The notes beneath the pieces were generated by a model. The model was not told where the DNA came from and did no database searches. It saw only the letters and a list, made by a program, of their open reading frames with translations. This document shows, one piece after another, positions 1-64,000 of a DNA stretch of 64,000 nt. Every line of letters begins with the position of its first letter. The stretch's first letter is position 1. The stretch comes from an uncultured Erythrobacter sp. (lineage in GTDB: Bacteria > Pseudomonadota > Alphaproteobacteria > Sphingomonadales > Sphingomonadaceae): assembly GCA_937899785.1 (NCBI GenBank), contig CALCCG010000184.1, forward strand, positions 1 through 64,000, written 5' to 3'. The position numbers were made by a program, and so were the translations under genes.

Positions 1-2
1 AG

Positions 3-188
3 AGCGAGCTTGGCGAGACGGTTCTTCGCAACCTTGTAGGAAGCACCGGCTTCACAGCCCGGCTGGTGATGCTGCCGCACGAATCGCACGGCTATCGCGG
101 GCGCGAATCGGTGTTGCACACCCTCGCGGAGATGTTCGCCTGGTTCGACACCCATGTGAAGAACGCCCGAGCGTCCGAGACCCCGTAA
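3..188 (+). CDS. S9-family (prolyl oligopeptidase-like) serine peptidase, C-terminal end only
   Basis: Only the last 61 codons are in the window; the gene enters from the left edge and stops with TAA at 186-188. The visible end carries LPHESHGYRGRES, the segment that holds the catalytic His in S9 peptidases of the glutamyl-endopeptidase type, followed by the usual final helix (MFAWFDTHVK). The nucleophile and the beta-propeller would lie outside the window. The family call rests on this one motif, so the exact substrate class is open. Confidence 0.6.
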   Translation, partial: SELGETVLRNLVGSTGFTARLVMLPHESHGYRGRESVLHTLAEMFAWFDTHVKNARASETP

Positions 189-242
189 AGCGCTGCTCCT
201 AAACGGCTCAGCCTTGCCCGGTTCAACACAGGCAAACCCTTG

Positions 243-258
243 CTTACCGATCGGTAAG
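243..258. promoter_or_regulatory. Perfect 16-bp palindrome, probable TetR-type operator
   Basis: CTTACCGATCGGTAAG reads identically on both strands. The core ACCGATCGGT resembles the operators of many TetR/AcrR repressors. It lies 48 bp before the chosen start of the Rieske oxygenase gene, and a TetR gene sits two genes away (1898-2521). Control of the oxygenase/thioesterase pair by that TetR is inference from position; no second copy was noticed in front of the TetR or reductase gene. Confidence 0.55.
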
Positions 259-306
259 AGGGTATGAAGCGCCTTGTCGACGGACAAAGAGCAGCTGAGC
301 GAGCCC

Positions 307-1458
307 ATGAACCGAACCCTTGAGATCGAGCTGATCGACGAACTGATCGCGCTCAAATCCGCGCGCGGACTCTTCCTCGAAGAGGACATCGGCCATGCAC
401 CTGTCGAGCGTTACGCCAGCGATGACCAATTCGACACCGAGCTCGAACTTGTGTTCCGCAGGCGTCCGCATCTGGCCGCGCATGTCAGCGAGCTGGCTAA
501 GCCCGGAGACTTCCTTCGAGTGGATTTGGCGGGCCGGCCTGTTCTGGTCACACGCGGGAAAGACGGCGTGGCGCGCGCCTTTCTCAACGTATGCCGCCAC
601 CGCGGCGCGCAACTGGTGGGCGAGAACGCCGGCTGCCAGAACCGTTTCACCTGCCCCTATCACGCCTGGACCTACGCGAGCTCGGGCGAGCTGATCAGCG
701 CGCCCCACTTTGCAAGCGGCTTTCCCGATGCGGACAAGACCCAATTCGGCTTGACCGCAATGCCAACTTACGAAGCGCTGGGCTTTGTTTGGGTCGTGCC
801 CTCGCCCGACAGCTCATTGGGTGCCCCGTTTGACTTCAAAAACTACTTTGCGCCCATCGCCGCGGAAGTCTCCGAGCTCGATTTGGCTGATCATGTCCAG
901 GTGGCCAATGACCGCATAAGCGTCGCGGCCAATTGGAAGATCATCGTGGAGGGAGGGATCGAGGCCTATCACTTCAAGATTGCCCATCGCGACACAATCG
1001 CACCCTTCTTCGAAGATAACCTATCGAGCTTTCGAAGCCTTGGGGCGCATATGCGTTCAATCATTCCACGCGTCAGCCTAGCGCGACTGGGCGACTCACC
1101 GCGCGACGGCTGGCGCTTGCGCGATCACGCCAACACTTTGTACTCGCTCTTCCCAACCGCGCAGTTCCTGGTCCAGCAAGACCATGTTGTGCTGATCGTC
1201 GCAAACCCGCTGGCTGCGGACCACACCGAGTTGCGGATCGCGACACTTGTGCCGAAGTCAGAGGCTGGTGACTCCGAACTCTGGATGCGCAACCACGCTA
1301 TCACCCGCACCACCTTGGACGAAGACTTTGCGCTGGGCGAAAGCATTCAACGGGGTCTTACCAGCGGCGCAAACGCAAAGCTTACCTTTGGACGGTTTGA
1401 AGGGGCGCTCACCGCATTCAATCAGAGCGTGGCTGACACGATCGCCGCCGTGAGCTAG
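307..1458 (+). CDS. Rieske non-haem iron aromatic-ring-hydroxylating oxygenase, alpha subunit
   Basis: This is a 383-residue oxygenase component. The Rieske [2Fe-2S] ligands are C96-x-H98 and C116-x2-H119 (VCRHRGAQ...TCPYHAWTY). The mononuclear iron site follows as E219AYHFKIAH, giving H222 and H227. The C-terminal stretch (LDEDFALGESIQRGL) is like that of carnitine/choline-type Rieske monooxygenases. The ATG at 307 is preferred; an in-frame TTG at 274 would add 11 residues. The gene is followed after 6 bases by a thioesterase-fold gene and preceded by a palindromic operator. No dedicated ferredoxin/reductase subunit is adjacent, though a flavin reductase lies 1 kb away on the other strand. 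The substrate cannot be read from the sequence. Confidence 0.88.
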   Translation: MNRTLEIELIDELIALKSARGLFLEEDIGHAPVERYASDDQFDTELELVFRRRPHLAAHVSELAKPGDFLRVDLAGRPVLVTRGKDGVARAFLNVCRHRGAQLVGENAGCQNRFTCPYHAWTYASSGELISAPHFASGFPDADKTQFGLTAMPTYEALGFVWVVPSPDSSLGAPFDFKNYFAPIAAEVSELDLADHVQVANDRISVAANWKIIVEGGIEAYHFKIAHRDTIAPFFEDNLSSFRSLGAHMRSIIPRVSLARLGDSPRDGWRLRDHANTLYSLFPTAQFLVQQDHVVLIVANPLAADHTELRIATLVPKSEAGDSELWMRNHAITRTTLDEDFALGESIQRGLTSGANAKLTFGRFEGALTAFNQSVADTIAAVS

Positions 1459-1464
1459 CCATTA

Positions 1465-1884
1465 GTGATGATGACCGAAACGCCCCGCGATCCCCGCTTT
1501 CATCCCCCGGCTGGCGGGCTGGTTCCGCATATGGGGATCACCCTGATCGACGAAGGCGAGGGTTGGCTCGAGGCGCATATGGTGATCGCACCACACCATT
1601 TGCGTTCGGGCGCCAAGGCGCTCCACGCGGCGAGCGTTATCGCGCTGGCGGACAGCGTGTGCGGGTTTGCAGCAGGACAAGTCCTGCCCGAAAATGCCAA
1701 GGGCTACACAACGATTGAGCTCAAATCGAACTTCTTGGGCACTGCAAGCGAGGGCGCTCTTATCGGTCGGGCCGAAGCCGAGCATCTTGGCCGCACCACG
1801 CAGGTCTGGAAATCGACCGTTACGCATCAGGAAAGCGACCGCACGCTCGCGCTTTTCCGCTGCACGCAAATGATCCTCTACTAA
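1465..1884 (+). CDS. PaaI/hotdog-fold thioesterase family protein
   Basis: A 139-residue single hotdog domain. The LHAASVIALADSVCG segment matches the central helix of PaaI-type thioesterases (usually HGG..ALADt), followed by the beta strands (TTIELKSNFLGTA) and GRTTQVWKSTV. It starts at GTG 1465, with ATGs at 1468 and 1471 as alternatives, 6 bases after the oxygenase stop, so the two are very likely co-transcribed. It probably hydrolyses an acyl- or aryl-CoA in the same pathway, which is inference. It converges with the TetR gene, with only 13 bases between the two 3' ends. Confidence 0.75.
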   Translation: MMMTETPRDPRFHPPAGGLVPHMGITLIDEGEGWLEAHMVIAPHHLRSGAKALHAASVIALADSVCGFAAGQVLPENAKGYTTIELKSNFLGTASEGALIGRAEAEHLGRTTQVWKSTVTHQESDRTLALFRCTQMILY

Positions 1885-1897
1885 GAGGACAGCGTGT

Positions 1898-2521
1898 TCA
1901 GCGCCCCTGCCCGTACTCAATCAGCCTCCGGACTTGCCTGCGCAACTCTTCAGGATAGGCAGCGGAGATCGCATCGAACTCCGCCATTCCATACATACGG
2001 GTGAGCGTCGGCTTGGAAATCGCGAAGTACTCAATCGCACCAAGCATCTGGTAGACGCTTGCGAACTTCTGCCAGCGCGGCAGCGCGCTGAGCCCCTTAA
2101 CATCGTCGAGCGTTTCGACGATCTCATCAAGAAAGGGGCGCAGATACCAAGTTTCGGCCTTTTCGGCACGCTCTTGGTTTTCAAGCAGTTCGCGCATCAG
2201 CACCCGCGTGCCCAAGGGGTTGGCACAGGATTCCGCATAAATCCCGAGGATCATATCCTCAAACCGCTGGGCCGACGTCCTGTTTGGATCCACGTTCGAT
2301 CGGATCGCCGCCATGAGCCGTCTTGAAATGCGGCGCAGGACTTCGGCGTACAGATCTTCCTTGCGTTTGAAATAGTAAAGCAAGGCCTGCTTTGTCAGCT
2401 CAAGTTCGCCAGCGATCTGTGCGATGCTGGCGCCGTAAAAGCCCCGCTCTGCAAATTGGCCTAAGGCGGCGTGCAAGAGCCTTTCGCGCGTATCATCGCG
2501 CGCATCATCGAGTTGTTCCAT
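1898..2521 (-). CDS. TetR/AcrR family transcriptional regulator
   Basis: A 207-residue repressor-type protein. The N-terminal TetR helix-turn-helix is clear: TRERLLHAALGQFAERGFYGASIAQIAGE, then LTKQALLYYFKRKEDLYAEVL. The rest is an all-helical ligand-binding domain with no recognisable ligand class. The start at 2521 is supported by GAGGGA 7 bases upstream and follows the flavin reductase stop by 7 bases, so both form one minus-strand unit. A longer reading into the reductase gene is unlikely. Its probable target is the palindrome at 243-258. Confidence 0.85.
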   Translation of the reverse strand: MEQLDDARDDTRERLLHAALGQFAERGFYGASIAQIAGELELTKQALLYYFKRKEDLYAEVLRRISRRLMAAIRSNVDPNRTSAQRFEDMILGIYAESCANPLGTRVLMRELLENQERAEKAETWYLRPFLDEIVETLDDVKGLSALPRWQKFASVYQMLGAIEYFAISKPTLTRMYGMAEFDAISAAYPEELRRQVRRLIEYGQGR

Positions 2522-2528
2522 GCGTCCC

Positions 2529-3029
2529 TCATTCGGCGATCCGGCAAAATGCTCCACCGAAAAACCCAAGCGGTCGGCCTGCAACCGTCTGGTGAATTCC
2601 CATTACTTCGCCAAAGACCAGTGTGTGGTCACCCGCAGGATAGAGCGACCACTGCCGGCATTCAAGATGCCCGAGCGCGCCGTCGATAACGGGCAAACCG
2701 CGCTCGCTGCGCGAAAATTCGTCAGCGTCCAGATCGGTGCGCTTGCGCGAGGCATGGCGCTGGGCCAAGTCTTGCTGACCTTCGGCGAGAATGCTGATCG
2801 CAAATTGCTGCGTTTGCGACCACAGATCAAACTGGCTCGACGAATTTTGTAGGCTCCAGGCCACCAGCAAAGGTTCGAGCGACACCGAGACGAACGAATT
2901 GACCGTGATACCCACAATTCGGCCATCGTCGGCTTCAGCGGAAACCACGCAGACACCCGTCGCAAACTGAGCCATCAGCCGACGAAAGGCGGCCGTGTCG
3001 ATCGGACTGGACGGTAAGACGTCGTGCAA
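2529..3029 (-). CDS. Flavin reductase-like (FMN-binding split-barrel) protein
   Basis: The PIDTAAFRRLMAQFATGVCVVSAEA opening and the ITVNSFVSVSLEPLLVAWSLQ segment are typical of the short-chain flavin reductase components (HpaC/flavin_reduct family) that supply reduced flavin to two-component monooxygenases. LPVIDGALGHLECR and DHTLVFGEV also fit. No good ATG exists. The TTG at 3029 (166 residues) has GGAG 6 bases upstream and gives the usual N-terminal length; a TTG at 3128 would add 33 poorly conserved residues. Probable operon with the TetR gene. Which oxygenase it serves is unknown. Confidence 0.75.
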   Translation of the reverse strand: MHDVLPSSPIDTAAFRRLMAQFATGVCVVSAEADDGRIVGITVNSFVSVSLEPLLVAWSLQNSSSQFDLWSQTQQFAISILAEGQQDLAQRHASRKRTDLDADEFSRSERGLPVIDGALGHLECRQWSLYPAGDHTLVFGEVMGIHQTVAGRPLGFFGGAFCRIAE

Positions 3030-3165
3030 GTGGTGCTCCGCTGAGTAGGGCGACCCATCCGGGCCCGATGTAGTTATACGCCTTATGGGGCTTGCGCGCG
3101 CGTTTCGCCAGAACGGCGCGCTTGTCAATCAACTCTCTAACACGCAAGCGGTGCCCAGTTAGGGG

Positions 3166-4581
3166 TTAAGGGGCGTCTGCCGGACTCGTTTCCCAAGTCC
3201 CGCCAAGCGACAGGTTAAGAGCCACCCATTGGTCGATTCTCTGGCGACGCACAGTCACCAGATTGCGTTCGGCCGAAAACAGGCGTTGCTGGAAGTTCAG
3301 AACATCGATCAGGTCGATCTCGCCTTCGGAATATTGGAGCTGCGACAAGGCGTAGGCCGTTCCCGCCTCTTCTGCTGCGGTTTCGAGGATCATCTCCCGC
3401 TGGGCAAGGACCCTGACCGCGTCGAGATTGTCTTCCACCTCGCGCAAAGCGTCGAGCGCGGTCGAGGCGTACAGCGAGATCGCCGCCCGGCGATTGGCGT
3501 CGGCTTCATCTTCCTGAGCGCCCCGCAGGCCCGCATCGAAGATCGGCTGAAGCACATCGCCGATGATCGACCACAAAAGGTTCCCGCCATTGAGAATGTC
3601 GCCGAGATCGGTCGATGTTCCCCCGCCAACTCCGGTCAGCGTCACTTGGGGCAGCTGCGCCGCTTTGGTCTGGTCAAGATCCGCAAAGGCGGCGGCGACC
3701 CGACGTTCCGCTGCGATCACGTCCGGGCGGCGTTCGAGCAATTGCGCCGGCAATCCAGCGGGAGGCGGCGGCGGCGCTTCGGGCAAGGCGCTTGCCAACC
3801 CGACCTTTTCCGCAGGATAGCGGCCCAATAGAATCTCCAACGCCCTTCGCGCGTTGCGCGCTGAGTTTTGCGCATCCGCCAGGCTGTCGCGCGCGGATTC
3901 GTAGTCCGACGAAGTTGTCGCGGTGTCCTGGCGCGAGGCAAACCCTTCACGGTAACGCACACGGACAATCCGATCGATCTCCGCCAACGCGTCCACCGTG
4001 CGCTGGGCCACGCCGACCTGCTCGTTCGCTTCGATGCTCGCAAAGTAGGCCGAAGCGACACCGCCCGCGAGCGAATATTGAGCAAAGCGCAGGTCAGCTT
4101 CGACCGCTTGCGCGCTGGCGTAAGCGGCGTTGCGTCCCGCACGAACACGGCCCCACAGATCCAGCTCCCAACCGGCCTGCCCAGTCAGCGTGTACACTGT
4201 ATCGTTCAGCGCAAACGGGTTGGGCGTATCAGTGCGCTCAACATTGAAGTTCGCGTTGATTTGCGGGAACAGCGCCGAGCGCGCCTGCACGACGAGCGCG
4301 CGCGAGGCGTCGAGATTGGCCGCCGCGGCAAGGATATCGGGATTGTTGGCCTGCGCTTCGAACACAAGCTCCGTCAGCACGGGATCGCCCACAGCCTCAA
4401 TCCAACCAATGCGAACTTCACCCGGGTCGGCGCCGTCCACCGCCCAGTTCTGCGGCAGGCTCGGCAAACTGTCAGCGGCCGCGCGAGCGACATCTTCGTC
4501 GCTGCTGAGAGTCGCGCAGCCCGCAAGGGCCAAGGTTACTGCGCCCAACAAAAGCGCTTGGGAAATGCCCCGCTTGATCAT
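3166..4581 (-). CDS. NodT-family RND efflux outer-membrane lipoprotein (TolC-like)
   Basis: A 471-residue outer-membrane channel of a tripartite pump. It has a signal peptide with lipobox LALAGC (Cys22) and two OEP repeats: the first around ANNPDILAAAANLDASRALV and WELDLWGRVRAGRNAAYASAQ, the second around LLERRPDVIAAERRVAAAFADL and YALSQLQYSEGEIDLIDVLNFQQRLFSAE. Its start overlaps the stop of the RND permease by 4 bases (ATGA), so it is the last gene of the periplasmic adaptor-permease-channel operon. Pump substrate unknown. Confidence 0.93.
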   Translation of the reverse strand: MIKRGISQALLLGAVTLALAGCATLSSDEDVARAAADSLPSLPQNWAVDGADPGEVRIGWIEAVGDPVLTELVFEAQANNPDILAAAANLDASRALVVQARSALFPQINANFNVERTDTPNPFALNDTVYTLTGQAGWELDLWGRVRAGRNAAYASAQAVEADLRFAQYSLAGGVASAYFASIEANEQVGVAQRTVDALAEIDRIVRVRYREGFASRQDTATTSSDYESARDSLADAQNSARNARRALEILLGRYPAEKVGLASALPEAPPPPPAGLPAQLLERRPDVIAAERRVAAAFADLDQTKAAQLPQVTLTGVGGGTSTDLGDILNGGNLLWSIIGDVLQPIFDAGLRGAQEDEADANRRAAISLYASTALDALREVEDNLDAVRVLAQREMILETAAEEAGTAYALSQLQYSEGEIDLIDVLNFQQRLFSAERNLVTVRRQRIDQWVALNLSLGGTWETSPADAP

Positions 4582-7500
4582 GCCGCCGCCTCCTGCGCGT
4601 CATCAGAGGGATCGGTATCGGTTGGCGCTTTCCCAGCCCGTTCGTCCGTCGAAATGCCGAACACCGCAGCGTAGACCACCGGAACCACAACCAGCGTCAA
4701 GGCGGTCGCAAAGCTCAGACCGAACACCAAAACCACCGCCATGGATTTGAAGAAAGCGTCGGTAAACAACGGAATAACCCCGAGCACCGTTGTCCCTGAG
4801 CCCAGCAGGACGGGCCGCACACGACTGGCCGCGCTGTCAATCAACGCGTCCATCCGCGGCTTGCCTTCGCCAATTTCCAGATCAATCTGATCGACCAGCA
4901 CAATCGCGTTCTTGATGAGCAATCCCGCCAGCGAGAGCACACCAAGGATCGCCATAAACTCGAACGGCACGCCCATAACCAGCAGTCCGAAGACCACGCC
5001 CACCAGGGCAAGCGGGACCACCGACCAAATCACCAAGGGCTGGCGCAAAGCGTTGAACAGGAAGATCGTCACTAGCACCATCGCGCCAAAGCCCAGCGGG
5101 ATCACGCTCGCGAGGTTTTCGTTCGCTTCAGCCGAACTGCCCTTTTCGCCATCCCATTTGAGACTGTAGCCCGGCGGCAGCGCCATGGCGTTGATCAGGG
5201 GTTCAACACGCGCCTGCAACTCGCCCGCCAGCTCTCCGGGAACGGGGTCAGCCTGAGCCTTGATAGACCAGACATTATCAATCCGGCGCAGGCGGCTGTC
5301 GCGGAAGATCGTCTTGATGCCGTCAGTCACCTGTTCAATCGGAACCGCGTCGCCGCTGGGGCCAATGATCTGAACCGTTCCGATGCCGTCAACCGACCGA
5401 CGCTCATTTTCCGGCGCGCGCGACAGGATAGGGATCAGATCATCATTCTCGCGATAGACCCCCACTTGCTGGCCGGTGTAATTGCGCGCCAGAGCCTCTC
5501 CCAGATCAGAGCGGCTTACGCCTGCGCGGCGGCCCTTGACCTCGGAATAGACCGGCTCGATCGCGGGCACACGCTGGCGCCAGTCATCTTTGATCGCCAT
5601 GGCCCGGCCATCCGCATGGTAAATCTCCTGCGCCTGCTGTGCGAGATCGCGCAGCACATCAGGGTCGGGTCCGGAGAACGTGGCCTCAATCTTTGAGCCA
5701 CCGCCCGGCCCCAGAATAAAGCGCCAGACCTTGCCCTGAGCCTGCGTGAAATTGGCATCGATGAATTGCTGGACCTCAGGGATCATCGTGTCGAGACGAT
5801 TGTAATCGTCGATCTTCACCAAGAGCTGGCCGTAAGCTGAATTGTTGCTCTCAAAACTGTAGATCAGCATGTAGCGCAAGGTCCCGCGGCCCACGAGCGT
5901 ATGGACATCCTGGACACCTTCGAGCCCGCTCACATATTCGCTCAATTCACGCATATCCGCATCGGTCTGCGCGATATCGGTGCCTTCCGGGAGCCAGTAA
6001 TCGACCACCAATTGGGGGGTGGTTGAGGCCGGGAAGAAGCCCGCAGTCACATAGCCGAAACCAAAGATCGAAACCGCAAACATCGCCGCCGCCGCGCCGA
6101 TGGTTAGAACCTTTTGACCCACAAGAAACGCGATAACGTCCTTGAAGCCTTGCATGAGGCCGCCCGATTCCCCCGCACCGCTTTGCGCCGCTTCCCCTCC
6201 TTCAACGCAATCGTCCTCGATCTTCTTGAACAAGATGGAGCACAAGAAAGGCGTGATCGTGATCGCGAAAATCCAGCTGTAGAGCAGCGAGATCAGGATC
6301 ACCCAGAACAGATCGCCGGTAAATTCCGCCGTGTCGCCCGGCGAAAGGCCGATGGGCGCGAAGGCCAGAATGCCCACCAGGGTCCCGCCCAAAAGTGGCC
6401 AGATCGAACGTTTTACAACGTCGCTGGCGATTTCGATGATCTTGCGCCCCTGCTGGCACCCGATAAGCACGCCGTCGGCGATGACGATAGCGTTATCGAC
6501 CAGCATTCCCAGCGCAATGATCAAGGCCCCGAGCGAGATGCGATGCATCGGAATATCGCCCATATACATCGTGCCCAGCGTCGCCGCGATTGTGAGCAAC
6601 AGACCAATTCCGATGATCAGGCCCGATCGGAAACCCATGAAAACCACCAGCGCGCCGATGACGATCGCCAGCGCCAGCAGCACGTTCACCACGAAGTCGG
6701 AGACCGACTTGTCGACGACCTCGCCCTGATTGTAGAATTCATGCAGCTCAATCCCGGCGGGACGGTCTTCTTCAAGCTCGGCGACCTTAGCCGAGAGCTC
6801 CTGCGCCACCGCCACCACATTGCTGCCCGACACCGCCGCGACACCCATGATAAGGCCCGGCTTGCCATTCCAATAAGCGCTGAATTCGGGGGGATCACGC
6901 AGCCCACGAGTGACCTGGGCGACATCGCTCAGCTGAATCACCCGCCCTTCCGTCGAGGACACCAACAGGTTCGAGATCGCCGCGACCGTGTCGATATCCC
7001 CGCTTGGGGTAATGATCAGGCGCTTGCCGTCAATCTCAACCGTGCCCCCATCCACGACCGTGTTCTGTGTCGAGAGCTGCTGAAAAATTGCATCGACCGT
7101 CGTGCCGAGCGCAGCCGCGTTCTGACGCGAAATCTCGACATAGATGACCTCTTCTTGTTCGGCGGCGAGGCTGACTTTGCCAACCCCATCAACGCTAAGC
7201 AGATCCTGGCGTAAAGCCTTCGCATAGCGCCGCAACTCAGGCATGGTGTAGCCGTCACCGGTCAGCACATAATAGATGCCAAACACATCTCCGAACTCGT
7301 CAAAGACCTGGCTGGGCGTTGCGCCCGGCGGCATTTCCGCAGCTGCGTCACGCACCTTATTGCGTAACTTGTTCCAGATACCTTGGAGGGCGTCCTTGTT
7401 GGGACTGTCGGCGTATTTGATATCGACTGAAATCTCCGAAAAGCCAGCCGAAGACACCGACCTGATCTCGTCCACTTCGGCCATGTCCTGAAGCGCCTCT

Positions 7501-7703
7501 TCGAGCGGCGCGGACACTTCGCGCGCGACCTCTTCGGGAGAACCGCCGGGATAGCCAGTGAAGACCTGCGCCGTGCGGATCGTGAATTCGGGATCCTCAA
7601 AGCGCGGCATATTCTGATAGGCGGTCCACCCCGCAAGCAGGGAGAGAACGATCACGATCCACATGATCAGTCGATTGCGGATGCTGAAAGCTGCGATGTC
7701 CAT
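4578..7703 (-). CDS. RND-family efflux transporter permease (AcrB/HAE1 type)
   Basis: A 1041-residue inner-membrane proton antiporter of the usual family length. TM1 is at residues 10-30 (LIMWIVIVLSLLAGWTAY). PGGSPEEVAREVSAPLEEAL opens the porter domain. The TM4 signature GALIIALGMLVDNAIVIADG carries the proton-relay Asp. The second half repeats the fold and contains GVLSLAGLLIKNAIVLVDQI. It sits 15 bases after the adaptor gene and overlaps the channel gene. The divergence pattern is closer to the general HAE1/MexF-like drug efflux group than to the metal-exporting CzcA type, but substrate assignment is not possible from sequence. Confidence 0.94.
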   Translation of the reverse strand: MDIAAFSIRNRLIMWIVIVLSLLAGWTAYQNMPRFEDPEFTIRTAQVFTGYPGGSPEEVAREVSAPLEEALQDMAEVDEIRSVSSAGFSEISVDIKYADSPNKDALQGIWNKLRNKVRDAAAEMPPGATPSQVFDEFGDVFGIYYVLTGDGYTMPELRRYAKALRQDLLSVDGVGKVSLAAEQEEVIYVEISRQNAAALGTTVDAIFQQLSTQNTVVDGGTVEIDGKRLIITPSGDIDTVAAISNLLVSSTEGRVIQLSDVAQVTRGLRDPPEFSAYWNGKPGLIMGVAAVSGSNVVAVAQELSAKVAELEEDRPAGIELHEFYNQGEVVDKSVSDFVVNVLLALAIVIGALVVFMGFRSGLIIGIGLLLTIAATLGTMYMGDIPMHRISLGALIIALGMLVDNAIVIADGVLIGCQQGRKIIEIASDVVKRSIWPLLGGTLVGILAFAPIGLSPGDTAEFTGDLFWVILISLLYSWIFAITITPFLCSILFKKIEDDCVEGGEAAQSGAGESGGLMQGFKDVIAFLVGQKVLTIGAAAAMFAVSIFGFGYVTAGFFPASTTPQLVVDYWLPEGTDIAQTDADMRELSEYVSGLEGVQDVHTLVGRGTLRYMLIYSFESNNSAYGQLLVKIDDYNRLDTMIPEVQQFIDANFTQAQGKVWRFILGPGGGSKIEATFSGPDPDVLRDLAQQAQEIYHADGRAMAIKDDWRQRVPAIEPVYSEVKGRRAGVSRSDLGEALARNYTGQQVGVYRENDDLIPILSRAPENERRSVDGIGTVQIIGPSGDAVPIEQVTDGIKTIFRDSRLRRIDNVWSIKAQADPVPGELAGELQARVEPLINAMALPPGYSLKWDGEKGSSAEANENLASVIPLGFGAMVLVTIFLFNALRQPLVIWSVVPLALVGVVFGLLVMGVPFEFMAILGVLSLAGLLIKNAIVLVDQIDLEIGEGKPRMDALIDSAASRVRPVLLGSGTTVLGVIPLFTDAFFKSMAVVLVFGLSFATALTLVVVPVVYAAVFGISTDERAGKAPTDTDPSDDAQEAAA

Positions 7704-7718
7704 GCCTGCCGCCAGAAC

Positions 7719-8789
7719 CTATTGCGACCAGGGACGAACTCTTTCGCCCTCTTGGAGATAATCGCCGCCTGATGCGACCACCATCTCCCCCGCCTTAAGC
7801 CCGCTCGTGGCGCGGACCGCGTCGCCTACACCGTCCTCAATCGTCACATCGCGGCGCTCCAGCACCTTGTCCGGCCCCTTGGCGACCCAGACATACCGCG
7901 AGTCGCCATCAATCATGATGGCCGACAGCGGAACATCGACCCCACCCGCTTCACCGGTGTCCGAAAGCGGCTCGGTCTCAAAGAAGAGGGTCGCGGTCAT
8001 TCCGGTGAGCACCAGCAATTCCGCCGGCGGCGTAAAGGCAAAGTGCGCTTCAAAGGTTTGGGTAGAGCTGTCGGCCACACCGCGCGCCTCACGGAAAACG
8101 GCCGGGAATTGGCGTCCGGGCGCAGCGTCAAGCTCCACAAAGATATTGGTCGGGCGTCGCAGGTTGGACGTCAGCACGAAGCTGGCGGGCACGTTCACGA
8201 TCGCTTCAACCGCGCGGCTTTGCAGCACGAGTACCGGTTGTTGAGCCCCGACATTCTGGAACTCTTCGACATAGGTGACACCTACACCGCCGGTGAAAGG
8301 CGCACGGAGTACTGTGTCCTTGAGATTCTTCTGCGCGGTGTCGAGCGAGGCCTTGGCGACTTGACGCTGCGCGTCGCGGCTTTCGAGCACGCTTTGCGAA
8401 ATCGCGTCCTCGGCGATCAGGCGCTGGGCGCGTTCGTATTCGCTGTTGGCGTTCAGATACTGCGCCTCGGCTTGCTCCACGTCAGCCTGATAGCTCGTCG
8501 CATCAAGCCGCGCGATGACATCGCCGCGCTGGAACTGCGCGCCATCAACGGCGTTCCAGGCGATGATCTGACCGCCCACCTGGAACGCCATATCCGTGCT
8601 GCGGACCGAACGCACCACGGCTGGAAAGCTGCCTTTCTCAAGCTCCGAGGCGGCTTCAAGCGTCACCAATTTGGCCGGGCGCGGCGGCGCTTCGACCGGC
8701 GCAACGGGGTCTCCACCGCAGGCCGATAGCGCCAAAGCGGTTCCGAAAACCGCAGGGATGAAACGGCTCTCGCCGCGTTTCCAAAGCAT
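7719..8789 (-). CDS. RND efflux periplasmic adaptor lipoprotein (HlyD/MFP family)
   Basis: A 356-residue membrane fusion protein. The signal peptide ends in lipobox LALSAC. The order is as in AcrA: beta-barrel/lipoyl half (GGQIIAWNAVDGAQFQRGD, then VIARLD), a helical hairpin (YQADVEQAEAQYLNANSEYERAQRL to AKASLDTAQKNLKDT), the returning lipoyl half (VLRAPFTGGVGV), then barrel and membrane-proximal domains. ATG 8789 is chosen; a TTG at 8801 preceded by GGGGG could add four residues. First gene of the efflux operon, divergent from nhaA. No dedicated regulator is adjacent. Confidence 0.92.
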   Translation of the reverse strand: MLWKRGESRFIPAVFGTALALSACGGDPVAPVEAPPRPAKLVTLEAASELEKGSFPAVVRSVRSTDMAFQVGGQIIAWNAVDGAQFQRGDVIARLDATSYQADVEQAEAQYLNANSEYERAQRLIAEDAISQSVLESRDAQRQVAKASLDTAQKNLKDTVLRAPFTGGVGVTYVEEFQNVGAQQPVLVLQSRAVEAIVNVPASFVLTSNLRRPTNIFVELDAAPGRQFPAVFREARGVADSSTQTFEAHFAFTPPAELLVLTGMTATLFFETEPLSDTGEAGGVDVPLSAIMIDGDSRYVWVAKGPDKVLERRDVTIEDGVGDAVRATSGLKAGEMVVASGGDYLQEGERVRPWSQ

Positions 8790-8900
8790 CGTCAAAGCCA
8801 AAGTCGCCCCCAGATCAGCCCGTGCTGCATTAACTCACATCTAATGCGCGAAAATACATCATGATTCTGGCAGTAGAAGCTCGTGTGCGATTCGCAAGAG

Positions 8901-8980
8901 CGGTGTTTTTTCAGGCACGGATGCAGGTTTTGCACGTTACCTGAAAAACCTGGGCGGCAACCCTGGGACCATCACACCGG
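8901..8980 (+). ncRNA. Structured leader of nhaA, candidate Li+/Na+ (nhaA-I type) riboswitch
   Basis: The leader can fold as a multi-stem junction. P1 pairs CGGTGT (8901-8906) with ACACCG (8974-8979). P2 is a perfect 9-bp stem of TTTTTCAGG (8907-8915) with CCTGAAAAA (8940-8948). P3 is GGG/CCC (8952-8954, 8961-8963) closing a CGGCAA loop. The junction ends 23 bases before the nhaA ATG. Breaker-lab work described RNA motifs upstream of nhaA genes (nhaA-I, nhaA-II) as lithium/sodium-sensing riboswitches, and position and topology agree with that. Assignment to a given class is from memory and was not checked against a covariance model. Confidence 0.55.
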
Positions 8981-9002
8981 ATCAGGGATCGAGAGCACAC
9001 AT

Positions 9003-10214
9003 ATGATCGACCGTTTTGGAGACGCGCTGAGGGACTTTCTTAAACAGGAAAGCGCGGGGGGCATCGTTCTGATCGCATCCGCCGTGCTCGCGCTCCTCAT
9101 CGCCAACAGTCCGCTAGCGCCCGCCTATTTCGGGACGCTGGAGACCAAGCTCAACCTCTCTTACGGTGCGTTCGCGATCAACAAGCCCCTGCTTTTGTGG
9201 ATCAACGATGGCCTGATGGCGGTGTTCTTCTTCCTGATCGGGCTTGAAGTGAAGCGCGAGATCATCAGCGGGCAGCTTTCCAGCTGGGACAAAGCCTCGC
9301 TACCGCTGGTGGCGGCGATTGGCGGGATGGCGGTTCCCGCGCTGGTGTTTGTATCCTTCAACTACGCAGAGCCTGCCAATATCAACGGCTGGGCCATCCC
9401 CGCTGCGACCGACATCGCCTTCGCGCTGGGGATCCTGTCTTTGCTTGGCCCGCGCGTACCTGTTGCGATGAAAGCGCTGCTGCTCGCGATCGCGGTGATC
9501 GATGATATTGGCGCGATTACCGTGATTGCGCTGTTTTATTCGGGCGAGATAAAGACCGACATGCTGATCGGCGCGGCGGTGGTCTATGCGGCGCTGTTCG
9601 CGGTGAACCGGATGCGCCTGGCTTCGGGCATGCCCTATGTCATCTTGACCGTGATCATGTGGGTGTTCGCTCTAAAGTCCGGCGCGCACGCGACCCTGGC
9701 TGGCGTCGCCGCAGGCATGATGATCCCAACTCAGACCCGCGAGGGCACAAACCTGCTCTATGAAATGGAGCATTCCTTGCACAAATGGGTGGCCTTTATG
9801 GTGATCCCGATCTTCGGTTTCGCCAATGCGGGCGTGTCGCTTATCGGCGTGTCGCCCGCGATGATCCTTGAGCCGTTGCCGCTGGGCATTGCGCTGGGCC
9901 TTTTGATCGGCAAGCAGATCGGGATTGTCGGCATGGCGTGGATCGGCGTGAAAGCCGGTTTTGCCTCGCTGCCCGACGGCGTAGGCTGGCGCAAAATTCA
10001 TGGCCTCTCCCTGCTCGCAGCGATCGGGTTTACGATGAGCCTGTTTATCGGCGGCCTCGCCTTTGACGATCCCTCACAGGTCGATGCGGTTAAGATCGGC
10101 GTACTGGGCGGATCGCTGATCGCAGCGCTGACCGGGTTCTTCGCGCTCAAATCGGCGTTGCCGGACGAGGTCGCGGATGAAGCCATGGATGAGCCCCAAC
10201 CGGCCAAAGCCTGA
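9003..10214 (+). CDS. nhaA: Na+/H+ antiporter NhaA
   Basis: A 403-residue inner-membrane antiporter that exports Na+ (or Li+) in exchange for protons. The start MIDRFGDALRDFLKQESAGG is typical of the family. The ion-binding acidic residues are present: D137 in ATDIAFALGILSLLG and the adjacent pair D167-D168 in AVIDDIGAI (equivalents of E. coli D133, D163, D164). About 11-12 hydrophobic segments can be seen. The reading frame is open upstream to GTG 8883, but that part overlaps the structured leader and is not conserved-looking, so ATG 9003 is chosen. An alpha/beta hydrolase gene follows after 3 bases. Confidence 0.96.
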   Translation: MIDRFGDALRDFLKQESAGGIVLIASAVLALLIANSPLAPAYFGTLETKLNLSYGAFAINKPLLLWINDGLMAVFFFLIGLEVKREIISGQLSSWDKASLPLVAAIGGMAVPALVFVSFNYAEPANINGWAIPAATDIAFALGILSLLGPRVPVAMKALLLAIAVIDDIGAITVIALFYSGEIKTDMLIGAAVVYAALFAVNRMRLASGMPYVILTVIMWVFALKSGAHATLAGVAAGMMIPTQTREGTNLLYEMEHSLHKWVAFMVIPIFGFANAGVSLIGVSPAMILEPLPLGIALGLLIGKQIGIVGMAWIGVKAGFASLPDGVGWRKIHGLSLLAAIGFTMSLFIGGLAFDDPSQVDAVKIGVLGGSLIAALTGFFALKSALPDEVADEAMDEPQPAKA

Positions 10215-10217
10215 TCC

Positions 10218-11084
10218 ATGCAACCCATCGCCCGCACAATCGGGGTAAAAGGCGTCAAGGTCGCGTATTGGGAATGGCGCGCGGAGCCTGGAAATCACGA
10301 CGCGCCCCTGCTCTTCGCGCATGCCACCGGGTTTCACGCGCGTGTCTTCGACGCGGTTATCGAACACTTTGCGGGGCGGCGTGTCATCAGCGTCGATCTG
10401 CACGGGCACGGGCGCTCTGAAGGCGGGCCGATAGACCATTGGGACACCGTTATCGGAGAAGTCGCCGGGCTGCTTGACCAGCTTCGGATCCGCCGCGCGG
10501 TGGGCGTGGGCCATTCGATGGGCGCACACGTCCTTGCGCAATGCGCCGCTGATCACCCGCAGGCCTTCAGCCAATTGGTCCTGTTTGATCCGGTGATCCT
10601 AGAGCCCGCCTTTTACCAGCCCGAAGGCGCGGCTTTTTTGGGTGGCGGTCCGCACCCTGCCATTCGACGCAAGCGCGATTTCGCCAGCCCCCGGGCCATG
10701 ATGGAGCGGTTCAAGGAGCGCGATCCTTACAACTTGTTCGACGCCCGCGTGTTCGAAGATTACTGCCGCTACGGCCTTTCGCCAAAGCCAAACGGTGACG
10801 GTTACGAGCTCGCTTGCTCGCCCGAAATGGAGGCCAGCGTCTATGGATCAAGCCGCAGCAATTCGAGAATTCACGACGCGGTCAAGCGGATCGCCGCGCC
10901 GACATTGGTGGTGCGCGCCAAGCAAACCGGCTTTTCCGATTTCAAAAGCTCGCCCACCTGGCCGATGCTGGCGGACTGCATCCCCGCAGGCACGGATATG
11001 CCGCGGCCCGATCGCACGCATTTTCACCCGTTTGAAGACCCATCGGATGCGGCCGCGATCATCCGAAACGCCATGTCGCGCTAA
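10218..11084 (+). CDS. Alpha/beta-hydrolase fold protein
   Basis: A 288-residue cytoplasmic hydrolase. FAHATGFHARVFD holds the oxyanion-hole region, SVDLHGHGRSEG follows, and the nucleophile elbow is GHS100MG. A late His lies in RTHFHPFEDP, and DPVILEP and VRAKQTGF surround the likely acid positions. The gene starts 3 bases after the nhaA stop without an obvious ribosome-binding site, so translation may be coupled. It ends 14 bases from the convergent fliS gene. Substrate unknown; esterases, epoxide hydrolases and haloperoxidase-like enzymes share this fold. Confidence 0.82.
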   Translation: MQPIARTIGVKGVKVAYWEWRAEPGNHDAPLLFAHATGFHARVFDAVIEHFAGRRVISVDLHGHGRSEGGPIDHWDTVIGEVAGLLDQLRIRRAVGVGHSMGAHVLAQCAADHPQAFSQLVLFDPVILEPAFYQPEGAAFLGGGPHPAIRRKRDFASPRAMMERFKERDPYNLFDARVFEDYCRYGLSPKPNGDGYELACSPEMEASVYGSSRSNSRIHDAVKRIAAPTLVVRAKQTGFSDFKSSPTWPMLADCIPAGTDMPRPDRTHFHPFEDPSDAAAIIRNAMSR

Positions 11085-11098
11085 CCGGGCAACCCGCG

Positions 11099-11467
11099 TT
11101 ACCCAAAGGCGCCTAGCACGTCCTCAAAATCCTCACGCGCCTGAGCGATTTCGGCGTAGCGCGCTTCGCGCATATTGCGTCCGATCGCATCCGCCACGCC
11201 GCCATAGAACTGAACGAGAGCTTTGCGCATCGGGTTTTCCGGGGACACCGAGCGCGCAAGGTAGATCGCAATGCCATGCGCGCGGGCCAAAGGCTCGCGC
11301 GGAGGCGTGTCGGGCGCGCGACCTAAGGCGATCAACGCCTGACCCAGAGCAGCCGAGGCCTCTTCCAAACAGATGCGCGTCAGGTCTTCGCTCGTCGACG
11401 CCTCGATCCGAGCGTCCATGTCGACCCGGCGATAGGCTGCGCCCGGATTGGAGCCAAAGCGCTGCAT
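11099..11467 (-). CDS. fliS: Flagellin export chaperone FliS
   Basis: A small (122 residue) all-helical protein matching FliS in length and pattern: AYRRVDMDARIEASTSEDLTRICLEEA at the N-terminus, then ALGQALIALG, then ARAHGIAIYLARSV. FliS binds the C-terminus of unpolymerised flagellin in the cytoplasm and delivers it to the export gate. It is the last gene of the long fli operon and overlaps the fliD stop by one base (TAATG). Divergent from model FliS proteins, so the call also rests on its place after fliD. Confidence 0.8.
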   Translation of the reverse strand: MQRFGSNPGAAYRRVDMDARIEASTSEDLTRICLEEASAALGQALIALGRAPDTPPREPLARAHGIAIYLARSVSPENPMRKALVQFYGGVADAIGRNMREARYAEIAQAREDFEDVLGAFG

Positions 11468-12894
11468 TATCCTTCACCCGTCGTGGCAAATTGCTGCTCA
11501 ATGAAACTCAGCGTTGATTGCGAAACCGCAATCTGGCTTTGCGCGGCGTTGAAGCTTCGGGCGAGCTGGGCGCGCAGGTTCTCTTGCTGCTCGGCAATGC
11601 GTTCCAAGCGTTCATCGTTGCGCTCGATCTGGTCTTCATAGCGAGTCACCGATCCACCCAGCGAACCGGGGTCGCCGATGGCGGTGTTATCCCGCGCAAG
11701 GCCGTCAATGGTCGCAAAGACGCCAAAGACGCCGGTTGTGAACATGGCGGCGGCGGCATCGGGGCTGTTGGTCAGGGTTTCCTCAAGCCGCTCGCTGTCG
11801 ATGCGAAACGTGCCATCGCGGTTCAAGGAGAGGCCCAGATCGGCAAGCGAATTGGGCTCACCCTCTTCCGCGTTGGGGATCACAATCTCGCTGGTCAGAC
11901 GCGACAGATCGAGGCGCAACTCGCGCGCACCGGGATCGTTAGAGAGCGAGGTCGCCTCATCCTCACCGCCGTTCAGCAAACTCACTACGTCGTTCAGCGC
12001 TGCGACGAAATCGTTCATGAACGTGGTGATGGCGCTTTGGTCTTGCGAAAACTCAATGGTGGTGGGCGCGCCTTCATTGGTGCCGGTAAGATTGAGCGCA
12101 AAACCGCCGGGAAGATCGGAAATCTGATTGGTCGATGAGCTGATCTCGACCGTGTCGAGCAGGAACAGCGCATCCTGCGCCCCGCTGCGCAGCTCGCCGG
12201 TGTCGCTGTCGGGCGACCAGGCAAGATAGGTGAGATCGCCAGGCACGTCGGTTGGGCTGGAGGCCGCGCTAGTGGGCTCGAGAACAAAGCCGTTCACCGC
12301 CCCATCGCGCCCTTTGACCACCAGTTGAGCGCCATTCGTCCCTTGCGCGACATAGGCTTCAAGAGCGCCATCGCTGTCCAAGGTGATCTTGGCCGCCAGA
12401 TCATCAAGCGTGTCGGTTGCCGAGACACTGATGTCGAGCGCGGTTTGCGCGGTGTCTTCGGTGAAAGAGCTCCCCGAAACGGTGCCAAACCGAATGCGCA
12501 AGCTCCCTTCACCCACCAGATCCTCACCGCTGGTGTAGCTTGGCAGGACAAGCGTCTGGCTTTCGGCAAGCTGCGTGACTTCGAGCGAGAAACCGCCGCT
12601 TGGCGCGGCGCCTGAGGGCACGGTGATCTGCGCAACGCTTGGATCGCCGATTGTCCCTTGCGGGGCAAGATCGCCGGTGCGGACGCGATCGCCGGTAGCG
12701 CTCGCCAGTTCGTTGAGCGTGCTGCGCAGGATTGATGCTTCCGAGATCTGGGTCAGCAAAGTGTCGTTGCGCGCCTCCAGATCTTCGCGTTGGAAGCTGT
12801 AGGAGGCCTCGGACAGGTCGTTGGCGAGCGCATTGAAATCAATGCCGCTGCCAGCGCCGAGCGCGGAGATGATAGATTGGCCGGTGTCAGACAT
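11467..12894 (-). CDS. fliD: Flagellar filament cap protein FliD (HAP2)
   Basis: A 475-residue cap protein that folds exported flagellin onto the filament tip. The N-terminal domain begins SIISALGAGSGIDFNALANDL, with coiled-coil-prone residues 30-60. The centre is the beta-rich D2/D3 region (GGFSLEVTQLAESQTL, DTLDDLAAKI). The C-terminus is the typical helix pair (RYEDQIERNDERLERIAEQ and LSFIEQQFATTGEG). Followed with one-base overlap by fliS and preceded by flhB with a 43-base gap, the largest at this end of the operon. Confidence 0.93.
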   Translation of the reverse strand: MSDTGQSIISALGAGSGIDFNALANDLSEASYSFQREDLEARNDTLLTQISEASILRSTLNELASATGDRVRTGDLAPQGTIGDPSVAQITVPSGAAPSGGFSLEVTQLAESQTLVLPSYTSGEDLVGEGSLRIRFGTVSGSSFTEDTAQTALDISVSATDTLDDLAAKITLDSDGALEAYVAQGTNGAQLVVKGRDGAVNGFVLEPTSAASSPTDVPGDLTYLAWSPDSDTGELRSGAQDALFLLDTVEISSSTNQISDLPGGFALNLTGTNEGAPTTIEFSQDQSAITTFMNDFVAALNDVVSLLNGGEDEATSLSNDPGARELRLDLSRLTSEIVIPNAEEGEPNSLADLGLSLNRDGTFRIDSERLEETLTNSPDAAAAMFTTGVFGVFATIDGLARDNTAIGDPGSLGGSVTRYEDQIERNDERLERIAEQQENLRAQLARSFNAAQSQIAVSQSTLSFIEQQFATTGEG

Positions 12895-12937
12895 GGTGGT
12901 TAGGACGGTCTTTCAGTTGGGGGCTTAAGCGGGAAAG

Positions 12938-14083
12938 TTACGCATGCGAGGCGCGCGCGTCGGGCCGACCGTCACCGTCGAAGCGAAGGTCTTCGGGCAC
13001 TTCAACACGCGGGCGTTGCGGGCGCTCGCCGCGTTTGAGCGACAAGACAAAGGCGACCAGGGCGGCGATGGCGACGTAGAGCTCCTCGCGCACCATCTGG
13101 TTCACTTGTGTGGTGAAGTAGACTGAGCGTGCCAGCGCCGGATATTCAAGGATCGGCATACCGTCCTCGCCTGCTATATCGCGCATAGCCAGCGCCGTTT
13201 CCCCTCGCCCTTTGCACAGCAAAACAGGCGCAGGCGCGAGGTCGGGATCGTATGTCAGCGCAACGGCAAAATGCATCGGGTTTACGATCACGAACTGCGC
13301 CTCTTTCATCGCCTTTGCGACGCCGCCGCGCGCCAGGTCGCGCTGGCGCTGACGCCGCGCGCTCTTCATCTCGGGCGATCCTTCAGCTTGCTTGGTCTCG
13401 TCGCGCAATTCCTTGAGGCTCATCTTGAGCCGCTTGTTGCGCTGAAAACGCTGCAGCGGGTAATCGATCGCGGCGATGATCGCGAGGCCGATAACAAGGA
13501 GGAGCACCAACCCCATTCCCGCTTCCCACGCATAGGCGAGCTGCGCTTCGAGAGAGCCGCGACCAAGCCCAAGCAGTGTGGGTAGGTTTTGCGAAATCCA
13601 CCAGCCCGCAAGGCTCCCCATAAGTACGAGTTTGAGGATCGACTTGCCCAGTTCGATCAGCCCTTGCGTGCCGAAAATCCGCTTCAGCCCCGACAGCGGA
13701 TTGATCTTCGAACCCTTGAAGCCGATCGCCCCAGGATTGAACGGCGCGCCTTCGCCCAGCAGCAATTGCGAGATCAGCGTGGCGATGATCACCGTGCACC
13801 CTATCGTGAAGATGGGCGGCAGAACCGCCCCCGCCGCGTGACCAAAGATCGCGCCAGGATCGGCTCGCTCAAGCGCGGCGGCGTCGAAGCGGAAGCTGCT
13901 GAACGCGACCTTCTCCAACCCGCCGAAAAGCCACGGTCCCACAAAGCTCAGCGTGGCCACGCCGGTTGCAACCGCCGCTGCGGTCGCCAGCTCCTTTGAA
14001 CGCAGGACATCGCCCTTCTTGGCCGCGTCCTGCTTCTTCTTCTCGGTCGCCTCAAAATTCTTCTCGTTGGCGTCGTCGCTCAT
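12938..14083 (-). CDS. flhB: Flagellar export switch protein FlhB, with atypical NPMH cleavage site
   Basis: A 381-residue export-apparatus protein with four membrane segments in residues 1-210 and a cytoplasmic C-terminal domain. The conserved linker LKMSLKELRDETKQAEGSPE is present. The autocleavage site, NPTH in nearly all FlhB proteins, reads N268-P269-M270-H271 here (VIVNPMHFAVALTYDP). The Asn-Pro bond that is cut is retained, and so is the His. The protein sets the switch from rod/hook to filament export together with FliK. It overlaps fliR by 4 bases. The C-terminal tail beyond residue 350 is Arg/Pro rich and variable. Confidence 0.94.
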   Translation of the reverse strand: MSDDANEKNFEATEKKKQDAAKKGDVLRSKELATAAAVATGVATLSFVGPWLFGGLEKVAFSSFRFDAAALERADPGAIFGHAAGAVLPPIFTIGCTVIIATLISQLLLGEGAPFNPGAIGFKGSKINPLSGLKRIFGTQGLIELGKSILKLVLMGSLAGWWISQNLPTLLGLGRGSLEAQLAYAWEAGMGLVLLLVIGLAIIAAIDYPLQRFQRNKRLKMSLKELRDETKQAEGSPEMKSARRQRQRDLARGGVAKAMKEAQFVIVNPMHFAVALTYDPDLAPAPVLLCKGRGETALAMRDIAGEDGMPILEYPALARSVYFTTQVNQMVREELYVAIAALVAFVLSLKRGERPQRPRVEVPEDLRFDGDGRPDARASHA

Positions 14084-14877
14084 CCCAGCGCGCCTCCCGT
14101 CTCAACCACGAATGAAGCCTGGTTTAGCGTCGCTTCGAGCAGACGCACAAATTGCTCCAGAAGGATCGGCAGGGCGATGATCAGCGCTGTAATACCCGCC
14201 AGCGTCCCCGCCGGAAGGCCAAGCGCAAACAGATTGAGCGCCGGAGCGGAACGCGCGATCACCCCGGTCACAAGCTGCACCATCAGCAGCACCAGAACCA
14301 CCGGCAAAGCAATAGCGGCGGCGGTGGCAAGACCGTAGCCCATAAAGACAAGGATGCTTTGAGCCGCCTCAGGCCCGAACGCAAAGGAGCCGGCCGGCAG
14401 GATGCGATAACTTTCGATCAACAGCTCAAACCACAAAAGATGGCCGCCGATTGCGTAGAACAGCAAGGTTAGGAGCAGCCCAAAATAGGTACCCAACGCG
14501 CCCGATTGCGCGCCGCTTGCCGGATCAATCGACGTGGCGATGGCAAGGCCCATCGTACCTGAAATCTGCTCAGCCGCGATCAGGGGAACCGCAAAGGCCA
14601 CCTGCAGCACAAAACCAAGCGCAGCGCCAATGACGACCTCTTGCACGAGCGCCAGGACGGCGAGAAAGCTCATCATTTCCGGTGTTTGAACCGGGGGCAC
14701 CCAGATCGCGACAAACACCGCAAAGGCAAGCGCCAGCAGCGCGCGCAACGCCGGTGGGACCGCTAGGACGCCGACCATAGGCGCCGCCAGCAAAGCCGCG
14801 CCACAGCGCACCGAGAGGAACAGCAATTGCCACAATTGCTCGTCCAGGGGGCCAAAGCCGAGATCAAGGACATTCAC
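14080..14877 (-). CDS. fliR: Flagellar export apparatus protein FliR
   Basis: A 265-residue membrane protein with about six hydrophobic segments, part of the FliP5-FliQ4-FliR1 export gate. Recognisable stretches are LLFLSVRCGAALLAAPMVG, ALVQEVVIGAALGFVLQVAF and AAEQISGTMGLAIATSIDP, the last corresponding to the AG..I..QMGl..a...DP motif of the family. It overlaps flhB by 4 bases (ATGA) and follows fliQ after 16 bases. Confidence 0.93.
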   Translation of the reverse strand: MNVLDLGFGPLDEQLWQLLFLSVRCGAALLAAPMVGVLAVPPALRALLALAFAVFVAIWVPPVQTPEMMSFLAVLALVQEVVIGAALGFVLQVAFAVPLIAAEQISGTMGLAIATSIDPASGAQSGALGTYFGLLLTLLFYAIGGHLLWFELLIESYRILPAGSFAFGPEAAQSILVFMGYGLATAAAIALPVVLVLLMVQLVTGVIARSAPALNLFALGLPAGTLAGITALIIALPILLEQFVRLLEATLNQASFVVETGGALG

Positions 14878-14893
14878 CGCCGTGTCCCGCTGC

Positions 14894-15184
14894 TTAAGCC
14901 GCGATCGCGGCGACTTGCGCGAAGATCTCGCGCAGAAAATCGCCCAGCAGCGCCATCATCGTGCCGCCCAACAAGACAAAGACCAAGGCCACAATCGCCA
15001 GCTTTGGCACAAAGGTCAGGGTCTGTTCGTTGACCGAGGTCGCGGCCTGGATAATGCCGACCAACAGGCCGACAAGCAGCGCGGCGACCAGGACAGGCCC
15101 CACAATCAGCGCGGTAACCCACAGCGTCTGATCCGCTAACGCCAAGAGCGCCGCGTCTTCCTGCAAGGCTCCGCTCGCGCTCAT
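14894..15184 (-). CDS. fliQ: Flagellar export apparatus protein FliQ
   Basis: A 96-residue two-helix membrane protein of the export gate. It has VTALIVGPVLVAALLVGLLVGIIQAATSVNEQTLTF, the family hallmark (usually P.L...L.vGl.vsi.QA.TqinE.TL.F..K), followed by the second segment LAIVALVFVLLGGTMMALLGDF. The chosen ATG at 15184 forms ATGA with the fliP stop; a longer frame through fliP is not needed. Confidence 0.93.
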   Translation of the reverse strand: MSASGALQEDAALLALADQTLWVTALIVGPVLVAALLVGLLVGIIQAATSVNEQTLTFVPKLAIVALVFVLLGGTMMALLGDFLREIFAQVAAIAA

Positions 15185-15981
15185 GAAAAGCTCATTGCGA
15201 GGCTGCCCATCAGCAGCGCCCAACCATCAACGAGCACGAACAAAAGGAGCTTGAAGGGCAGCGAGATAATCGTCGGCGAAAGCATCATCATGCCAAGGCT
15301 CATCAGCACGCTCGCAACGACAAGGTCGATTACGAGAAAGGGCAGGAAGATCATGAAGCCGATCTGGAAGGCGGTCTCCAGCTCGCTCGTGACAAAGGCG
15401 GGCAGAAGGATGGAAAACGGAATGTCGCTCTCACGTCCGAATTGGCCCGCGCCCGCTATGTCCGTAAACATCAGCAGGTTGGCCTCGCGCGTTTGGCGCA
15501 CCATGAAGCTGTGAAAGGCTTCCCCCGCTTGCGCGATCGCCGCATCGGCGCTGAGCGCACCGCTGGCGTAGGGCTCAATCGCGGAAGTGTTCACGAGGTC
15601 AAGCGTCGGTCCCATGACAAACAGCGAAAGGAAGAGCGACAGGCCGATCAGAACCTGCGTCGGCGGTGAGCCTTGCAGGCCCAGCGCCTGCCGCAGGATC
15701 GAGAGCACCACCAGGATCCGCAGGAAGCTTGTCATCATCAGCACGAGCGCGGGCAAGATCGTGAGCAGCCCCATCACGATAAGAAGCTGGATCGATGTGC
15801 TCAAAGGCGCGCTGTCGCCTGGTGCACCGCCTGCGCTATCGCTGCCCAGCGCGCGTTCGATCGCGGCTCCGATCCCGGCGGGTTCTGGAGCTACAGGTGT
15901 CGCAAACGCGGCCTCGGGCGTTGCGAACATGGTTAACGCGATAAAGCCTAGCAGTCCGGTGAATAGAGGAGCGTGGCGCAT
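15181..15981 (-). CDS. fliP: Flagellar export apparatus protein FliP
   Basis: A 266-residue integral membrane component of the export gate with a cleavable signal peptide (FTGLLGFIALTMFATPEAAFA). Core motifs are LLIVMGLLTILPALVLMMTSFLRI, SPPTQVLIGLSLFLSLFVMGP, FMVRQTREANLLMF and PFSILLPAFVTSELETAFQIGF, all close to the family pattern. The ATG at 15981 overlaps the fliO stop by one base (TGATG). Confidence 0.95.
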   Translation of the reverse strand: MRHAPLFTGLLGFIALTMFATPEAAFATPVAPEPAGIGAAIERALGSDSAGGAPGDSAPLSTSIQLLIVMGLLTILPALVLMMTSFLRILVVLSILRQALGLQGSPPTQVLIGLSLFLSLFVMGPTLDLVNTSAIEPYASGALSADAAIAQAGEAFHSFMVRQTREANLLMFTDIAGAGQFGRESDIPFSILLPAFVTSELETAFQIGFMIFLPFLVIDLVVASVLMSLGMMMLSPTIISLPFKLLLFVLVDGWALLMGSLAMSFS

Positions 15982-16268
15982 CAATCGTCTGCCGCTGAGG
16001 GCGCTGGCTGCGATTCCGCTTCGCCCAGACGCACCAGTCCCTGGCGCGAACAGCCGAGCAGAATCTCGCGGTCGTGATAGCGCACCACGGCAAGTTTCAT
16101 ACCCGGAGCGAGCAACGTGGTCTCAACCAACTCGCAGCGGCGGCCCGAATTCTGCCCCGCCGACACCAACCGGGTCTGCAGATAGCGCGTCAGCCTCAAA
16201 CTGCCCCAGATGAGCAATCCAAGAAGCGGCAAAAGCAGGGCGAGCCGGGCGAAATATTCCAGCATCAT
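15981..16268 (-). CDS. fliO: Flagellar assembly protein FliO
   Basis: A short (95 residue) protein with one N-terminal membrane segment (ALLLPLLGLLIWGSLRLTRYL) and a small cytoplasmic domain in which LVETTLLAPGMKLAVVRYHDREILLGCSRQGLVRL follows the FliO pattern (..l...prq.l.lVr..gr..LlGvt...i.lL). FliO stabilises FliP during gate assembly. It lies in the conserved fliN-O-P-Q-R order with one-base overlaps at both ends. Confidence 0.85.
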   Translation of the reverse strand: MMLEYFARLALLLPLLGLLIWGSLRLTRYLQTRLVSAGQNSGRRCELVETTLLAPGMKLAVVRYHDREILLGCSRQGLVRLGEAESQPAPSAADD

Positions 16269-16879
16269 CAGGCTGGATCCTCGGATGTGTCGTCCTCTTC
16301 GTCCGTCGGAGCGATCTCAGCGAGCGCGTCGGCAAGGTCGTCGATCGCCTCGGCGGGCGATTCGGTCGGCGATTCTTCGGAAACCGCTTCTGGAGCTGGT
16401 TCCGAAGCCGTATCCGGAGCGGCTTCGGGCACCGCGTCGCTTGCCGGTTCAGCGGCGGCCGGAGTTGCGGCTTCGGGTCGATGTCGGGGCGCTTCGGGCG
16501 CAGCTTGTGCCTCGGTCGGAGCGCTCGGTGTCGGCGCCGGTGCGGTTGCGGGTGCGACGCTTGCGGCGGGCGAAGCCGGGTTGACCGTTGCGGCGGGCGC
16601 GGCGGGCATCGTCATCGCGGGCGCTTGCGGTTCCTCACCCACCAAGGTCACGATCTTGAGCGCAAACTTCCCATCCTGCGCAACCACTTCACCTTGCGCG
16701 ATAACTTTGCCGTTGGCGGTGATATCGAGCAGCTCATCGGTCATCCGGTTCAGCGCCACGACGCTACCCTGGCCCAGCGCAAGAACATCGCGCAAAGGCA
16801 TATCCGCGCGGCCCAGCTCAACCGAGAGACGCACAGCGACATCGCCAAAGCGATGGAGCGCGGGACTGAAATCGGTCAT
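16268..16879 (-). CDS. fliN: Flagellar motor switch protein FliN with long acidic Ala/Pro/Glu C-terminal tail
   Basis: A 203-residue C-ring protein, against about 80-140 in most FliN proteins. Residues 1-80 are a good SpoA/FliN core: FGDVAVRLSVELGRADMPLR, LALGQGSVVALNRMTDE and ANGKVIAQGEVVAQDGKFALK. After residue 85 comes a low-complexity tail of about 115 residues rich in Ala, Pro, Glu and Thr, ending in a cluster of acidic residues. Extra length in FliN is normally N-terminal, so the layout is inverted. ATG 16879 overlaps the fliM stop (ATGA). The tail is probably disordered and may contact export-ATPase or regulatory partners, which is inference. Confidence 0.92.
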   Translation of the reverse strand: MTDFSPALHRFGDVAVRLSVELGRADMPLRDVLALGQGSVVALNRMTDELLDITANGKVIAQGEVVAQDGKFALKIVTLVGEEPQAPAMTMPAAPAATVNPASPAASVAPATAPAPTPSAPTEAQAAPEAPRHRPEAATPAAAEPASDAVPEAAPDTASEPAPEAVSEESPTESPAEAIDDLADALAEIAPTDEEDDTSEDPA

Positions 16880-17853
16880 GCAGGGGCTCCTTCGCTTAGT
16901 GTCTGGCCCTCGCTTAGACCGCCGTGTTCGGACGCGTCCGGCGCGCTCGTGACGGAGGTCAGTCGCAAGGCCATGCGGTCTTCCATGGTGCCAAGATTTC
17001 CGCACGCAACGAGCTGCGAGCCGATCCGCAGGGGTATGTCGCGCGCCAGCGCAAGCGGGATGCGATCACCCGGCGCCAATTGGTCAAGCTGACTCAGCGA
17101 GAGTTCAAATTCCGCCAGAACCGCTTCGAGCGATAACGGCACCGCGCCAAAGGCCTCACGGTGAGGATCGGCCTCACCATCGCTCGCGCCCGCCGTAGCG
17201 TCGGACGCGCCGAGACCCGGCAGCAGGCTGTCGAGGTGTTCAGCGGGCATCGCGACAAGAGCGCTCCAGCTGATCCCATCGACCGCAGTCAGCTCGAGCG
17301 TGAGCAGGACGCAGTCGGCCAAGGGAGCAAAGGGCTTGAGCCGCGAGGCGCTTTCACTGCGGACAATAACATCGCCGTCGGCTGCGCCAACCGTGCCGCC
17401 TGCGGCGCTGACACGGGCGATCGCCTGAGCGATGGTGCGCGCGGACTGTTCGACCATTAGGGCGGCGGAACGCGGCAAAGTCGCCACCGGTTCCACCGGG
17501 GGCTCTCCGGTGCCGCCAAAGCTGCGTTCGGTGAGCGCGATCGCGGTTTCGACGGTAAAACTCAAAAGCAGCGTCTGCCCATCACGCCCGCAGCGCAACA
17601 GGCTGTTTGCCGCGACCGGCCCGATGCGCTCAAACACCGCTTCGCCGCGCAGGGCTTCGGGTTCAGAGATGCGCGCTTCCAGCTTGGTGCCCGACAAAAG
17701 GTCTGTCATATCCTGCGCCATTTCGCGGGCAAGATCGCGGCGCCAGGCGGCGAGATGCTCGGAGCGTTCCTCAGGCCTTGGGCCGCGTTCGGTCAGTTCG
17801 CGGCAATGCTGCGCGAGCGGACGCGCAGGGGTAAAGATGTGAGCCAGGTTCAT
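16876..17853 (-). CDS. fliM: Flagellar motor switch protein FliM, lacking the CheY-binding N-terminal peptide
   Basis: A 325-residue C-ring protein. The middle domain contains SFGGTGEPP (GGxG motif region), and the C-terminal SpoA domain has VPLSLEAVLAEFELSLSQLDQLAPGDRIPL and IPLRIGSQLVACGNLG. The usual N-terminal LSQ.EIDALL peptide that binds phospho-CheY is absent: the protein begins MNLAHIFTPARPLAQHCREL. No room exists for a longer start, because the ATG overlaps the fliL stop (ATGA). How this motor is switched or braked is therefore unclear. Confidence 0.88.
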   Translation of the reverse strand: MNLAHIFTPARPLAQHCRELTERGPRPEERSEHLAAWRRDLAREMAQDMTDLLSGTKLEARISEPEALRGEAVFERIGPVAANSLLRCGRDGQTLLLSFTVETAIALTERSFGGTGEPPVEPVATLPRSAALMVEQSARTIAQAIARVSAAGGTVGAADGDVIVRSESASRLKPFAPLADCVLLTLELTAVDGISWSALVAMPAEHLDSLLPGLGASDATAGASDGEADPHREAFGAVPLSLEAVLAEFELSLSQLDQLAPGDRIPLALARDIPLRIGSQLVACGNLGTMEDRMALRLTSVTSAPDASEHGGLSEGQTLSEGAPA

Positions 17854-18425
17854 TGCACGAGAAACCCTTTAAAGTGGACCGCGTCGACACCGCCAAAGCC
17901 CTCATTTTCCTCGAGCACTTTGTTGATCGCCTTAGTCAGCCGATCGGTCAGACGCTCGCGCCCCTCAGGATCGAACACATCGGCTTCCGGCGTCGCTGAG
18001 AGTTGCACCAGCACCGCCGACCGGATGGCAAGCTCATGGTTTTTGACCCAGCCCAGCACCCGGCCATCGCGCTGGGTCGAAACCGCCAGCTCAACCTGGA
18101 TCAGCGCGGGTGAATCCGACAAGTTGGAGGTAAAGCTCTCGGCAAAGCTGTAATAGGCGGTGCGATATTCGCTGCCGCCTTCACCATAGACCGGCGCGCC
18201 TTCGTCCTTTTTCTTGCCCGGCATGGCATAGGGGTCGCTGTCGCCTTTGCGCACAAGTTTAGGCAGGTCGGGTCCGCTCTCGCCAGCGCCGCCGATCAAA
18301 CCGGCGGCAAAGGCGCCGTAAGCTCCGCCAGCCCCCATGCCGAGTAGCAAGACACCGCCGATCAGCATTTTCATCATGCCGCCGCTCGACTTTGTGTCTT
18401 CAGATTTGTCGGCGTCCTTGGCCAT
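17850..18425 (-). CDS. fliL: Flagellar basal-body-associated protein FliL
   Basis: A 191-residue inner-membrane protein with one segment near the N-terminus (MLIGGVLLLGMGAGGAYGAFAAGL) and a periplasmic domain. The domain shows ALIQVELAVSTQR and KNHELAIRSAVLVQLS, matching the FliL pattern (l.v.l.l........i......ird.vi..Ls). FliL surrounds the stator units and supports torque. It sits between fliK (37-base gap) and fliM (4-base overlap). Confidence 0.92.
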   Translation of the reverse strand: MAKDADKSEDTKSSGGMMKMLIGGVLLLGMGAGGAYGAFAAGLIGGAGESGPDLPKLVRKGDSDPYAMPGKKKDEGAPVYGEGGSEYRTAYYSFAESFTSNLSDSPALIQVELAVSTQRDGRVLGWVKNHELAIRSAVLVQLSATPEADVFDPEGRERLTDRLTKAINKVLEENEGFGGVDAVHFKGFLVQ

Positions 18426-18462
18426 GACGGATCAACTCCTGCTCGCGTGCGCTGGTGAACGG

Positions 18463-21408
18463 TCAGGCGAACACCGCCCCTCCTTGCGCATCGCCGACAG
18501 GAGAGCCGCTGGAATCACCCGAAACCGCAGCGGCCTGGTTGGAGCCGCCATCGCTCTCTTCACCCGAATATGGTTGAGCTGAACCTTGAGAGCCCCCTGT
18601 GGAAGACCCGTAGCGCTGATCCGAACCGCCGCCAGCGGCGCCGAATCCGGCGCTGTTCTGGAACGCACCCGATTGCGAATTCTGGTCACCTCCGCGCTGG
18701 GATGATGCCCCCTGAGAACCGGCTTGCGAACCGCTGTTTTGCGAGAAACCGCTTTGCGCAAAGCCGCTTTCGCTGGCCGCAGCAACGCCGCGTTCTAGCA
18801 GAGCCGCCTGCACGGCCGGCACAAATCCTGGATCGCGCGCGCTCAGAGTGGCGCGCCAGTCGTTCACCGCACCCGAGACGCCCGGCTCAATCCGCATCGC
18901 GACGGTCCCGAAATCCGCGTGCCGCAGCGTAAGCTCGGGCCGCAAGCCACGGCCCGCTTCCCGCGCTTCGGCGACTTGGCTCGTCACCTGCTCAAGGATC
19001 GCCGCAGTGGCCGCGCCTGGATTGGTCACAGAAGCAGCTGTCGCCGCCGTTTGCGCCACGTTTAGCGCTGCTGGCGCGGAGGCGATCAGCGAGACGGAGA
19101 CAGGAGCGGTGGGTTGAGCGCTCGCCGAGAGTGTGGCTATCGGACCGGGTGCAGGCTCCGCTATCGGCGCGGATGAAAGCGCGGGCTCTGGCTGAGCAAG
19201 GGGCACAGAGGGAAGCGCGGGGGACGGCACGGCCGACGCTGGTGCGACGCCCACGGGCGCAAGCGCGTTGTATTTGGCTTTGTCTGGAGCGGTAGCGAGA
19301 GCGAGCGTCTTTGCCGATTGGGACGAGGGTGCGACCGTCCCAGCCTGCGCCTCCACAGCCGCAGTAAGACTTGCCGCTAAAGCGGACGGGGCTGTTGCGC
19401 CGCTCTGGACACGAGTCGGCGCTGGCAGCGTCGCGAGCGCGGTTGGCGAGTTGTTCAGAGCGCCGTTGGCAAGGTCCGCTTTTGCGCTCGCCTTCGTCTC
19501 ACCGCTCGTGCCTGTCGGCGCCGAAATCTCGGGCGATGACGCTCGCACCGGAGTTGCGACCAAAGCGGGCCGCTTGTCCGCAGCTATATCGCGCGTTGAC
19601 GCAACCGCGCTCGAAACCGCGGTGAGCGATGGTTGTACCCTTTGTTCATCAAAGGCGGGAATGGTCTCAGCCTTGACCTGCCCGGCTAGGACTGGTGGTG
19701 CGAGCGTTGCCGGGTTCACCGGCTCGGCAGTGGCCGACGCCAAAATCGCTGGCCCGGCGGGTAGTCCGGCGGATGTCTGCGGCGTTGGCGGCAAGACGCC
19801 GTCGGATGAAGCGGCGGGTTGACGAGCGGGTGCGGCCGTCTGCTTGGCCGGAAGAGGCTCCGCATCGGATTGAACAGCGGGGTAGCCCGTGGGCGCTGGA
19901 AGGACCGGAGCGGCTTCGAGCCCACCAGCCCGCGCTGTCGTGGCCAAAGCGCTGGACTCCGCAATAGCGGCGCTCTGAGAGGCTGACACCACCGCGCTCG
20001 GAACCGGCGATGCGGCCACAGCCGGTTTTCCAGCAACCACGGAGCCCAGAGTCCAGGCGGACGGCGCCGCTTCACCGTCGATCGGTGTGCGGGTTTGAAC
20101 AGCCCTCGGGACCGCCTCAACCTCCAAACGTTCCTGGCTGCGCGCGCGCGCGACCGCCGCCGGAAGCGCGAGGCCGACTTCACCGGCACGAGTCGGGTCT
20201 GCCTTCACCGCTTCCTGCCCGGGATGCTCCGCCGCCAGCCGAGGCTCATCGAACACGGCGGAAGGCGTCCTTGTCGCGGTCGCGCTCGGCTTGGCGAGCG
20301 GTGCCTCGCTGATCTCGTCACCTAAGGCGAATCGGGCCTCGGAGGGAGCCGGGTCCGGGGTCAAAGGCGTTCGCGCCTCCACCCTCTCATACGGACCTTC
20401 CGTCAGGGCCTCGGGCGTTATCGGCGACTGGGGATCGACGAGACCGAACGCCGCTGGCCCCTCTGATGGCGTTGACACTGGGCTCGCCGCGATCCGCTTT
20501 GGAACGCTGGTTTCGGGCGTCGGCGTCTTCGCTCCTGAGGGCGCAAGCGGGAGCTTGCTGGTGGGTTGCTCGCCCGCTTCAGGCAGGGCGTCCGAAAGCG
20601 CAGCGCGCACGGTCAGGACCGCGATATCCGGATCGCCCATACCAAGGCTGGGCTTGGAGATAGTGGCTCGAAACTCGGTCGAAGCCGGCGCGGCCTCACC
20701 CGCTTGCTCAGCCGAAGTCGGGGCGGTGAAAAGAGCCGCGCTACCAAGCTTGGAAAGCTCGCTCGAAGACAACAGCGCTGACGCGTCGAGCGACGCTTGC
20801 CCCGATCTGGGCAGCGTGTCGGGAACCCGCACCGTGCCGGAGAGCGCATCAGATGCCTCCAGGATCCGCTGATCAACCGTCCCTGCAATCGCATCGGAGG
20901 CAAACTTAGGCAGAGACTGATCCTTCAAGGCGGACCGCGCCACGGGCCGGGTTTCGTTTTGGGCGCCCGCCCCTGCTTTGTCGGACGTCTCTTCACGAGG
21001 CGAGGCTGGCGGCAAAAGGTCGCCCGCTTGTGGCAAGACTTTGCCGGTGGCTTGCGGCCCCTCGGCCTGTTCGCCGATCGGTTGCAACGACAGAGCCAGC
21101 GATTGGGCGCCCGTAGGCGCGAGTGTCTCGTCGGGGGTTGAGGGCGCTGACGGGATGGCGATATCCGAAGGAGAAGGCCTGGTGATTGCGGTCAGATCAC
21201 CCTGACCGAGTGCCTTAGAAGACTGAGTAGAATAGGTTTTTACCTGGGCTTCGCTTGCCACAAGCCGTTGCGCAAATCCGTCTGAGGCGAGCGTCTGTTC
21301 CCCCGCTTCCTCCGAAGCGACCAGCGTGTTTTCGGATGTTGGGGGCTGGGATACGGCTCCGCTCGTAAGGTTGTTCGTCAGGATCGGCTGGGGCGCGGGA
21401 AAGATCAT
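18463..21408 (-). CDS. fliK: Flagellar hook-length control protein FliK, very long
   Basis: A 981-residue protein, more than twice the length of enteric FliK (about 400). Almost all of it is low-complexity Ala/Pro/Ser/Thr/Glu sequence with no recognisable domain, consistent with an extended secreted molecular ruler. The conserved C-terminal Flg_hook-type domain is around residues 840-900: GRGLRPELTLRHADFGTVAMRIEPG, then WRATLSARDPGFVPAVQAALLERG. A Gly/Ser/Gln-rich end follows. It lies between fliJ (ATGA overlap) and fliL, the canonical place. The call rests mainly on position and the C-terminal domain. Confidence 0.85.
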   Translation of the reverse strand: MIFPAPQPILTNNLTSGAVSQPPTSENTLVASEEAGEQTLASDGFAQRLVASEAQVKTYSTQSSKALGQGDLTAITRPSPSDIAIPSAPSTPDETLAPTGAQSLALSLQPIGEQAEGPQATGKVLPQAGDLLPPASPREETSDKAGAGAQNETRPVARSALKDQSLPKFASDAIAGTVDQRILEASDALSGTVRVPDTLPRSGQASLDASALLSSSELSKLGSAALFTAPTSAEQAGEAAPASTEFRATISKPSLGMGDPDIAVLTVRAALSDALPEAGEQPTSKLPLAPSGAKTPTPETSVPKRIAASPVSTPSEGPAAFGLVDPQSPITPEALTEGPYERVEARTPLTPDPAPSEARFALGDEISEAPLAKPSATATRTPSAVFDEPRLAAEHPGQEAVKADPTRAGEVGLALPAAVARARSQERLEVEAVPRAVQTRTPIDGEAAPSAWTLGSVVAGKPAVAASPVPSAVVSASQSAAIAESSALATTARAGGLEAAPVLPAPTGYPAVQSDAEPLPAKQTAAPARQPAASSDGVLPPTPQTSAGLPAGPAILASATAEPVNPATLAPPVLAGQVKAETIPAFDEQRVQPSLTAVSSAVASTRDIAADKRPALVATPVRASSPEISAPTGTSGETKASAKADLANGALNNSPTALATLPAPTRVQSGATAPSALAASLTAAVEAQAGTVAPSSQSAKTLALATAPDKAKYNALAPVGVAPASAVPSPALPSVPLAQPEPALSSAPIAEPAPGPIATLSASAQPTAPVSVSLIASAPAALNVAQTAATAASVTNPGAATAAILEQVTSQVAEAREAGRGLRPELTLRHADFGTVAMRIEPGVSGAVNDWRATLSARDPGFVPAVQAALLERGVAAASESGFAQSGFSQNSGSQAGSQGASSQRGGDQNSQSGAFQNSAGFGAAGGGSDQRYGSSTGGSQGSAQPYSGEESDGGSNQAAAVSGDSSGSPVGDAQGGAVFA

Positions 21409-21908
21409 TGAGCGGTCCTTGCATGGCCATTTTCGGCACTGGGCGGGTCTGGTTCATTGCTTTGCACATCGCGTGCCAAGCGGCGGGGGTCGGCGAACGC
21501 GCGGCCTGTGTGCGGCTCTTCGAGGCGGCGTTCCTTGGCGTCCTGATACGCGGCTCGCGCCTCTTCGAGACGTTCGGACTGGCGGCGCGCCTTCGTCTGG
21601 GCCTGGCCAAGAGCCTCGACATGCCAAGTCGCTTGTTGCGAGGCGTCGGCCCGGGCCTGCTCGGCGTCGTGCGCAAGGCTTCCCAAGGCGGCGGCAAAGC
21701 GCCCGGTCTGCGCCAGCGCCTCGCCATCGTTGGCCTGCGACCGGCCACCATAGGCCCTAACAAGGTCGCGACTTCGTTCGGCAAGGGTTTGGCTGCGCGC
21801 CTCTTCGGCCAGCGCGTTGGCAAGCGAGAGCATCGCCGCGCGATGGCTGACTTCGGCCAACAAGGTCTGGCGCCGCGCAAGCGACAAACGGCGCGCCTCG
21901 CGCTTCAC
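21405..21908 (-). CDS. fliJ: Flagellar export protein FliJ (coiled coil)
   Basis: A 167-residue, Ala/Arg/Glu-rich helical protein with heptad-like repeats over most of its length (RQTLLAEVSHRAAMLSLANALAEEARS, then ARRQSERLEEARAAYQDAKERR). FliJ is the central stalk of the FliI6 ATPase ring, and little sequence is conserved in the family. The call rests on length, coiled-coil character and the position between fliI and fliK with ATGA overlaps at both ends. Confidence 0.72.
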   Translation of the reverse strand: MKREARRLSLARRQTLLAEVSHRAAMLSLANALAEEARSQTLAERSRDLVRAYGGRSQANDGEALAQTGRFAAALGSLAHDAEQARADASQQATWHVEALGQAQTKARRQSERLEEARAAYQDAKERRLEEPHTGRAFADPRRLARDVQSNEPDPPSAENGHARTAQ

Positions 21909-23224
21909 AGCAGCGCGGCCAATTGTTCAAGGCTGGCGTCGAGCGCCACGCCCTCCCCGCGTGGCTGGCGCAGGAAGGCGTCGATCCTCTGCGAGGCTTC
22001 AAGCGCGCTGTCGAGCACGGGGTCCGAGCCCGCGCGATAGGCCCCCATCAGCACCAGATCGCGGTTCTCTTCGCGGGCGGCGATCAGCGCGCGCAGCTGA
22101 CGCGCGGCCTCGAGCCTTTCCGGGGTCACCAGATCGTCCATCACCCGGCTAAGCGACGCGGGCACATCGATCGCCGGATAGTGGCCACGCTGCGCAAGAT
22201 CGCGCGACAAGAGGATATGCCCGTCCAGGATAGCGCGCGCGGTATCGACCACGGGATCGTTCGCGTCGTCGCCATCGGCGAGCACGGTGTAAAGCCCGGT
22301 CACCGCCCCACCCGAACGCGCCGAATTGCCCGCACGCTCGACCAGCTTGGTCACCGTTGCGAGCGCGCTAGGGGGATAGCCCCGCGCTGCGCCTGGCTCC
22401 CCGAGCACTAGCGCCAACTCGCGCGCGGCGTGTGCAACCCGCGTAAGGCTGTCGAGGATCAGCAGCACGCGCTTGCCCTTGCTGCGGAAGTATTCGGCGA
22501 TCGAGGTTGCGTATTGCGCCGCGCGCAGACGCAGATTGGGCGCGTGATCCGCCGGGACCGCAACCACGACCATCCGCTCTCGGCGCGTCCCGTGCATATG
22601 CCGGGCAACAAAATCCGAAACCTCGCGCGCGCGTTCTCCAATCAGCGCCACCACCGTTACATCAGCGGACGAATGCGCCGTCATGGTGTCGATCAGCACT
22701 GATTTGCCGACGCCCGACCCGGCGATCACGCCCAGACGCTGGCCCACGCCCATCGTCGCCAAGGCGTTGATCGCGCGCACCCCGCAATCGAACGGTTCGC
22801 TGACAGGCGCGCGTTCCAGCGCGCGTTCGCGTCGGCCAACAAGCTGCCAATTGCGCTTCAAGGCCAAGGGGGCTCCGCCGTCAATCGGCTCCCCAAGACC
22901 GTCAACCGCGCGGCCCAGCAACGCTTCGCCAACGCGCACCTTGCCCGGTTCACCCCGCGCGCGCACGCAGGAATCGGGGCGCAGAAGCACCGTGTCGCCA
23001 AGCAGCATCATAAGCGAATGCCCAGCGCGAAATCCGATCACCTCCGCCAGACTCTCGGACCCGTCCGCCTGCTCGATCGCGCCAAGCGAGCCAATCGACA
23101 AAGGCAGCCCCGCCACTTCGACCAGACCGCCATCGCACGCAACCACACGCCCGGTCAGGACCGGTTTGGCCTCCACCCTAGCGGCGCGCATGCGGGCCAA
23201 GTCCCTATGCAAGTCTGCAAGCAT
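21905..23224 (-). CDS. fliI: Flagellum-specific export ATPase FliI
   Basis: A 439-residue cytoplasmic ATPase related to the F1 beta subunit. The Walker A motif is AGSGVGKS at residues 168-175. Walker B lies in KRVLLILDSLTRVAHAAREL, and GEPGAARGYPPSALATVTKLVERAGN is the strongly conserved FliI/T3SS ATPase segment. The N-terminal barrel contains GRVVACDGGLVEVAGL. It energises and times delivery of substrates to the export gate with FliH and FliJ. Confidence 0.97.
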   Translation of the reverse strand: MLADLHRDLARMRAARVEAKPVLTGRVVACDGGLVEVAGLPLSIGSLGAIEQADGSESLAEVIGFRAGHSLMMLLGDTVLLRPDSCVRARGEPGKVRVGEALLGRAVDGLGEPIDGGAPLALKRNWQLVGRRERALERAPVSEPFDCGVRAINALATMGVGQRLGVIAGSGVGKSVLIDTMTAHSSADVTVVALIGERAREVSDFVARHMHGTRRERMVVVAVPADHAPNLRLRAAQYATSIAEYFRSKGKRVLLILDSLTRVAHAARELALVLGEPGAARGYPPSALATVTKLVERAGNSARSGGAVTGLYTVLADGDDANDPVVDTARAILDGHILLSRDLAQRGHYPAIDVPASLSRVMDDLVTPERLEAARQLRALIAAREENRDLVLMGAYRAGSDPVLDSALEASQRIDAFLRQPRGEGVALDASLEQLAALL

Positions 23225-23239
23225 GATCGATCCGCCCGC

Positions 23240-23935
23240 CTAGGCGTTGAGACCCTCGACAAGCGCGCGCATCCAGTCTTGTGGACCGTCGCGCACCGCG
23301 CCCTGCGGGCCGGTCAAACGGAGGCTTCCGGGAGCGAGTTCGGGATCGTCGGCGAGAGTCCAGTCCGCCAACGCTTCGGGGGCAAGCCGCGCGCGCGTTT
23401 CGGGGTTAAGGTGCACGGTTAGCTCGCGCGGGCCCGCGCCCAACCGATTGGCCGCCGCTTCGCAGCGCCTTCCGAGCGCTTCCTGATCGATCGCATACTC
23501 ACCCAGCACTTGCTTGCACAAGGTAAGGACGGTGGCGTGCAGATCCTTGGCCAGGACCTCCTTGGTCGCCGTGTCGAGCGAGCGAAAAGCTGAGCTCAGC
23601 TCGCCAAAGCGCTCTCGTTCGGCGACAAGCACCGCCTCGCCGGCGCGTGTCGCCGTGTTGTGGCCATCGGCAAAGCCGCGCGCATAGGCCTTTGCCGCCG
23701 CGTCCTCTTGTGGGGGCTGCTCCGGTCGGGTTTCAGTGGGCTTGGTCGGTTCCGCAACGGGCGCCGCGCGGGCCTCAGCCCGCGAAGGAGCAAACGGTGA
23801 GGTGTCAACAAAGCCTGATGGATCGGCCGGTTGATCGGCAACAAGCGCCGCCATCCATCCTGGTGCCGGAGCGCCTTGCTCGGCTCTATGCGCCGCCGCG
23901 CCGGCCTCAGCAATCCAGTCAGACGAACTCGCCAT
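23240..23935 (-). CDS. fliH: Flagellar assembly protein FliH (negative regulator of FliI)
   Basis: A 231-residue protein with a Pro-rich N-terminal half, a central AYARGFADGHNTATRAGEAVLVAERERFGELSS helix of the kind seen in FliH, and a C-terminal domain like the V-type ATPase E subunit (LHATVLTLCKQVLGEYAIDQEALGRR). ATG 23935 is chosen because GGGAGG stands 6 bases upstream; it overlaps the end of fliG by 17 bases. Another start 18 bases earlier has no such site. Confidence 0.86.
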   Translation of the reverse strand: MASSSDWIAEAGAAAHRAEQGAPAPGWMAALVADQPADPSGFVDTSPFAPSRAEARAAPVAEPTKPTETRPEQPPQEDAAAKAYARGFADGHNTATRAGEAVLVAERERFGELSSAFRSLDTATKEVLAKDLHATVLTLCKQVLGEYAIDQEALGRRCEAAANRLGAGPRELTVHLNPETRARLAPEALADWTLADDPELAPGSLRLTGPQGAVRDGPQDWMRALVEGLNA

Positions 23936-24965
23936 CGTCGCCTCCCAAGACAATCTCGCCCTGCTCGGCCAGGCTGCGCGCCAATTCTACAACCTTGCGC
24001 TGCGCGGCCTGCACATCCGCTTTTGACAGGCGTCCGCGCAGCTCGATCTCGTCGCGAATACCGTCGGCTGCGCGGCTCGACATAGCGGCAAAGAAGGGGC
24101 CGCGCTGCGGATCGGGCAGGCCCTTGAGCGCGTCGACCAACGCTTCGTTGTCGACGTCGCGGAGCAAGCGACCCATGTTCTGCGGATCGAGTTCGAGCAG
24201 CATTTCGAAGGTGAAGAGCTCTTCTTCGATACGTTCGGCCAGTGGTCCGTCGACCTGCGCGATCGCGGGCAAGACGGTGTTCCTGAGATCGCCTTCGGAC
24301 AAGTTGATAAGGTTTGCCGCTTCGCGCGGGCCACCCATGGTGAGCGCGCTCGCGCCGAAGTTCGCACCGATCCGCAGCGATAGGAGACTATCAATCATAC
24401 CCATCGCCTGGGTGGAAACGGCGTTCATCTTCGCAACGCGTGCAACGACGGAAGACTGAGTCGCTTCAGATAGGCCAGACAAAACTTCGGCGGCGGGTTC
24501 GGGCTCAAGCATCAGCAACAGCGCCGCGACCACTTGCGGGTGTTCATCCTCGACCAGTTTGAGGACGACCGACGGCGCGAGCCAGCGCGCCATCTCGATC
24601 GAGCGTGGACGCGCCTCGGGCTCGATACGCAGCATCATGCTCGCCGCCTTGGTCTCACCCAGCGAGCGTTCGAGCAGGCTGCGCACCCGCGCCGGACGAT
24701 CGCGCGCTGGCAGGATTTCGCGCTCGGCCTCGACCGTGAAGTCGCCAAGCGCCTCGGCGATATGAGGCTGCTCGATATCGCCCAGCTCGCACATAGCCGC
24801 GCCGAGTTTCTCCAACTCGCTCGGGTCCATACGGCCCAGCAATTGCGCGGCCTCGTCATCATTGAGCAGGGACAGGAAAACCGCGGCGCGTTCCACCCGG
24901 CTCATCAGCGAAACAGGCGCCGCGTTCGGTTGCCCTTCGGTCTCAAGAACGTCCGTATCTGCCAT
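23919..24965 (-). CDS. fliG: Flagellar motor switch protein FliG
   Basis: A 348-residue C-ring protein that couples the stator to the rotor. The N-terminal domain contains RAAVFLSLLNDDEAAQLLGRMDPSELEKLG. The middle domain has the EHPQ motif (LVEDEHPQVVAALLLML). The C-terminal torque helix region is GPLAERIEEELFTFEMLLELD, then MGRLLRDVDNEALVDALKG, with the usual alternating charged residues. ATG 24965 overlaps the fliF stop (TGATG). Confidence 0.96.
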   Translation of the reverse strand: MADTDVLETEGQPNAAPVSLMSRVERAAVFLSLLNDDEAAQLLGRMDPSELEKLGAAMCELGDIEQPHIAEALGDFTVEAEREILPARDRPARVRSLLERSLGETKAASMMLRIEPEARPRSIEMARWLAPSVVLKLVEDEHPQVVAALLLMLEPEPAAEVLSGLSEATQSSVVARVAKMNAVSTQAMGMIDSLLSLRIGANFGASALTMGGPREAANLINLSEGDLRNTVLPAIAQVDGPLAERIEEELFTFEMLLELDPQNMGRLLRDVDNEALVDALKGLPDPQRGPFFAAMSSRAADGIRDEIELRGRLSKADVQAAQRKVVELARSLAEQGEIVLGGDDGEFV

Positions 24966-26680
24966 CACGCCGCCGCCTTGTCTTGGCTTTCACCCGGGGG
25001 CTCAAGCATGCGCTGGAGCGCTTCGAGCGCGCGATCAGGCTGCTGGTTGGCAAGCGTGCGCGCCAGGCGAACTTGCTCTGGCAAATCGGCAAAGGGGTCG
25101 GCACCGCCCAGCGTCCGGCCGCCGGCCGCAACAACGCCTTGAGAGGCCTGGCCGGGCTCATCGTCGTCCCGCGCGTCTTCGGCGAGCGTCTTGCGATCGC
25201 TTTTAGCGCTTTTGTCGTTGGCAACGGCTTTTCCGGCCCTGGGCTTGGCCCCGGCGATCAGTGGGCGCACCGCAAGCAGCAGCACCATCAGCACCGCCAC
25301 TAGCGCCGTGCCATAGCGCAACGCCTGCCCGAACCAGGCCTGCTCGTAAAAAGCGGGTGGATCGATTTCACGGCTTTCAAACGCGCTAACCGCGATCTTG
25401 ACCATGTCCCCACGCGCGGCGTCCGCGCCGACAGCGGCGCTGACCAGCGCTTCGAGTTCCTCAGTGGTGAGCGGCGCAGCGGCGACCATGGCCTCCTGGC
25501 TGACGGCCACAGCCACAGACAGCTTGGTCAGCCCGCCGGCGCGCTTGGCGGTGACCGCGACTTCGCGGTCCAGTTCGAAATTGCGTTGCACGGCGCTTTC
25601 GGTGTCGCGGGGCGTGGGCGGATTGGTTGCCACCGCTTCGGGCGGGGCCTCGGGTTGGGGCGGTCCGCCCACCAGCTGCGCATCGGGCGGCGGTGTGTTG
25701 GCAGTCACCCCTGGAACACCACCGGGTTGGCGCGCCGCCATGCGGGTTGAATTGCGCTCGCTTTCAGAACGCACCGCGCCGTCCTTGTCATAGGTCTCGC
25801 GCGCGCTGGTCACTTCGCTCTGGTCAAGCTCGACCTGAACCTGGCTGGAGAAGTTGCCATCACCCAAAAGCGGCGTGAGCAAAGAGGCCAGCTGGCTTTG
25901 CAGCTTCGCTTCGAATTCGCGCTGCAACACCAAGCCGTCGAGATCGGCGTCGCGCGTGGAGGACAAAAGCCGCCCGTTCTGGTCCACCACGCGCACCGCG
26001 TCCGCGGTCATGCCCGGAACCGAGCCCGAGACCAGGTTTACAATCGCCTCCACCTGACGCTGGCTGAGCGAGCGCCCGCTAACAAGGCGCAGCATCACAC
26101 TGGCGCTGGGCGGGTTCGAACTGCGCACAAACACCGAGCGTTCAGGCGTTGCAAGGTGAACGCGCACCGCTTCGATTCCGTCAATTTCGCGAATGGTGAG
26201 CATCAGTTCACGCTCGCGTGCGAGCCTGAGCCGCTCGCCTTCAAGCGTCCGGCTCGAGCCCAGGGGGATAGCGTCGAGCATTTCGCTTGCCCCTTGCGGG
26301 GCGGCCAAGCCAGCGTCGCTCGCCACAAGCATGCGCGCGCGGTAAACATCGTCCTCCGCTACGGTGATCGCGCCGGTCCCGTTATCGATGGCGTAGCCGA
26401 TCCCGCCGGTCTCCAGCGCCTGCACCACTTTCGCGCGTTCGCCGTCGGAGAGACTGGCGTACAAAATGCGCTGGGGTGAACCGGCAATCGCGAGATAGAG
26501 CATTGCGAGCACAGCGACCGCTCCCACCCCGATCAGCGCTGGCAGCGCCCGCCGAAAAGCGGGTTGGCGAGTGAACCCGGCAAGGCGCGCCTGCCAGTCT
26601 CCCTGCGTCGGGCTCGCCGTGCTTGGATTGGTCTCGACCAGTGTCGGCTGTGCGGACACCGGCAAGCTTGCATCTGCCAC
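24965..26680 (-). CDS. fliF: Flagellar MS-ring protein FliF
   Basis: A 571-residue protein with TM1 at residues 44-67 and TM2 around 456-477, flanking a large periplasmic part with the two ring-building domains (SDGERAKVVQALETGGIGYAI, then VHLATPERSVFVRSSNPPSASV and GMTADAVRVVDQNGRLLS). The C-terminal tail carries the FliG-binding stretch LPEQVRLARTLANQQPDRALEALQRML. It starts with GTG, 3 bases after the fliE stop. Confidence 0.96.
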   Translation of the reverse strand: MADASLPVSAQPTLVETNPSTASPTQGDWQARLAGFTRQPAFRRALPALIGVGAVAVLAMLYLAIAGSPQRILYASLSDGERAKVVQALETGGIGYAIDNGTGAITVAEDDVYRARMLVASDAGLAAPQGASEMLDAIPLGSSRTLEGERLRLARERELMLTIREIDGIEAVRVHLATPERSVFVRSSNPPSASVMLRLVSGRSLSQRQVEAIVNLVSGSVPGMTADAVRVVDQNGRLLSSTRDADLDGLVLQREFEAKLQSQLASLLTPLLGDGNFSSQVQVELDQSEVTSARETYDKDGAVRSESERNSTRMAARQPGGVPGVTANTPPPDAQLVGGPPQPEAPPEAVATNPPTPRDTESAVQRNFELDREVAVTAKRAGGLTKLSVAVAVSQEAMVAAAPLTTEELEALVSAAVGADAARGDMVKIAVSAFESREIDPPAFYEQAWFGQALRYGTALVAVLMVLLLAVRPLIAGAKPRAGKAVANDKSAKSDRKTLAEDARDDDEPGQASQGVVAAGGRTLGGADPFADLPEQVRLARTLANQQPDRALEALQRMLEPPGESQDKAAA

Positions 26681-26683
26681 CTA

Positions 26684-27058
26684 TCAAGCCCCCATTCGCA
26701 TAATTTCTTGGTACGCGTTCAAGAGCTTGTTGCGCACTTGAAGCGTGGCTTCGAACGCCACGCCGGCCTCCTGACGCGCCAGCATAACCTGCGCGATGTC
26801 GGTCACCTCACCGCGTTCGTAACCAGCCTGCATGTCGGCGGAGCGCTTTTGCACCGCGCTGACGGTCTGCAGCGCGCCTTGAAGCGTTTGCGCGAAGTCA
26901 ACCGATGGCGCACCGGGGGATGAGGCAGCGATCGCGCCTCCCATGCCGATGGCGCCTCCCTCGCTGGCCGCGCGAACATTGCGCAAAACCTCGCTGCGCG
27001 ACAGCAGATCCTGACGCAGCGCAAGCACTTCGGCGACGCTGTTCATGCTCGCGCTCAC
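26684..27058 (-). CDS. fliE: Flagellar hook-basal body complex protein FliE
   Basis: A 124-residue adaptor between MS ring and rod. The C-terminal part is typical: VDFAQTLQGALQTVSAVQKRSADMQAGYERG, then MLARQEAGVAFEATLQVRNKLLNAYQEIMRM. The GTG start at 27058 overlaps the stop of the sigma-54 activator gene (GTGA); an in-frame ATG at 27046 is possible. It opens the structural part of the fli operon in the standard fliE-F-G order. Confidence 0.93.
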   Translation of the reverse strand: MSASMNSVAEVLALRQDLLSRSEVLRNVRAASEGGAIGMGGAIAASSPGAPSVDFAQTLQGALQTVSAVQKRSADMQAGYERGEVTDIAQVMLARQEAGVAFEATLQVRNKLLNAYQEIMRMGA

Positions 27059-28554
27059 GCCTCACCTCCGGCAGTGAGGCCGGTTTGACCCGGCCGCTCG
27101 TCCAAAAGACCGGATTCGCGCATGGAGGCGAGGCGGTAGCGCAGAGTGCGCTCGGATATGCCAAGAGCGCGGGCCGTCCGGGCGCGGTGTCCCTCATGCG
27201 TCTCCAGCGCGGCAAGGATGGCTACCGCCTCCGACTGGAACGCGATATCCGAAAGCGACGCCTTGGCCCTCGCACCGCGCGGCGCGGGAGCCGTGGGAGC
27301 GCTTGCCGCAAGCGAGCGCACAGGCTGATCAAAGACGATATGCTCCGAACCGATCCTGGGCTCGTCTCCAGCGAGCAGGATCGCGCGACGCACAACGTTT
27401 TCCAATTCACGCACATTGCCGGGCCAAGTGTGGGTTTCAAGCAGCGCGATGGCCTGGCCCGAAAGCCAGGATGGGCCGGGTTGTTCAACCCCCTCACCCC
27501 GCTTCTGGGTCTGCGCCGGACGGCAGGCGTGGCGCAGCAGCATGCCGAAGGCGAGCGGCGCAATGTCGGCCGGGCGATCGCGCAAGGCGGCAATCTCAAG
27601 CGGAAAGACGTTAAGACGATAGAGCAAGTCTTCGCGGAACCGGCCCGCTTCGACCTCGCTGATAAGCTGACGGTTTGTGGCCGCGATGACACGCACGTCA
27701 ACATCGATCGGCGTGGTCGCGCCTAGCGGCAGAACCTCGCCTTCCTGAAGCGCGCGCAAAAGCTTGGCCTGCAACGGCAACGGCAACTCGCCGATCTCAT
27801 CAAGCAGCAGCGTCCCGCCATCGGCCGCCTTGAAAAGGCCCTCGCGCGCTTCCCCCGCGCCGGTAAAGGCGCCCTTGCGGTGGCCAAAGAGCAGGCCTTC
27901 GAGCATGGTTTCGGGCATCGCGGCGCAGTTAACCGCCACAAACGGACCCTCCGCGCGGCGCGAGCGCCGGTGGACAAACCGCGCGAGCACTTCCTTGCCG
28001 GTGCCCGTTGGTCCTTCGAGCAGAACCGGAATTTCAGCCCCGGCGATTCGCTCGGCCAGTGTCAGCAGCGCAAGACTGACCGGATCGCGGGCGATCGGCC
28101 AGCCGCCTGCGTTCTTTCTCCCGCCACCAAAGGATGCAATGGCGGTCAGGGCTGCGTGTGCCGGTTCCAGCGTCGCAGAGGTGTAGGTCAGCGCCACGCG
28201 CGCCTCCCCGAGAAGCGTCAGCGACGCGCAACCGCCATGGCGTAGGTCCAGTTCCAGCCGGTCTTCAGGGCGACAACCCGGTGGGTTTTCAAACGCGCCA
28301 TACTCTCCGATGGAGAGCCGGGCGCGCTGCCATTGGGTACCAAGCAGCGGCAGAACCGGGTCGAGCAGACTGGCGTGGCGCTGAAACAGATCGGCTTCGG
28401 TTTCACCAAACCCCGCCTCTGGATTAGGGCCCTCGGCGGCCCGAGTTCGCCCCGGCGCAGCGGACACAGCGCACGGTTGACGGCGGGTCTCCGCGCTGGG
28501 CTCTGGGCGGCGCTTGGGGAGGGGCTCAGTATAGGGCTGGGGGTTGATCGGCAT
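27055..28554 (-). CDS. Sigma-54-dependent activator (FlbD/FleQ-type flagellar master regulator)
   Basis: A 499-residue bacterial enhancer-binding protein. The AAA+ domain covers about residues 155-395: Walker A GPTGTGKE at 181-188, the sigma-54 contact loop GAFTGA at 228-233 and Walker B GTLLLDEIGEL at 247-257. The C-terminal Fis-type helix-turn-helix is HRARTARALGISERTLRYRL. Residues 1-150 show no response-regulator receiver pattern, so activation is probably not by simple phosphotransfer. It heads the fli operon (overlap with fliE). Three near-perfect sigma-54 promoters in the window make it the likely regulator of the flagellar cascade. Closest functional parallels are Caulobacter FlbD and Pseudomonas FleQ. 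Confidence 0.9.
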   Translation of the reverse strand: MPINPQPYTEPLPKRRPEPSAETRRQPCAVSAAPGRTRAAEGPNPEAGFGETEADLFQRHASLLDPVLPLLGTQWQRARLSIGEYGAFENPPGCRPEDRLELDLRHGGCASLTLLGEARVALTYTSATLEPAHAALTAIASFGGGRKNAGGWPIARDPVSLALLTLAERIAGAEIPVLLEGPTGTGKEVLARFVHRRSRRAEGPFVAVNCAAMPETMLEGLLFGHRKGAFTGAGEAREGLFKAADGGTLLLDEIGELPLPLQAKLLRALQEGEVLPLGATTPIDVDVRVIAATNRQLISEVEAGRFREDLLYRLNVFPLEIAALRDRPADIAPLAFGMLLRHACRPAQTQKRGEGVEQPGPSWLSGQAIALLETHTWPGNVRELENVVRRAILLAGDEPRIGSEHIVFDQPVRSLAASAPTAPAPRGARAKASLSDIAFQSEAVAILAALETHEGHRARTARALGISERTLRYRLASMRESGLLDERPGQTGLTAGGEA

Positions 28555-28887
28555 AAACGCAGCTATCCGTTAACTCATCTTGGGTTCGGCTCCGGACACA
28601 AGACCCAAGAGCGCAGGGACGCTGCCTCCCGAGAACGCGTGCATTCACCCCGGCAACGGCCAACAATTGCCGTGTGCGCGTGCAAAATGTCGCAAATTTA
28701 AGCCCTCGTAGAACCTCGTAAGCGGCTCATTACGTAGTGGTTTTCGAGAAGCGTTTCGGTCGCGGTGTTCGTCGCATCGCAACCGCCCACGAGAAAAACT
28801 CCCCGGGTTCCCACTCGCCCGCACGTGCATGGCAGCGAGAGCAGGGCTCGCGGCGGGGGCGAGAGCGGGCCTTGTGATTTTTTCGCT
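28555..28887. other. Intergenic region between the activator/fli operon (-) and fliC (+)
   Basis: About 440 bases separate the two divergent starts. No credible gene was seen. The interval should hold the promoter of the 17-kb fli operon. It contains an inverted repeat at 28651-28672 and a weak GG-N10-GC pair on the minus strand around 28692-28705 that could be a degenerate sigma-54 site; neither is proven. The fliC-proximal end carries the sigma-28-like promoter described separately. Confidence 0.6.
28651..28672. promoter_or_regulatory. Inverted repeat CGGCAA-N10-TTGCCG, candidate activator site
   Basis: Perfect 6-bp arms (28651-28656 and 28667-28672) lie about 100 bp upstream of the sigma-54 activator gene. 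The same half-site letters (CGGCA/TGCCG) form the core of the longer palindrome in front of the flgB promoter at 47903-47932. A binding site for the activator itself is plausible, by analogy with Caulobacter FlbD sites that are also built around CGGCA, but six-base arms can arise by chance in DNA this GC-rich. Confidence 0.35.
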
Positions 28888-28913
28888 TAAAGTTTCGCCG
28901 AGCCGGTCGCTCT
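28888..28913 (+). promoter_or_regulatory. Sigma-28 (FliA)-type promoter of fliC
   Basis: TAAAGTTT (28888-28895) is identical to the enteric sigma-28 -35 consensus. With 14 bases after the TAAA comes GTCGCTCT (28906-28913), which is far from the enteric GCCGATAA. It does match, at the same spacing, the element found before flgM (GCCGTTCT at 51399-51406): both fit G-Y-C-G-Y-TCT. The predicted 5' leader to the fliC ATG is about 75 bases. Confidence 0.55.
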
Positions 28914-28994
28914 AAGCCTCAGCAGTTGCGGACCCCCAATCCAACAACGCCCGTATGCTGCCCCTTGACCTACCTTACACGGGAGTTTGACCCT

Positions 28995-29810
28995 ATGTCT
29001 GTTATCAACACAAACGTATCCGCGCTGCGGGCTCAGGCCGCAAGCACGCAAGCGAACGAAAAGCTGCAGAGCGCGTTTGAGCGTCTTTCGACGGGCAACC
29101 GCATCAACTCGGCCGCTGACGACGCCGCCGGCCTTTCGATCGCGACCGGCTTCACCTCCGACATTCGCGGCATTAACCAGGGCATCCGGAACGCCAACGA
29201 TGGCATCGCTCTGGCGCAGACCGCGGAAGGCGCCTTGGAGGAAGTGACCAACCTCCTGCAGCGTGTTCGCGAACTGGCTGTCCAATCGCAGAACGGCACG
29301 CTCGACGACACCGACCGCGGCTTCCTCGACACCGAAGTCACCGAACTCGCCGCGCAGATCGACGACATTCTGACCAACACCGAATTCAACGGCATCGCTG
29401 TCTTCGGAACCGGCGGTTCGGACGTGTCGGTCAACATCCAGCTCGACGCGACCCGTTCGGTCACGATCACGAGCACCGCGATCGACACGACCAACCTCGA
29501 CGCCGCCGGCCTTGACGTCAGTTCTTCGACCAACGCCGCGACCGCGATCACCAATGTCGACAACGGTCTTCAGGCGGTGAACACAACGCGTTCGTCGCTG
29601 GGTGCGGGGCAGAACCGTCTGCAAGCTGCGATCAACAACCTGACGACGACGTCGACCAACCTGGCTGACGCCCGCTCGCGAATTGAAGACGCAGACTTCG
29701 GCGCGGAATCCACCGCGCTTTCCAAGGCCCAGATCCTTGGGCAGGCCTCGACCGCGATCCTGGCTCAGGCCAACCAGTCGCAACAGAACGTGTTGTCGCT
29801 GCTCCGATAA
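28995..29810 (+). CDS. fliC: Flagellin, short D0/D1-only form
   Basis: A 271-residue flagellin. The N-terminal D0/D1 helices ([17 protein letters not shown], then [20 protein letters not shown] and [13 protein letters not shown]) and C-terminal D1/D0 ([21 protein letters not shown], then [14 protein letters not shown]) are complete. The variable centre is only about 60 residues, so outer domains D2/D3 are missing, as in other short alphaproteobacterial flagellins. The central part is rich in Thr and Ser, possible O-glycosylation sites. ATG 28995 is chosen; the frame extends upstream but conserved sequence starts here. It has its own sigma-28-like promoter and a strong terminator. Only one flagellin gene is in the window. 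Confidence 0.97.
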
Positions 29811-29850
29811 GATCAGCGTCAAGACCAAGCTCCCGCTGGGGGCGGTAGGG

Positions 29851-29882
29851 AAGCCCGGGACCTTCAAGGTTCCGGGCTTTTC
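29851..29882 (+). terminator. Rho-independent terminator of fliC
   Basis: A 12-bp stem (29851-29862 with 29868-29879, one G-U pair) around the loop TTCAA, ending in a T run (29878-29881). It starts 40 bases after the fliC stop, so fliC is probably a single-gene transcript. The following gene is on the opposite strand and ends 78 bases further on. Confidence 0.85.
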
Positions 29883-29959
29883 CGTGGTTGGAGGTGAGTT
29901 CGCGTGTCAAGAGCACGCTCCCCGGCGCTTCGATAGGATGGCTGAAAGCGAGCGGGCGC

Positions 29960-32398
29960 CTAGGCTGCGGCGACCGCCTGTGTCTCAAGAGCCGGCGCGG
30001 CAAGTCCGAGAGAGACGACCTCAGAGCCCCTGGCTCTCAAAGGCCGAAAGACAATTTCGATCATCTGCGCTTCCTGCACGATCTCGGTCACGAGCGGCGG
30101 TATCACGAGGCTCGCCTCGTCGCTCTCGCAGGCCAGAATCGAAGGCGCGATCTCGCGCATACCGTCAAACATGGCTTCCACCGGTTCCGGCGCACGGCCC
30201 GTCCAACCTTTCAGCGAAGCGACGGCAGAGCGCGCGATCGATCCTATCTCGATCAGTTCGAATTGCGCGCCAAGCTTAAGCGCGATGCCCTTGCCACGGC
30301 TGGGAAGCGGAAGCCTTACGACGTAGAACCCTTCATAGGTCGTGTTCGCGGCGACCCGCTGAACACTGGCGTCATGGGCGTCGAAGTGGATCGCGTCGAG
30401 CTCGATCGCGGAGCCCATCGTGTCGGCGTAGGTGAGGCCCAGCCGGCGCACGGTCTGCACCAAAAGCGAAAGCCGCGCCTCGACCGGCTCGTTGGCCAGC
30501 TCAGCGGGCAGATACATCCGCTCTACCCCTTTGAGGTAGAACAGTCCCCGCCGGCGCAGGCCATCGCGCGCGGAATCGTTGTCGAACAGCGCGACCATAT
30601 GCTCCGCGCCAAAGTTGAAGTCGTGCTCAAAGCGACCCAGGATCTCCAACTCAACCGGAAGCGGGAGGAACATCAGACGAGTCATCGCGCTAGCCGCCGC
30701 CTCGCGCCACGCGCGGCGTGTGTGCGCCGGTTCGGTCTGACGCGCGATGGGCACCGCCTGCCGAGCCGCTTCGGCGAAGGCCACACACCCCTTCTGCACA
30801 GCTTCACGCATGGCCGATTGCTTCGGGTTGACTGGGCTCACCTTATGCACCGGCAGGCCCTTTTCAGTGTAGTCGATCACCGATCCCAGATCGCACGTCG
30901 AAAGCTGCTCGATCAGCGCCGAATTGCGCGTAAGGCCCAGCACCATGGTCGAACCGAATTCGCGCGCGTCGATCAGACCTTTTTTGTCGAGACCGGTCAC
31001 GGTCATCTCGCGCAGCAGCATGTAACGTCCCGCGACGTGGCAATCAAAGGCCTCCACCAGCATCGCGTCAATCGCGTTCTGCGTGGATCCGTCATAGCCC
31101 AGATCGATCAGCATCAGCGTATCGCCGGGCTGCGGATCGCACTCGGCGCGGATATGGGCGATGAGGCGGTCCGCCAAAGCGCGGGCTCGGCGCCTCGTGA
31201 TCTTTTCGCGCTTGCCTGATCGCAGCTCAGCAAACACCGCGTCCTGAGCCTCCGCAATGGCGTCATCGCTTTTGGGATCGCCAACGATGCGGTCAACCTC
31301 GTCTTCAGTGAACAGCATTTGCCGCGCGAAGCGAGCCGGATCGACCCCGCGATACAGCGCGCTGTGCCGCCGATAGTTCGCGCGCGAGGCGAGCGAGGCG
31401 CCGATGGAAACCACGCGGCTGATCCCGATCCGCGCCGCGCTTTCGACCTCGCCGCCCGCGCAGTGAACGAGGTGCGGCAAATGCGCGTCGCGAAGCATGA
31501 AAAGCCAGTGCACCTGGCCCCCGCGCTGCGCTTCAATCTTGTCAGCCTCTTCGCGCAGCCAGCGATCAAAGGCGTAGTAGATCGGTCCCAGCGCGCAGAA
31601 GCCGACCGAACGCGCGGGATCGGCAATGCATGGTTCGCGCGCAGCGAGGAGCGCGCGATGGGGCTGAAGTCCTTCGACACCGCGCTTCTCAAGATCCAGC
31701 AATTCGCGGCAGGCCCGCTCCAGCCGCAAACGCCGCTGCGCGGTCTCGGAGAATTGGGCAAGATGCAGCGCGGGTATTCCAGCGGCGCGCGCGCCTTCGA
31801 AGTCCGCTCGGCGATTGTCGCCGATATGGAGAAAGTCGTTCGGGTGGCATTTCATCGTCTTGACCACGCGCTCAAGCAGCCCTTGGCTTTTGGAGAGTCC
31901 CGCTTCGCACGAGGCAAAGATGCGGTCGATCATTCCTGCGACCTCAGCGCCAGCCACCCGCTCGATCAGGGCGCCAAGCTGCTCAGCGGTCAGAAACGTG
32001 TCCGAGACAACGATCACGCGCATCCCCATAGCTTTAGCCTTGCGCATCAATTCCACCGTCGGCGCGAACGCAAAACACGTCTGCGCTTCAACCTCCAACT
32101 CCTCGTCCACCGCAACGGCGATCGCCTCTGAGGAGGCTCCGGGCATGGCCTGGGCGTAAATCTCGGTGAGGCTCACTTCGACGCGATCCTGCAGCGCGCG
32201 CGCGGTTTGGCGAGCGTTGGTCTGCGCCATGACCCGCTGACCATAAGAGACCGAGCCAAGCCCCGCGAACACGTCGGTGGGCCCATGGCAATCGCGCCAT
32301 AAAAGTGTGTCGAAGCAGTCGAGCGAGAGCACGCTCACCCCCGGATCTGTTCTTTCCAACGCTTCCGGCAGATCAGCGGGGAGGATCGTATCGTGCAT
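29960..32398 (-). CDS. Large HAD-family hydrolase-domain protein, probable glycan-modification function
   Basis: An 812-residue protein. Residues 20-215 are a HAD domain: nucleophile D27 in LSLDCFDTLL, S132 in VIVVSDTF, the motif III lysine K170 (GLSKSQGL) and the metal-binding GDNRRAD at 193-199. The next approximately 600 residues have no family I can name with confidence, though LMLIDLGYDGSTQNAI resembles the D.GW.GS.Q motif of HAD-fused proteins in polysaccharide gene clusters. ATG 32398 has GGAGA 7 bases upstream; the longer frame is not supported. It lies between fliC and the Kdo-type genes, which contain no KdsC, so its HAD domain could supply the missing phosphatase step. That is inference. 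Confidence 0.72.
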   Translation of the reverse strand: MHDTILPADLPEALERTDPGVSVLSLDCFDTLLWRDCHGPTDVFAGLGSVSYGQRVMAQTNARQTARALQDRVEVSLTEIYAQAMPGASSEAIAVAVDEELEVEAQTCFAFAPTVELMRKAKAMGMRVIVVSDTFLTAEQLGALIERVAGAEVAGMIDRIFASCEAGLSKSQGLLERVVKTMKCHPNDFLHIGDNRRADFEGARAAGIPALHLAQFSETAQRRLRLERACRELLDLEKRGVEGLQPHRALLAAREPCIADPARSVGFCALGPIYYAFDRWLREEADKIEAQRGGQVHWLFMLRDAHLPHLVHCAGGEVESAARIGISRVVSIGASLASRANYRRHSALYRGVDPARFARQMLFTEDEVDRIVGDPKSDDAIAEAQDAVFAELRSGKREKITRRRARALADRLIAHIRAECDPQPGDTLMLIDLGYDGSTQNAIDAMLVEAFDCHVAGRYMLLREMTVTGLDKKGLIDAREFGSTMVLGLTRNSALIEQLSTCDLGSVIDYTEKGLPVHKVSPVNPKQSAMREAVQKGCVAFAEAARQAVPIARQTEPAHTRRAWREAAASAMTRLMFLPLPVELEILGRFEHDFNFGAEHMVALFDNDSARDGLRRRGLFYLKGVERMYLPAELANEPVEARLSLLVQTVRRLGLTYADTMGSAIELDAIHFDAHDASVQRVAANTTYEGFYVVRLPLPSRGKGIALKLGAQFELIEIGSIARSAVASLKGWTGRAPEPVEAMFDGMREIAPSILACESDEASLVIPPLVTEIVQEAQMIEIVFRPLRARGSEVVSLGLAAPALETQAVAAA

Positions 32399-32732
32399 CT
32401 TGGCTCTCCGAGTTAGGTCCAGCCGGGAGCTAAAGAAGCGTGGTTTACGCACTTTAAGCGGGGGCCCTGTGGGTTTCCCGTAGAGCCTTTGGGGGCGCTG
32501 CCTTGCTATTGGGGTGGGATTGCGTGTGGGCGGCGAGGCCACCCCTTCTCGCACGCGGCGCAAACGCGAGCCTGACGCGTAGCCAGCCGCAGCGTCATGC
32601 ACGGCGCTACGGACCCTCACCTAGTCACCAACCCTAGGGCTTAAGGTTAACAGATGAAAACCATGCCCCCCTAACTCCGCTTCAGAACAAGAACCGAGCC
32701 GCCCGATCATGGCGCCAGCGGGATAAGTCTAT
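32399..32732. other. Intergenic region between the HAD gene (-) and the glycosyltransferase operon (+)
   Basis: A 334-base divergent promoter region without a credible gene. No convincing sigma-70, sigma-28 or sigma-54 element was found. A perfect -12 element TTGCT at 32503-32507 has a GG ten bases before its GC, but the rest of the -24 box does not match. The stretch near 32636-32652 is AT-richer and could hold the start region for the + strand operon. Confidence 0.5.
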
Positions 32733-33908
32733 ATGCGCATTCTGTTTTATCTGCCCGTGATCACGCCCTGGTGGTTTGCCAAGATCGTCAAGCCGCTGAT
32801 CGCGACCCTTGCGGCGGACAATGAGATCCATGTTCTGGCGCCGCCGCCATGGCGCAACACCGGCATCGGACCCGATGAGATCAAGCTGTGCGCCGACTTG
32901 CCGGACATTTGCTGGCATATTGTCAACGATCAGGGCCACCCCTCGATGCGCACGACGCCGGTCGAGCGTGATGGAATCGTGGCCTTCGTCCAGTCGCTTG
33001 CGCCGGACTATGTGGTGTGCCGCTCGGCCGATTTTGAAACGGTGAAAGCCTTTCCGGGAATTGTCCGCCACATCACCGAAGGCGCCGCCGATCCCTTGAG
33101 GCTTGGCCCAGACAGCTTTCATTTCACTCAATGCCCGTTTGATCACGGCGTCTTGCCCGATCTTAACCCCGATCAGATCGCCAAACTCGATCGCCTGATC
33201 GCACCGTTCTGGAAGCGTATGGTCCAATCGCAGCGGCTGGCCGATGTGCAGCAGGACTATGTCAACGAATGGGCCGATCTGCCAACCGATCGACCGATTG
33301 TGTTCCTGCCGCTCGAATACGAGCACGAGGAAAACTTTTACACGATGCACCGCGTCGGCGCGACGCCGAACGCGCAGCTGCTCCAAGACCTAGCCGAGCG
33401 GCTAGGCGACCGGGTGTTCCTAGCGCTCACGAACCATCCGCTGAACGAGCAATATCTCGACAACACAGCGGTCTCCAAAGTGGTCCGCGCAAACGCGTCG
33501 CGCATGCGGCTGTTGCCGGGCAAGACCCCGATCGGCACGCGCACGTCGCACTATCTTATGGAAGAAGCGGACGGCGTTATTCTGGGCGATTCCAAGGTCT
33601 ACGCGATGGCGGGCTTTCACGGCACCGCGACGCTGAGGCTTTCGCGGTTTGAGACGGGCGCATGGATGAACGCCCATGACGAACTTGATCCGTTTCTCGA
33701 GGCGCTGGCCAGCGGGTCTTGCGGAGCCCCCGAGCCCGGCGCTGCACGCACCTGGTTCGCGTTTCACACCGCCAACAATCTCAATTGCCCCCGCAACCCC
33801 GATCTTACAGCAAACGATGTGCTGCACCGCCTCGAAAAGCCATGCGATCCGGATCGTTGGGAGGCCAACTTTGCCTATTTTGCCGCGGACTGGGCCCAGG
33901 CCGCGTAA
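32733..33908 (+). CDS. Probable GT-B glycosyltransferase, capsule Kdo-transferase-like
   Basis: A 391-residue cytoplasmic protein starting MRILFYLPVITPWW. The centre has PIVFLPLEYEHEENFYT and FLALTNHPLNEQYL, and the C-terminal half DGVILGDSKVYAMAGFHGTATLRLS. This order (PLE/Q..D-like strand, then HP, then S-K/S..G.EA-like) recalls the Capsule_synth family (KpsS/KpsC) that transfers Kdo from CMP-Kdo. The similarity is by eye only. The gene leads an operon with kdsD (TAATG overlap), a cytidylyltransferase and kdsA, so transfer of the CMP-activated octulosonate made by those enzymes is the natural role. The acceptor may be flagellin or a surface glycan. Confidence 0.55.
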   Translation: MRILFYLPVITPWWFAKIVKPLIATLAADNEIHVLAPPPWRNTGIGPDEIKLCADLPDICWHIVNDQGHPSMRTTPVERDGIVAFVQSLAPDYVVCRSADFETVKAFPGIVRHITEGAADPLRLGPDSFHFTQCPFDHGVLPDLNPDQIAKLDRLIAPFWKRMVQSQRLADVQQDYVNEWADLPTDRPIVFLPLEYEHEENFYTMHRVGATPNAQLLQDLAERLGDRVFLALTNHPLNEQYLDNTAVSKVVRANASRMRLLPGKTPIGTRTSHYLMEEADGVILGDSKVYAMAGFHGTATLRLSRFETGAWMNAHDELDPFLEALASGSCGAPEPGAARTWFAFHTANNLNCPRNPDLTANDVLHRLEKPCDPDRWEANFAYFAADWAQAA

Positions 33909-34897
33909 TGAACGCCATCACCGTCCTTTCCGCTGCGCCGCACGATCTCATCGACGCCTGGTTTGGGAGCGTGATCGCCCAAGAGCGCGACGCGCTGTCG
34001 CGCTTTCTCGACACTGATCAGAACGGTGTGTCGGCCACGATCACGCTGCTCGCCGCGCAAACACGGCCTGTTATCTTCACCGGCATCGGCAAATCGGGGC
34101 ACATTGCGGCCAAGCTCGCGGCGACCTTTTCGAGCCTTGGCACCGCCGCCGTTTTCGTCAACGCAGCCGAGGCGGCGCATGGCGATCTGGGCGCGGTGGA
34201 ACCTGGCAGCGCGGTGATCGCGCTCTCCAACAGCGGATCGACCGAGGAGATTGTTCGCACGCTGCCGCTGCTCAAGGCGCGCGACTGCACGCTCATCGCG
34301 ATCGTCGGGCGCGCAGGCTCGCCGCTCGCCAGGGCGGCCGACCACCGCATCCTCGCCGAAATCGAACAGGAGGCCGACCATATCGGCATGGCCCCCACGT
34401 CCAGCACGACGTTGCATCTCGCCATTGGCGACGCGTTGGCGGTGGCGGTAAGCCGGATGCGCGGTTTCACCCGCGAGGATTTCCTACGCCACCACCCCGC
34501 CGGGCTGCTCGGCCGCCGAATGATTCCGGTCGCAAGCCTGATGCGACAAGGCGCCGACTTGCCCAGCGTTACCACATCCACCGATCTGCTCGATCTGCTC
34601 GCGGTCATGTCAGCAAAGCGGATGGGAGCCGCCTGTGTGATCGATCGGAACGACGCTCTGCTGGGACTTGTCGTGGATGGCGATGTGCGGCGTCACTTGC
34701 AGTCCGGGCCCAAACTGGCCGGCGTCACTGCGGGCGAGCTGATGCAGACCAACCCTCAGACCATCGGCCCTGACGCGACATTGGGTGATGTTCTCGCGAT
34801 GCGTCAGGACGCCGAACTTGACTGGCTGGTCCTCCCCGTCATCGATCAGGCCGGGCGCTTGCTCGGCATGCTGCACACCAACGATCTTTACGGATAA
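33908..34897 (+). CDS. kdsD: Arabinose-5-phosphate isomerase (KdsD/KpsF type), SIS plus two CBS domains
   Basis: A 329-residue enzyme converting ribulose-5-phosphate to arabinose-5-phosphate, the first step of Kdo synthesis. The SIS domain (about 40-185) has FTGIGKSGHIAAKLAATFSSLG, GDLGAVEPGSAVIALSNSG and APTSSTTLHLAIGDALAVAV. It is followed by FLRHHPAGLLGRR and two CBS repeats (MRQGADLPSVTTSTDLLDLL and LMQTNPQTIGPDATLGDVL). ATG 33908 overlaps the previous stop by one base; the next gene starts one base after its stop. Orthologues normally serve LPS or capsule; here the gene lies between flagellar loci. Confidence 0.9.
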   Translation: MNAITVLSAAPHDLIDAWFGSVIAQERDALSRFLDTDQNGVSATITLLAAQTRPVIFTGIGKSGHIAAKLAATFSSLGTAAVFVNAAEAAHGDLGAVEPGSAVIALSNSGSTEEIVRTLPLLKARDCTLIAIVGRAGSPLARAADHRILAEIEQEADHIGMAPTSSTTLHLAIGDALAVAVSRMRGFTREDFLRHHPAGLLGRRMIPVASLMRQGADLPSVTTSTDLLDLLAVMSAKRMGAACVIDRNDALLGLVVDGDVRRHLQSGPKLAGVTAGELMQTNPQTIGPDATLGDVLAMRQDAELDWLVLPVIDQAGRLLGMLHTNDLYG

Positions 34898-34898
34898 C

Positions 34899-36209
34899 AT
34901 GAACATCGTCGCCTTCATCCCGGCCAAGGGCAACAGCAAACGTGTGCCACAGAAGAACCTCGCGATTCTTGATGGCGAACACCTCTTCAAACGCAAGCTG
35001 CGTCAGGCGCTGGACTGCCCGGCGATCACCGAAGTGTGTCTCGACACCGATTGCCAAGAGATCGCCACGCGCGCCAGCGACCTGCCGGTTACCTGGCTCA
35101 GACGCCCGGACGCGCTCGCCTCCAACGCCACCGATGGGCACGCCATGTTCGCGTGGGAGTGCGGCCAACGCCCCGATGCGGATATCTGGGTTCAGGCGCT
35201 GTGCACCGCGCCCTTTGTCACCGCGGCCACCCTCACCCGCGCCATCGACGCGTTGCTCGCCACTCCAGAGGCGGACAGCCTTGTGGGGGTGAGCCGGGCA
35301 AAGCAATATTGCTGGGACACGGACACGCCCGCCTATGGCGCTGGCCCCATTCCGAACAGCGTCGATCTGCCCGAAACCGTGATCGAGGCGATGAGCCTTT
35401 ACATTGTGCGCAGACCTGCGACGGGTGAGCTGCCCATCCGCCGCTTTGGCGCACGGCCCCTGCTGTTTGACCTTGATCCAATCGAGCAAATCGACGTTAA
35501 CACCAAGGCTGATCTGGCGCTCGCCGAAACGCTTGCGACGGGGCACAGAGCGCGAGAGGCGACCCGCTTTCGCGCGATCGCGCCGCACCTTTCGTCCACG
35601 GTCCTGGCCGACATCGGCAAAGAGCTTGGGATCAACGCGGTGCTGCCGCCTCACATTCGCCCAACCACAGGCGGGCGGCTGCTGGGCCGCGCCAAGACAC
35701 TCGAGATTGCGGCGATCGCAGCGGGCGATAGTGAGGATGCTTGGAAAGGGATTTACGGCGCGCTCCAGTCCTATGATTTTGTCCGGACAGGCGATGTCAT
35801 TATGGTCGCCAACGAAGCGCCGACCCGCGCCTACTTTGGCGATCTGAACGCTAATCTGGCAATCCGGTCCGGCGCGGTCGGCGCGGTGATCGACGGGGTG
35901 ACGCGCGACACGGCGGATGTGCGCGCGCTCGGCTTTCCCGTCTACGCGCACGCCAGCCACGCCAACGATATCAAGTTCGAAGGCACTCTGAAGACCATGA
36001 ACCAGCCGATCGCCATGGGCGGCGTTCCGGTGTGCAACGAGGATGTTGTGTTCGCTGATGAAGATGGCGTGGTCGTGATCCCGCGTGCGCGCTGGGCTGA
36101 GGTCGAGCAGGCCGCTTGGGATGTGATCGAGAACGAGGCGCGCATCCGCGTGAGCGCGGCGCGCGGCGTCGATGTGAACGACATCCTCGCCCAGTTTGGT
36201 TCCTTTTAA
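34899..36209 (+). CDS. Fusion: NeuA-type CMP-sugar cytidylyltransferase plus RraA-like (HMG aldolase) domain
   Basis: A 436-residue two-domain protein. Residues 1-220 are a cytidylyltransferase: FIPAKGNSKRVPQKNL is closer to the acylneuraminate (NeuA) signature than to the KdsB IPARxxSxRLPGK form. LCTAPFVTAATLTRAI and DVNTKADLALAE also fit. Residues 228-430 match the RraA/HMG-aldolase fold: GDVIMVANEAPTRAYFGDL, then AVGAVIDGVTRDTADVRALG, with the R-D pair that binds substrate and metal, and DEDGVVVIPRARW. The domains are in one continuous frame. It starts one base after kdsD; kdsA follows after 11 bases. Expected reaction: CTP activation of the KdsA-derived 3-deoxy-ulosonate. The second domain acts on 2-keto acids in known families, so a cleavage or editing role is possible, which is inference. 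Confidence 0.82.
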   Translation: MNIVAFIPAKGNSKRVPQKNLAILDGEHLFKRKLRQALDCPAITEVCLDTDCQEIATRASDLPVTWLRRPDALASNATDGHAMFAWECGQRPDADIWVQALCTAPFVTAATLTRAIDALLATPEADSLVGVSRAKQYCWDTDTPAYGAGPIPNSVDLPETVIEAMSLYIVRRPATGELPIRRFGARPLLFDLDPIEQIDVNTKADLALAETLATGHRAREATRFRAIAPHLSSTVLADIGKELGINAVLPPHIRPTTGGRLLGRAKTLEIAAIAAGDSEDAWKGIYGALQSYDFVRTGDVIMVANEAPTRAYFGDLNANLAIRSGAVGAVIDGVTRDTADVRALGFPVYAHASHANDIKFEGTLKTMNQPIAMGGVPVCNEDVVFADEDGVVVIPRARWAEVEQAAWDVIENEARIRVSAARGVDVNDILAQFGSF

Positions 36210-36220
36210 GGAGAAGTGCG

Positions 36221-37069
36221 ATGAAGCGGATTTCGATAGGATCGCTCAAGCTTGCCAACGACCGGCCCTTTGCGCTGATAGCGGGACCGTGCGCGATGGA
36301 AAGCCGTGCGCACGCCTTGGAGATGGCGAGCGCGCTGCGCGAAATGTGCGCGAATCTGGGCGTCGGGCTGATCTACAAGTCGTCCTTCGATAAGGGCAAC
36401 CGGACCTCAATTGACTCGCCGCGCGGGGTGGGCCTGGCCAAGGCGTTGGATGTGTTTGCCGAAATTCGCGAGACACTGGACTGCCCGGTGATCACAGACG
36501 TGCACGAGGCCTCGCAATGCGCGCCGGTCGCCAAGGCGGTCGATGCGCTCCAAATCCCGGCCTTCTTGTGCCGACAGACCGATCTGCTGCTCGCCGCAGG
36601 TCGGACCGGGCGCGCGATCAACGTCAAAAAGGGCCAGTTCCTTGCACCTTGGGATATGCGCAACGTCGCTGCCAAGATTGCCAGCACTGGCAACGAACGC
36701 GTGATGCTGTGCGAACGCGGCACCAGCTTTGGCTATAACACGCTGGTCAACGACATGCGCAGCGTACCGATTATGGCGGAAACCGGCTATCCGATCGTGT
36801 TCGACGCAACCCATTCGGTGCAACAGCCTGGCGGGCAAGGAACGCGTTCCGGGGGGCGGCGCGAATATGTGCCAACGCTGGCGCGCGCGGCGGTGGCGGT
36901 GGGCGTGGCAGCGGTGTTTATCGAAACCCATGAGGAACCCGAGCGCGCGCCAAGCGACGGGCCTAACATGGTGCCGCTCAAGGAGATGCCGGCGCTGCTG
37001 ACGACGCTCAAAGAGTTTGACGCGGTGGCGAAGCGGCCGCGTTATCCGGCCAGCGTAGAAGCGGCCTGA
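36221..37069 (+). CDS. kdsA: 3-deoxy-8-phosphooctulonate synthase (Kdo-8-P synthase)
   Basis: A 282-residue enzyme of normal family length condensing arabinose-5-phosphate with phosphoenolpyruvate to Kdo-8-phosphate. Characteristic segments are FALIAGPCAMESRAHALEMA, LIYKSSFDKGNRTSIDSPRG, VITDVHEASQCAPVA, INVKKGQFLAPWDM, FGYNTLVNDMRS and VFDATHSVQQPGGQGTRSGG. AAGGAG stands 8 bases before the ATG. It is last in the glycosyltransferase-kdsD-cytidylyltransferase operon and overlaps the 3' end of the convergent IMPase gene by 28 bases. Confidence 0.95.
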   Translation: MKRISIGSLKLANDRPFALIAGPCAMESRAHALEMASALREMCANLGVGLIYKSSFDKGNRTSIDSPRGVGLAKALDVFAEIRETLDCPVITDVHEASQCAPVAKAVDALQIPAFLCRQTDLLLAAGRTGRAINVKKGQFLAPWDMRNVAAKIASTGNERVMLCERGTSFGYNTLVNDMRSVPIMAETGYPIVFDATHSVQQPGGQGTRSGGRREYVPTLARAAVAVGVAAVFIETHEEPERAPSDGPNMVPLKEMPALLTTLKEFDAVAKRPRYPASVEAA

Positions 37070-37854
37070 TCCCAGATTTCGTCGCTGTGCGCGAGAAGGA
37101 TCGCGCCGCTAGGGTCTGTTGGACAATACCGCGCACCGTCGAGCCGCGCCGCCTTTCCACCCGCCTCTTCGAGGATCAAAACCCCGGGAGCGTGATCCCA
37201 GACCAGCGTGCGCCAATACAGGGCGAAGTCACAGACGCCTTGCGCCACTATCGGGTATTCCGCGCCCGCGCAGCGCCGGGTCGGCTGGACCTGCGCCACC
37301 CGATCAGCCAGGCGGGCCACCTGCGATTCCATCGCCGCTGGCCGCTGAAAGTGGCTGATGATGCCGGTGCAGGCTGACACATCGCACGCGCCCGCGCCGG
37401 TTGTGATCCGCTCGCCATCGATCCAAGCGCCCGCTCCGCGTTCCGCCGCGACAAGCGCACCGTTGAGCGGATTCAACACGCACGACGCCACGATCTCACC
37501 GCGCCGGATGAGCGCCGCCATAAGCGCAAACGGGCCGCGCCCCTCGGCGAAGTTGCGGGTTCCATCTATCGGATCCACGATCCAGACCTCGCCCTGGTCA
37601 AGATCGCGAAGCAGAGAAGGATCGCGTGCGCAGGCCTCTTCGCCGACAAAGCGCGCCTCGGGTCGCAGCGACTTGAGCCGCGTCGCAATGATCGCTTCGG
37701 CTTCGTGGTCAGCGATGGTGACCAGTTCACCGGGGGACTTCTCTTCCACATCGCCCTTTGCCAGGCGCTGGTATCGCGGCATCACCGCATCGGCCGCCGC
37801 TTCGGCAAGACTATCGGCCATCGCGAACGCGAGCGAGGATATCCGCCGGGTCAT
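37042..37854 (-). CDS. Inositol-monophosphatase-family sugar phosphatase
   Basis: A 270-residue Mg2+-dependent phosphatase. Metal-site motifs are GEEA (71-74), DPIDGT (94-99) and WDHAPG (218-223). It is the size of histidinol-phosphatase/inositol-phosphatase members. It follows motB by 13 bases on the same strand and may be the last gene of the flg-mot operon, while its 3' end overlaps kdsA. Given the missing kdsC, it is one of two candidates for dephosphorylating Kdo-8-phosphate; a housekeeping histidinol or inositol phosphatase is equally possible. Confidence 0.82.
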   Translation of the reverse strand: MTRRISSLAFAMADSLAEAAADAVMPRYQRLAKGDVEEKSPGELVTIADHEAEAIIATRLKSLRPEARFVGEEACARDPSLLRDLDQGEVWIVDPIDGTRNFAEGRGPFALMAALIRRGEIVASCVLNPLNGALVAAERGAGAWIDGERITTGAGACDVSACTGIISHFQRPAAMESQVARLADRVAQVQPTRRCAGAEYPIVAQGVCDFALYWRTLVWDHAPGVLILEEAGGKAARLDGARYCPTDPSGAILLAHSDEIWDQAASTLAG

Positions 37855-37867
37855 CTCAAGGTTGGCC

Positions 37868-38803
37868 TCAAGGAAAGTCCGCAGGCTTGGATGATTGGAA
37901 GGACTCGTCCGCGATACGGGTGGCCGCCCGACGCGAGGTCGGCTGGGTCCCTTCCAGCAGCAGCAGCGAAATGCGACGGTTGCGCGGGTCTTTCGGATTG
38001 GCCTCGATCAAAGGTTCGCGATCCGCCACGCCCTCGATGCGCGAAAAGCGGGTGGACGAGATGCCGTTGCGGATCAACGCCTGGCGGGTGGCCTCTGCAC
38101 GCCCGGCTGAAAGCGACCAATTGTTCGCCACTACACCTGATCGCCAGGGCAGAGAATCGGTGTGCCCCCGCAGGATCAACGGCGTCGGTCCTTCGGCCAG
38201 CGTTTCGCCCATCACTTCTAGCAGTTTGCGCGCTTCGGGCGTCAGCACGGTGGTGCCCAACGCAAACATAGAAAAGTCCGCGTCATCAACCAGATCAATG
38301 CGTATGCCTTCGGGCGCGCGAAGCACGCGCACCTGCCGCGATAGACGGACCAACTCCTTACGCTTGGACAGCTTTTCCTTGATCTCCTCGCGGATCTTGC
38401 GGATTTTCTCCTGGATCGCTTCGCTCTCGCCGCGCCCACCGCCTTCCATTGGGCCGCCAGCGGCACCTCGGGGAATGGTGATCGCCTTGGTCCCGGTCTG
38501 CCCCTGCTGATTGGGATAATTGTCGGTGTCGGTGATCGACGCGCCACCCAACAGCCCGTCCGAACCCGCGCCTTGCTGGCGCATTTTGACCAGCGTCGGA
38601 GTAAAGTAGTCCGCGATCCCCTTGCGCTGGTTTTCCTCGGTCGCACCGAGCAGCCATAGCAGCAGGAAGAACGCCATCATCGCGGTCACAAAGTCGGCGT
38701 AGGCGACCTTCCACGCTCCGCCGTGATGGCCTCCTCCCTCAATCGTGATCTTCTTGACGATGATCGGCGCCAAGGGTTCGGGCGCGGCTTGGCCTTCCGC
38801 CAT
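37868..38803 (-). CDS. motB: Flagellar stator protein MotB
   Basis: A 311-residue stator subunit. The N-terminal HHGGAWKVAYADFVTAMMAFFLLLWLLG contains the proton-binding Asp (D37) in the single membrane segment. A plug/linker region follows with a Gly-rich patch, then an OmpA-like peptidoglycan-binding domain (ALGTTVLTPEARKLLEVMG, ILRGHTDSLPWR, NWSLSAGRAEATRQAL and DPRNRRISLLLL). It lies 3 bases after motA at the end of the flg operon. Confidence 0.95.
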   Translation of the reverse strand: MAEGQAAPEPLAPIIVKKITIEGGGHHGGAWKVAYADFVTAMMAFFLLLWLLGATEENQRKGIADYFTPTLVKMRQQGAGSDGLLGGASITDTDNYPNQQGQTGTKAITIPRGAAGGPMEGGGRGESEAIQEKIRKIREEIKEKLSKRKELVRLSRQVRVLRAPEGIRIDLVDDADFSMFALGTTVLTPEARKLLEVMGETLAEGPTPLILRGHTDSLPWRSGVVANNWSLSAGRAEATRQALIRNGISSTRFSRIEGVADREPLIEANPKDPRNRRISLLLLEGTQPTSRRAATRIADESFQSSKPADFP

Positions 38804-38806
38804 GGC

Positions 38807-39670
38807 TTAGCGACCCCGCATCTGATCAAGCAATTCGGTGAGCTTGGGCCGGTGCGCGGGCGGCAGGCCGGAGCGCGCTGCTTCGAGCACCATGGGCTGC
38901 GGATAGCCGTGGAGGCTGGCGACAATCACCTGCTTGATCGAATAATAGATTTGCCGGTCATGGGCGTTGATCTGCTTCAAGCGGCTCGCCATCGGGCCGG
39001 CGAAACCATAGGCGAGAAGCACGCCCAGAAAGGTGCCAACCAGCGCGCCGCCGATCATCTTGCCCAGGATTTCGGGCGGCTCATTGATCGAGCCCATGGT
39101 CTTGATAACACCCAGAACCGCCGCAACAATGCCGAGCGCTGGGAACGCGTCAGCCAGCGACTGGATCGCGTGCTCGGGCTCTTCCATTTCGTGCAGCTGG
39201 GTCTTGATCGCGTTGTCGATAATGTCCTCAACCGCGTGCGTGTCGAGCGTGCCAGAGGAGACCACCATGAGCGTCAACGGGTCGCAGATCAGCCCGGCAA
39301 CCGTGGCGTCGCCCTGCAGGCGCGGATACTCGCTGAAGATGGTCGAGTTCGCGGGGTCGGTGACGTGGCTTTCCAGCGCCACCGCCCCTTCGGAGCGAAG
39401 CAGTTTCATGAGCTTGGATGTCAGCGCGATCGCGTCGATGTGGTCGTCATCGGTGAATTTGGGGCCTTTGAAGACCTTGCCCAAACCGCCCCCTAAAAGC
39501 TTGATCTCGTGCATCGAGTTGCCGATCAGGGTCGCGCCCAAAGCGGCCCCTCCGATCATCATGAATTCGAGCGGGAGCGCGGCGAGGATCGGCCCCATAG
39601 AGCCGCCCGCCAAAACAAACCCGCCAAAGACGAGACCGATCAGAACAACAATGCCGATGGCGGCAAACAT
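38807..39670 (-). CDS. motA: Flagellar stator protein MotA
   Basis: A 287-residue proton-channel subunit with four membrane segments: two at the N-terminus (IGIVVLIGLVFGGFVLAGG, LPLEFMMIGGAALGATLIGN) and two near residues 170-230. The signature FPALGIVAAVLGVIKTMGSI, then IGGALVGTFLGVLLAYGFAGPMA, carries the conserved Pro residues; the acidic/basic cytoplasmic loop that touches FliG lies between the pairs. Downstream of flgL by 30 bases and directly before motB. Confidence 0.96.
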   Translation of the reverse strand: MFAAIGIVVLIGLVFGGFVLAGGSMGPILAALPLEFMMIGGAALGATLIGNSMHEIKLLGGGLGKVFKGPKFTDDDHIDAIALTSKLMKLLRSEGAVALESHVTDPANSTIFSEYPRLQGDATVAGLICDPLTLMVVSSGTLDTHAVEDIIDNAIKTQLHEMEEPEHAIQSLADAFPALGIVAAVLGVIKTMGSINEPPEILGKMIGGALVGTFLGVLLAYGFAGPMASRLKQINAHDRQIYYSIKQVIVASLHGYPQPMVLEAARSGLPPAHRPKLTELLDQMRGR

Positions 39671-39700
39671 GGCGCGACAACTCCTAAAGCGACCCGGCGC

Positions 39701-40618
39701 TCAAAGCGCGTTGAACAAGGTGAGGTTGGAGACGCGGGTGAAGCTGGCCTGGCTGGCCTCAAGCGCAACCTGTGTCTGTTGCAGCCGCACAATCGCGTCG
39801 CTCAGATCAGTGTCACCCAAGTCCGATTGCTGCTCCGCCACGGTCAGCGACCGGTCAAGCTGGTCGTCCTGGATCACCCCGACCCAGGCCAAGCGCGTGC
39901 CCAGCACGGTCTGATTGCGCGTGGTCGTGTCGATTGCGGCGTCGATACCCTCGAGCGCGGCCTGAGCTGCCGCCGTCGGATCAGCGACTCCCGGCTGCAG
40001 CGCAGCGCTGAGCGTCGAAAGCACAGCAAAGGCGCTGGTCGGCGTGCCACCGACGTCAAACTGAAAGAGCTGAGCGCCGGTGACGCCGCGTTCGAGTTCG
40101 GTGCCCGGCGCGACGGGTACGGTCGGGATTTCCGAATTGCCGTTATAGGTGACACTGCCATCGGCTTCGCGGACAAAAGCGGGGCCGGCCGCCGTGCCGG
40201 CAAACAGGGGCTCTCCGGTCAGCGTCTGCGCGTTGGCGCGATCGAACAGCTCTTCTTCGAGCAGCGCGATTTCCTCGGCGATCGCTGCACGGCCGCTTTC
40301 CCCGGTCGTATCGTTGGCGGCCTGGATCGCAAGCTCGCGGGCGCGCGCAAGCAGGTTGGCCACGCCCTGCGCTTCGTCACCGGCTTCGTCGAGATCGCGC
40401 GCCAGCTTGTCGGCGTTGTCTTCCTGCACTTCGGAAAGGCGCTCCGTTCGCGCCAGAGTGCGCAGGCGCGATGCTGCGGCCGGGTCTTCCGACCCGCGCG
40501 AAAGCCGCACGCCGGTTGCGATCTGCGTTTGCAGCCGTTCGAGCGAGTCGCGCAGATCGCTCATCTGGATCAGCGAGCGTTCGTAAAACGCGCCGGTTGC
40601 GTTGCTGACAAAACTCAT
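39701..40618 (-). CDS. flgL: Flagellar hook-filament junction protein FlgL (HAP3)
   Basis: A 305-residue flagellin-like protein. The N-terminus MSFVSNATGAFYERSLIQMSDLRDSLERLQTQIATGVRL and the SRGSEDPAAASRLRTLART segment follow the FlgL pattern, and GRAAIAEEIALLEEELFDRAN lies in the D1 helix. The C-terminus (LSDAIVRLQQTQVALEASQASFTRVSNLTLFNAL) is the matching D0 helix. It connects hook and filament with FlgK, whose gene precedes it by 26 bases. Confidence 0.93.
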   Translation of the reverse strand: MSFVSNATGAFYERSLIQMSDLRDSLERLQTQIATGVRLSRGSEDPAAASRLRTLARTERLSEVQEDNADKLARDLDEAGDEAQGVANLLARARELAIQAANDTTGESGRAAIAEEIALLEEELFDRANAQTLTGEPLFAGTAAGPAFVREADGSVTYNGNSEIPTVPVAPGTELERGVTGAQLFQFDVGGTPTSAFAVLSTLSAALQPGVADPTAAAQAALEGIDAAIDTTTRNQTVLGTRLAWVGVIQDDQLDRSLTVAEQQSDLGDTDLSDAIVRLQQTQVALEASQASFTRVSNLTLFNAL

Positions 40619-40644
40619 CGGTTGTCTCCTATGCCCAGCGCCGC

Positions 40645-41985
40645 TCAGCGCAGCCCCAGCAGCGTGTCGAAGATTTCGGTTGCGACCTGCATCACGCGGC
40701 TGTTCGCCTCGAACGCCTGCTGTAAGCGGATGAGATTGGCGGCCTCGGTGTCGAGATCGACGCCGGTTTCGGTGAGCAAAGTGGCCTGCGCGTTCTCCGC
40801 GATCGCGGCAAGGCCCGTGCGGGTCACTTCTTGCGCGGAAATGCGGCTGGAAAGGCCGAGCAAGAGTGTATCCGTTCGTGCGATCGGCCCGTCATCGCCG
40901 CCGATTGAGGCGACAAAACTGGCGAGATTGGTGGTGTTGGTGCTGCCCGCGGGCGATCCGGCGGGAGCGGTGGCGAGCTGCGTGCCCGAAGTCAGCGCGA
41001 GTTCGATATCCGCTGCGCCGGTCCCAGTGAAGAAAGGCTGGCCGGGATTGCCATCGGCGTCCGCTCCGCTCGCCTGCGCAGCGTTAGAAAGCGCGATGAT
41101 TTCAGCCGCGATCGCGTCGAGTTCGATCTGGTAATCGGCCTGCGCGTCGAGCGCGGCCGCCTGACCGGCTAGGGCGCCGCGCGCCGGGGTGACCGCGGCG
41201 CCGCCGACCGCGAAGGACACGGTGCCATCGGGCGCGGTGGTCGAGGTGATATCCGAGCTGGTCAGCCCATCGACAAGCAGCGGCCCGGCGGCCCCCGATG
41301 CGTCCGCAAGGCGCACGGTTACCGCGCCGCGACTGTCAAACTCGGTTTCAATCCCGACCTCTTGCGACAAGGCCCTGAGCGCTGCGTCCCGCGCGTCCAA
41401 AAGCGCAGCCTGCCCGGCGGTCCCATCGCGCGCGTTGGCAAGATTTTGGTTGATCCGCGCCAGTTCGGCGGCCTGCAAATTGGCTTCGTCCAGGCTGATC
41501 GCTGTCGACGCCTGCACCTGCCCTCGCGCGGTTGCCAGCGTAGAATTGGCAAATTGGAACGTGCTCGCCAGCTGGCGTCCGGTTTCCAAAGCGTTGGTCC
41601 GCAAAGCGGGTTCGAGAGGGTTGCCTTCGAGCTGGGTCAGCACCGCTTCAAACTCGACCAGCCCTTCGAACAGCGAAGATTGCTCAAGCGCCAGTTCGGT
41701 GTCGCGCAAAGCGGCCAATTCCGTGTCCGCGCGGGCCAATTCGCTAGCGCTTTGACGCGCCTGTTGCTGGACGATCGCGCTGTCGAACCGGGTGATCCCC
41801 TCGATCCGGACGCCGTTGAGAACGCCGTTGCCGCTGGCGGAAATGCCAACCAGCTCACGCGAGGAAAGCGTGCGGCGCGCGTAATCGGGGTTCGACGCGT
41901 TGGCGATGTTCTGCGACGTGACCTCAAGGCTGGCCCTTGCGGCGGCGGCCCCCGAACGGCCGATCTGAAAGAGGGATCCTGGCAT
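40645..41985 (-). CDS. flgK: Flagellar hook-associated protein FlgK (HAP1)
   Basis: A 446-residue junction protein. N-terminal PGSLFQIGRSGAAAARASLEVTSQNIANASNPDYARRTL is the shared rod/hook/HAP motif, followed by VEFEAVLTQLEGNPLEPALRTNALETGRQLA, typical of FlgK. C-terminal ANLIRLQQAFEANSRVMQVATEIFDTLLGLR is the usual closing helix. Shorter than enteric FlgK (about 550), in line with the general small size of axial proteins here. Confidence 0.94.
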   Translation of the reverse strand: MPGSLFQIGRSGAAAARASLEVTSQNIANASNPDYARRTLSSRELVGISASGNGVLNGVRIEGITRFDSAIVQQQARQSASELARADTELAALRDTELALEQSSLFEGLVEFEAVLTQLEGNPLEPALRTNALETGRQLASTFQFANSTLATARGQVQASTAISLDEANLQAAELARINQNLANARDGTAGQAALLDARDAALRALSQEVGIETEFDSRGAVTVRLADASGAAGPLLVDGLTSSDITSTTAPDGTVSFAVGGAAVTPARGALAGQAAALDAQADYQIELDAIAAEIIALSNAAQASGADADGNPGQPFFTGTGAADIELALTSGTQLATAPAGSPAGSTNTTNLASFVASIGGDDGPIARTDTLLLGLSSRISAQEVTRTGLAAIAENAQATLLTETGVDLDTEAANLIRLQQAFEANSRVMQVATEIFDTLLGLR

Positions 41986-41988
41986 AGC

Positions 41989-42294
41989 CTAGCCTTTATG
42001 CTCCAAGAGATGTTGGGAAAGCTGCGCTTCGATGCTCCGTGCAAACCCGAAGGCGCCACTGGCCGCGGCGATTTCGGCGAAGTGTTCGTCGCGCATCTGC
42101 GTGAACTCTTTCATCCCTCCCCCGGTCAGCGGCGTGTCCTCGGCCAAGTGCGAGGCGCGCGCGCTTTCGAGCAATTTGCGGATCATGATCGCCTCAAAAC
42201 CTTGCGCCGCCTTGCGCAATTCGCGCTGCTCAGCCGTCAGCGTTTCCGCGTCGGTTTGGCCCGCGGCGGGCGAAGGGGTCACAGGAAAGATCAC
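41989..42294 (-). CDS. flgJ: Rod-binding protein FlgJ, N-terminal domain only
   Basis: A 101-residue protein equal to the rod-capping domain of FlgJ: LRKAAQGFEAIMIRKLLESARAS, then GGGMKEFTQMRDEHFAEIAA. The muramidase domain that enteric FlgJ carries is absent; a separate lytic transglycosylase is encoded at 52254-53360. Start overlaps the flgI stop (ATGA), and flgK follows after 3 bases. Confidence 0.88.
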   Translation of the reverse strand: MIFPVTPSPAAGQTDAETLTAEQRELRKAAQGFEAIMIRKLLESARASHLAEDTPLTGGGMKEFTQMRDEHFAEIAAASGAFGFARSIEAQLSQHLLEHKG

Positions 42295-43388
42295 AGGACA
42301 ATCATTTCGGCCTGCAACGCGCCGGCTTGTTTGAGGCTTTCCAGGATCACCACCAGATCCGCCGCACCCACGCCCAAGACGTTGAGCGCATCGACAATTT
42401 CCGAAAGACTCGCCGCGCCGGGCATCAGCGCGACGCGATCGGACCGCTCGCTAATCGAAATCGTGCTCGCTTCCTCGATTGCGGTCTCGCCATTGCCAAA
42501 CGGCGCGGGCTGGACCACGCGCGGGGCCTCATCAATGCGGATGACAAGCTTGCCATGGCTGATCGCGGCGGGGGCTAGACGAACCGCCTGATTGATAACC
42601 ACTGTGCCCGTGCGGCTGTTGACGATCACCCGCGCTGCGACTGGAGCCGGGGTTACTGGCAGCATCTCGATCGCGGCGAGCTTGGCCGCGCGCTCATCGT
42701 TGCCAAAGGGAAGCGCAAGCTCAATGCTCACCCCGTCAGCGACCCGGGCCATGCCCGGATAGCGCGCGTTGACGGCGTCGCGCACGCGCTGCGCGGTTAG
42801 GAAATCAGCCCGATGGAGATTGAATTTCAGGCTCGCCTGCTGATCAAACCCGGTCGCCACCGCGCGTTCCACCGTGGCGCCATCGGCGATGCGGCCCACG
42901 GTCGCTACGTTGACGGTGAGCTGTGAGCCATCGCGGCCTGAGACACCCAGGCCGCCCACCGCGACATTGCCCTGCGCCATGGCGTAGATTTCGCCATCGG
43001 CTCCGTAGAGAGGCGCAAGGACCAGCGCCCCTCCACGAAGCGAGCGCGCCTGACCGAGCGTCGAGACGGTGATATCGATCCGCTGTCCCGGCTTGGCAAA
43101 GGCGGGAAGTTCCGCAGTCACGATCACCGCCGCCGCGTTGCGCAGGTTCGGGTTGACGCCGGGTGGCAATTGCAGACCCAGACGCCCGGATATGCCACGC
43201 ATCGCTTCGGTTACATATTGCAGGTTGTCATCGCCGGTGCCCTGCAGGCCGACCACAACACCGTACCCGGTAAGCTGGTTGGCGCGCAGCCCTTCAAACT
43301 GCCCCAGATCGCGTATGCGTTCGGCCGCCGCGCTGGCAGGCACAAGCAAAGCAAAGAGCAACAGCGCAAGCGTTACAAAGCGTCTCAT
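42291..43388 (-). CDS. flgI: Flagellar P-ring protein FlgI
   Basis: A 365-residue periplasmic ring protein with a Sec signal peptide (MRRFVTLALLLFALLVPASAAAERI). The mature start IRDLGQFEGLRANQLTGYGVVVGLQGTGDD is a strong family match, as are VIVTAELPAFAKPGQRIDITVSTLGQARSLRGG and RTGTVVINQAVRLAPAAISHGKLVIRI. ATG 43388 is chosen for the signal peptide; the frame continues upstream into flgH without support. Its chaperone FlgA is encoded at 50684. Confidence 0.95.
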   Translation of the reverse strand: MRRFVTLALLLFALLVPASAAAERIRDLGQFEGLRANQLTGYGVVVGLQGTGDDNLQYVTEAMRGISGRLGLQLPPGVNPNLRNAAAVIVTAELPAFAKPGQRIDITVSTLGQARSLRGGALVLAPLYGADGEIYAMAQGNVAVGGLGVSGRDGSQLTVNVATVGRIADGATVERAVATGFDQQASLKFNLHRADFLTAQRVRDAVNARYPGMARVADGVSIELALPFGNDERAAKLAAIEMLPVTPAPVAARVIVNSRTGTVVINQAVRLAPAAISHGKLVIRIDEAPRVVQPAPFGNGETAIEEASTISISERSDRVALMPGAASLSEIVDALNVLGVGAADLVVILESLKQAGALQAEMIVL

Positions 43389-43399
43389 CACACGGCCCC

Positions 43400-44092
43400 C
43401 TAGAACGGCGAAATGGCGTTGAAGAAGCGGCTGAGCCAGCCGGGACGGCTCGCCTGCTGGACCGCACCCTTGCCCGAATAGATGATCCGCGCGTTGGCGA
43501 CCTGAGCGGAGGACAGCCGGTTGTCGACGTCGATATCGACCAGGCGAATGCGGCCAGCGAACTGCACCCACTCATCTCCCTGGCTTAGCGACATTTGCTT
43601 TTCTCCAACCACTTCGGCGGTTCCGTTGGGGTAAAGCGCCGCAATCGTCACCGCGACGGTGCCGGTCAGCTGGCTTTGCTGCGCGGCGTTGCCCCCTCCA
43701 TTGAACGACCCTACGCCGCTGGCATTAAGGGCTTCGGGATCAAGAAAATCGAGCGGGCCGGCGGTCGGCGGGGTCAACGCAATGCTGCCCGCGCGATCGG
43801 TCGCGCCAGTGGTGGACTTGGAGGTGCTGGTGTTTTCGACCAGCACGATGGTGACCATATCGCCCAGCTTGCGCGCGCGTGTGCCGGTCACAAGGCCCGC
43901 ATAACCCTGGCTCGCCTGATAGATCGACCCTTTGCTGGCGGGCGTTGTGGCGACAGGCTGCGTTGCACCGGGAAGCGTCTGGACCGCTCCGGGCGGCGGC
44001 GGCGCGTAAAAGCCCGGCGCGCGCGAAGACCCGCCGATGCACCCGCTGAGCGACAGAGCAATCGCGGCGACAAAGAACAGACGCGCGATCAT
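43400..44092 (-). CDS. flgH: Flagellar L-ring lipoprotein FlgH
   Basis: A 230-residue outer-membrane ring protein. Signal peptide with lipobox LSLSGC (IALSLSGCIGGSS). Core motifs are GSIYQASQGYAGLVTGTRARKLGDMVTIVLVENTSTSK and NGTAEVVGEKQMSLSQGDEWVQFAGRIRLVDI. ATG 44092 (preceded in frame by GTG) overlaps the flgG stop by one base (TGATG). Confidence 0.94.
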   Translation of the reverse strand: MIARLFFVAAIALSLSGCIGGSSRAPGFYAPPPPGAVQTLPGATQPVATTPASKGSIYQASQGYAGLVTGTRARKLGDMVTIVLVENTSTSKSTTGATDRAGSIALTPPTAGPLDFLDPEALNASGVGSFNGGGNAAQQSQLTGTVAVTIAALYPNGTAEVVGEKQMSLSQGDEWVQFAGRIRLVDIDVDNRLSSAQVANARIIYSGKGAVQQASRPGWLSRFFNAISPF

Positions 44093-44883
44093 CACAGCGT
44101 CTGGTTGGCGTTGCGCAGCATCTCGTCGACCGCGCTCACCATCTTGGAGTTTATTTCATAGGCGCGCTGCGCCTCGATCATTTCAACCAGCTCTTCGACC
44201 GTGTTGACGTTCGAACCCTCGAGCATGCCCTGGCGGATCTGTCCGCGCCCGAACTGGCCAGCAATGCCAAGCTCAGCCGGGCCACTCGCGGCGGTCTCGA
44301 CCAAAAAATTGTCGCCAATCGCGCGCAGACCAGCGGGGTTGACGAAGTTGGCGACCTGCAGCTGTCCAAGCTGGACGGGCGCGGTCTGTCCGGGCTGGAT
44401 CGCGCTTACCGTACCATCGGGCGAGATCGCGATCGATTGCGAGCCCTGCGGAATCTGGATCGGCGGGGTGATGGCGTAGCCTTGCCCGGTGATGAGGTTG
44501 CCCTGCGGGGACACAGTAAAGTTGCCCGCGCGGGTGAAGGCGATCTGGCCGCCCGGCGGCAGTTCGACCTGGAAATAGCCATCGCCGTCAAGCGCCAGAT
44601 CAAAGGTGTTGCCGGTCTGGAGCAAGGTGCCCTGGCTCTCGATCCGGCTGGTTCCTACCAGCGCCACACCGGTGCCCAGGTTAAGACCCACTGCATACGC
44701 GGTCTGATTGGTCGATTGCTGGCCGGCAACGCGTTGTTCCTGATAGGCAAGCGTCGCAAAGTCAGCCCGGTCGCGCTTAAAGCCCGTGGTGCTGATATTG
44801 GCGAGATTGTTGGCGATGACGCGCATCCGGGCGTCCTGCGCCTCAAGCCCGGTGCGAGCGACATGAAGGGCGGAATTGGGCAT
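44092..44883 (-). CDS. flgG: Flagellar distal rod protein FlgG
   Basis: A 263-residue rod protein, the usual length. N-terminal ALHVARTGLEAQDARMRVIANNLANISTTGFKRDRADFATLAYQ and C-terminal GRGQIRQGMLEGSNVNTVEELVEMIEAQRAYEINSKMVSAVDEML are nearly consensus for FlgG. FDLALDGDGYFQVELPPG, the FlgE/F/G central motif, is present. It overlaps flgH by one base and follows flgF after 25 bases. Confidence 0.96.
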   Translation of the reverse strand: MPNSALHVARTGLEAQDARMRVIANNLANISTTGFKRDRADFATLAYQEQRVAGQQSTNQTAYAVGLNLGTGVALVGTSRIESQGTLLQTGNTFDLALDGDGYFQVELPPGGQIAFTRAGNFTVSPQGNLITGQGYAITPPIQIPQGSQSIAISPDGTVSAIQPGQTAPVQLGQLQVANFVNPAGLRAIGDNFLVETAASGPAELGIAGQFGRGQIRQGMLEGSNVNTVEELVEMIEAQRAYEINSKMVSAVDEMLRNANQTL

Positions 44884-44908
44884 GTCTGGTTCGTCCTCTC
44901 GAAAGATT

Positions 44909-45676
44909 TTAGCGCATCGACATGAGGCGGCTGGAGGCCTCGTCGAGGTCGCGAGCGGTCTTGATGATCTTGGCGCGCTGTTCGAAAGCGCGTTGCGCGT
45001 CGATCATCTGGACTAGGGTTTCCGCGGTCTCGACGTTGGAATCCTCCAACGACCCGCTGGTCACACGCGCGGTGGGATCGGGTGGCAACACGCCATCAAT
45101 CCCATTGGCGCCGGGCACTTTGAGGAAGCTGTCGATCCCCTTGGTGAGGCGCGAGCCCTGGGGCGAGACAAGCTTGATCTGATCAACCAGTTCAGCCGCC
45201 ACTTGTGGCGCAGCGGGATCCGTGGCGAGCACGCTCCCATCCTCGGCGATCGCAATCGCAAAGCCCTGTGGTACGGTGATCGGACCACCGCCTACGCCAA
45301 GAACCGCAAGCCCCTCACCGTTTTCGAGCACGCCCGAGGACGAAACCCGCAGATCGCCGCGACGGGAATACACTTCCGCGCCGTCGAACCCGCCCGCCGG
45401 GTTCTGAAACGCGATCAGCGCCTCGCCCTGCACCGCCAAATCGAGCGGCTGGCCCGTGGGCCGCACGCGCGCGGCGACCATATCCGCTCCGCGCACTTGC
45501 CCACGGGCCAGCGCACGCGCTTCGATCGACCCGTCTTTGAGCGTGGCCGATGTGACCGCGAACACCTCGCCTCGAAAGCCCGGCGTCGACGCGTTGGCGA
45601 GATTGTTCGCCACCGCACGTTGCCGGTCCATCGAAGCGTTCATGCTGGTGAGCGCGGTGTAGATCAGACGATCCAT
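44909..45676 (-). CDS. flgF: Flagellar proximal rod protein FlgF
   Basis: A 255-residue rod protein with MDRLIYTALTSMNASMDRQRAVANNLANASTPGFRGEVFA at the N-terminus. GQPLDLAVQGEALIAFQNP lies in the middle, and RVTSGSLEDSNVETAETLVQMIDAQRAFEQRAKIIKTARDLDE is at the C-terminus, all typical of FlgF. It sits between flgE and flgG as in most flg operons. Confidence 0.95.
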   Translation of the reverse strand: MDRLIYTALTSMNASMDRQRAVANNLANASTPGFRGEVFAVTSATLKDGSIEARALARGQVRGADMVAARVRPTGQPLDLAVQGEALIAFQNPAGGFDGAEVYSRRGDLRVSSSGVLENGEGLAVLGVGGGPITVPQGFAIAIAEDGSVLATDPAAPQVAAELVDQIKLVSPQGSRLTKGIDSFLKVPGANGIDGVLPPDPTARVTSGSLEDSNVETAETLVQMIDAQRAFEQRAKIIKTARDLDEASSRLMSMR

Positions 45677-45715
45677 GATGCGTTCTCTTCAGACTGACCG
45701 ATCACGCTCGGACCC

Positions 45716-46528
45716 TTACGAACGCAGGTTCAGCACGGTCTGCGAAATCTGCGTCGACGTGTCGATCGCACGGGCGTTGGCCTGGAAGTTGCGCTGCGCG
45801 GTGAGCAGCGCTACCATCTCTTCAGACAGATCAACATTCGAGCGCTCCAGCGCGCCAGAGAAGATCGAGCCGAACTGGCCGACTCCCGGATTGCCGTAAA
45901 CGGGGTTGCCGGACAGGCCAGTTACCGCCCACTTGGTCTGGCCAATCGGGCGCAGGCCATCGTTGGCGGCGAAGCTGGCAAGCGCGATCTGCGCCACCGG
46001 CTCAACCGTGCCGTCGGCGTAGGACGCCTGGACGAGGCCGCGATTGGTGATCGAGACGTTCGCCAGGTTGGCGCCTGCGCCGTTCGTGGTCGGAACAACA
46101 ATACTGGAAGGCGTGGTCGAAGTCGGGTTGCCGTCGGTGTCGACGGTGAAGCCCTGGACCTGATCGCCGAGCGAATCCTGAAGTTCCCCGCTGGACACGA
46201 TCCGCAAGGATCCCGCCCGCGTAAAGCTGACATCGCCCGAAATGGGATTGGTGGTGGCGAGGAAGCCGTCGCCGTTGATGGCCACATCGAGCCCACGACC
46301 GGTCTGCTCCAGCGTGCCGAGCGCAAAATCCTGGGTAATTCCAGCGAGAGCCGAGCCAATGCCCGGCGTCAGCCGCGGATCCGTGCCTGCGCCGCTGGCG
46401 ACGAGATCGTAAAAGCTCGCATTGCTTTTCTTGAAGCCGACGCTCTCAGCGTTGGCGATGTTCTGCGAGATAACGCGCAGGTCGGTCTCGGCGTTGCGCA
46501 TACCGGAAAGGGCGGTGAAGAAGGACAT
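45716..46528 (-). CDS. flgE: Flagellar hook protein FlgE, very short form
   Basis: A 270-residue hook protein against about 400 in enterics and up to 700 in some alphaproteobacteria. N-terminal FFTALSGMRNAETDLRVISQNIANAESVGFKKSNASFYDL, central GLDVAINGDGFLATTNP and C-terminal GALERSNVDLSEEMVALLTAQRNFQANARAIDTSTQISQTVLNLR identify it. The length leaves D0, D1 and little else; the outer D2 domain appears to be lost. Position after flgD confirms FlgE rather than another rod protein. Confidence 0.9.
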   Translation of the reverse strand: MSFFTALSGMRNAETDLRVISQNIANAESVGFKKSNASFYDLVASGAGTDPRLTPGIGSALAGITQDFALGTLEQTGRGLDVAINGDGFLATTNPISGDVSFTRAGSLRIVSSGELQDSLGDQVQGFTVDTDGNPTSTTPSSIVVPTTNGAGANLANVSITNRGLVQASYADGTVEPVAQIALASFAANDGLRPIGQTKWAVTGLSGNPVYGNPGVGQFGSIFSGALERSNVDLSEEMVALLTAQRNFQANARAIDTSTQISQTVLNLRS

Positions 46529-46586
46529 AGGATTTTCCTTTGTTTGGGGTTCAGGGGTTCAGTGTCTTGAGAAATTCGTCTTGGGA

Positions 46587-47006
46587 TCAGGTCAGGGCTG
46601 GTGTGTCGATTACCCCTGTTTCGCCTGCGTCGCTCGATCCGCCGACCGCGCGCTCGGCCGCTTCAGCAGCGGCGGCAGCGGCTTCGGCGGCGGCTTGCGC
46701 AGCGGCGGTGGCCGCCTCTTGGGTGATTGTCAGAGCGTCGAGCTTATCCGCGATCTCGGTCAGCGTCTCGCTCGACGCGGTCTCCGCCTCAAGCGTCGAA
46801 AACTGCGCAAGCTGTGCGAGCATTTCTTCGTTATCGACCGGTTCAAGCGGATCCTGATTAAGCAGCGATTCGGTCAGCAAACGCAGGAAATCCGCTTGGC
46901 CCAGCGACGCCGCGCCTCCTTCACCCGAAAGCACAGACGGCGTGTTCAATTGATCCAGTGTGGTGGTTGTCACATCGGCGGTGGGTTGGCCTATGGGCGT
47001 CGTCAT
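46587..47006 (-). CDS. flgD: Hook-assembly scaffold protein FlgD, truncated form
   Basis: A 139-residue protein. Residues 30-85 hold the conserved FlgD N-terminal region: LGQADFLRLLTESLLNQDPLEPVDNEEMLAQLAQFSTLEAE. After it comes only an Ala/Glu-rich helix and a short tail. The C-terminal beta-domains (FlgD-Ig and tudor-like) that form the cap plate in other bacteria are missing, and no second gene supplies them here. The reading frame closes normally and flanking genes are intact, so a family-specific reduction is likelier than a mutation. Confidence 0.85.
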   Translation of the reverse strand: MTTPIGQPTADVTTTTLDQLNTPSVLSGEGGAASLGQADFLRLLTESLLNQDPLEPVDNEEMLAQLAQFSTLEAETASSETLTEIADKLDALTITQEAATAAAQAAAEAAAAAAEAAERAVGGSSDAGETGVIDTPALT

Positions 47007-47008
47007 CG

Positions 47009-47419
47009 TTACTTGCTCCTCAGCGTTTCCAGCATCAGCTGCTTGGCGGTTTGGAGCGCCTGGACCATGTTCTGGTACTGGCGGGCGCTCTCCATAATTT
47101 CGACCATCTCGGCGCTCTCATCGACACCCGCCTCGAAGACAAAGCCCTCTTCATTGGCGAGCGGATGGCCCGGATCGTAACGTTTGGTTGGCGCGGTCTC
47201 AGAGCGCACCAGCCCATCGCTGCGCACGCTTGACAGGCCGCTGGCTCGGTCGAGTTCAGCGGTGAAGACCGCGCGGATCGGACGATAAGCGTCGGCTTCG
47301 TTAGAGGCGACCGAACCCGCATTGGCGAGGTTGGACGTCGCCGCGTTCATCCGCACCATCTGCGCGGACATGGCCTGCTCGGTCATCGAAAACAGCGTCA
47401 TCGGGCGGTCAGCGGGCAT
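47009..47419 (-). CDS. flgC: Flagellar proximal rod protein FlgC
   Basis: A 136-residue rod protein with FSMTEQAMSAQMVRMNAATSNLANAGSVASNEADAYRPIRAVF and, at the C-terminus, VFEAGVDESAEMVEIMESARQYQNMVQALQTAKQLMLETLR, both diagnostic. GGGGGA precedes the ATG at 47419 by 8 bases. It lies 3 bases after flgB and 2 bases before flgD. Confidence 0.94.
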   Translation of the reverse strand: MPADRPMTLFSMTEQAMSAQMVRMNAATSNLANAGSVASNEADAYRPIRAVFTAELDRASGLSSVRSDGLVRSETAPTKRYDPGHPLANEEGFVFEAGVDESAEMVEIMESARQYQNMVQALQTAKQLMLETLRSK

Positions 47420-47422
47420 CGT

Positions 47423-47797
47423 CTATTCCCCCTTCAGCGCGCGGGTGAGAACGTTGACCTTGCCTTGCACAAAGCTCAACGTGGCAGAGTAGGCGACCGC
47501 GTTCTCGGCAAAGGCGAGCTGTTCGCGGTTGAGTTCGACCGTGTTGCCATCAAGGCTGGGCATGGTCGGAATGCGATACAGCGTATGCGCGTCCTCGCCG
47601 CTCGCCATCGCCGTGTCGACGCCAGCGGCCTGCATCCGGCCTTGGGCCAGCTTGGCTTCGAGCGCGCCGCGAAAGTCGATGTCGCGGGCTTTGTATCCCG
47701 GCGTCGCCGCGTTCGCGATATTGGAGGCGAGCACCCCCATACGCTGCGAGCGCACTTCGAGGGCCGCGCCATGGATACCAAACAGGGATTCGCTCAT
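47423..47797 (-). CDS. flgB: Flagellar proximal rod protein FlgB
   Basis: A 124-residue rod protein, the first gene of the flg operon. SLFGIHGAALEVRSQRMGVLASNIANAATPGYKARDIDFRGAL is the family N-terminus, and LNREQLAFAENAVAYSATLSFVQGKVNVLTRALKG the C-terminus. ATG 47797 is chosen from the conserved start; a longer open frame upstream runs through the promoter. A sigma-54 promoter lies 44-59 bases upstream. Confidence 0.94.
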   Translation of the reverse strand: MSESLFGIHGAALEVRSQRMGVLASNIANAATPGYKARDIDFRGALEAKLAQGRMQAAGVDTAMASGEDAHTLYRIPTMPSLDGNTVELNREQLAFAENAVAYSATLSFVQGKVNVLTRALKGE

Positions 47798-47840
47798 GAG
47801 CCAAGCTTTCCAGAGGACATAATTGTGTGCCCAGCGGTTA

Positions 47841-47856
47841 TGCAGAGCGCGTGCCA
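47841..47856 (-). promoter_or_regulatory. Sigma-54 promoter of the flgB operon
   Basis: On the minus strand the site reads TGGCACG-CGCT-CTGCA, which differs from the consensus TGGCACG-N4-TTGCW at one position and keeps the required GG-N10-GC spacing. The expected transcription start is near 47830, giving a leader of about 33 bases before flgB. A 30-bp palindromic element lies some 50-75 bp upstream, where an enhancer would be expected. Confidence 0.85.
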
Positions 47857-47902
47857 AACCCGCCGAAACCCCGCAAAGCCGAGGGTTTTCCCGTGGGGCG
47901 CG

Positions 47903-47932
47903 CGCCGGGCGGCAGGCGCTTGCCGCCCGGCG
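47903..47932. promoter_or_regulatory. Perfect 12-bp inverted repeat upstream of the flgB sigma-54 promoter
   Basis: The arms at 47903-47914 and 47921-47932 (CGCCGGGCGGCA and its exact complement) are separated by six bases (GGCGCT). There is no T run, and it lies between divergent genes, so it is not a terminator. Its inner half-sites CGGCA/TGCCG recall the inverted repeat in front of the activator gene (28651-28672). A binding site for the flagellar sigma-54 activator is the best guess; it might also act on the divergent ExbB-like gene. Confidence 0.55.
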
Positions 47933-48092
47933 TGGCAAAGGGCTGCCTGCTCGACCGTTCGCGGCCCAGCGCCGCGCATCACCAGCCTCCCGCGACCCGC
48001 CGTCTGCACTGCGATCCCACGAACGGCGAGCGCGCCAACACACGGCGCCGGCGGAGGCTTAATATGGGAGGACGCGATCCGTTCTTTCCCTC

Positions 48093-48803
48093 ATGCCCCC
48101 AAGCCCGACACCGATAGCCGACGCCACCCTTGCAACACCCCAGGCGTTCGGAGCCTCGCTGCTTGACCCCTGGGCTCTTGCGATTGTGTTGGTCGGCACG
48201 CTTGTCGCCACGTTCGCGCGCGCGGGCGCAGGCGACGTCGCGCGCGCGCTTAGCGCGCTGGGCGGATTGTGGCGCACACGGTTTGATCCCGACGCCAACC
48301 GCACCGCGCTGGCGCGGTGGGCACGCTCCATGCGACAGCGCGGGCTGCTGGGCGCGGACGAACCCTTTCCGCCCGACCGCGTGCTGGCCCGCGCGCTTGA
48401 CGCTTTGGTGCGCACCGCCTCGCTCGGCGCGTTTCAGACGGTCCACGAAACGGCACGCGCCACCCATATCCGCCAGGCCCAGCGCGCCGCGCAGGTGTTC
48501 GAACAGGCCGGCGATCTGGCGCCCGTCTTTGGCCTGGTCGGGACCTTGTTTGCTCTGACACAAATCGCGCCCGACGCCGCCGCGCAAGGCGACGCCACGG
48601 CGCTTGGGGCGATCGCAACCGCTGTGCTGTCCTCGCTGTACGGCGTCTTGAGCGCACATCTGGTGTTCCTGCCGCTTGCGCAAGCGATTGCGCGCCAGGC
48701 CGAGCGCGAGGAAGAAGCCCGTGCACAGCTCGTCGAATGGCTGGCCGCCGAAGCCGCCGACGTGCTTCCAGGGCGCGTGACCAAACTCAAGCCGGCGGCG
48801 TGA
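48093..48803 (+). CDS. MotA/TolQ/ExbB-family proton-channel protein
   Basis: A 236-residue membrane protein. Segments: TM1 at about 23-45 (LLDPWALAIVLVGTLVATFARAG), then a cytoplasmic loop, then the family core EQAGDLAPVFGLVGTLFALTQI and GAIATAVLSSLYGVLSAHLVFLPLAQAIA. Three segments and the core pattern place it nearer ExbB/TolQ than the four-segment MotA at 38807. The following gene, 6 bases on, encodes a short ExbD/MotB-like partner. The pair is divergent from the flgB operon and inside the flagellar cluster, so an auxiliary energising complex for the flagellum is possible. No TonB or Tol genes are adjacent. Confidence 0.78.
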   Translation: MPPSPTPIADATLATPQAFGASLLDPWALAIVLVGTLVATFARAGAGDVARALSALGGLWRTRFDPDANRTALARWARSMRQRGLLGADEPFPPDRVLARALDALVRTASLGAFQTVHETARATHIRQAQRAAQVFEQAGDLAPVFGLVGTLFALTQIAPDAAAQGDATALGAIATAVLSSLYGVLSAHLVFLPLAQAIARQAEREEEARAQLVEWLAAEAADVLPGRVTKLKPAA

Positions 48804-48809
48804 CCGACC

Positions 48810-49259
48810 GTGCCCGCGCTTGCCATCCCTCCCGCCGCGCCCGCTCTTTCGCGCAGCCCAACCAGCTGGCAGCTGATCCTGGCGGACCTGGCGTTGATCC
48901 TGTTTCTGATGACCGCCGCGGCGCTCACCGGCGGGGCGGAAGAGGATAGTGCGCTACCCCCTGAACCGTCTTTCCAACCGCCAACGCCCGAAGCGGTCGC
49001 GCCCGCGCAGGCGCTGTATCGCACCGGGCCCGGCTTGCCGACCTTGGCGCAATGGCTTGAGCAGCAGCCCCGCGATCCCCGCGCCGCGCTGACCATCGTC
49101 GCCCGGCACGGCCCCGGCACAGCGGACCGCGCGTGGGCCGATGCGCGCGCCATGGCCGCCACAGCGTCGGCTATGGGGGTGCGCGCAAGGGTGATCATCC
49201 GCGAGGGCGCGCGCGACGATATCCACGCGAGCCTCGCCTACGATCAACCGGCCGAGTGA
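48810..49259 (+). CDS. Short ExbD/MotB-like membrane protein (stator-type partner), new or divergent
   Basis: A 149-residue protein starting at GTG 48810. One N-terminal membrane segment, SWQLILADLALILFLMTAAAL, has an Asp (D26) at the position where MotB/ExbD/TolR carry the proton-accepting Asp. A Pro-rich linker (about 50-65) leads to a periplasmic domain of about 80 residues (RAALTIVARHGPGTADRAWADARAMAATASAMGVRARVIIRE) that looks ExbD- or degenerate OmpA-like but lacks the full peptidoglycan-binding signature. Function inferred only from topology and from the ExbB-like gene before it. Confidence 0.62.
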   Translation: MPALAIPPAAPALSRSPTSWQLILADLALILFLMTAAALTGGAEEDSALPPEPSFQPPTPEAVAPAQALYRTGPGLPTLAQWLEQQPRDPRAALTIVARHGPGTADRAWADARAMAATASAMGVRARVIIREGARDDIHASLAYDQPAE

Positions 49260-49316
49260 CGATGATTCTGTGGCTGCGCCGACGCGCGCGGGATAGGGAA
49301 AGGTGGCAACCCCGCT

Positions 49317-50456
49317 TTAGCTGGCGATAATACGGTTCCGACCCTGCTCCTTGGCCTGGTAAAGCGCGGCGTCCGCCACAGCGAGAGCGTCGCGCGGATC
49401 GCCTTGCTCGCCGACTTGTGCGAGCCCGCCCGAAAAGGTCACCTTGCCGAACGGTCGCCCGGTCTCGCGGTTCATCAGCTGCTTGACCGACATGGCGCGG
49501 CGCACGCCATCGAGCTTCTCAAACGCATCATAGCGTGTGAGCCCATGGAACAGCAGGACGAATTCCTCGCCGCCATGGCGCGCGACAAAGCAATCGTCGC
49601 TGGCGAGCGAGTTAAGCGTGCTCGCCACCGCGCACAGGATGCGGTCGCCGGCTTCGTGGCCATGCGTGTCGTTGACCGCCTTGAAGTGGTCGATATCGCA
49701 AAAGGCGACGCAGAGCGGCTCTTTGTTGGCGCGCGCCTGCGCGGCTGCGGAAGCGAGTCTGCGTTCAAACGCGCGGCGATTGGGCAGGCGCGTGAGATGG
49801 TCGACATCCGCCTCCATCCGCGCCTTGGCGAGATTCTCGCGCAGAGAATCGGTTTCGGCTTGGCTCTTGTCCATCGCGCTTTCGACCCGCGCAATGCTCT
49901 CCAGCATGGTGCGCGAGAGATCGATCACGCGCGCCACTTCCGCGCCCGCATCGCCGCCGGTCTTCACCTGATCCATCGCGGTGATCTGCGCGTCCAAGGC
50001 ACCGCGATGATCGCTGGTTTCGTCGGCCGCAGTCTTGGCGGTCTGCGCGAAACGGATCAGCGAATATTCAAGCTGATCCATCAGCGTCTCAAGTTCGGCG
50101 ATGCGATCATTGGTCTCCGGATCGAGCCGCTCAAGCGTGTTGAGCCATCGTTGATCGATCGGTTCACCGCTTATCTCCCGCGTAACAAAGGCTTCGGCCA
50201 GCTGTGCGTTCGAGCCGGAGAGCGCGTTGCAAATCGCGGCGAGATTGGTCCCGTTGACTTCCAGATTGTGCTTCATCGCGAAAGCGCTGATCCGCTCCAG
50301 CAGATCAACCCGCGCCTCGCGTACGCGCGGGGCAACCGTCGCCTCCGACCCCGCTCCCGCCGCGGGTGGCTCTGTCTTGGGCGAAGCGGGGGCGGTTTCC
50401 GGCCTGGCCTGCTCCTTGGCATGGGCCTTGCCGACGGTTTTTGAAAGGAAGGACAT
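49317..50456 (-). CDS. Diguanylate cyclase (GGDEF domain), cytoplasmic
   Basis: A 379-residue protein without membrane segments. Residues 1-45 are Pro/Ala rich, about 50-210 are helical with coiled-coil character, and about 215-379 are a GGDEF domain: DVDHLTRLPNRRAFERRLA, VAFCDIDHFKAVNDTHGHEAGD, active-site GGEEF and ALAVADAALYQAKEQGRNRII. The RxxD inhibitory site that normally precedes the active site is absent (the stretch reads ASDDCFVARHGGEEF). It should make c-di-GMP from GTP, linking this locus to the motile/sessile decision. It lies between the ExbB/ExbD-like pair and flgA on the opposite strand. Confidence 0.92.
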   Translation of the reverse strand: MSFLSKTVGKAHAKEQARPETAPASPKTEPPAAGAGSEATVAPRVREARVDLLERISAFAMKHNLEVNGTNLAAICNALSGSNAQLAEAFVTREISGEPIDQRWLNTLERLDPETNDRIAELETLMDQLEYSLIRFAQTAKTAADETSDHRGALDAQITAMDQVKTGGDAGAEVARVIDLSRTMLESIARVESAMDKSQAETDSLRENLAKARMEADVDHLTRLPNRRAFERRLASAAAQARANKEPLCVAFCDIDHFKAVNDTHGHEAGDRILCAVASTLNSLASDDCFVARHGGEEFVLLFHGLTRYDAFEKLDGVRRAMSVKQLMNRETGRPFGKVTFSGGLAQVGEQGDPRDALAVADAALYQAKEQGRNRIIAS

Positions 50457-50610
50457 ATCGCGACTCTTTGTTCTTGATGACCGATGGGTAAGCGAGCGAA
50501 GTTAGATCAGGCCTGCCAGGCAAATGCGGGGAAGTGCGTAGTCGCGCATGGGCCTCTTTGCCGCGGGGGCCCATCGCCGCTCGTTCCGTCAAGGTCAGCC
50601 CCAGCCCGTT

Positions 50611-50626
50611 TGGCACGCCGCTTGCT
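50611..50626 (+). promoter_or_regulatory. Sigma-54 promoter of flgA, exact consensus
   Basis: TGGCACG-CCGC-TTGCT matches TGGCACG-N4-TTGCW at every defined position. The expected start is near 50637, 47 bases before the flgA ATG. A TTTGCCGC half-site at 50557-50564, about 50 bp upstream, shares the TGCCG core seen in the palindromes near flgB and the activator gene. Confidence 0.9.
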
Positions 50627-50683
50627 GAGCGATAGTCGAAACGCCGACTATCCTCTTTCACCACACAGCAAGGACCCCCAGCC

Positions 50684-51295
50684 ATGCTTTCTCACCGACC
50701 CGCTTTGGCCGCCCGTCTGCGCGGCGCGTTCACGCCGTTATGCTTTGCGCCCGTTGCCGCGATCATGTTCACCCCGCTCTACGCTCCGGTCTTTGCCTCG
50801 CAGAACCAGGCGCAAGCCATCCTTGAACCGGCCGAGATTGACCGTGCGGTTGCGGCCTTTACGGGCGCCGCGATCGGGGCCGAAGGCGGTGCTCGATCAG
50901 CCGCTGATCCGCGCCTGCGCCTGGCCGCCTGCGCCCAACCGCTGACCACAAGCTGGCATGGAACGGCGCGCGCGGCGGTGCGGGTGGAATGCGGCGCCAC
51001 GCTCGGCGACAGCGGACCCTGGCGCATCTTTATCGCCACGCGCCCCGCTGCCACCGCGACCGCCGGGACGCTGAACACGTCGGCTGTGGCCGCGCCCAAA
51101 CCCAGCCCCATTGTCAAGCGCGGCGATCCGGTCACCGTGGTTGTGCGCGGGCGCGGGTTCACCGTGCAGCAATCGGGCGAAGCGATGGAGAACGGCGCGA
51201 TCGGCGACTGGATCGGCGTGCGCACCACACGCCAGGCCGACCCCGTGCGCGCGCGCATCGAACGCCCGGGTCTGGCGGTCATCCCCGTGGGTTAA
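50684..51295 (+). CDS. flgA: Flagellar P-ring assembly chaperone FlgA
   Basis: A 203-residue periplasmic protein. A long basic N-terminus and hydrophobic stretch (LCFAPVAAIMFTPLYAPVFA) act as a signal. The C-terminal SAF-type domain has SPIVKRGDPVTVVVRGRGFTVQQSGEAMENGAIGDWIGVRT, the most conserved part of FlgA. DPRLRLAACAQPL, the FlgA N-domain Cys motif, is also present. Divergent in length and sequence from enteric FlgA but clear from motifs and context. The P-ring gene it serves is flgI at 42291. Confidence 0.9.
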   Translation: MLSHRPALAARLRGAFTPLCFAPVAAIMFTPLYAPVFASQNQAQAILEPAEIDRAVAAFTGAAIGAEGGARSAADPRLRLAACAQPLTTSWHGTARAAVRVECGATLGDSGPWRIFIATRPAATATAGTLNTSAVAAPKPSPIVKRGDPVTVVVRGRGFTVQQSGEAMENGAIGDWIGVRTTRQADPVRARIERPGLAVIPVG

Positions 51296-51380
51296 TTATC
51301 GCCTTGGCCCTGCGGCGCCCCCCTCCCTTTACGCCCCCGGGGCCAAGATCCAAGACGTGAAAAAAGTACGAAGACGACCT

Positions 51381-51406
51381 TAAATCCACAAACAGCGCGC
51401 CGTTCT
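51381..51406 (+). promoter_or_regulatory. Sigma-28 (FliA)-type promoter of flgM
   Basis: TAAA (51381-51384) followed after 14 bases by GCCGTTCT (51399-51406). The GCCG half of the sigma-28 -10 box is exact and the spacing equals that at fliC (28888-28913). The expected start is near 51413, some 25 bases before the flgM ATG. flgM is FliA-dependent in Salmonella, so the placement is biologically sensible. Confidence 0.5.
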
Positions 51407-51436
51407 TCTGAACAATCGCCCAACGGAGTAGCTTCA

Positions 51437-51754
51437 ATGCCCTCTTTTGAACTGAGCAAACTGCAAGGGATCAGCGGCGCGCGCGCCCTGTCCGACAGCG
51501 ACCGGACGCAGCTTGATGCGAACCGCCGCGCATCGGCCCCTGCGAGCGAGACCAGCGCCGGCAAGCCCAGCGCGGGGCCCGGTGTTGCGATCGAAGTGGG
51601 CGTTGCGGTTGATCCTTCCACCCCGCCGATCAACAACGACCGCGTCGAGAAGATCCGCAAGGCTTTGGAAGATGGAACCTACCCGCTCGTGCCCACTCAA
51701 ATCGCCGACGCTATCATCGCCGCGCGCGTGGGTTTCGGAGTTGACGCAAGATGA
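51437..51754 (+). CDS. flgM: Anti-sigma-28 factor FlgM
   Basis: A 105-residue protein with a low-complexity N-terminal half and a C-terminal sigma-binding region VGVAVDPSTPPINNDRVEKIRKALEDGTYPLVPTQIADAII, which follows the FlgM pattern (..vn..Rv..I..ai..G.Y.vd...iA..l). It holds FliA inactive until it is exported through the finished hook. flgN overlaps it by 4 bases (ATGA). Confidence 0.9.
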   Translation: MPSFELSKLQGISGARALSDSDRTQLDANRRASAPASETSAGKPSAGPGVAIEVGVAVDPSTPPINNDRVEKIRKALEDGTYPLVPTQIADAIIAARVGFGVDAR

Positions 51755-52143
51755 CACGCCCCTCGAAGTGGGATCATCACGTCGCACAGCAAAAGATGAG
51801 CGAATTCCCCACAGACACTCCGAAAGGCGCCGCTGATCATGTGCCCGGCACCTTGCGGCAAATGATTGCCGTTCTCGAACGCGAGCGGCAAGCGCTTGCC
51901 AGTCTCGACGCCGATGGCCTGTTCGAAGCCGCGCGCGAAAAAGATGCGCTGTGCGATGCACTGGTAGAGGTGGAGACCGCTTGGCTGGACGCCGAAACGC
52001 GCCCTCTTGCCGAAACCGCGCAGCGCTTGAACGATGTGAACCGCCGGGTGCGCAACCTGCTGGCGGCCAATGTCGCTACCCGGCTGGAAGCGTTGGGCGC
52101 GCCGCGCGCCGCCTACCAAGCCGGACGCCGGGCGCAGCTCTAA
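51751..52143 (+). CDS. flgN: FlgN-type flagellar export chaperone
   Basis: A 130-residue helical protein: LRQMIAVLERERQALASLDADGLFEAAREKDALCDAL, then RLNDVNRRVRNLLAANVATRLEAL, fitting FlgN (chaperone for FlgK and FlgL) in length, helical heptads and position after flgM. Sequence conservation in this family is low. The ATG in the ATGA overlap is used; an internal ATG at codon 16 is possible. Confidence 0.75.
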   Translation: MTRPSKWDHHVAQQKMSEFPTDTPKGAADHVPGTLRQMIAVLERERQALASLDADGLFEAAREKDALCDALVEVETAWLDAETRPLAETAQRLNDVNRRVRNLLAANVATRLEALGAPRAAYQAGRRAQL

Positions 52144-52188
52144 GCCTGATCCCTTAGTGCGCGGATTGCGGCCGCTTTTGCGCCAGTC

Positions 52189-52204
52189 TGGCACAGCCGT
52201 TGCA
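52189..52204 (+). promoter_or_regulatory. Sigma-54 promoter of the transglycosylase-flhA-fliA operon
   Basis: TGGCACA-GCCG-TTGCA differs from the consensus TGGCACG-N4-TTGCW only at the seventh base. The predicted start is near 52215, about 40 bases before the GTG at 52254. The TTG inside the -12 element (52200) could be mistaken for a start codon. Confidence 0.85.
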
Positions 52205-52253
52205 CCGTCCCTGTCGAAAGCGCCCATGCCGGGCCCATTGGACAGGCCAAGAC

Positions 52254-53360
52254 GTGACCGAACCCGCTCCGAACGTTCTCTTTCTCCCGCAAGGTGGTTT
52301 GCGCGTGGGCGCGGACCAGGCCCCGCGCAGCGAAGCCGCCCGCCAGATCGCCACAGCGAACGGCGCCAGCGTCGAAGAGGCGATCGCCAACGCGGCCCGC
52401 TCCACCACAGTCGACTTTGACTATCTGCTGGCGCAGGCGCGGGTTGAAAGCGCCCTCAATCCCAGTGCACGCGCGCCAACCTCGAGCGCCAGCGGCCTCT
52501 ACCAATTCATCGAGAGCACCTGGCTCGACACGATGAAACGCCACGGGGAACGCTTTGGCCTGGGCGATATCGCCGCGCAAATCCGCACCACCTCAAGCGG
52601 CAGCGCCTACGTCGCCGATCCCGCGCAGCGCGCAGCGATCCTCAATCTGCGCAACGATCCGCAGATCGCCTCGCTGATGGCCGCCGGGCTCGCCGAAGAC
52701 AATCGCAGCGCCCTGATGCCGGTGCTGGGCCGCCAGCCCGAAGCGGGCGAGTTGTATCTCGCGCATTTCCTTGGCGCGGGGGGGGCGGGCCGGTTCCTGT
52801 CCGCCATGCAGTACGATCCCACGCAAAGCGCCGCCAGCCTGTTCCGCCGCCCCGCCGCTGCCAATCGCGCGGTGTTTTATGAACCCGGCGGCGCGCCGCG
52901 CAGCCTTGCGGGCGTGATGGACCATCTGGGCGCGAAGATCGCGCGCGCTATGGGACAGTCCGATTACGCCGGCTACGATATCGGCCTTTCGCCGGGGCCG
53001 GGCGGCTATAGGAGCGGCTACGGTCGCTCAACGGCGGCCTTTGGCGTGCCCTATCTTATCACCGCCGAGGAAGTGTTCGGTCCGGGTCAACCCACTCCGC
53101 TGACCGGCGGAGGACGCGCGCAAAGCGCCACGCCGCGTATCCCCACCGCCAACACCTTGCCGCTGCCCGGCACCGACCCGAACGCCCCTGCGCCCGTCAC
53201 AGCGCCCGTCACTGCACCCACCCAAAGCTCGGATGCGCGCTCCATGTCGAACCTCTTGGGTGCGACCTATGAAGCGAGCGGCGCGAACCAACTCGCCAGC
53301 CCCGACAGCGTCGAGCGCATCAAGCGCGCGTATGAGCGCCTGCGCGCTCTGGGCCTCTAA
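52254..53360 (+). CDS. Lytic transglycosylase (SLT domain), probable flagellar muramidase
   Basis: A 368-residue protein starting at GTG 52254. The SLT fold is at about 48-200: DYLLAQARVESALNPSARAPTSSASGLYQF with catalytic E65, then STWLDTMKRHGERFGL, and LGRQPEAGELYLAHFLGAGGAGRFL. The C-terminal 120 residues are Pro/Thr-rich with a short closing helix. No clear signal peptide is visible, so it may leave through the flagellar export gate as FlgJ does. It probably opens the peptidoglycan for the rod, complementing the single-domain FlgJ at 41989. Two-gene operation with flhA and fliA under a sigma-54 promoter supports the flagellar role. Confidence 0.82.
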   Translation: MTEPAPNVLFLPQGGLRVGADQAPRSEAARQIATANGASVEEAIANAARSTTVDFDYLLAQARVESALNPSARAPTSSASGLYQFIESTWLDTMKRHGERFGLGDIAAQIRTTSSGSAYVADPAQRAAILNLRNDPQIASLMAAGLAEDNRSALMPVLGRQPEAGELYLAHFLGAGGAGRFLSAMQYDPTQSAASLFRRPAAANRAVFYEPGGAPRSLAGVMDHLGAKIARAMGQSDYAGYDIGLSPGPGGYRSGYGRSTAAFGVPYLITAEEVFGPGQPTPLTGGGRAQSATPRIPTANTLPLPGTDPNAPAPVTAPVTAPTQSSDARSMSNLLGATYEASGANQLASPDSVERIKRAYERLRALGL

Positions 53361-53374
53361 GAGAACCTCCCACG

Positions 53375-55537
53375 GTGAACGCACGCAACCCACAATCCTT
53401 GATCGAGCAGCTGCGCACCGCACCCGGAGCGATGGCGTTGCCTGCGGGCATCTTCGCGCTGTTCGCGTTGATGGTGCTCCCGATCCCGACGCTGATGCTC
53501 GACATGTTTTTCGTGCTCAACATCGCGATTGCCGTCGCCGTGCTGATGGTGGCGCTCAACGTGCGCACGCCGCTCGATTTCTCGGCCTTCCCGAGCGTGC
53601 TCCTATTCGCGACCCTGCTGCGCCTCGCGCTCAACGTTGCCTCAACCCGCGTTGTACTGGTGAGCGGCCATGAAGGCGGCGCGGCGGCGGGCGAGATCAT
53701 CGAGGCGTTTGGCGAATTCCTCGTTGGCGGCAATTTCGCGGTCGGCCTGTTCGTCTTCACCATCCTGTTGATCATCAACATGATCGTCATCACCAAGGGC
53801 GCGGGCCGCGTGTCGGAAGTGTCCGCGCGCTTTGTGCTCGACGCGCTTCCGGGCAAGCAGATGGCGATCGACGCCGATATCGCCGCCGGTCTGATCACCG
53901 CCGAAGAGGCGCGCGAACGGCGCAGTCAGGTGACCATCGAAGCCGACTTCTACGGATCGATGGACGGCGCTTCGAAGTTTGTGAAGGGCGACGCGATCGC
54001 CGCGCTGCTGATTCTGGGCGTCAACGTGATTGCGGGTCTGGCGCTCGGCATGATCAGCCACGGGATGAGCGCGGGCGAGGCGGGAGAGCAATATATCACA
54101 CTGGCGGTCGGCGACGCGCTGGTCGCGCAGGTCCCGGCCTTGCTGCTGTCGATCGCGGCCGCCGCGATTGTGACGCGGGTTTCGGACAAGCGCGACCTCA
54201 CCGGGCAGATTGGCGGCCAATTCGCCGACACGCGCACCTGGGCCCCGGTGGGGGTGATCCTGCTTGCCATCGGGCTGGTGCCCGCAATGCCGCAGATGAT
54301 TTTCCTTCCCGCCGCGGCGATTGCGGGCGCGATCTGGTGGGCCGTGCGCCGCGAGGCCGCCAAGCCCGTGGCCCAGGACACGCCCGCCGAAGACGGCCCG
54401 GCGCCCGACCAGATCGAGCTTGCCGATGTGTCGGACCAGACACTCGTCACCATCGAATTGGGATACGCGCTAGTCCATCTCGTCGATAAGGACGCGGGCT
54501 CGCCGCTGCTGACCCGGATCACCGGCATCCGCAAGCAACTTTCGCGGGAGCTGGGCTTTGTCCTGCCGCAATTCCGCATTCGCGATTCGCTTGATGCGGG
54601 CGCGCAGGATTACGCGGTGCAGCTGGGCGGTGTCACCATTGCCGCCGGATCGGTGCGTCCTGGCAAATTGCTATCGATCGACACCGGCGATGTGCGCGCC
54701 GCCCCGCCTTACACAAAGCTCGGCATCAACGGAGAGACCACGCGCGATCCCAGCTTTGATTGCCCCGCTGTGTGGATCGATCCCGCCGCGCGCGACCACG
54801 CGGTCGCCGAAGGGTTCATGGCGGTCGACCCCAGCACCGTGATCGCCACCCATGCCAATCAAGCGTTGCTCGCGCAGGCCGACGACCTGCTCGGTCCGGA
54901 AGAAGTGCGCGAACTGATCGACGCGCTCAAGGAAAGCGCGCCCGCTCTGGTCGAAGCGGTGCACCCCGACCCGCTCAACCTGGCCGCGCTCACGCGCGTT
55001 CTGCGCGCTTTGATCGCCGATGGAATTGGCTTGGCGCACCCGCAGCCGCTGTTCACCAGCCTCGCTATCGCGCTGCAGAAATCGGAGGAGTTCGACACGC
55101 TGATCGACACCGTGCGCGCAGATCTGGGCGCGCGGCTGATCGCGCGCATTTGCGACCCCGGTGAAGCGCTTAGAGTGGTGACGCTCGATGCCAATCTCGA
55201 AGGCGCGATTTTAGGCGGGGTGAGCGATCCCGCCACCGGCCAACCGCTGGTCGAGCCCGATTGCGGCGCGATGATCGTCGATCAGGTGAACGCCATAATT
55301 TCCGAGATAAACGCGCCGGTGGCGCTGATTGTTCAGCCGCCAGTGCGCCGCGCCTTGGCGCGCCTGCTGAAACAGCGTGCGTCGCGCTGCGCCGTGCTTT
55401 CGATCAACGAACTGCCCGCCACGCAGGCCGTTGATGTGGTGGGCCTGATCGGCGGTGACACCGCGCCCATTGCCCAAGCCGCGCTCCCAGCCGCGCCCGA
55501 GCCGCCCAATCCCCAAGCCCCGCCGATCGCCGCATGA
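53375..55537 (+). CDS. flhA: Flagellar export gate protein FlhA
   Basis: A 720-residue protein with about eight membrane segments in residues 20-330 and a large cytoplasmic domain. Diagnostic segments: MVALNVRTPLDFSAFPSVLLFATLLRLALNVASTRVVL, the FHIPEP-region RVSEVSARFVLDALPGKQMAIDADIAAGLI, and GDAIAALLILGVNVIAGLALG. The C-terminal domain (LSRELGFVLPQFRIRDSL, IVDQVNAIISEI) docks late chaperones. GTG start at 53375, 14 bases after the transglycosylase stop; overlaps fliA by 4 bases. Confidence 0.96.
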   Translation: MNARNPQSLIEQLRTAPGAMALPAGIFALFALMVLPIPTLMLDMFFVLNIAIAVAVLMVALNVRTPLDFSAFPSVLLFATLLRLALNVASTRVVLVSGHEGGAAAGEIIEAFGEFLVGGNFAVGLFVFTILLIINMIVITKGAGRVSEVSARFVLDALPGKQMAIDADIAAGLITAEEARERRSQVTIEADFYGSMDGASKFVKGDAIAALLILGVNVIAGLALGMISHGMSAGEAGEQYITLAVGDALVAQVPALLLSIAAAAIVTRVSDKRDLTGQIGGQFADTRTWAPVGVILLAIGLVPAMPQMIFLPAAAIAGAIWWAVRREAAKPVAQDTPAEDGPAPDQIELADVSDQTLVTIELGYALVHLVDKDAGSPLLTRITGIRKQLSRELGFVLPQFRIRDSLDAGAQDYAVQLGGVTIAAGSVRPGKLLSIDTGDVRAAPPYTKLGINGETTRDPSFDCPAVWIDPAARDHAVAEGFMAVDPSTVIATHANQALLAQADDLLGPEEVRELIDALKESAPALVEAVHPDPLNLAALTRVLRALIADGIGLAHPQPLFTSLAIALQKSEEFDTLIDTVRADLGARLIARICDPGEALRVVTLDANLEGAILGGVSDPATGQPLVEPDCGAMIVDQVNAIISEINAPVALIVQPPVRRALARLLKQRASRCAVLSINELPATQAVDVVGLIGGDTAPIAQAALPAAPEPPNPQAPPIAA

Positions 55538-56256
55538 AGCACGACCCCGCCTCTTTCGCTGGCGCCTATGGCCACGCCGAGCGCGATGTGGTGGAGGACC
55601 GCGTCCGCCGCTTCCTCCCGCTGGTTCGCCGCACCGCCTGGCACGTCTATGGCATGGGCCGTGAGGGGTTGGAGGTAGAAGACCTCATCCAGACCGGCAT
55701 CCTCGCTTTGACCGAATGCGCCCAAAAGCATTCCGGCCCGACCGAAGACGGGTTCGCCGCCTACGCCAAGATCCGGGTGCGCGGGGCGATGCTCGATCAG
55801 ATCCGCCGCTTGCTCCACGACAGCCGCACCGCACGCAAGAAACGCGCCGCCTACGACAAGGCCATCGACGCCTGGCGCGCGCAGCACGGGCGCGAACCCA
55901 GCCGCGGCGAAATCGCCCGCGCCATGGGGATTAGCGACGGCGAATTGCTCGAGATTGAAGCCTCAGCGATCACCGTCACCTCAATCACCGAGGAATATGA
56001 CGAAACCAGCACCGCCTTTGCCGCCGAGGGCCCCGATCCTTTCGAAGCGCTCAGCGAGATGGAGGATCGCGAAAGGCTGGTCTCAGCGATGCACAATCTG
56101 CCCCAGCGCCTGATGCTGGTCTTGCAGCTGTTCTATGTTGAGGAATTGAACCTCACCGAGATCGCCGGCGTGCTCGAAGTCAGCGTACCGCGCGTCCACC
56201 AGCTGCGCGCGAAAGCGTTGGGCGAGCTCAAAAAGCTGATGGAGGCGGATGGCTGA
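55534..56256 (+). CDS. fliA: Flagellar sigma factor FliA (sigma-28)
   Basis: A 240-residue sigma-70 family factor lacking region 1. Region 2 is at about 20-95 (FLPLVRRTAWHVYG, VEDLIQTGILALTECAQKH, FAAYAKIRVRGAMLDQIR), region 3 at about 108-150 (AAYDKAIDAWRAQHGREPSRGEIARAMGI), and region 4 at about 190-235 (LPQRLMLVLQLFYVEELNLTEIAGVLEVSVPRVHQL). It should direct transcription of fliC and flgM from the TAAA-N14 elements and is held by FlgM. ATG overlaps the flhA stop (ATGA). Confidence 0.95.
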   Translation: MKHDPASFAGAYGHAERDVVEDRVRRFLPLVRRTAWHVYGMGREGLEVEDLIQTGILALTECAQKHSGPTEDGFAAYAKIRVRGAMLDQIRRLLHDSRTARKKRAAYDKAIDAWRAQHGREPSRGEIARAMGISDGELLEIEASAITVTSITEEYDETSTAFAAEGPDPFEALSEMEDRERLVSAMHNLPQRLMLVLQLFYVEELNLTEIAGVLEVSVPRVHQLRAKALGELKKLMEADG

Positions 56257-56270
56257 CGCGGGGCGGCGAT

Positions 56271-56299
56271 TTGACAAGCTCGCGCTATCCCCTAGCGTC
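56271..56299 (+). promoter_or_regulatory. Possible housekeeping promoter before the APC permease
   Basis: TTGACA at 56271-56276 is an exact -35 box. The -10 is weak: TAGCGT after 16 bases or AGCGTC after 17. It lies just after the fliA stop, with a transcription start near 56305 and GGGGGA (56321-56326) shortly downstream. Confidence 0.35.
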
Positions 56300-56332
56300 T
56301 CGTCCGGGGCACAGTGCTAAGGGGGACATCAT

Positions 56333-57670
56333 ATCGCGTATGATATCAAACCGCCGCGCGTCGTAGGGTTAGGCGGAACCATCCTGACCAGTCTGAACGG
56401 CGTCGTGGGTTCCGGTATTTTCGCCTTGCCAGCGTTGCTGTTTGCTGCGGCTGGAACGTTCTCTCCTATAGCGATCCTCATCTTTGCCTGCCTCTATGGA
56501 AGCGTTCTTGCGGTGATCGCCAAGCTTTCAACTGTTTTCAGGCAGTCGGGCGGCGGCCAACTCTACGCTGAGCACGCCTTCGGCCCGGCTGTGGGTTTTC
56601 AGGTCGGATGGTTCTCTATGGCGGTGAACATGGCTGGCGCGGCGGCCAATTTTCACGTCCTGATATCCTACCTTGCGGCGATTTTCCCGTTCTTCGACGA
56701 CCCTGTGATCCGGCTGACCACGATCGCGCTGCTGATAGCGGTCTTTGCGACAATCAGCGTAAGCGGAGCCGCGCGCTCGGTCGGAGCGATTGCCGTGGGG
56801 ACTGTGCTCAAACTGTCGCCGATACTTTTGCTGATCGTCGTTGGTTTCGCGCAGAACGGTTTGCCGACCGACATCACCTTGCCGACATTCAGCGAGTTCG
56901 AATCCATCGCCCTGCTGTTGGCGTTTGCCTTTTCCGGTTGCGACGTAGCGGTTTACGCAGCCGGTGAAACAAAGAACCCGCGCAAGACCATGATGCGCGC
57001 CTTGTTCACGAACCTTGCAGGCGTCGCTTTGTTCTACGCGCTTGTTCAACTGGCCTACTCGGCGACCGCACCAGATCCTTCACAGGTCGATATTCCGCTT
57101 GCGGCCATGGGGGAGAAATTGCTTGGTCCAACCGGCAGCTTGCTGGTCAGTCTGGCAGCGATCTTTTCGATTGCGACCTTTCAGATCAACGTGTTCTTTC
57201 TGGTCCCTCGCCTTGCCTATGGAATGGGCCGGCGAGGCTTGTTGCCGCACATCTTCGCCTATGTCTCCCCGCGCTTCAAATCGCCGGTGGTGGCGATTGC
57301 CAGCTTTGCGGGATTTGTGGGAGCCTTGGCGCTTTCGGGAACGTTTGAAATTCTGGCCGTGCTCGTAGTCAGTGTCGAACAATTGGGATTTTTGGCTGTG
57401 ATCGGCGCTCTTATTGTGATGTGGCGACGCGGGGATGCCGGGCTGCGTCAGAGCATGGGCGCGCGCTGGTTGATCATCATACCGGTCGCTCTGGGATACA
57501 TCGCTTGGCTGATGTCACAGCTCTCCCCAATATCGCTGCGTTACATGGTGATTATGGTGGGCATGGGGGTCGCTCTCTACACGCTTTCGCGCGGCTCGGC
57601 GGTCAGGCAGGAAGAGATCGAGCTGCCGGAAATGCGCGACGAGGTCGCGGCCGGAGAAAGTCGCGGCTGA
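56333..57670 (+). CDS. APC-superfamily amino acid permease with apparent non-canonical start codon
   Basis: About 445 residues and 12 hydrophobic segments. The N-terminus PPRVVGLGGTILTSLNGVV-GSGIFALPALLF is the family TM1 with the GSGIF substrate motif, and CDVAVYAAGETKNPRKTMMRALF is the typical TM6 to loop region. In this frame no ATG, GTG or TTG exists between the in-frame stop (56318-56320) and GTG 56405, which lies inside TM1. The best start is the ATC at 56333 (IAYDIKPPRV), 6 bases after GGGGGA. Either a rare AUC start, a start-codon mutation, or a sequence error. If only GTG 56405 is used (421 codons), TM1 is truncated. Confidence 0.8.
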   Translation: MAYDIKPPRVVGLGGTILTSLNGVVGSGIFALPALLFAAAGTFSPIAILIFACLYGSVLAVIAKLSTVFRQSGGGQLYAEHAFGPAVGFQVGWFSMAVNMAGAAANFHVLISYLAAIFPFFDDPVIRLTTIALLIAVFATISVSGAARSVGAIAVGTVLKLSPILLLIVVGFAQNGLPTDITLPTFSEFESIALLLAFAFSGCDVAVYAAGETKNPRKTMMRALFTNLAGVALFYALVQLAYSATAPDPSQVDIPLAAMGEKLLGPTGSLLVSLAAIFSIATFQINVFFLVPRLAYGMGRRGLLPHIFAYVSPRFKSPVVAIASFAGFVGALALSGTFEILAVLVVSVEQLGFLAVIGALIVMWRRGDAGLRQSMGARWLIIIPVALGYIAWLMSQLSPISLRYMVIMVGMGVALYTLSRGSAVRQEEIELPEMRDEVAAGESRG

Positions 57671-57673
57671 AAC

Positions 57674-57709
57674 AAGAAGGGCCGGAACGCATGCGTTCCG
57701 GCCCTTCTT
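57674..57709. terminator. Bidirectional terminator, 36-bp perfect palindrome
   Basis: Positions 57674-57709 are fully self-complementary around the centre GCATGC; the stem is GC-rich in the middle and ends AAGAAGG/CCTTCTT. It lies 3 bases after the permease stop and 26 bases from the end of the convergent aldehyde dehydrogenase gene, so it can serve both. Confidence 0.85.
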
Positions 57710-57734
57710 GACGATTGCGCGGGTGATCGCAGCG

Positions 57735-59162
57735 CTAGGCGACGACGTTGTCTTTCTTGACCGTGATCACCTGAGGGTAGGTGAACTCTTTGAGGCCTTC
57801 CTTGCCGTATTCCGCGCCAAAGCCCGATTGTTTGTGGCCGCCAAACGGCGCGAAGGGCGACAGGTGCATGAATTCGTTGATCCACACCGTGCCCGTTTCC
57901 AGTTTTTCCGCGATCTCAACACCCTTTTCCGGGTCGCCCGTCCACACCGCACCGGCAAGGCCGTATTCGGAAGCGTTGGCGCGCTCAATCACTTCGTCCT
58001 CGCTTGAGAACTTCATCAGCGGCATGACCGGACCAAACTGTTCCTCGGCCACAATCCGCGCGTCTTCGGGCGGGTTGTCGAGGATGGTCAGCGGCACAAA
58101 ATAGCCGGTGCCCGACGGATCGGTGTCGCCGCCGGTGAGGAACTTGTAGCCGTTATCCTTGGCGTCCTCGATCAGTTCGAGCACGCGCTCATACTGCTTT
58201 TTGTTCTGGATCGGGCCAACGCCGGTGCCTTGCTCTGAGCCATCGCCCACGACGACGGTCTTGGCGTAATCGGCGATAGCGGCCGAAAGCTCGTCATAGA
58301 TGTCTTCGTGGATATAGACGCGCTTGGCGGCGATGCAGACCTGGCCCGCGTTCATGAAGCTCGACCAGAACAGCTGCTGCGCAACCTTGGCCGGGTCCGC
58401 ATCGGGCAGTACGATCGAAGCGTCGTTGCCGCCCAGTTCGAGCGTGATGCGCTTAAGATCCGCGCTCGCGCCTTCCATGATCTTCTTGCCGGTCGCGGTT
58501 GATCCAGTGAAGGTGATCTTGTCGATATCCGCATGGCCGGTGATGAGCGGGCCAAGGCTGTCTTCGCCGGTGATGATGTTGACGGTTCCCGCGGGCACCT
58601 TGTCGGCGATCAGTTCAGCGATTTTCAGCGTCGTCAGCGGGGTAAAGGGCGAGGGCTTGAGGACGATCGTGCAACCGCTCATCAGCGCGGGGATGATCTT
58701 CTGGATCGCCATCGAAACGGGGAAGTTCCACGGAACGATGCCGCCGACAACGCCCACCGGAACGCGGCGATGGCGATGATGGCGCGTGTCATCGTCCTGA
58801 ATGATCTCGTCGTCGAGCTGCAGCGTCGATTGCGCTTTGGCAAGGCCCGCCGCGCCGAAAATTTCGCCCTTTGCCTGGGCATGCGGTTTGCCCTGCTCGG
58901 TGGTGAGCAAGCGGTACAGGTCCTGGCCGTTTTCCTTAATCGCGCCCGCAATCGCGAGGCACGCAGCCTGGCGCTCTTCAAAGGTGGAATTCTTCCACGT
59001 CTTGAACGCCGCGCGCGCGGAGGCGACGGCTTGATCAAGCTCCGCGGCGCCGCAGGCGGGAACCTGGCCCACAACCTCTTCGGTCGCGGGATTGAGCACG
59101 TCGAGCCATTCGCTCGTCTCGATCATTTCGCCGTTGACGAGGTGTTTGTACTGGGGGACCAT
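57735..59162 (-). CDS. NAD(P)-dependent aldehyde dehydrogenase
   Basis: A 475-residue ALDH of standard length. GGIVPWNFPVSMAIQKIIPAL is the cofactor-binding entry, KITFTGSTATGKKIM the Rossmann loop, LELGGNDASIVL carries the general-base Glu, and NAGQVCIAAKRVYIHEDIYD the catalytic Cys. EQFGPVMPLMKFSSEDE and SPFAPFGGHKQSGFGAEYG finish the pattern. Nearest subgroup by eye is the betaine-aldehyde/aromatic-aldehyde type; substrate not determinable. It converges with the APC permease and diverges from the GST gene. Confidence 0.93.
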   Translation of the reverse strand: MVPQYKHLVNGEMIETSEWLDVLNPATEEVVGQVPACGAAELDQAVASARAAFKTWKNSTFEERQAACLAIAGAIKENGQDLYRLLTTEQGKPHAQAKGEIFGAAGLAKAQSTLQLDDEIIQDDDTRHHRHRRVPVGVVGGIVPWNFPVSMAIQKIIPALMSGCTIVLKPSPFTPLTTLKIAELIADKVPAGTVNIITGEDSLGPLITGHADIDKITFTGSTATGKKIMEGASADLKRITLELGGNDASIVLPDADPAKVAQQLFWSSFMNAGQVCIAAKRVYIHEDIYDELSAAIADYAKTVVVGDGSEQGTGVGPIQNKKQYERVLELIEDAKDNGYKFLTGGDTDPSGTGYFVPLTILDNPPEDARIVAEEQFGPVMPLMKFSSEDEVIERANASEYGLAGAVWTGDPEKGVEIAEKLETGTVWINEFMHLSPFAPFGGHKQSGFGAEYGKEGLKEFTYPQVITVKKDNVVA

Positions 59163-59247
59163 GGGGGGTGTCCTCTCTCGTCCGATGGGGGTGCCTCTCT
59201 GGACTCGAACATAGGCGCGGTGTGTTGCATTTCAAAACGTAATCTCA

Positions 59248-59275
59248 TTGCGCCGCTTGGTCGCCGCATTATAGC
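59248..59275 (+). promoter_or_regulatory. Possible housekeeping promoter of the glutathione S-transferase gene
   Basis: TTGCGC (59248-59253), 16 bases, then TATAGC (59270-59275). Both boxes are partial matches; position about 20 bases before a strong ribosome-binding site (AGGAG, 59287-59291) is favourable. Confidence 0.3.
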
Positions 59276-59297
59276 CCCCGTATCAAAGGAGAGAATG

Positions 59298-60011
59298 ATG
59301 TCTCAGACCCCCGACTTCCTCGTGTACGGTTCGCCCGTTTCCCCTTTCGTGCGCAAGGTTCTTGCCTGCGCGATCGAGAAAGGGGCCGGTTTCGACCTTG
59401 AGCCCATGAACATCATGGATCCGCCCGACTACTTCGCGATCCTTTCTCCGATGAAGCGCATTCCGATCCTGCGCGACCGTTCCATCGCGCCCGAAGGCGA
59501 TCACGCGAACGCCCAGGGCACCATCGCCGATTCGTCCGCGATCTGCGGCTACATCGACAAGAAACACCCGCAGCCAGGGCTCTATCCGGCGCAGGCCTTT
59601 GCGCATGGTCGGGCGCTTTTCTTCGAGGAATACGCCGACACCGTGCTCGCCCCGGCTGCGGGTTTAGGAATCTTCCGTCCGATCTTTTTCGCGATCGCAC
59701 AGGGTAAGGAGCCCGATTTCAGCAGCGCCAGAAACGCGTGGGCCGAGAATATGCCCACCGTCCTCAATTACCTTGAGGGCGCCTTGGGAGACGCGGACTA
59801 TTTCGCAGGCGACGCGCTGAGCATCGCCGACATCGCCATCACCTGCTGCTTCATGCAGGTCGAGCTTGTGGCCAAGGCCCCGCTTGACGCCTGGCCCGCC
59901 TTGAAAGCCCACCACGAACGCATGAACGCCCGCCCGTCCATCGCAGGGCCTTTCGCGCAAGCGGCGAGCTTTGTCCGCAAAGCCTTGCCCGAGCCGTTTG
60001 ACCTGACCTAA
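59298..60011 (+). CDS. Glutathione S-transferase family protein
   Basis: A 237-residue protein. The N-terminal thioredoxin-like domain has FLVYGSPVSPFVRKVLACAIEKGAGFDLEPM, where the SPFVRK segment holds the glutathione-activating Ser, and RIPILRD with DSSAICGYIDKKHPQPGLYP. The C-terminal helical domain has YFAGDALSIADIAITCCFMQVEL. The second of two adjacent ATGs (59298) is preferred for its 6-base spacing from AGGAG. Detoxification or isomerase role; substrate unknown. It is 47 bases upstream of mtnP on the same strand. Confidence 0.88.
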   Translation: MSQTPDFLVYGSPVSPFVRKVLACAIEKGAGFDLEPMNIMDPPDYFAILSPMKRIPILRDRSIAPEGDHANAQGTIADSSAICGYIDKKHPQPGLYPAQAFAHGRALFFEEYADTVLAPAAGLGIFRPIFFAIAQGKEPDFSSARNAWAENMPTVLNYLEGALGDADYFAGDALSIADIAITCCFMQVELVAKAPLDAWPALKAHHERMNARPSIAGPFAQAASFVRKALPEPFDLT

Positions 60012-60058
60012 GGCACTCGCCGCACAGGCAAGCGAAAAAGGCGAGCGAAGACACAAAT

Positions 60059-60931
60059 ATGGCCAGCGAATGGTGCATTGGGATCATCGGGGGATCGGGG
60101 CTCTACGAGATTGAGGGCCTTGAAGACGCGCAATGGATTGCGATCGAAACGCCTTGGGGCGAGCCTTCGGATGAAATCCTGTGCGGTACGCTGGCCGGGG
60201 TGAAAGTGCGGTTTTTGCCGCGCCATGGCCGAGGCCACCCCATCTCTCCGACCGAGCTCAACGCGCGCGCCAATATTGACGCGCTCAAACGCGCTGGCTG
60301 CACCGATATCGTCGCGATCTCCGCTGTCGGCTCTTTGCGCGAGGAGCTGGAGCCCGGGCGCTTTGCGCTGGTTGACCAGTTCATCGACCGGACCTTTGCG
60401 AGGGCCTCAACCTATTTCACCAACGGCTTTGTCGCGCATGTCTCTATGGCGGATCCCACATGCGAGCGGCTGTCCGAGCTGTGCGCCAAAGCGCTCACCG
60501 CGTGTGAAGGCAAGGTCGCCGTGGGCGCGACCTATCTCGCCATGGAAGGCCCGCAATTCTCAACCCGCGCCGAAAGCCGGATGTATCGCCAATGGGGCGC
60601 CGACATTATCGGCATGACGGGCCTGCCCGAAGCCAAGCTCGCGCGCGAGGCGGAGCTGCCTTACGCGCTGGTCGGGATGGTGACCGATTACGATTGCTGG
60701 CGCGAAGATGATGCGGTGGATGTTACCGAAGTGGTCGCGCAAATGCAGGAAAACGGCGCGCTGGCCCGCGCGATGGTCGTGAAGCTGATTGAAAGCTTGC
60801 CCAAGAGGCGCAAAGCCTCGCCGATTGACACCGTGCTCGACGCCGCCGTCATAACCGCTCCTGAAGAGCAGGACCCCGAAGTGGTAGCCAAGCTTGATGC
60901 GGTGGGCAAACGCCTGTTCGCCAAGAAGTGA
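60059..60931 (+). CDS. mtnP: S-methyl-5'-thioadenosine phosphorylase
   Basis: A 290-residue nucleoside phosphorylase that splits methylthioadenosine to adenine and methylthioribose-1-phosphate in methionine salvage. Family landmarks: IGIIGGSGLYEIEGLED, FLPRHGRGHPISPTELNARANIDALK, ISAVGSLREELEPGRFALVDQFIDRT, YLAMEGPQFSTRAESRMYRQWGADIIGMTGLPEAKLAREAEL and MVTDYDCWRED. The last is typical of MTA phosphorylases rather than ordinary purine nucleoside phosphorylase. Confidence 0.92.
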   Translation: MASEWCIGIIGGSGLYEIEGLEDAQWIAIETPWGEPSDEILCGTLAGVKVRFLPRHGRGHPISPTELNARANIDALKRAGCTDIVAISAVGSLREELEPGRFALVDQFIDRTFARASTYFTNGFVAHVSMADPTCERLSELCAKALTACEGKVAVGATYLAMEGPQFSTRAESRMYRQWGADIIGMTGLPEAKLAREAELPYALVGMVTDYDCWREDDAVDVTEVVAQMQENGALARAMVVKLIESLPKRRKASPIDTVLDAAVITAPEEQDPEVVAKLDAVGKRLFAKK

Positions 60932-60956
60932 GGTGGCCGTTGATCGGCTTGGGGAG

Positions 60957-60973
60957 GTGCCTGCCGTAGGCAC
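60957..60973 (+). other. Hairpin in the mtnP to methyltransferase gap
   Basis: GTGCCT-GCCGT-AGGCAC forms a perfect 6-bp stem with a 5-base loop 26 bases after the mtnP stop. No T run follows, so it is at best a weak or Rho-assisted terminator. The rest of the 199-base gap holds nothing I can identify beyond GGGAGG just before the next GTG start. Confidence 0.4.
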
Positions 60974-61130
60974 TCGCCCGGTTGTCGAAGGGTTTTAGAT
61001 CGTCTGCTGCTGCGGGCGGCAAGGACAGCAGAAATGGCCGGTATTTGAGGTGAAAGCGGTCGCTGAAATGGAACCACAAACTGGCAAATGATACTACGGC
61101 AGCGTTTGCAAAAGCCGATCGGGAGGCTCT

Positions 61131-62096
61131 GTGACATTTCTTGCGTTTCTGGTCTTCATCCCTCTCCAGATTGTTTGGCTTCCGCTAAGCCTTCTTGGCG
61201 CCCTCCTGGTCGGATATCGGCAGCTCGTCACAAGCAAGAGACTGGAGGTGTCGCAAACGGCGGTTGAGATCCTCAATGGGCGCTGGGCCATGGATGTTTT
61301 TGGCCTGCGGTCCGACAAGGAAGCACGACGACTTGCGGCGGAGCTTCCGAATAATTCTGTCGTCGGTCTTTGGCTGACTCTCTTTCCTTTGTGGGCTGCC
61401 CACAAGGCAACTGGCATCGCGTTCCTCTACCCAACCCTGCCAGCTCCAGCGAAAGCTGGCATCACGAATCTGGTGCCTTCAAGAACAGTCATGTTCGACG
61501 AACTGATCGAAACAAGAATCGCCGATGCGGCGCAGTTTGTCATTCTAGGCGCAGGTTTGGATACGCGCGCCTATGGCAAACTCAAGATCAGCGACGTCGC
61601 ATTCTACGAGCTCGACCAAACCAAGGAGCAGACCCACAAGCGAAAACACCTCGCAGCCGCAAAGATCGACGCCTCGCATGTTCGATTTGTCGACGTCGAC
61701 TTCTCCGAGGCGGACTGGATCAACTCGCTTCTCGCCACCGACTTTGATCCTGCAAAGAGGACGATATTCCTCTGGGAAGGGGTTACACTCTACCTGTCCG
61801 AGCAATCGGTGAAGGCGACGTTGGAAGCATTAAAGAAAGTCGCAGCACCCGGAAGCGTCATCCTTGCAGACATCTACGCAAGCCGCCTGGTAAAACTGTC
61901 CAGGAACAAAGCCATAAGTTGGTCGCTAGAAATGACCGGCGAAGAGATGGCCTTTGGACTTGATTGCCAAGACGATGCCGATGGACAGCTGCAAAAGTTC
62001 GTGGAGACGCAGGGGCTAGCGTTGGGGGCATACGAGTTCTTAGGCGGAGCCCACAAGAAAGGACCGTTTGTCGCAGTTGTTGAATTGGTCATTTAG
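61131..62096 (+). CDS. Class I SAM-dependent methyltransferase, LCM/TIGR00027-like
   Basis: A 321-residue protein starting at GTG with GGGAGG 5 bases upstream. An N-terminal membrane segment (FLAFLVFIPLQIVWLPLSLLGALLVGY) precedes the catalytic domain. VILGAGLDTRAY is the SAM-binding motif I of the leucine-carboxyl-methyltransferase-like family; YELDQTKEQTHKRK and TIFLWEGVTLYLSEQSVKATL follow in the expected order. Codon use is visibly less GC-rich than in neighbours, hinting at recent acquisition. Substrate unknown. Confidence 0.85.
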   Translation: MTFLAFLVFIPLQIVWLPLSLLGALLVGYRQLVTSKRLEVSQTAVEILNGRWAMDVFGLRSDKEARRLAAELPNNSVVGLWLTLFPLWAAHKATGIAFLYPTLPAPAKAGITNLVPSRTVMFDELIETRIADAAQFVILGAGLDTRAYGKLKISDVAFYELDQTKEQTHKRKHLAAAKIDASHVRFVDVDFSEADWINSLLATDFDPAKRTIFLWEGVTLYLSEQSVKATLEALKKVAAPGSVILADIYASRLVKLSRNKAISWSLEMTGEEMAFGLDCQDDADGQLQKFVETQGLALGAYEFLGGAHKKGPFVAVVELVI

Positions 62097-62242
62097 ACAC
62101 GCTCAATCAGCCAGTCCGAATTTCGCCTTTTGGATCGACTGCAGACAGACCACTTTTGAGGCGGTCGCAAAGACACTCGAAGGTGCAGCGCTGACGCAAA
62201 GCTTAAGCCCTCATGATCGTTTGCCATCATGGCCCCAGACCC

Positions 62243-62545
62243 TCAGGGTCCATCCTCCGATGGCCGCCAGGTTCCCGTCAGCGCCACGAATTCGGTCACA
62301 TTGATCGACTGCCACACGCCCGCGATGACATAGGGATCGCCCTCAAAGATTGCGCGCGCGGCCACTTCATCCTCGCCTTCGATCAGGATCAGCGAGCCCA
62401 CATCCTCACCATCTTTCTTGAGCGGGCCGCCCAGCCGATAGCTTCCGACATGGTCAAAGATGTGCGCGAAGTGCTCCTCACGCACGGTCGGGCGGATTTT
62501 GGGCGCGTCCTCGCCGTCGCGGCAGTAAAAGGCGTAAACGGGCAT
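62243..62545 (-). CDS. YciI family protein
   Basis: A 100-residue ferredoxin-like-fold protein: REEHFAHIFDHVGSYRLGGPLKKDGEDVGSLILIEGEDEVAARAIFEGDPYVIAGVWQSI carries the conserved His of the HL..i/HF..I motif and the DPY.. motif of YciI. Role in bacteria unclear; related proteins act in chlorinated-aromatic degradation. It lies 44 bases after the enoyl-CoA hydratase gene on the same strand and may be co-transcribed with it. Confidence 0.85.
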   Translation of the reverse strand: MPVYAFYCRDGEDAPKIRPTVREEHFAHIFDHVGSYRLGGPLKKDGEDVGSLILIEGEDEVAARAIFEGDPYVIAGVWQSINVTEFVALTGTWRPSEDGP

Positions 62546-62589
62546 GGCGTTGAACTCCGTTGGGTTTGGGGCCAGGGGTTGAGCGGGTC

Positions 62590-63348
62590 TTATGCGCGAA
62601 AGCGCGGTGGGCGCTTTTCAGTGAACGCGCGCGCGCCTTCGGCAAAGTCCGGTTTGGTGAAGGCCTCGGCAAAGACCGTGAGCGAGGCGGCGTCGTCAAG
62701 GGTCGCTCCGTCGAGAACGCGTCGGACAAAAGCCTTGGCCGCGCTTTGCGAAGTGGGCGAGGCGGCCAGGATCGCTTCGATCAGGCGCGATGAACCCTCA
62801 GCGATCTCCTCGACAAGGCCGATACGTTCGGCTTCGGCCGCGTCGATAAGCGCGCCGGTGTAGAGCAGGCGGCGCGCCTGACCCGGGCCAACAAGGTCGG
62901 TCAGCAGTTTCACATCGTGCAGCGGATAGACCAGGCCTAGCTTTGCCGGTGTGATGCCGAACCGCGCCGATGGCGCCGCGACCCGGATGTCGCATGCCAT
63001 GGCCAGCCCCGCCCCGCCGCCGATACAATCGCCGTTGACGAAGGCGACGCTGGGCACGGGCAGGCGCGTGAGGTCATATTGCGCGGCGTTGATCGCCGCC
63101 TGCTTGCGCGCCAGCCAGGCTGGATCGTCCTTGTGCGCCAGCATTTCCGCGATGTCGGCGCCCGCGCAGAACGCGCCATCGCGATCGGCGGCGGTAAGCT
63201 CAACCGCGCGGATTGCCGGGTCGCGCAGCGCCTGTTGCAAAAGCCCCGGCAACGCCTCCCACATGGCGAGCGTCATCGCGTTCTTCTTGTCCGCCCGATC
63301 GATCAGCAGCCGCGCAAGCCCATCGCCGGTCTCAAGGCGCACGCTCAT
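62590..63348 (-). CDS. Enoyl-CoA hydratase/isomerase (crotonase) family protein
   Basis: A 252-residue crotonase. AFCAGADIAEMLAHKDD and VAFVNGDCIGGGAGLAMACDIRVAAPSARFGITPAKLGLVYP give the two oxyanion-hole segments and the usual active-site frame. The family position for catalytic Glu (commonly PE.klG) reads PAKLG here, so a standard hydratase mechanism is doubtful. ATG 63348 overlaps the CoA-transferase stop (ATGA). Longer upstream frame is coincidental. Confidence 0.88.
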   Translation of the reverse strand: MSVRLETGDGLARLLIDRADKKNAMTLAMWEALPGLLQQALRDPAIRAVELTAADRDGAFCAGADIAEMLAHKDDPAWLARKQAAINAAQYDLTRLPVPSVAFVNGDCIGGGAGLAMACDIRVAAPSARFGITPAKLGLVYPLHDVKLLTDLVGPGQARRLLYTGALIDAAEAERIGLVEEIAEGSSRLIEAILAASPTSQSAAKAFVRRVLDGATLDDAASLTVFAEAFTKPDFAEGARAFTEKRPPRFRA

Positions 63349-63998
63349 TCGCTGGTGTCCAAAGTGGGCACAGCGCCGGGCTGCCAACCTTCTCCGGCAA
63401 AGCGGATGGCGGGCGCGATATGCTTTCCGCCGCCGGGCGCGTCGACCCACAGGCCCCGCTCTGCAACATGCGGCTCGTCCAGAGCCTCGCGGAAGGTGAG
63501 GACGGGGGAGAAGGCGACGTCCCCCACATTGTTGGCGTCGGCGAACCATTCCACCCACTCCGCGCGCGTGCGAGTCGCAAACGTCTCGCGCAGGAAGGCG
63601 ATCAATTCGCCCTGCTCTCCCGCCGGGGCTTCGGCGAGCGAGATCAGGTCTTCGCATCCCAGCGCGGTCAGCAGATTGCGCGCAAACTTGATCTCGCGCC
63701 CACCCAGGACAACGTGCGCTCCATCCGCCGTTGAATAAACCTGATAGAACCCCGCCCCGCCCAGCGAGCGTTGCTCAGCGCTCACCGGCGCCGGACCGCC
63801 CGCAATCGCGCTGCCAGCGGTGTGCGCCATCCAGGGGAGCAGGCTGTCAAACATCGCGGTGTCGATAAAAGCGCCCTCGCCTGTACGCGCGCGCCCCACC
63901 AGCGCCATCAGCACCGCCGACAATGCCGTCAGCCCAGCGGCAAGATCAGCGCTTGCCACGCCCGGCACAACCGGCGCGCCATCCGGACCATCGTTGAC
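63345..63998 (-). CDS. CaiB/BaiF-family CoA transferase, partial (runs off the right edge)
   Basis: The C-terminal 217 codons are visible; the frame remains open to the window end. GTGEGAFIDTAMFDSLLPW and the GGAGFYQVYSTADGAHVVLGGREIKFARNL region are typical of class III CoA transferases and alpha-methylacyl-CoA racemases. VASADLAAGLTALSAVLMAL matches the family's D-loop region. It is upstream of and overlaps the crotonase gene, indicating an acyl-CoA catabolic operon. Confidence 0.85.
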   Translation of the reverse strand, partial: VNDGPDGAPVVPGVASADLAAGLTALSAVLMALVGRARTGEGAFIDTAMFDSLLPWMAHTAGSAIAGGPAPVSAEQRSLGGAGFYQVYSTADGAHVVLGGREIKFARNLLTALGCEDLISLAEAPAGEQGELIAFLRETFATRTRAEWVEWFADANNVGDVAFSPVLTFREALDEPHVAERGLWVDAPGGGKHIAPAIRFAGEGWQPGAVPTLDTSE

Positions 63999-64000
63999 GC

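What the first reader, a model, noticed from the sequence alone, without database searches (positions are those of the whole stretch)
32733..37069. Kdo-type sugar pathway embedded between flagellin and motor genes: candidate flagellar octulosonate glycosylation system
Between fliC and motB lie a capsule-type glycosyltransferase, KdsD, a CMP-sugar synthetase fusion and KdsA in one operon, with a large HAD protein and an IMPase-type phosphatase on either side. Together they can take ribulose-5-phosphate to a CMP-activated 3-deoxy-octulosonate and transfer it. The sequence shows the enzymes and the context. Known flagellin glycans mostly use nine-carbon pseudaminic or legionaminic acids. If this is a sphingomonad, LPS is replaced by glycosphingolipids, so a Kdo supply for LPS would not be expected. 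A Kdo-like decoration of flagellin or of a linked surface glycan is my inference.
Basis: partly seen in the sequence, partly recalled or inferred. Interest (0 to 1): 0.82.

Follow-up and report, generated by a model that had tools for sequence, protein, structure and literature searches.

The report
Kdo–ribose glycan genes beside flagellin
A relative of Erythrobacter with no sign of LPS genes keeps its single Kdo-synthase gene, with a predicted Kdo transferase, next to its flagellin gene and beside a predicted ribose-attaching enzyme, which suggests that its flagella or another surface glycan carry an unusual Kdo/ribose decoration.

Summary
The observed genes are real. Window 32733-37069 is a tight four-gene operon: transferase, KdsD, NeuA-type CMP-sugar synthetase fused to an RraA-like domain, KdsA. 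It lies between fliC/HAD and motB. The own genome (an Erythrobacter relative, 96% complete) has one KdsA and no LpxC or WaaA match, so LPS is an unlikely use for this Kdo. The transferase matches no Pfam or NCBIfam family, but its confident model (pLDDT 94) is closest to the retaining beta-Kdo transferases WbbB and KpsC; it lacks their QXXXD motif. The 'large HAD' is by sequence a two-module PRPP-dependent ribofuranosyltransferase (relatives 7SHG, Hib Bcs3) with the catalytic acids invariant in 21 of 21 homologues; it adjoins fliC in 19 of 24 Erythrobacteraceae loci examined. Ribose and Kdo transfer are the two activities of the E. coli K13 capsule enzyme KrkA. The cassette is a portable, mostly Sphingomonadales module: 31 carriers found, flagellar genes adjacent in 4 (at least two origins). 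All 31 carry flagellin (family background 258 of 397), but phylogeny may explain part of this (p 0.075 within the genus). A Kdo transfer module is well supported; flagellin as acceptor is plausible and untested; another surface glycan is the main rival.

The parts
32733..33908 (+). predicted retaining Kdo-type glycosyltransferase (P0001), sequence family without a Pfam or NCBIfam model
33908..34897 (+). KdsD/KpsF-type arabinose-5-phosphate isomerase (SIS + 2 CBS)
   Evidence: TIGR00393 238.5 bits, cut-off 203.7; PF01380, PF00571
34899..36209 (+). NeuA/PseF-type cytidylyltransferase fused to an RraA-like aldolase/decarboxylase domain; best candidate CMP-Kdo synthetase of this genome
   Evidence: PF02348 and PF03737; PDB hits PpNeuA and 3noj; fused in 29 of 30 cassette rows, L128 with a broken frame
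36221..37069 (+). KdsA, 3-deoxy-8-phosphooctulonate synthase, single copy in the genome
   Evidence: NF003543 and TIGR01362 above cut-off; one match in G000
37042..37854 (-). IMPase-family phosphatase, convergent with KdsA; candidate Kdo-8-phosphate phosphatase (inferred)
   Evidence: PF00459; in 9 of 26 scanned carrier loci and in window, G090 and G448
29960..32398 (-). HAD phosphatase + phosphoribosyltransferase modules: predicted PRPP-dependent ribofuranosyltransferase
28995..29810 (+). fliC, flagellin (271 aa), candidate acceptor
   Evidence: PF00669 and PF00700
37868..38803 (-). motB, right-hand flagellar boundary
   Evidence: PF13677 above cut-off; NF006548 MotB 217 bits, under its cut-off of 277

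Best explanation
The operon is a self-contained Kdo module of LPS-free Sphingomonadales. KdsD turns ribulose-5-P into arabinose-5-P, KdsA condenses it with PEP to Kdo-8-P, a phosphatase (IMPase candidate) removes the phosphate, the NeuA-type half of the fusion makes CMP-Kdo, and the transferase, a WbbB/KpsC-like enzyme, adds Kdo to an acceptor. In the flagellar-locus version the acceptor is most likely flagellin, or a short glycan on it, in combination with ribofuranose added from PRPP by the neighbouring two-module HAD/phosphoribosyltransferase. Shown here: gene content, order, family membership, absence of LPS markers, fold and motif conservation. Inferred: every reaction, the role of the RraA domain (unknown), the acceptor, and the order of ribose and Kdo.
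Against: In 27 of 31 carriers no flagellar gene lies beside the cassette in the stretch seen. Flagellin co-occurrence is confounded: within the genus p = 0.075 (6 of 6 against 60 of 91), and in carrier genera g81 and g109 the rows listed (8 and 6) all have flagellin, while rows without a match are listed only in part, so genus backgrounds are not known. The non-carrier genomes of the scan given to one search are also mostly flagellated (9 of 10). The assembly also has PseB, C, F, I and a PseG-like gene. The transferase has no QXXXD nucleophile motif in the expected place and no PDB sequence hit. Foldseek alone ranks a heptosyltransferase first and KpsC fourth. No promoter motif links operon and fliC. 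Flagellin middle regions do not differ visibly in Ser/Thr number between 6 carriers and 16 non-carriers.
Confidence: 0.47

Rival explanations
1. The cassette decorates a cell-surface polysaccharide or glycosphingolipid with Kdo; the flagellar position in four genomes is an incidental insertion beside a conserved ribofuranosyltransferase gene.
For: Cassette sits at many different chromosomal sites; characterised retaining Kdo transferases act on glycans (WbbB, KpsC, KrkA); in one Erythrobacter MAG the cassette is beside a HAD813 homologue with no flagellar gene recognised in the 21 kb seen (L104).
Against: At least two flagellar placements; flagellin in 31 of 31 carriers. Caveat: capsule or polysaccharide export genes beside the cassettes were not searched for systematically.
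Confidence: 0.34
2. The product is not plain Kdo but another CMP-activated ulosonate, for instance one remodelled by the RraA-like domain, or the transferase uses CMP-pseudaminate from the C183 locus.
For: Cytidylyltransferase is NeuA/PseF type, far below KdsB cut-offs (41 bits against 193); the RraA fusion is conserved in the cassette rows; a related family, GT118, transfers Pse; sister transferases pair with a solo CMP synthetase, also in genomes (G005, G030, G082) where neither KdsA nor NeuB was found; four Novosphingobium loci keep KdsD and the fusion without adjacent KdsA.
Against: KdsA meets the Kdo8P synthase equivalog and is adjacent in 25 of 31 carriers; three of six genus carriers have no NeuB-family match.
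Confidence: 0.14
3. A leftover or acquired LPS Kdo pathway without present function or feeding cryptic LPS.
For: KdsA and KdsD are normally LPS genes (established knowledge).
Against: No LpxC or WaaA match; open frames, invariant residues and constant order across the carriers compared, apart from the broken fusion frame of L128; fused NeuA-type synthetase instead of KdsB.
Confidence: 0.03

Closest known systems
KrkA, E. coli K13 capsule polymerase (GT140 Kdo transferase + phosphoribosyltransferase + phosphoribosyl phosphatase; PMC12887879)
   Same: Pairs a retaining Kdo-type transferase with a PRPP-dependent ribosyltransferase and HAD phosphatase
WbbB (GT99) and KpsC (GT107) retaining beta-Kdo transferases
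   Different: About 12-13% identity, no detectable sequence similarity, no QXXXD motif at the expected place
Bcs3 of the Hib capsule (CrpP + CriT; PMC10299916) and T. composti ribofuranosyltransferase 7SHG
   Same: HAD phosphatase followed by phosphoribosyltransferase; catalytic acids aligned
   Different: Beside flagellin; further C-terminal region without assigned fold; no capsule locus recognised
Maf-dependent flagellin glycosylation, incl. C. botulinum Maf that adds Kdo in engineered E. coli (PMC11339370)
   Same: Ulosonate on flagellin; shows that flagellin Ser/Thr can accept Kdo
   Different: No Maf hit in the seven proteins here; Kdo there is a promiscuous donor, not the native one
Pseudaminic/legionaminic flagellin glycosylation islands
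   Same: CMP-ulosonate pathway genes beside fliC
   Different: Eight-carbon route through KdsD/KdsA instead of a NeuB-type synthase

Membership tests
Kdo-8-phosphate synthase (KdsA) | passes curated equivalog cut-offs | tested here: met
   426.4 bits against 242 (NF003543) and 400.8 against 314 (TIGR01362); 305.6 against 457 for NF009109
KdsD/KpsF arabinose-5-phosphate isomerase | passes KpsF/GutQ subfamily cut-off, SIS + CBS domains | tested here: met
   238.5 against 203.7; below the E. coli KdsD and GutQ equivalog cut-offs (232 against 505, 213 against 481)
canonical CMP-Kdo synthetase (KdsB) | passes KdsB family cut-off | tested here: not met
   best KdsB model 41 bits against 193; best PDB cytidylyltransferase relative is PpNeuA
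retaining Kdo transferases (GT99/GT107/GT140) | modified GT-B fold shared with WbbB/KpsC | tested here: met
retaining Kdo transferases (GT99/GT107/GT140) | (K/R)XHP CMP-binding motif | tested here: inconclusive
   HP invariant in 42 of 42 rows, but T or A where K/R is expected in the 15 rows shown
retaining Kdo transferases (GT99/GT107/GT140) | QXXXD nucleophile motif at the start of the C-terminal Rossmann domain | tested here: not met
   PLEYEHEENF at 193-202 with Y196 and E200 invariant; three QXXXD strings elsewhere in the protein (133, 167, 215); position judged from secondary structure, no residue-level superposition was available
PRPP-dependent polysaccharide ribofuranosyltransferase | sequence homology over HAD and phosphoribosyltransferase modules | tested here: met
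   7shg E 3.4e-17 with two stretches, Bcs3 E 6.2e-12 over residues 27-462; 4.6e-17 and 1e-11 with the 21-row profile
PRPP-dependent polysaccharide ribofuranosyltransferase | two acids that hold PRPP ribose (Bcs3 D680, E818) and HAD nucleophile (D386) | tested here: met
   D305, D433, D28 by the alignment and my count, invariant in 21 of 21
PRPP-dependent polysaccharide ribofuranosyltransferase | ribose transfer from PRPP | not testable with these tools
   enzyme assay needed
LPS Kdo pathway | LpxC and WaaA in the genome | tested here: not met
   0 of 23 genomes each, own included; controls rang in E. coli and Caulobacter among others; own assembly 95.85% complete
flagellin glycosylation island | sugar-nucleotide and transferase genes inside the flagellar cluster | tested here: met
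   window and G090; L125 and L142
flagellin glycosylation island | flagellin carries the sugar | not testable with these tools
   mass spectrometry needed
Maf flagellin glycosyltransferases | Maf domain | tested here: not met
   no Maf model among Pfam hits of the seven window proteins; the rest of the genome was not searched for Maf

The most novel reading that the evidence does not exclude
Flagellin of LPS-free Sphingomonadales is modified with a ribofuranose/Kdo glycan: a PRPP-dependent ribofuranosyltransferase, common at fliC in Erythrobacteraceae, acts on flagellin or a sugar on it, and a portable Kdo module with a new Kdo-transferase family caps or extends it. Within the papers I could search this would be the first natural Kdo on a flagellum and the first PRPP-derived ribosylation of flagellin, with Kdo kept after the loss of LPS for the flagellum.
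Probability: 0.3. Interest if true: 0.85.

Novelty: new variant of a known kind. Interest (0 to 1): 0.63.

Why it matters
Kdo is usually treated as the core sugar of LPS. A lineage without LPS markers that keeps one KdsA, sited beside flagellin and coupled to a Kdo-transferase-like enzyme without the known nucleophile motif, gives a clean genetic background to ask what else Kdo is for. It also offers a candidate new retaining-transferase family, a NeuA-type::RraA fusion as CMP-Kdo synthetase, and a candidate flagellar ribofuranosyltransferase.

Tried and rejected
LPS use of the Kdo: rejected on LpxC and WaaA absence. Large HAD as Kdo8P phosphatase only: rejected, two-module ribofuranosyltransferase homology, although its HAD half could in principle act on more than one substrate. 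Strict flagellar confinement of the operon: rejected. Promoters: RpoN- and FliA-type consensus scans found nothing above chance in the window and nothing in the 250 bases upstream of eight window genes and eight relatives' transferases; one weak RpoN-like site (9 of 11) lies upstream of one relative's fliC, L053. Ser/Thr enrichment of carrier flagellins: no visible difference. Profile search of the transferase against the PDB by sequence: nothing up to E 10. The model of the HAD protein is weak (pLDDT 63) and its C-terminal part has no assigned fold, so its assignment rests on sequence. The search of viral predicted structures gave mainly generic glycosyltransferases and one 'capsule polysaccharide biosynthesis' protein. 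Paper searches: RraA with kdsA and cytidylyltransferase and Erythrobacter with flagellin and glycosylation found no paper; flagellin with ribofuranosyl and glycosylation listed three papers unrelated by title; Kdo and flagellin gave the engineered Maf work; searches gave nothing on Kdo or ribose on flagella in the listings. Only open PMC papers are covered.

HAD813 at the flagellar locus outside Erythrobacteraceae: carriers 7 of 22 examined, non-carrier controls 1 of 16 (one-sided p 0.06); suggestive only. The 16 controls were picked by hand from the high-scoring flagellin rows, not at random; G174 was not examined; for most carriers only one flagellin locus and the cassette locus were read, not the whole genome.
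Full report
What is there. The four genes at 32733-37069 form one operon with a one-base overlap and gaps of 1 and 11 bases: an unassigned glycosyltransferase (P0001), KdsD, a cytidylyltransferase::RraA-like fusion (P0003) and KdsA (P0004). KdsA passes two equivalog cut-offs and KdsD the KpsF/GutQ subfamily cut-off. The cytidylyltransferase half resembles NeuA/PseF and not KdsB. An IMPase-family phosphatase converges on KdsA (28-base overlap). On the left, divergent from the operon, lies an 812-aa HAD protein and then fliC; on the right motB, motA, flgL and flgK.

Whose genome. The window lies in an assembly of 3.55 Mb, 95.85% complete with 6.93% contamination. Its genus-mates in this tool include Erythrobacter sp. 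YT30 and Qipengyuania sp. S6317L1 (contig lengths coincide), so it is an Erythrobacter relative. KdsA has one match. LpxC and WaaA give 0 matches in 23 genomes (own plus 22 same-genus, hand-picked: the 14 other P0001-positive genomes and 8 others), while controls ring in E. coli and Caulobacter among others. The abstract start of PMC11165598 in a search listing states that sphingomonads bear sphingolipids instead of LPS. A pseudaminic acid locus (PseB, C, F, I above cut-off; PseG 142 bits against 153.6; no PseH was identified) lies on another contig, so Kdo is not the only ulosonate available.

Distribution. The fused protein P0003 defines carriers. Relatives sample: 6 of 150. Family sample: 5 of 397. 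A genome-contig scan with the transferase profile gave 46 loci, 26 with the fusion; two of the 26 bear other labels (a Hyphomicrobiales MAG, L128, and an Alphaproteobacteria MAG, L112), the rest sphingomonad names. KdsA is adjacent in 25 of 31; not found in four Novosphingobium loci and in L128 (where the fusion frame is broken), and L139 ends at the contig end. Flagellar genes lie beside the cassette in 4 of 31: window, G090, L125 (Sphingosinicella terrae) and L142; in the other 27 none was seen, four of these on contigs under 10 kb. On a quick ML tree of the joined proteins (30 rows) the flagellar placement needs two changes, also when only starred branches count.

Co-occurrence with flagella. 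Flagellin_N matches in 26 of 26 scanned carriers (best E 1.1e-24 or better, while the window's FlgL scores 4.4e-13), 6 of 6 genus carriers and 5 of 5 family-sample carriers: 31 of 31 distinct. Background: 258 of 397 in the family; 60 of 91 in the genus, four of these only FlgL-grade. Naive Fisher p 2.4e-6; about 10 deep lineages, counted by eye, would give 0.0125; the genus alone 0.075. In carrier genera g81 and g109 all rows listed (8 and 6) have flagellin, but 119 genomes without a match are not listed, so genus backgrounds outside g1 are unknown and phylogeny may explain part of the excess. Genomes of the genus with a sister transferase and no KdsA: 6 of 9. Non-carriers given: 9 of 10 (one of them, L111, has the transferase alone; L119 was not held; L130-L135, L140 and L145 were not given).

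Ribofuranosyltransferase at fliC. Of 16 non-carrier Erythrobacteraceae fliC loci (L055-L070) 12 have it, 10 of them with a Methyltransf_24-type gene between it and fliC; of 8 Erythrobacteraceae carriers 7 have it at fliC and one beside the cassette (L104) instead. Elsewhere it lies at a flagellar locus in 7 of 22 carriers and 1 of 16 controls (p 0.06). In L125 and L142 it sits directly between fliA and the Kdo cassette on one strand.

Mechanism. Ribulose-5-P to A5P to Kdo-8-P to Kdo to CMP-Kdo to acceptor is established chemistry for the families named; the phosphatase step is assigned by neighbourhood only. The RraA half keeps an R-D pair (R336-D337 in the fusion, invariant) that I recall as pyruvate- and metal-binding in HMG aldolase; its role is unknown. 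Kdo can be put on flagellin Ser/Thr by a Maf enzyme in engineered E. coli (PMC11339370, passages read), so the acceptor chemistry is possible. My estimate: Kdo is made and transferred, about 0.85; acceptor flagellin or flagellin glycan, about 0.5.

Verdict. It is a new variant of flagellar or surface glycosylation, not an ordinary LPS locus.

Noticed in passing
L113 9965-13258, L117, L136, L034-L039: Sister branch of the transferase (32-45% identity) paired with a solo CMP synthetase, often with a HAD phosphatase and in three loci a further gene that in L113 is a KDPG/KHG aldolase; in three such genomes (G005, G030, G082) neither KdsA nor NeuB was found, so which keto-sugar is activated is unclear.
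   Followed up: partly
L051-L070 fliC loci: A Methyltransf_24 protein (about 271 aa) sits between fliC and the ribofuranosyltransferase gene in 13 of 16 loci that have the latter; it is absent in the window and G090, where the Kdo cassette is in place, but also in G026, G057 and G079.
   Followed up: partly
G000:C183, L151 11666-19411: Pseudaminic acid locus (PseB, C, F, PseG-like, I) in the same assembly.
   Followed up: partly
L043 9138-10267: Second transferase copy of G090 is split into two frames with partial matches; described only.
   Followed up: no
L101, L102, L104, L112, L137: TylF-like O-methyltransferase gene divergent from the transferase in 5 of 26 scanned cassettes.
   Followed up: no
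window 52189-52204: Perfect sigma-54-like TGGCAC-N5-TTGCA upstream of a block with a lytic transglycosylase-like gene, FlhA and a FliA-type sigma factor; matches in the window as a whole are not above chance.
   Followed up: no
L141, L143, L144, L146: Novosphingobium loci keep transferase, KdsD and the fusion but no adjacent KdsA; in three (L141, L143, L144) a short-chain dehydrogenase-type gene follows.
   Followed up: partly
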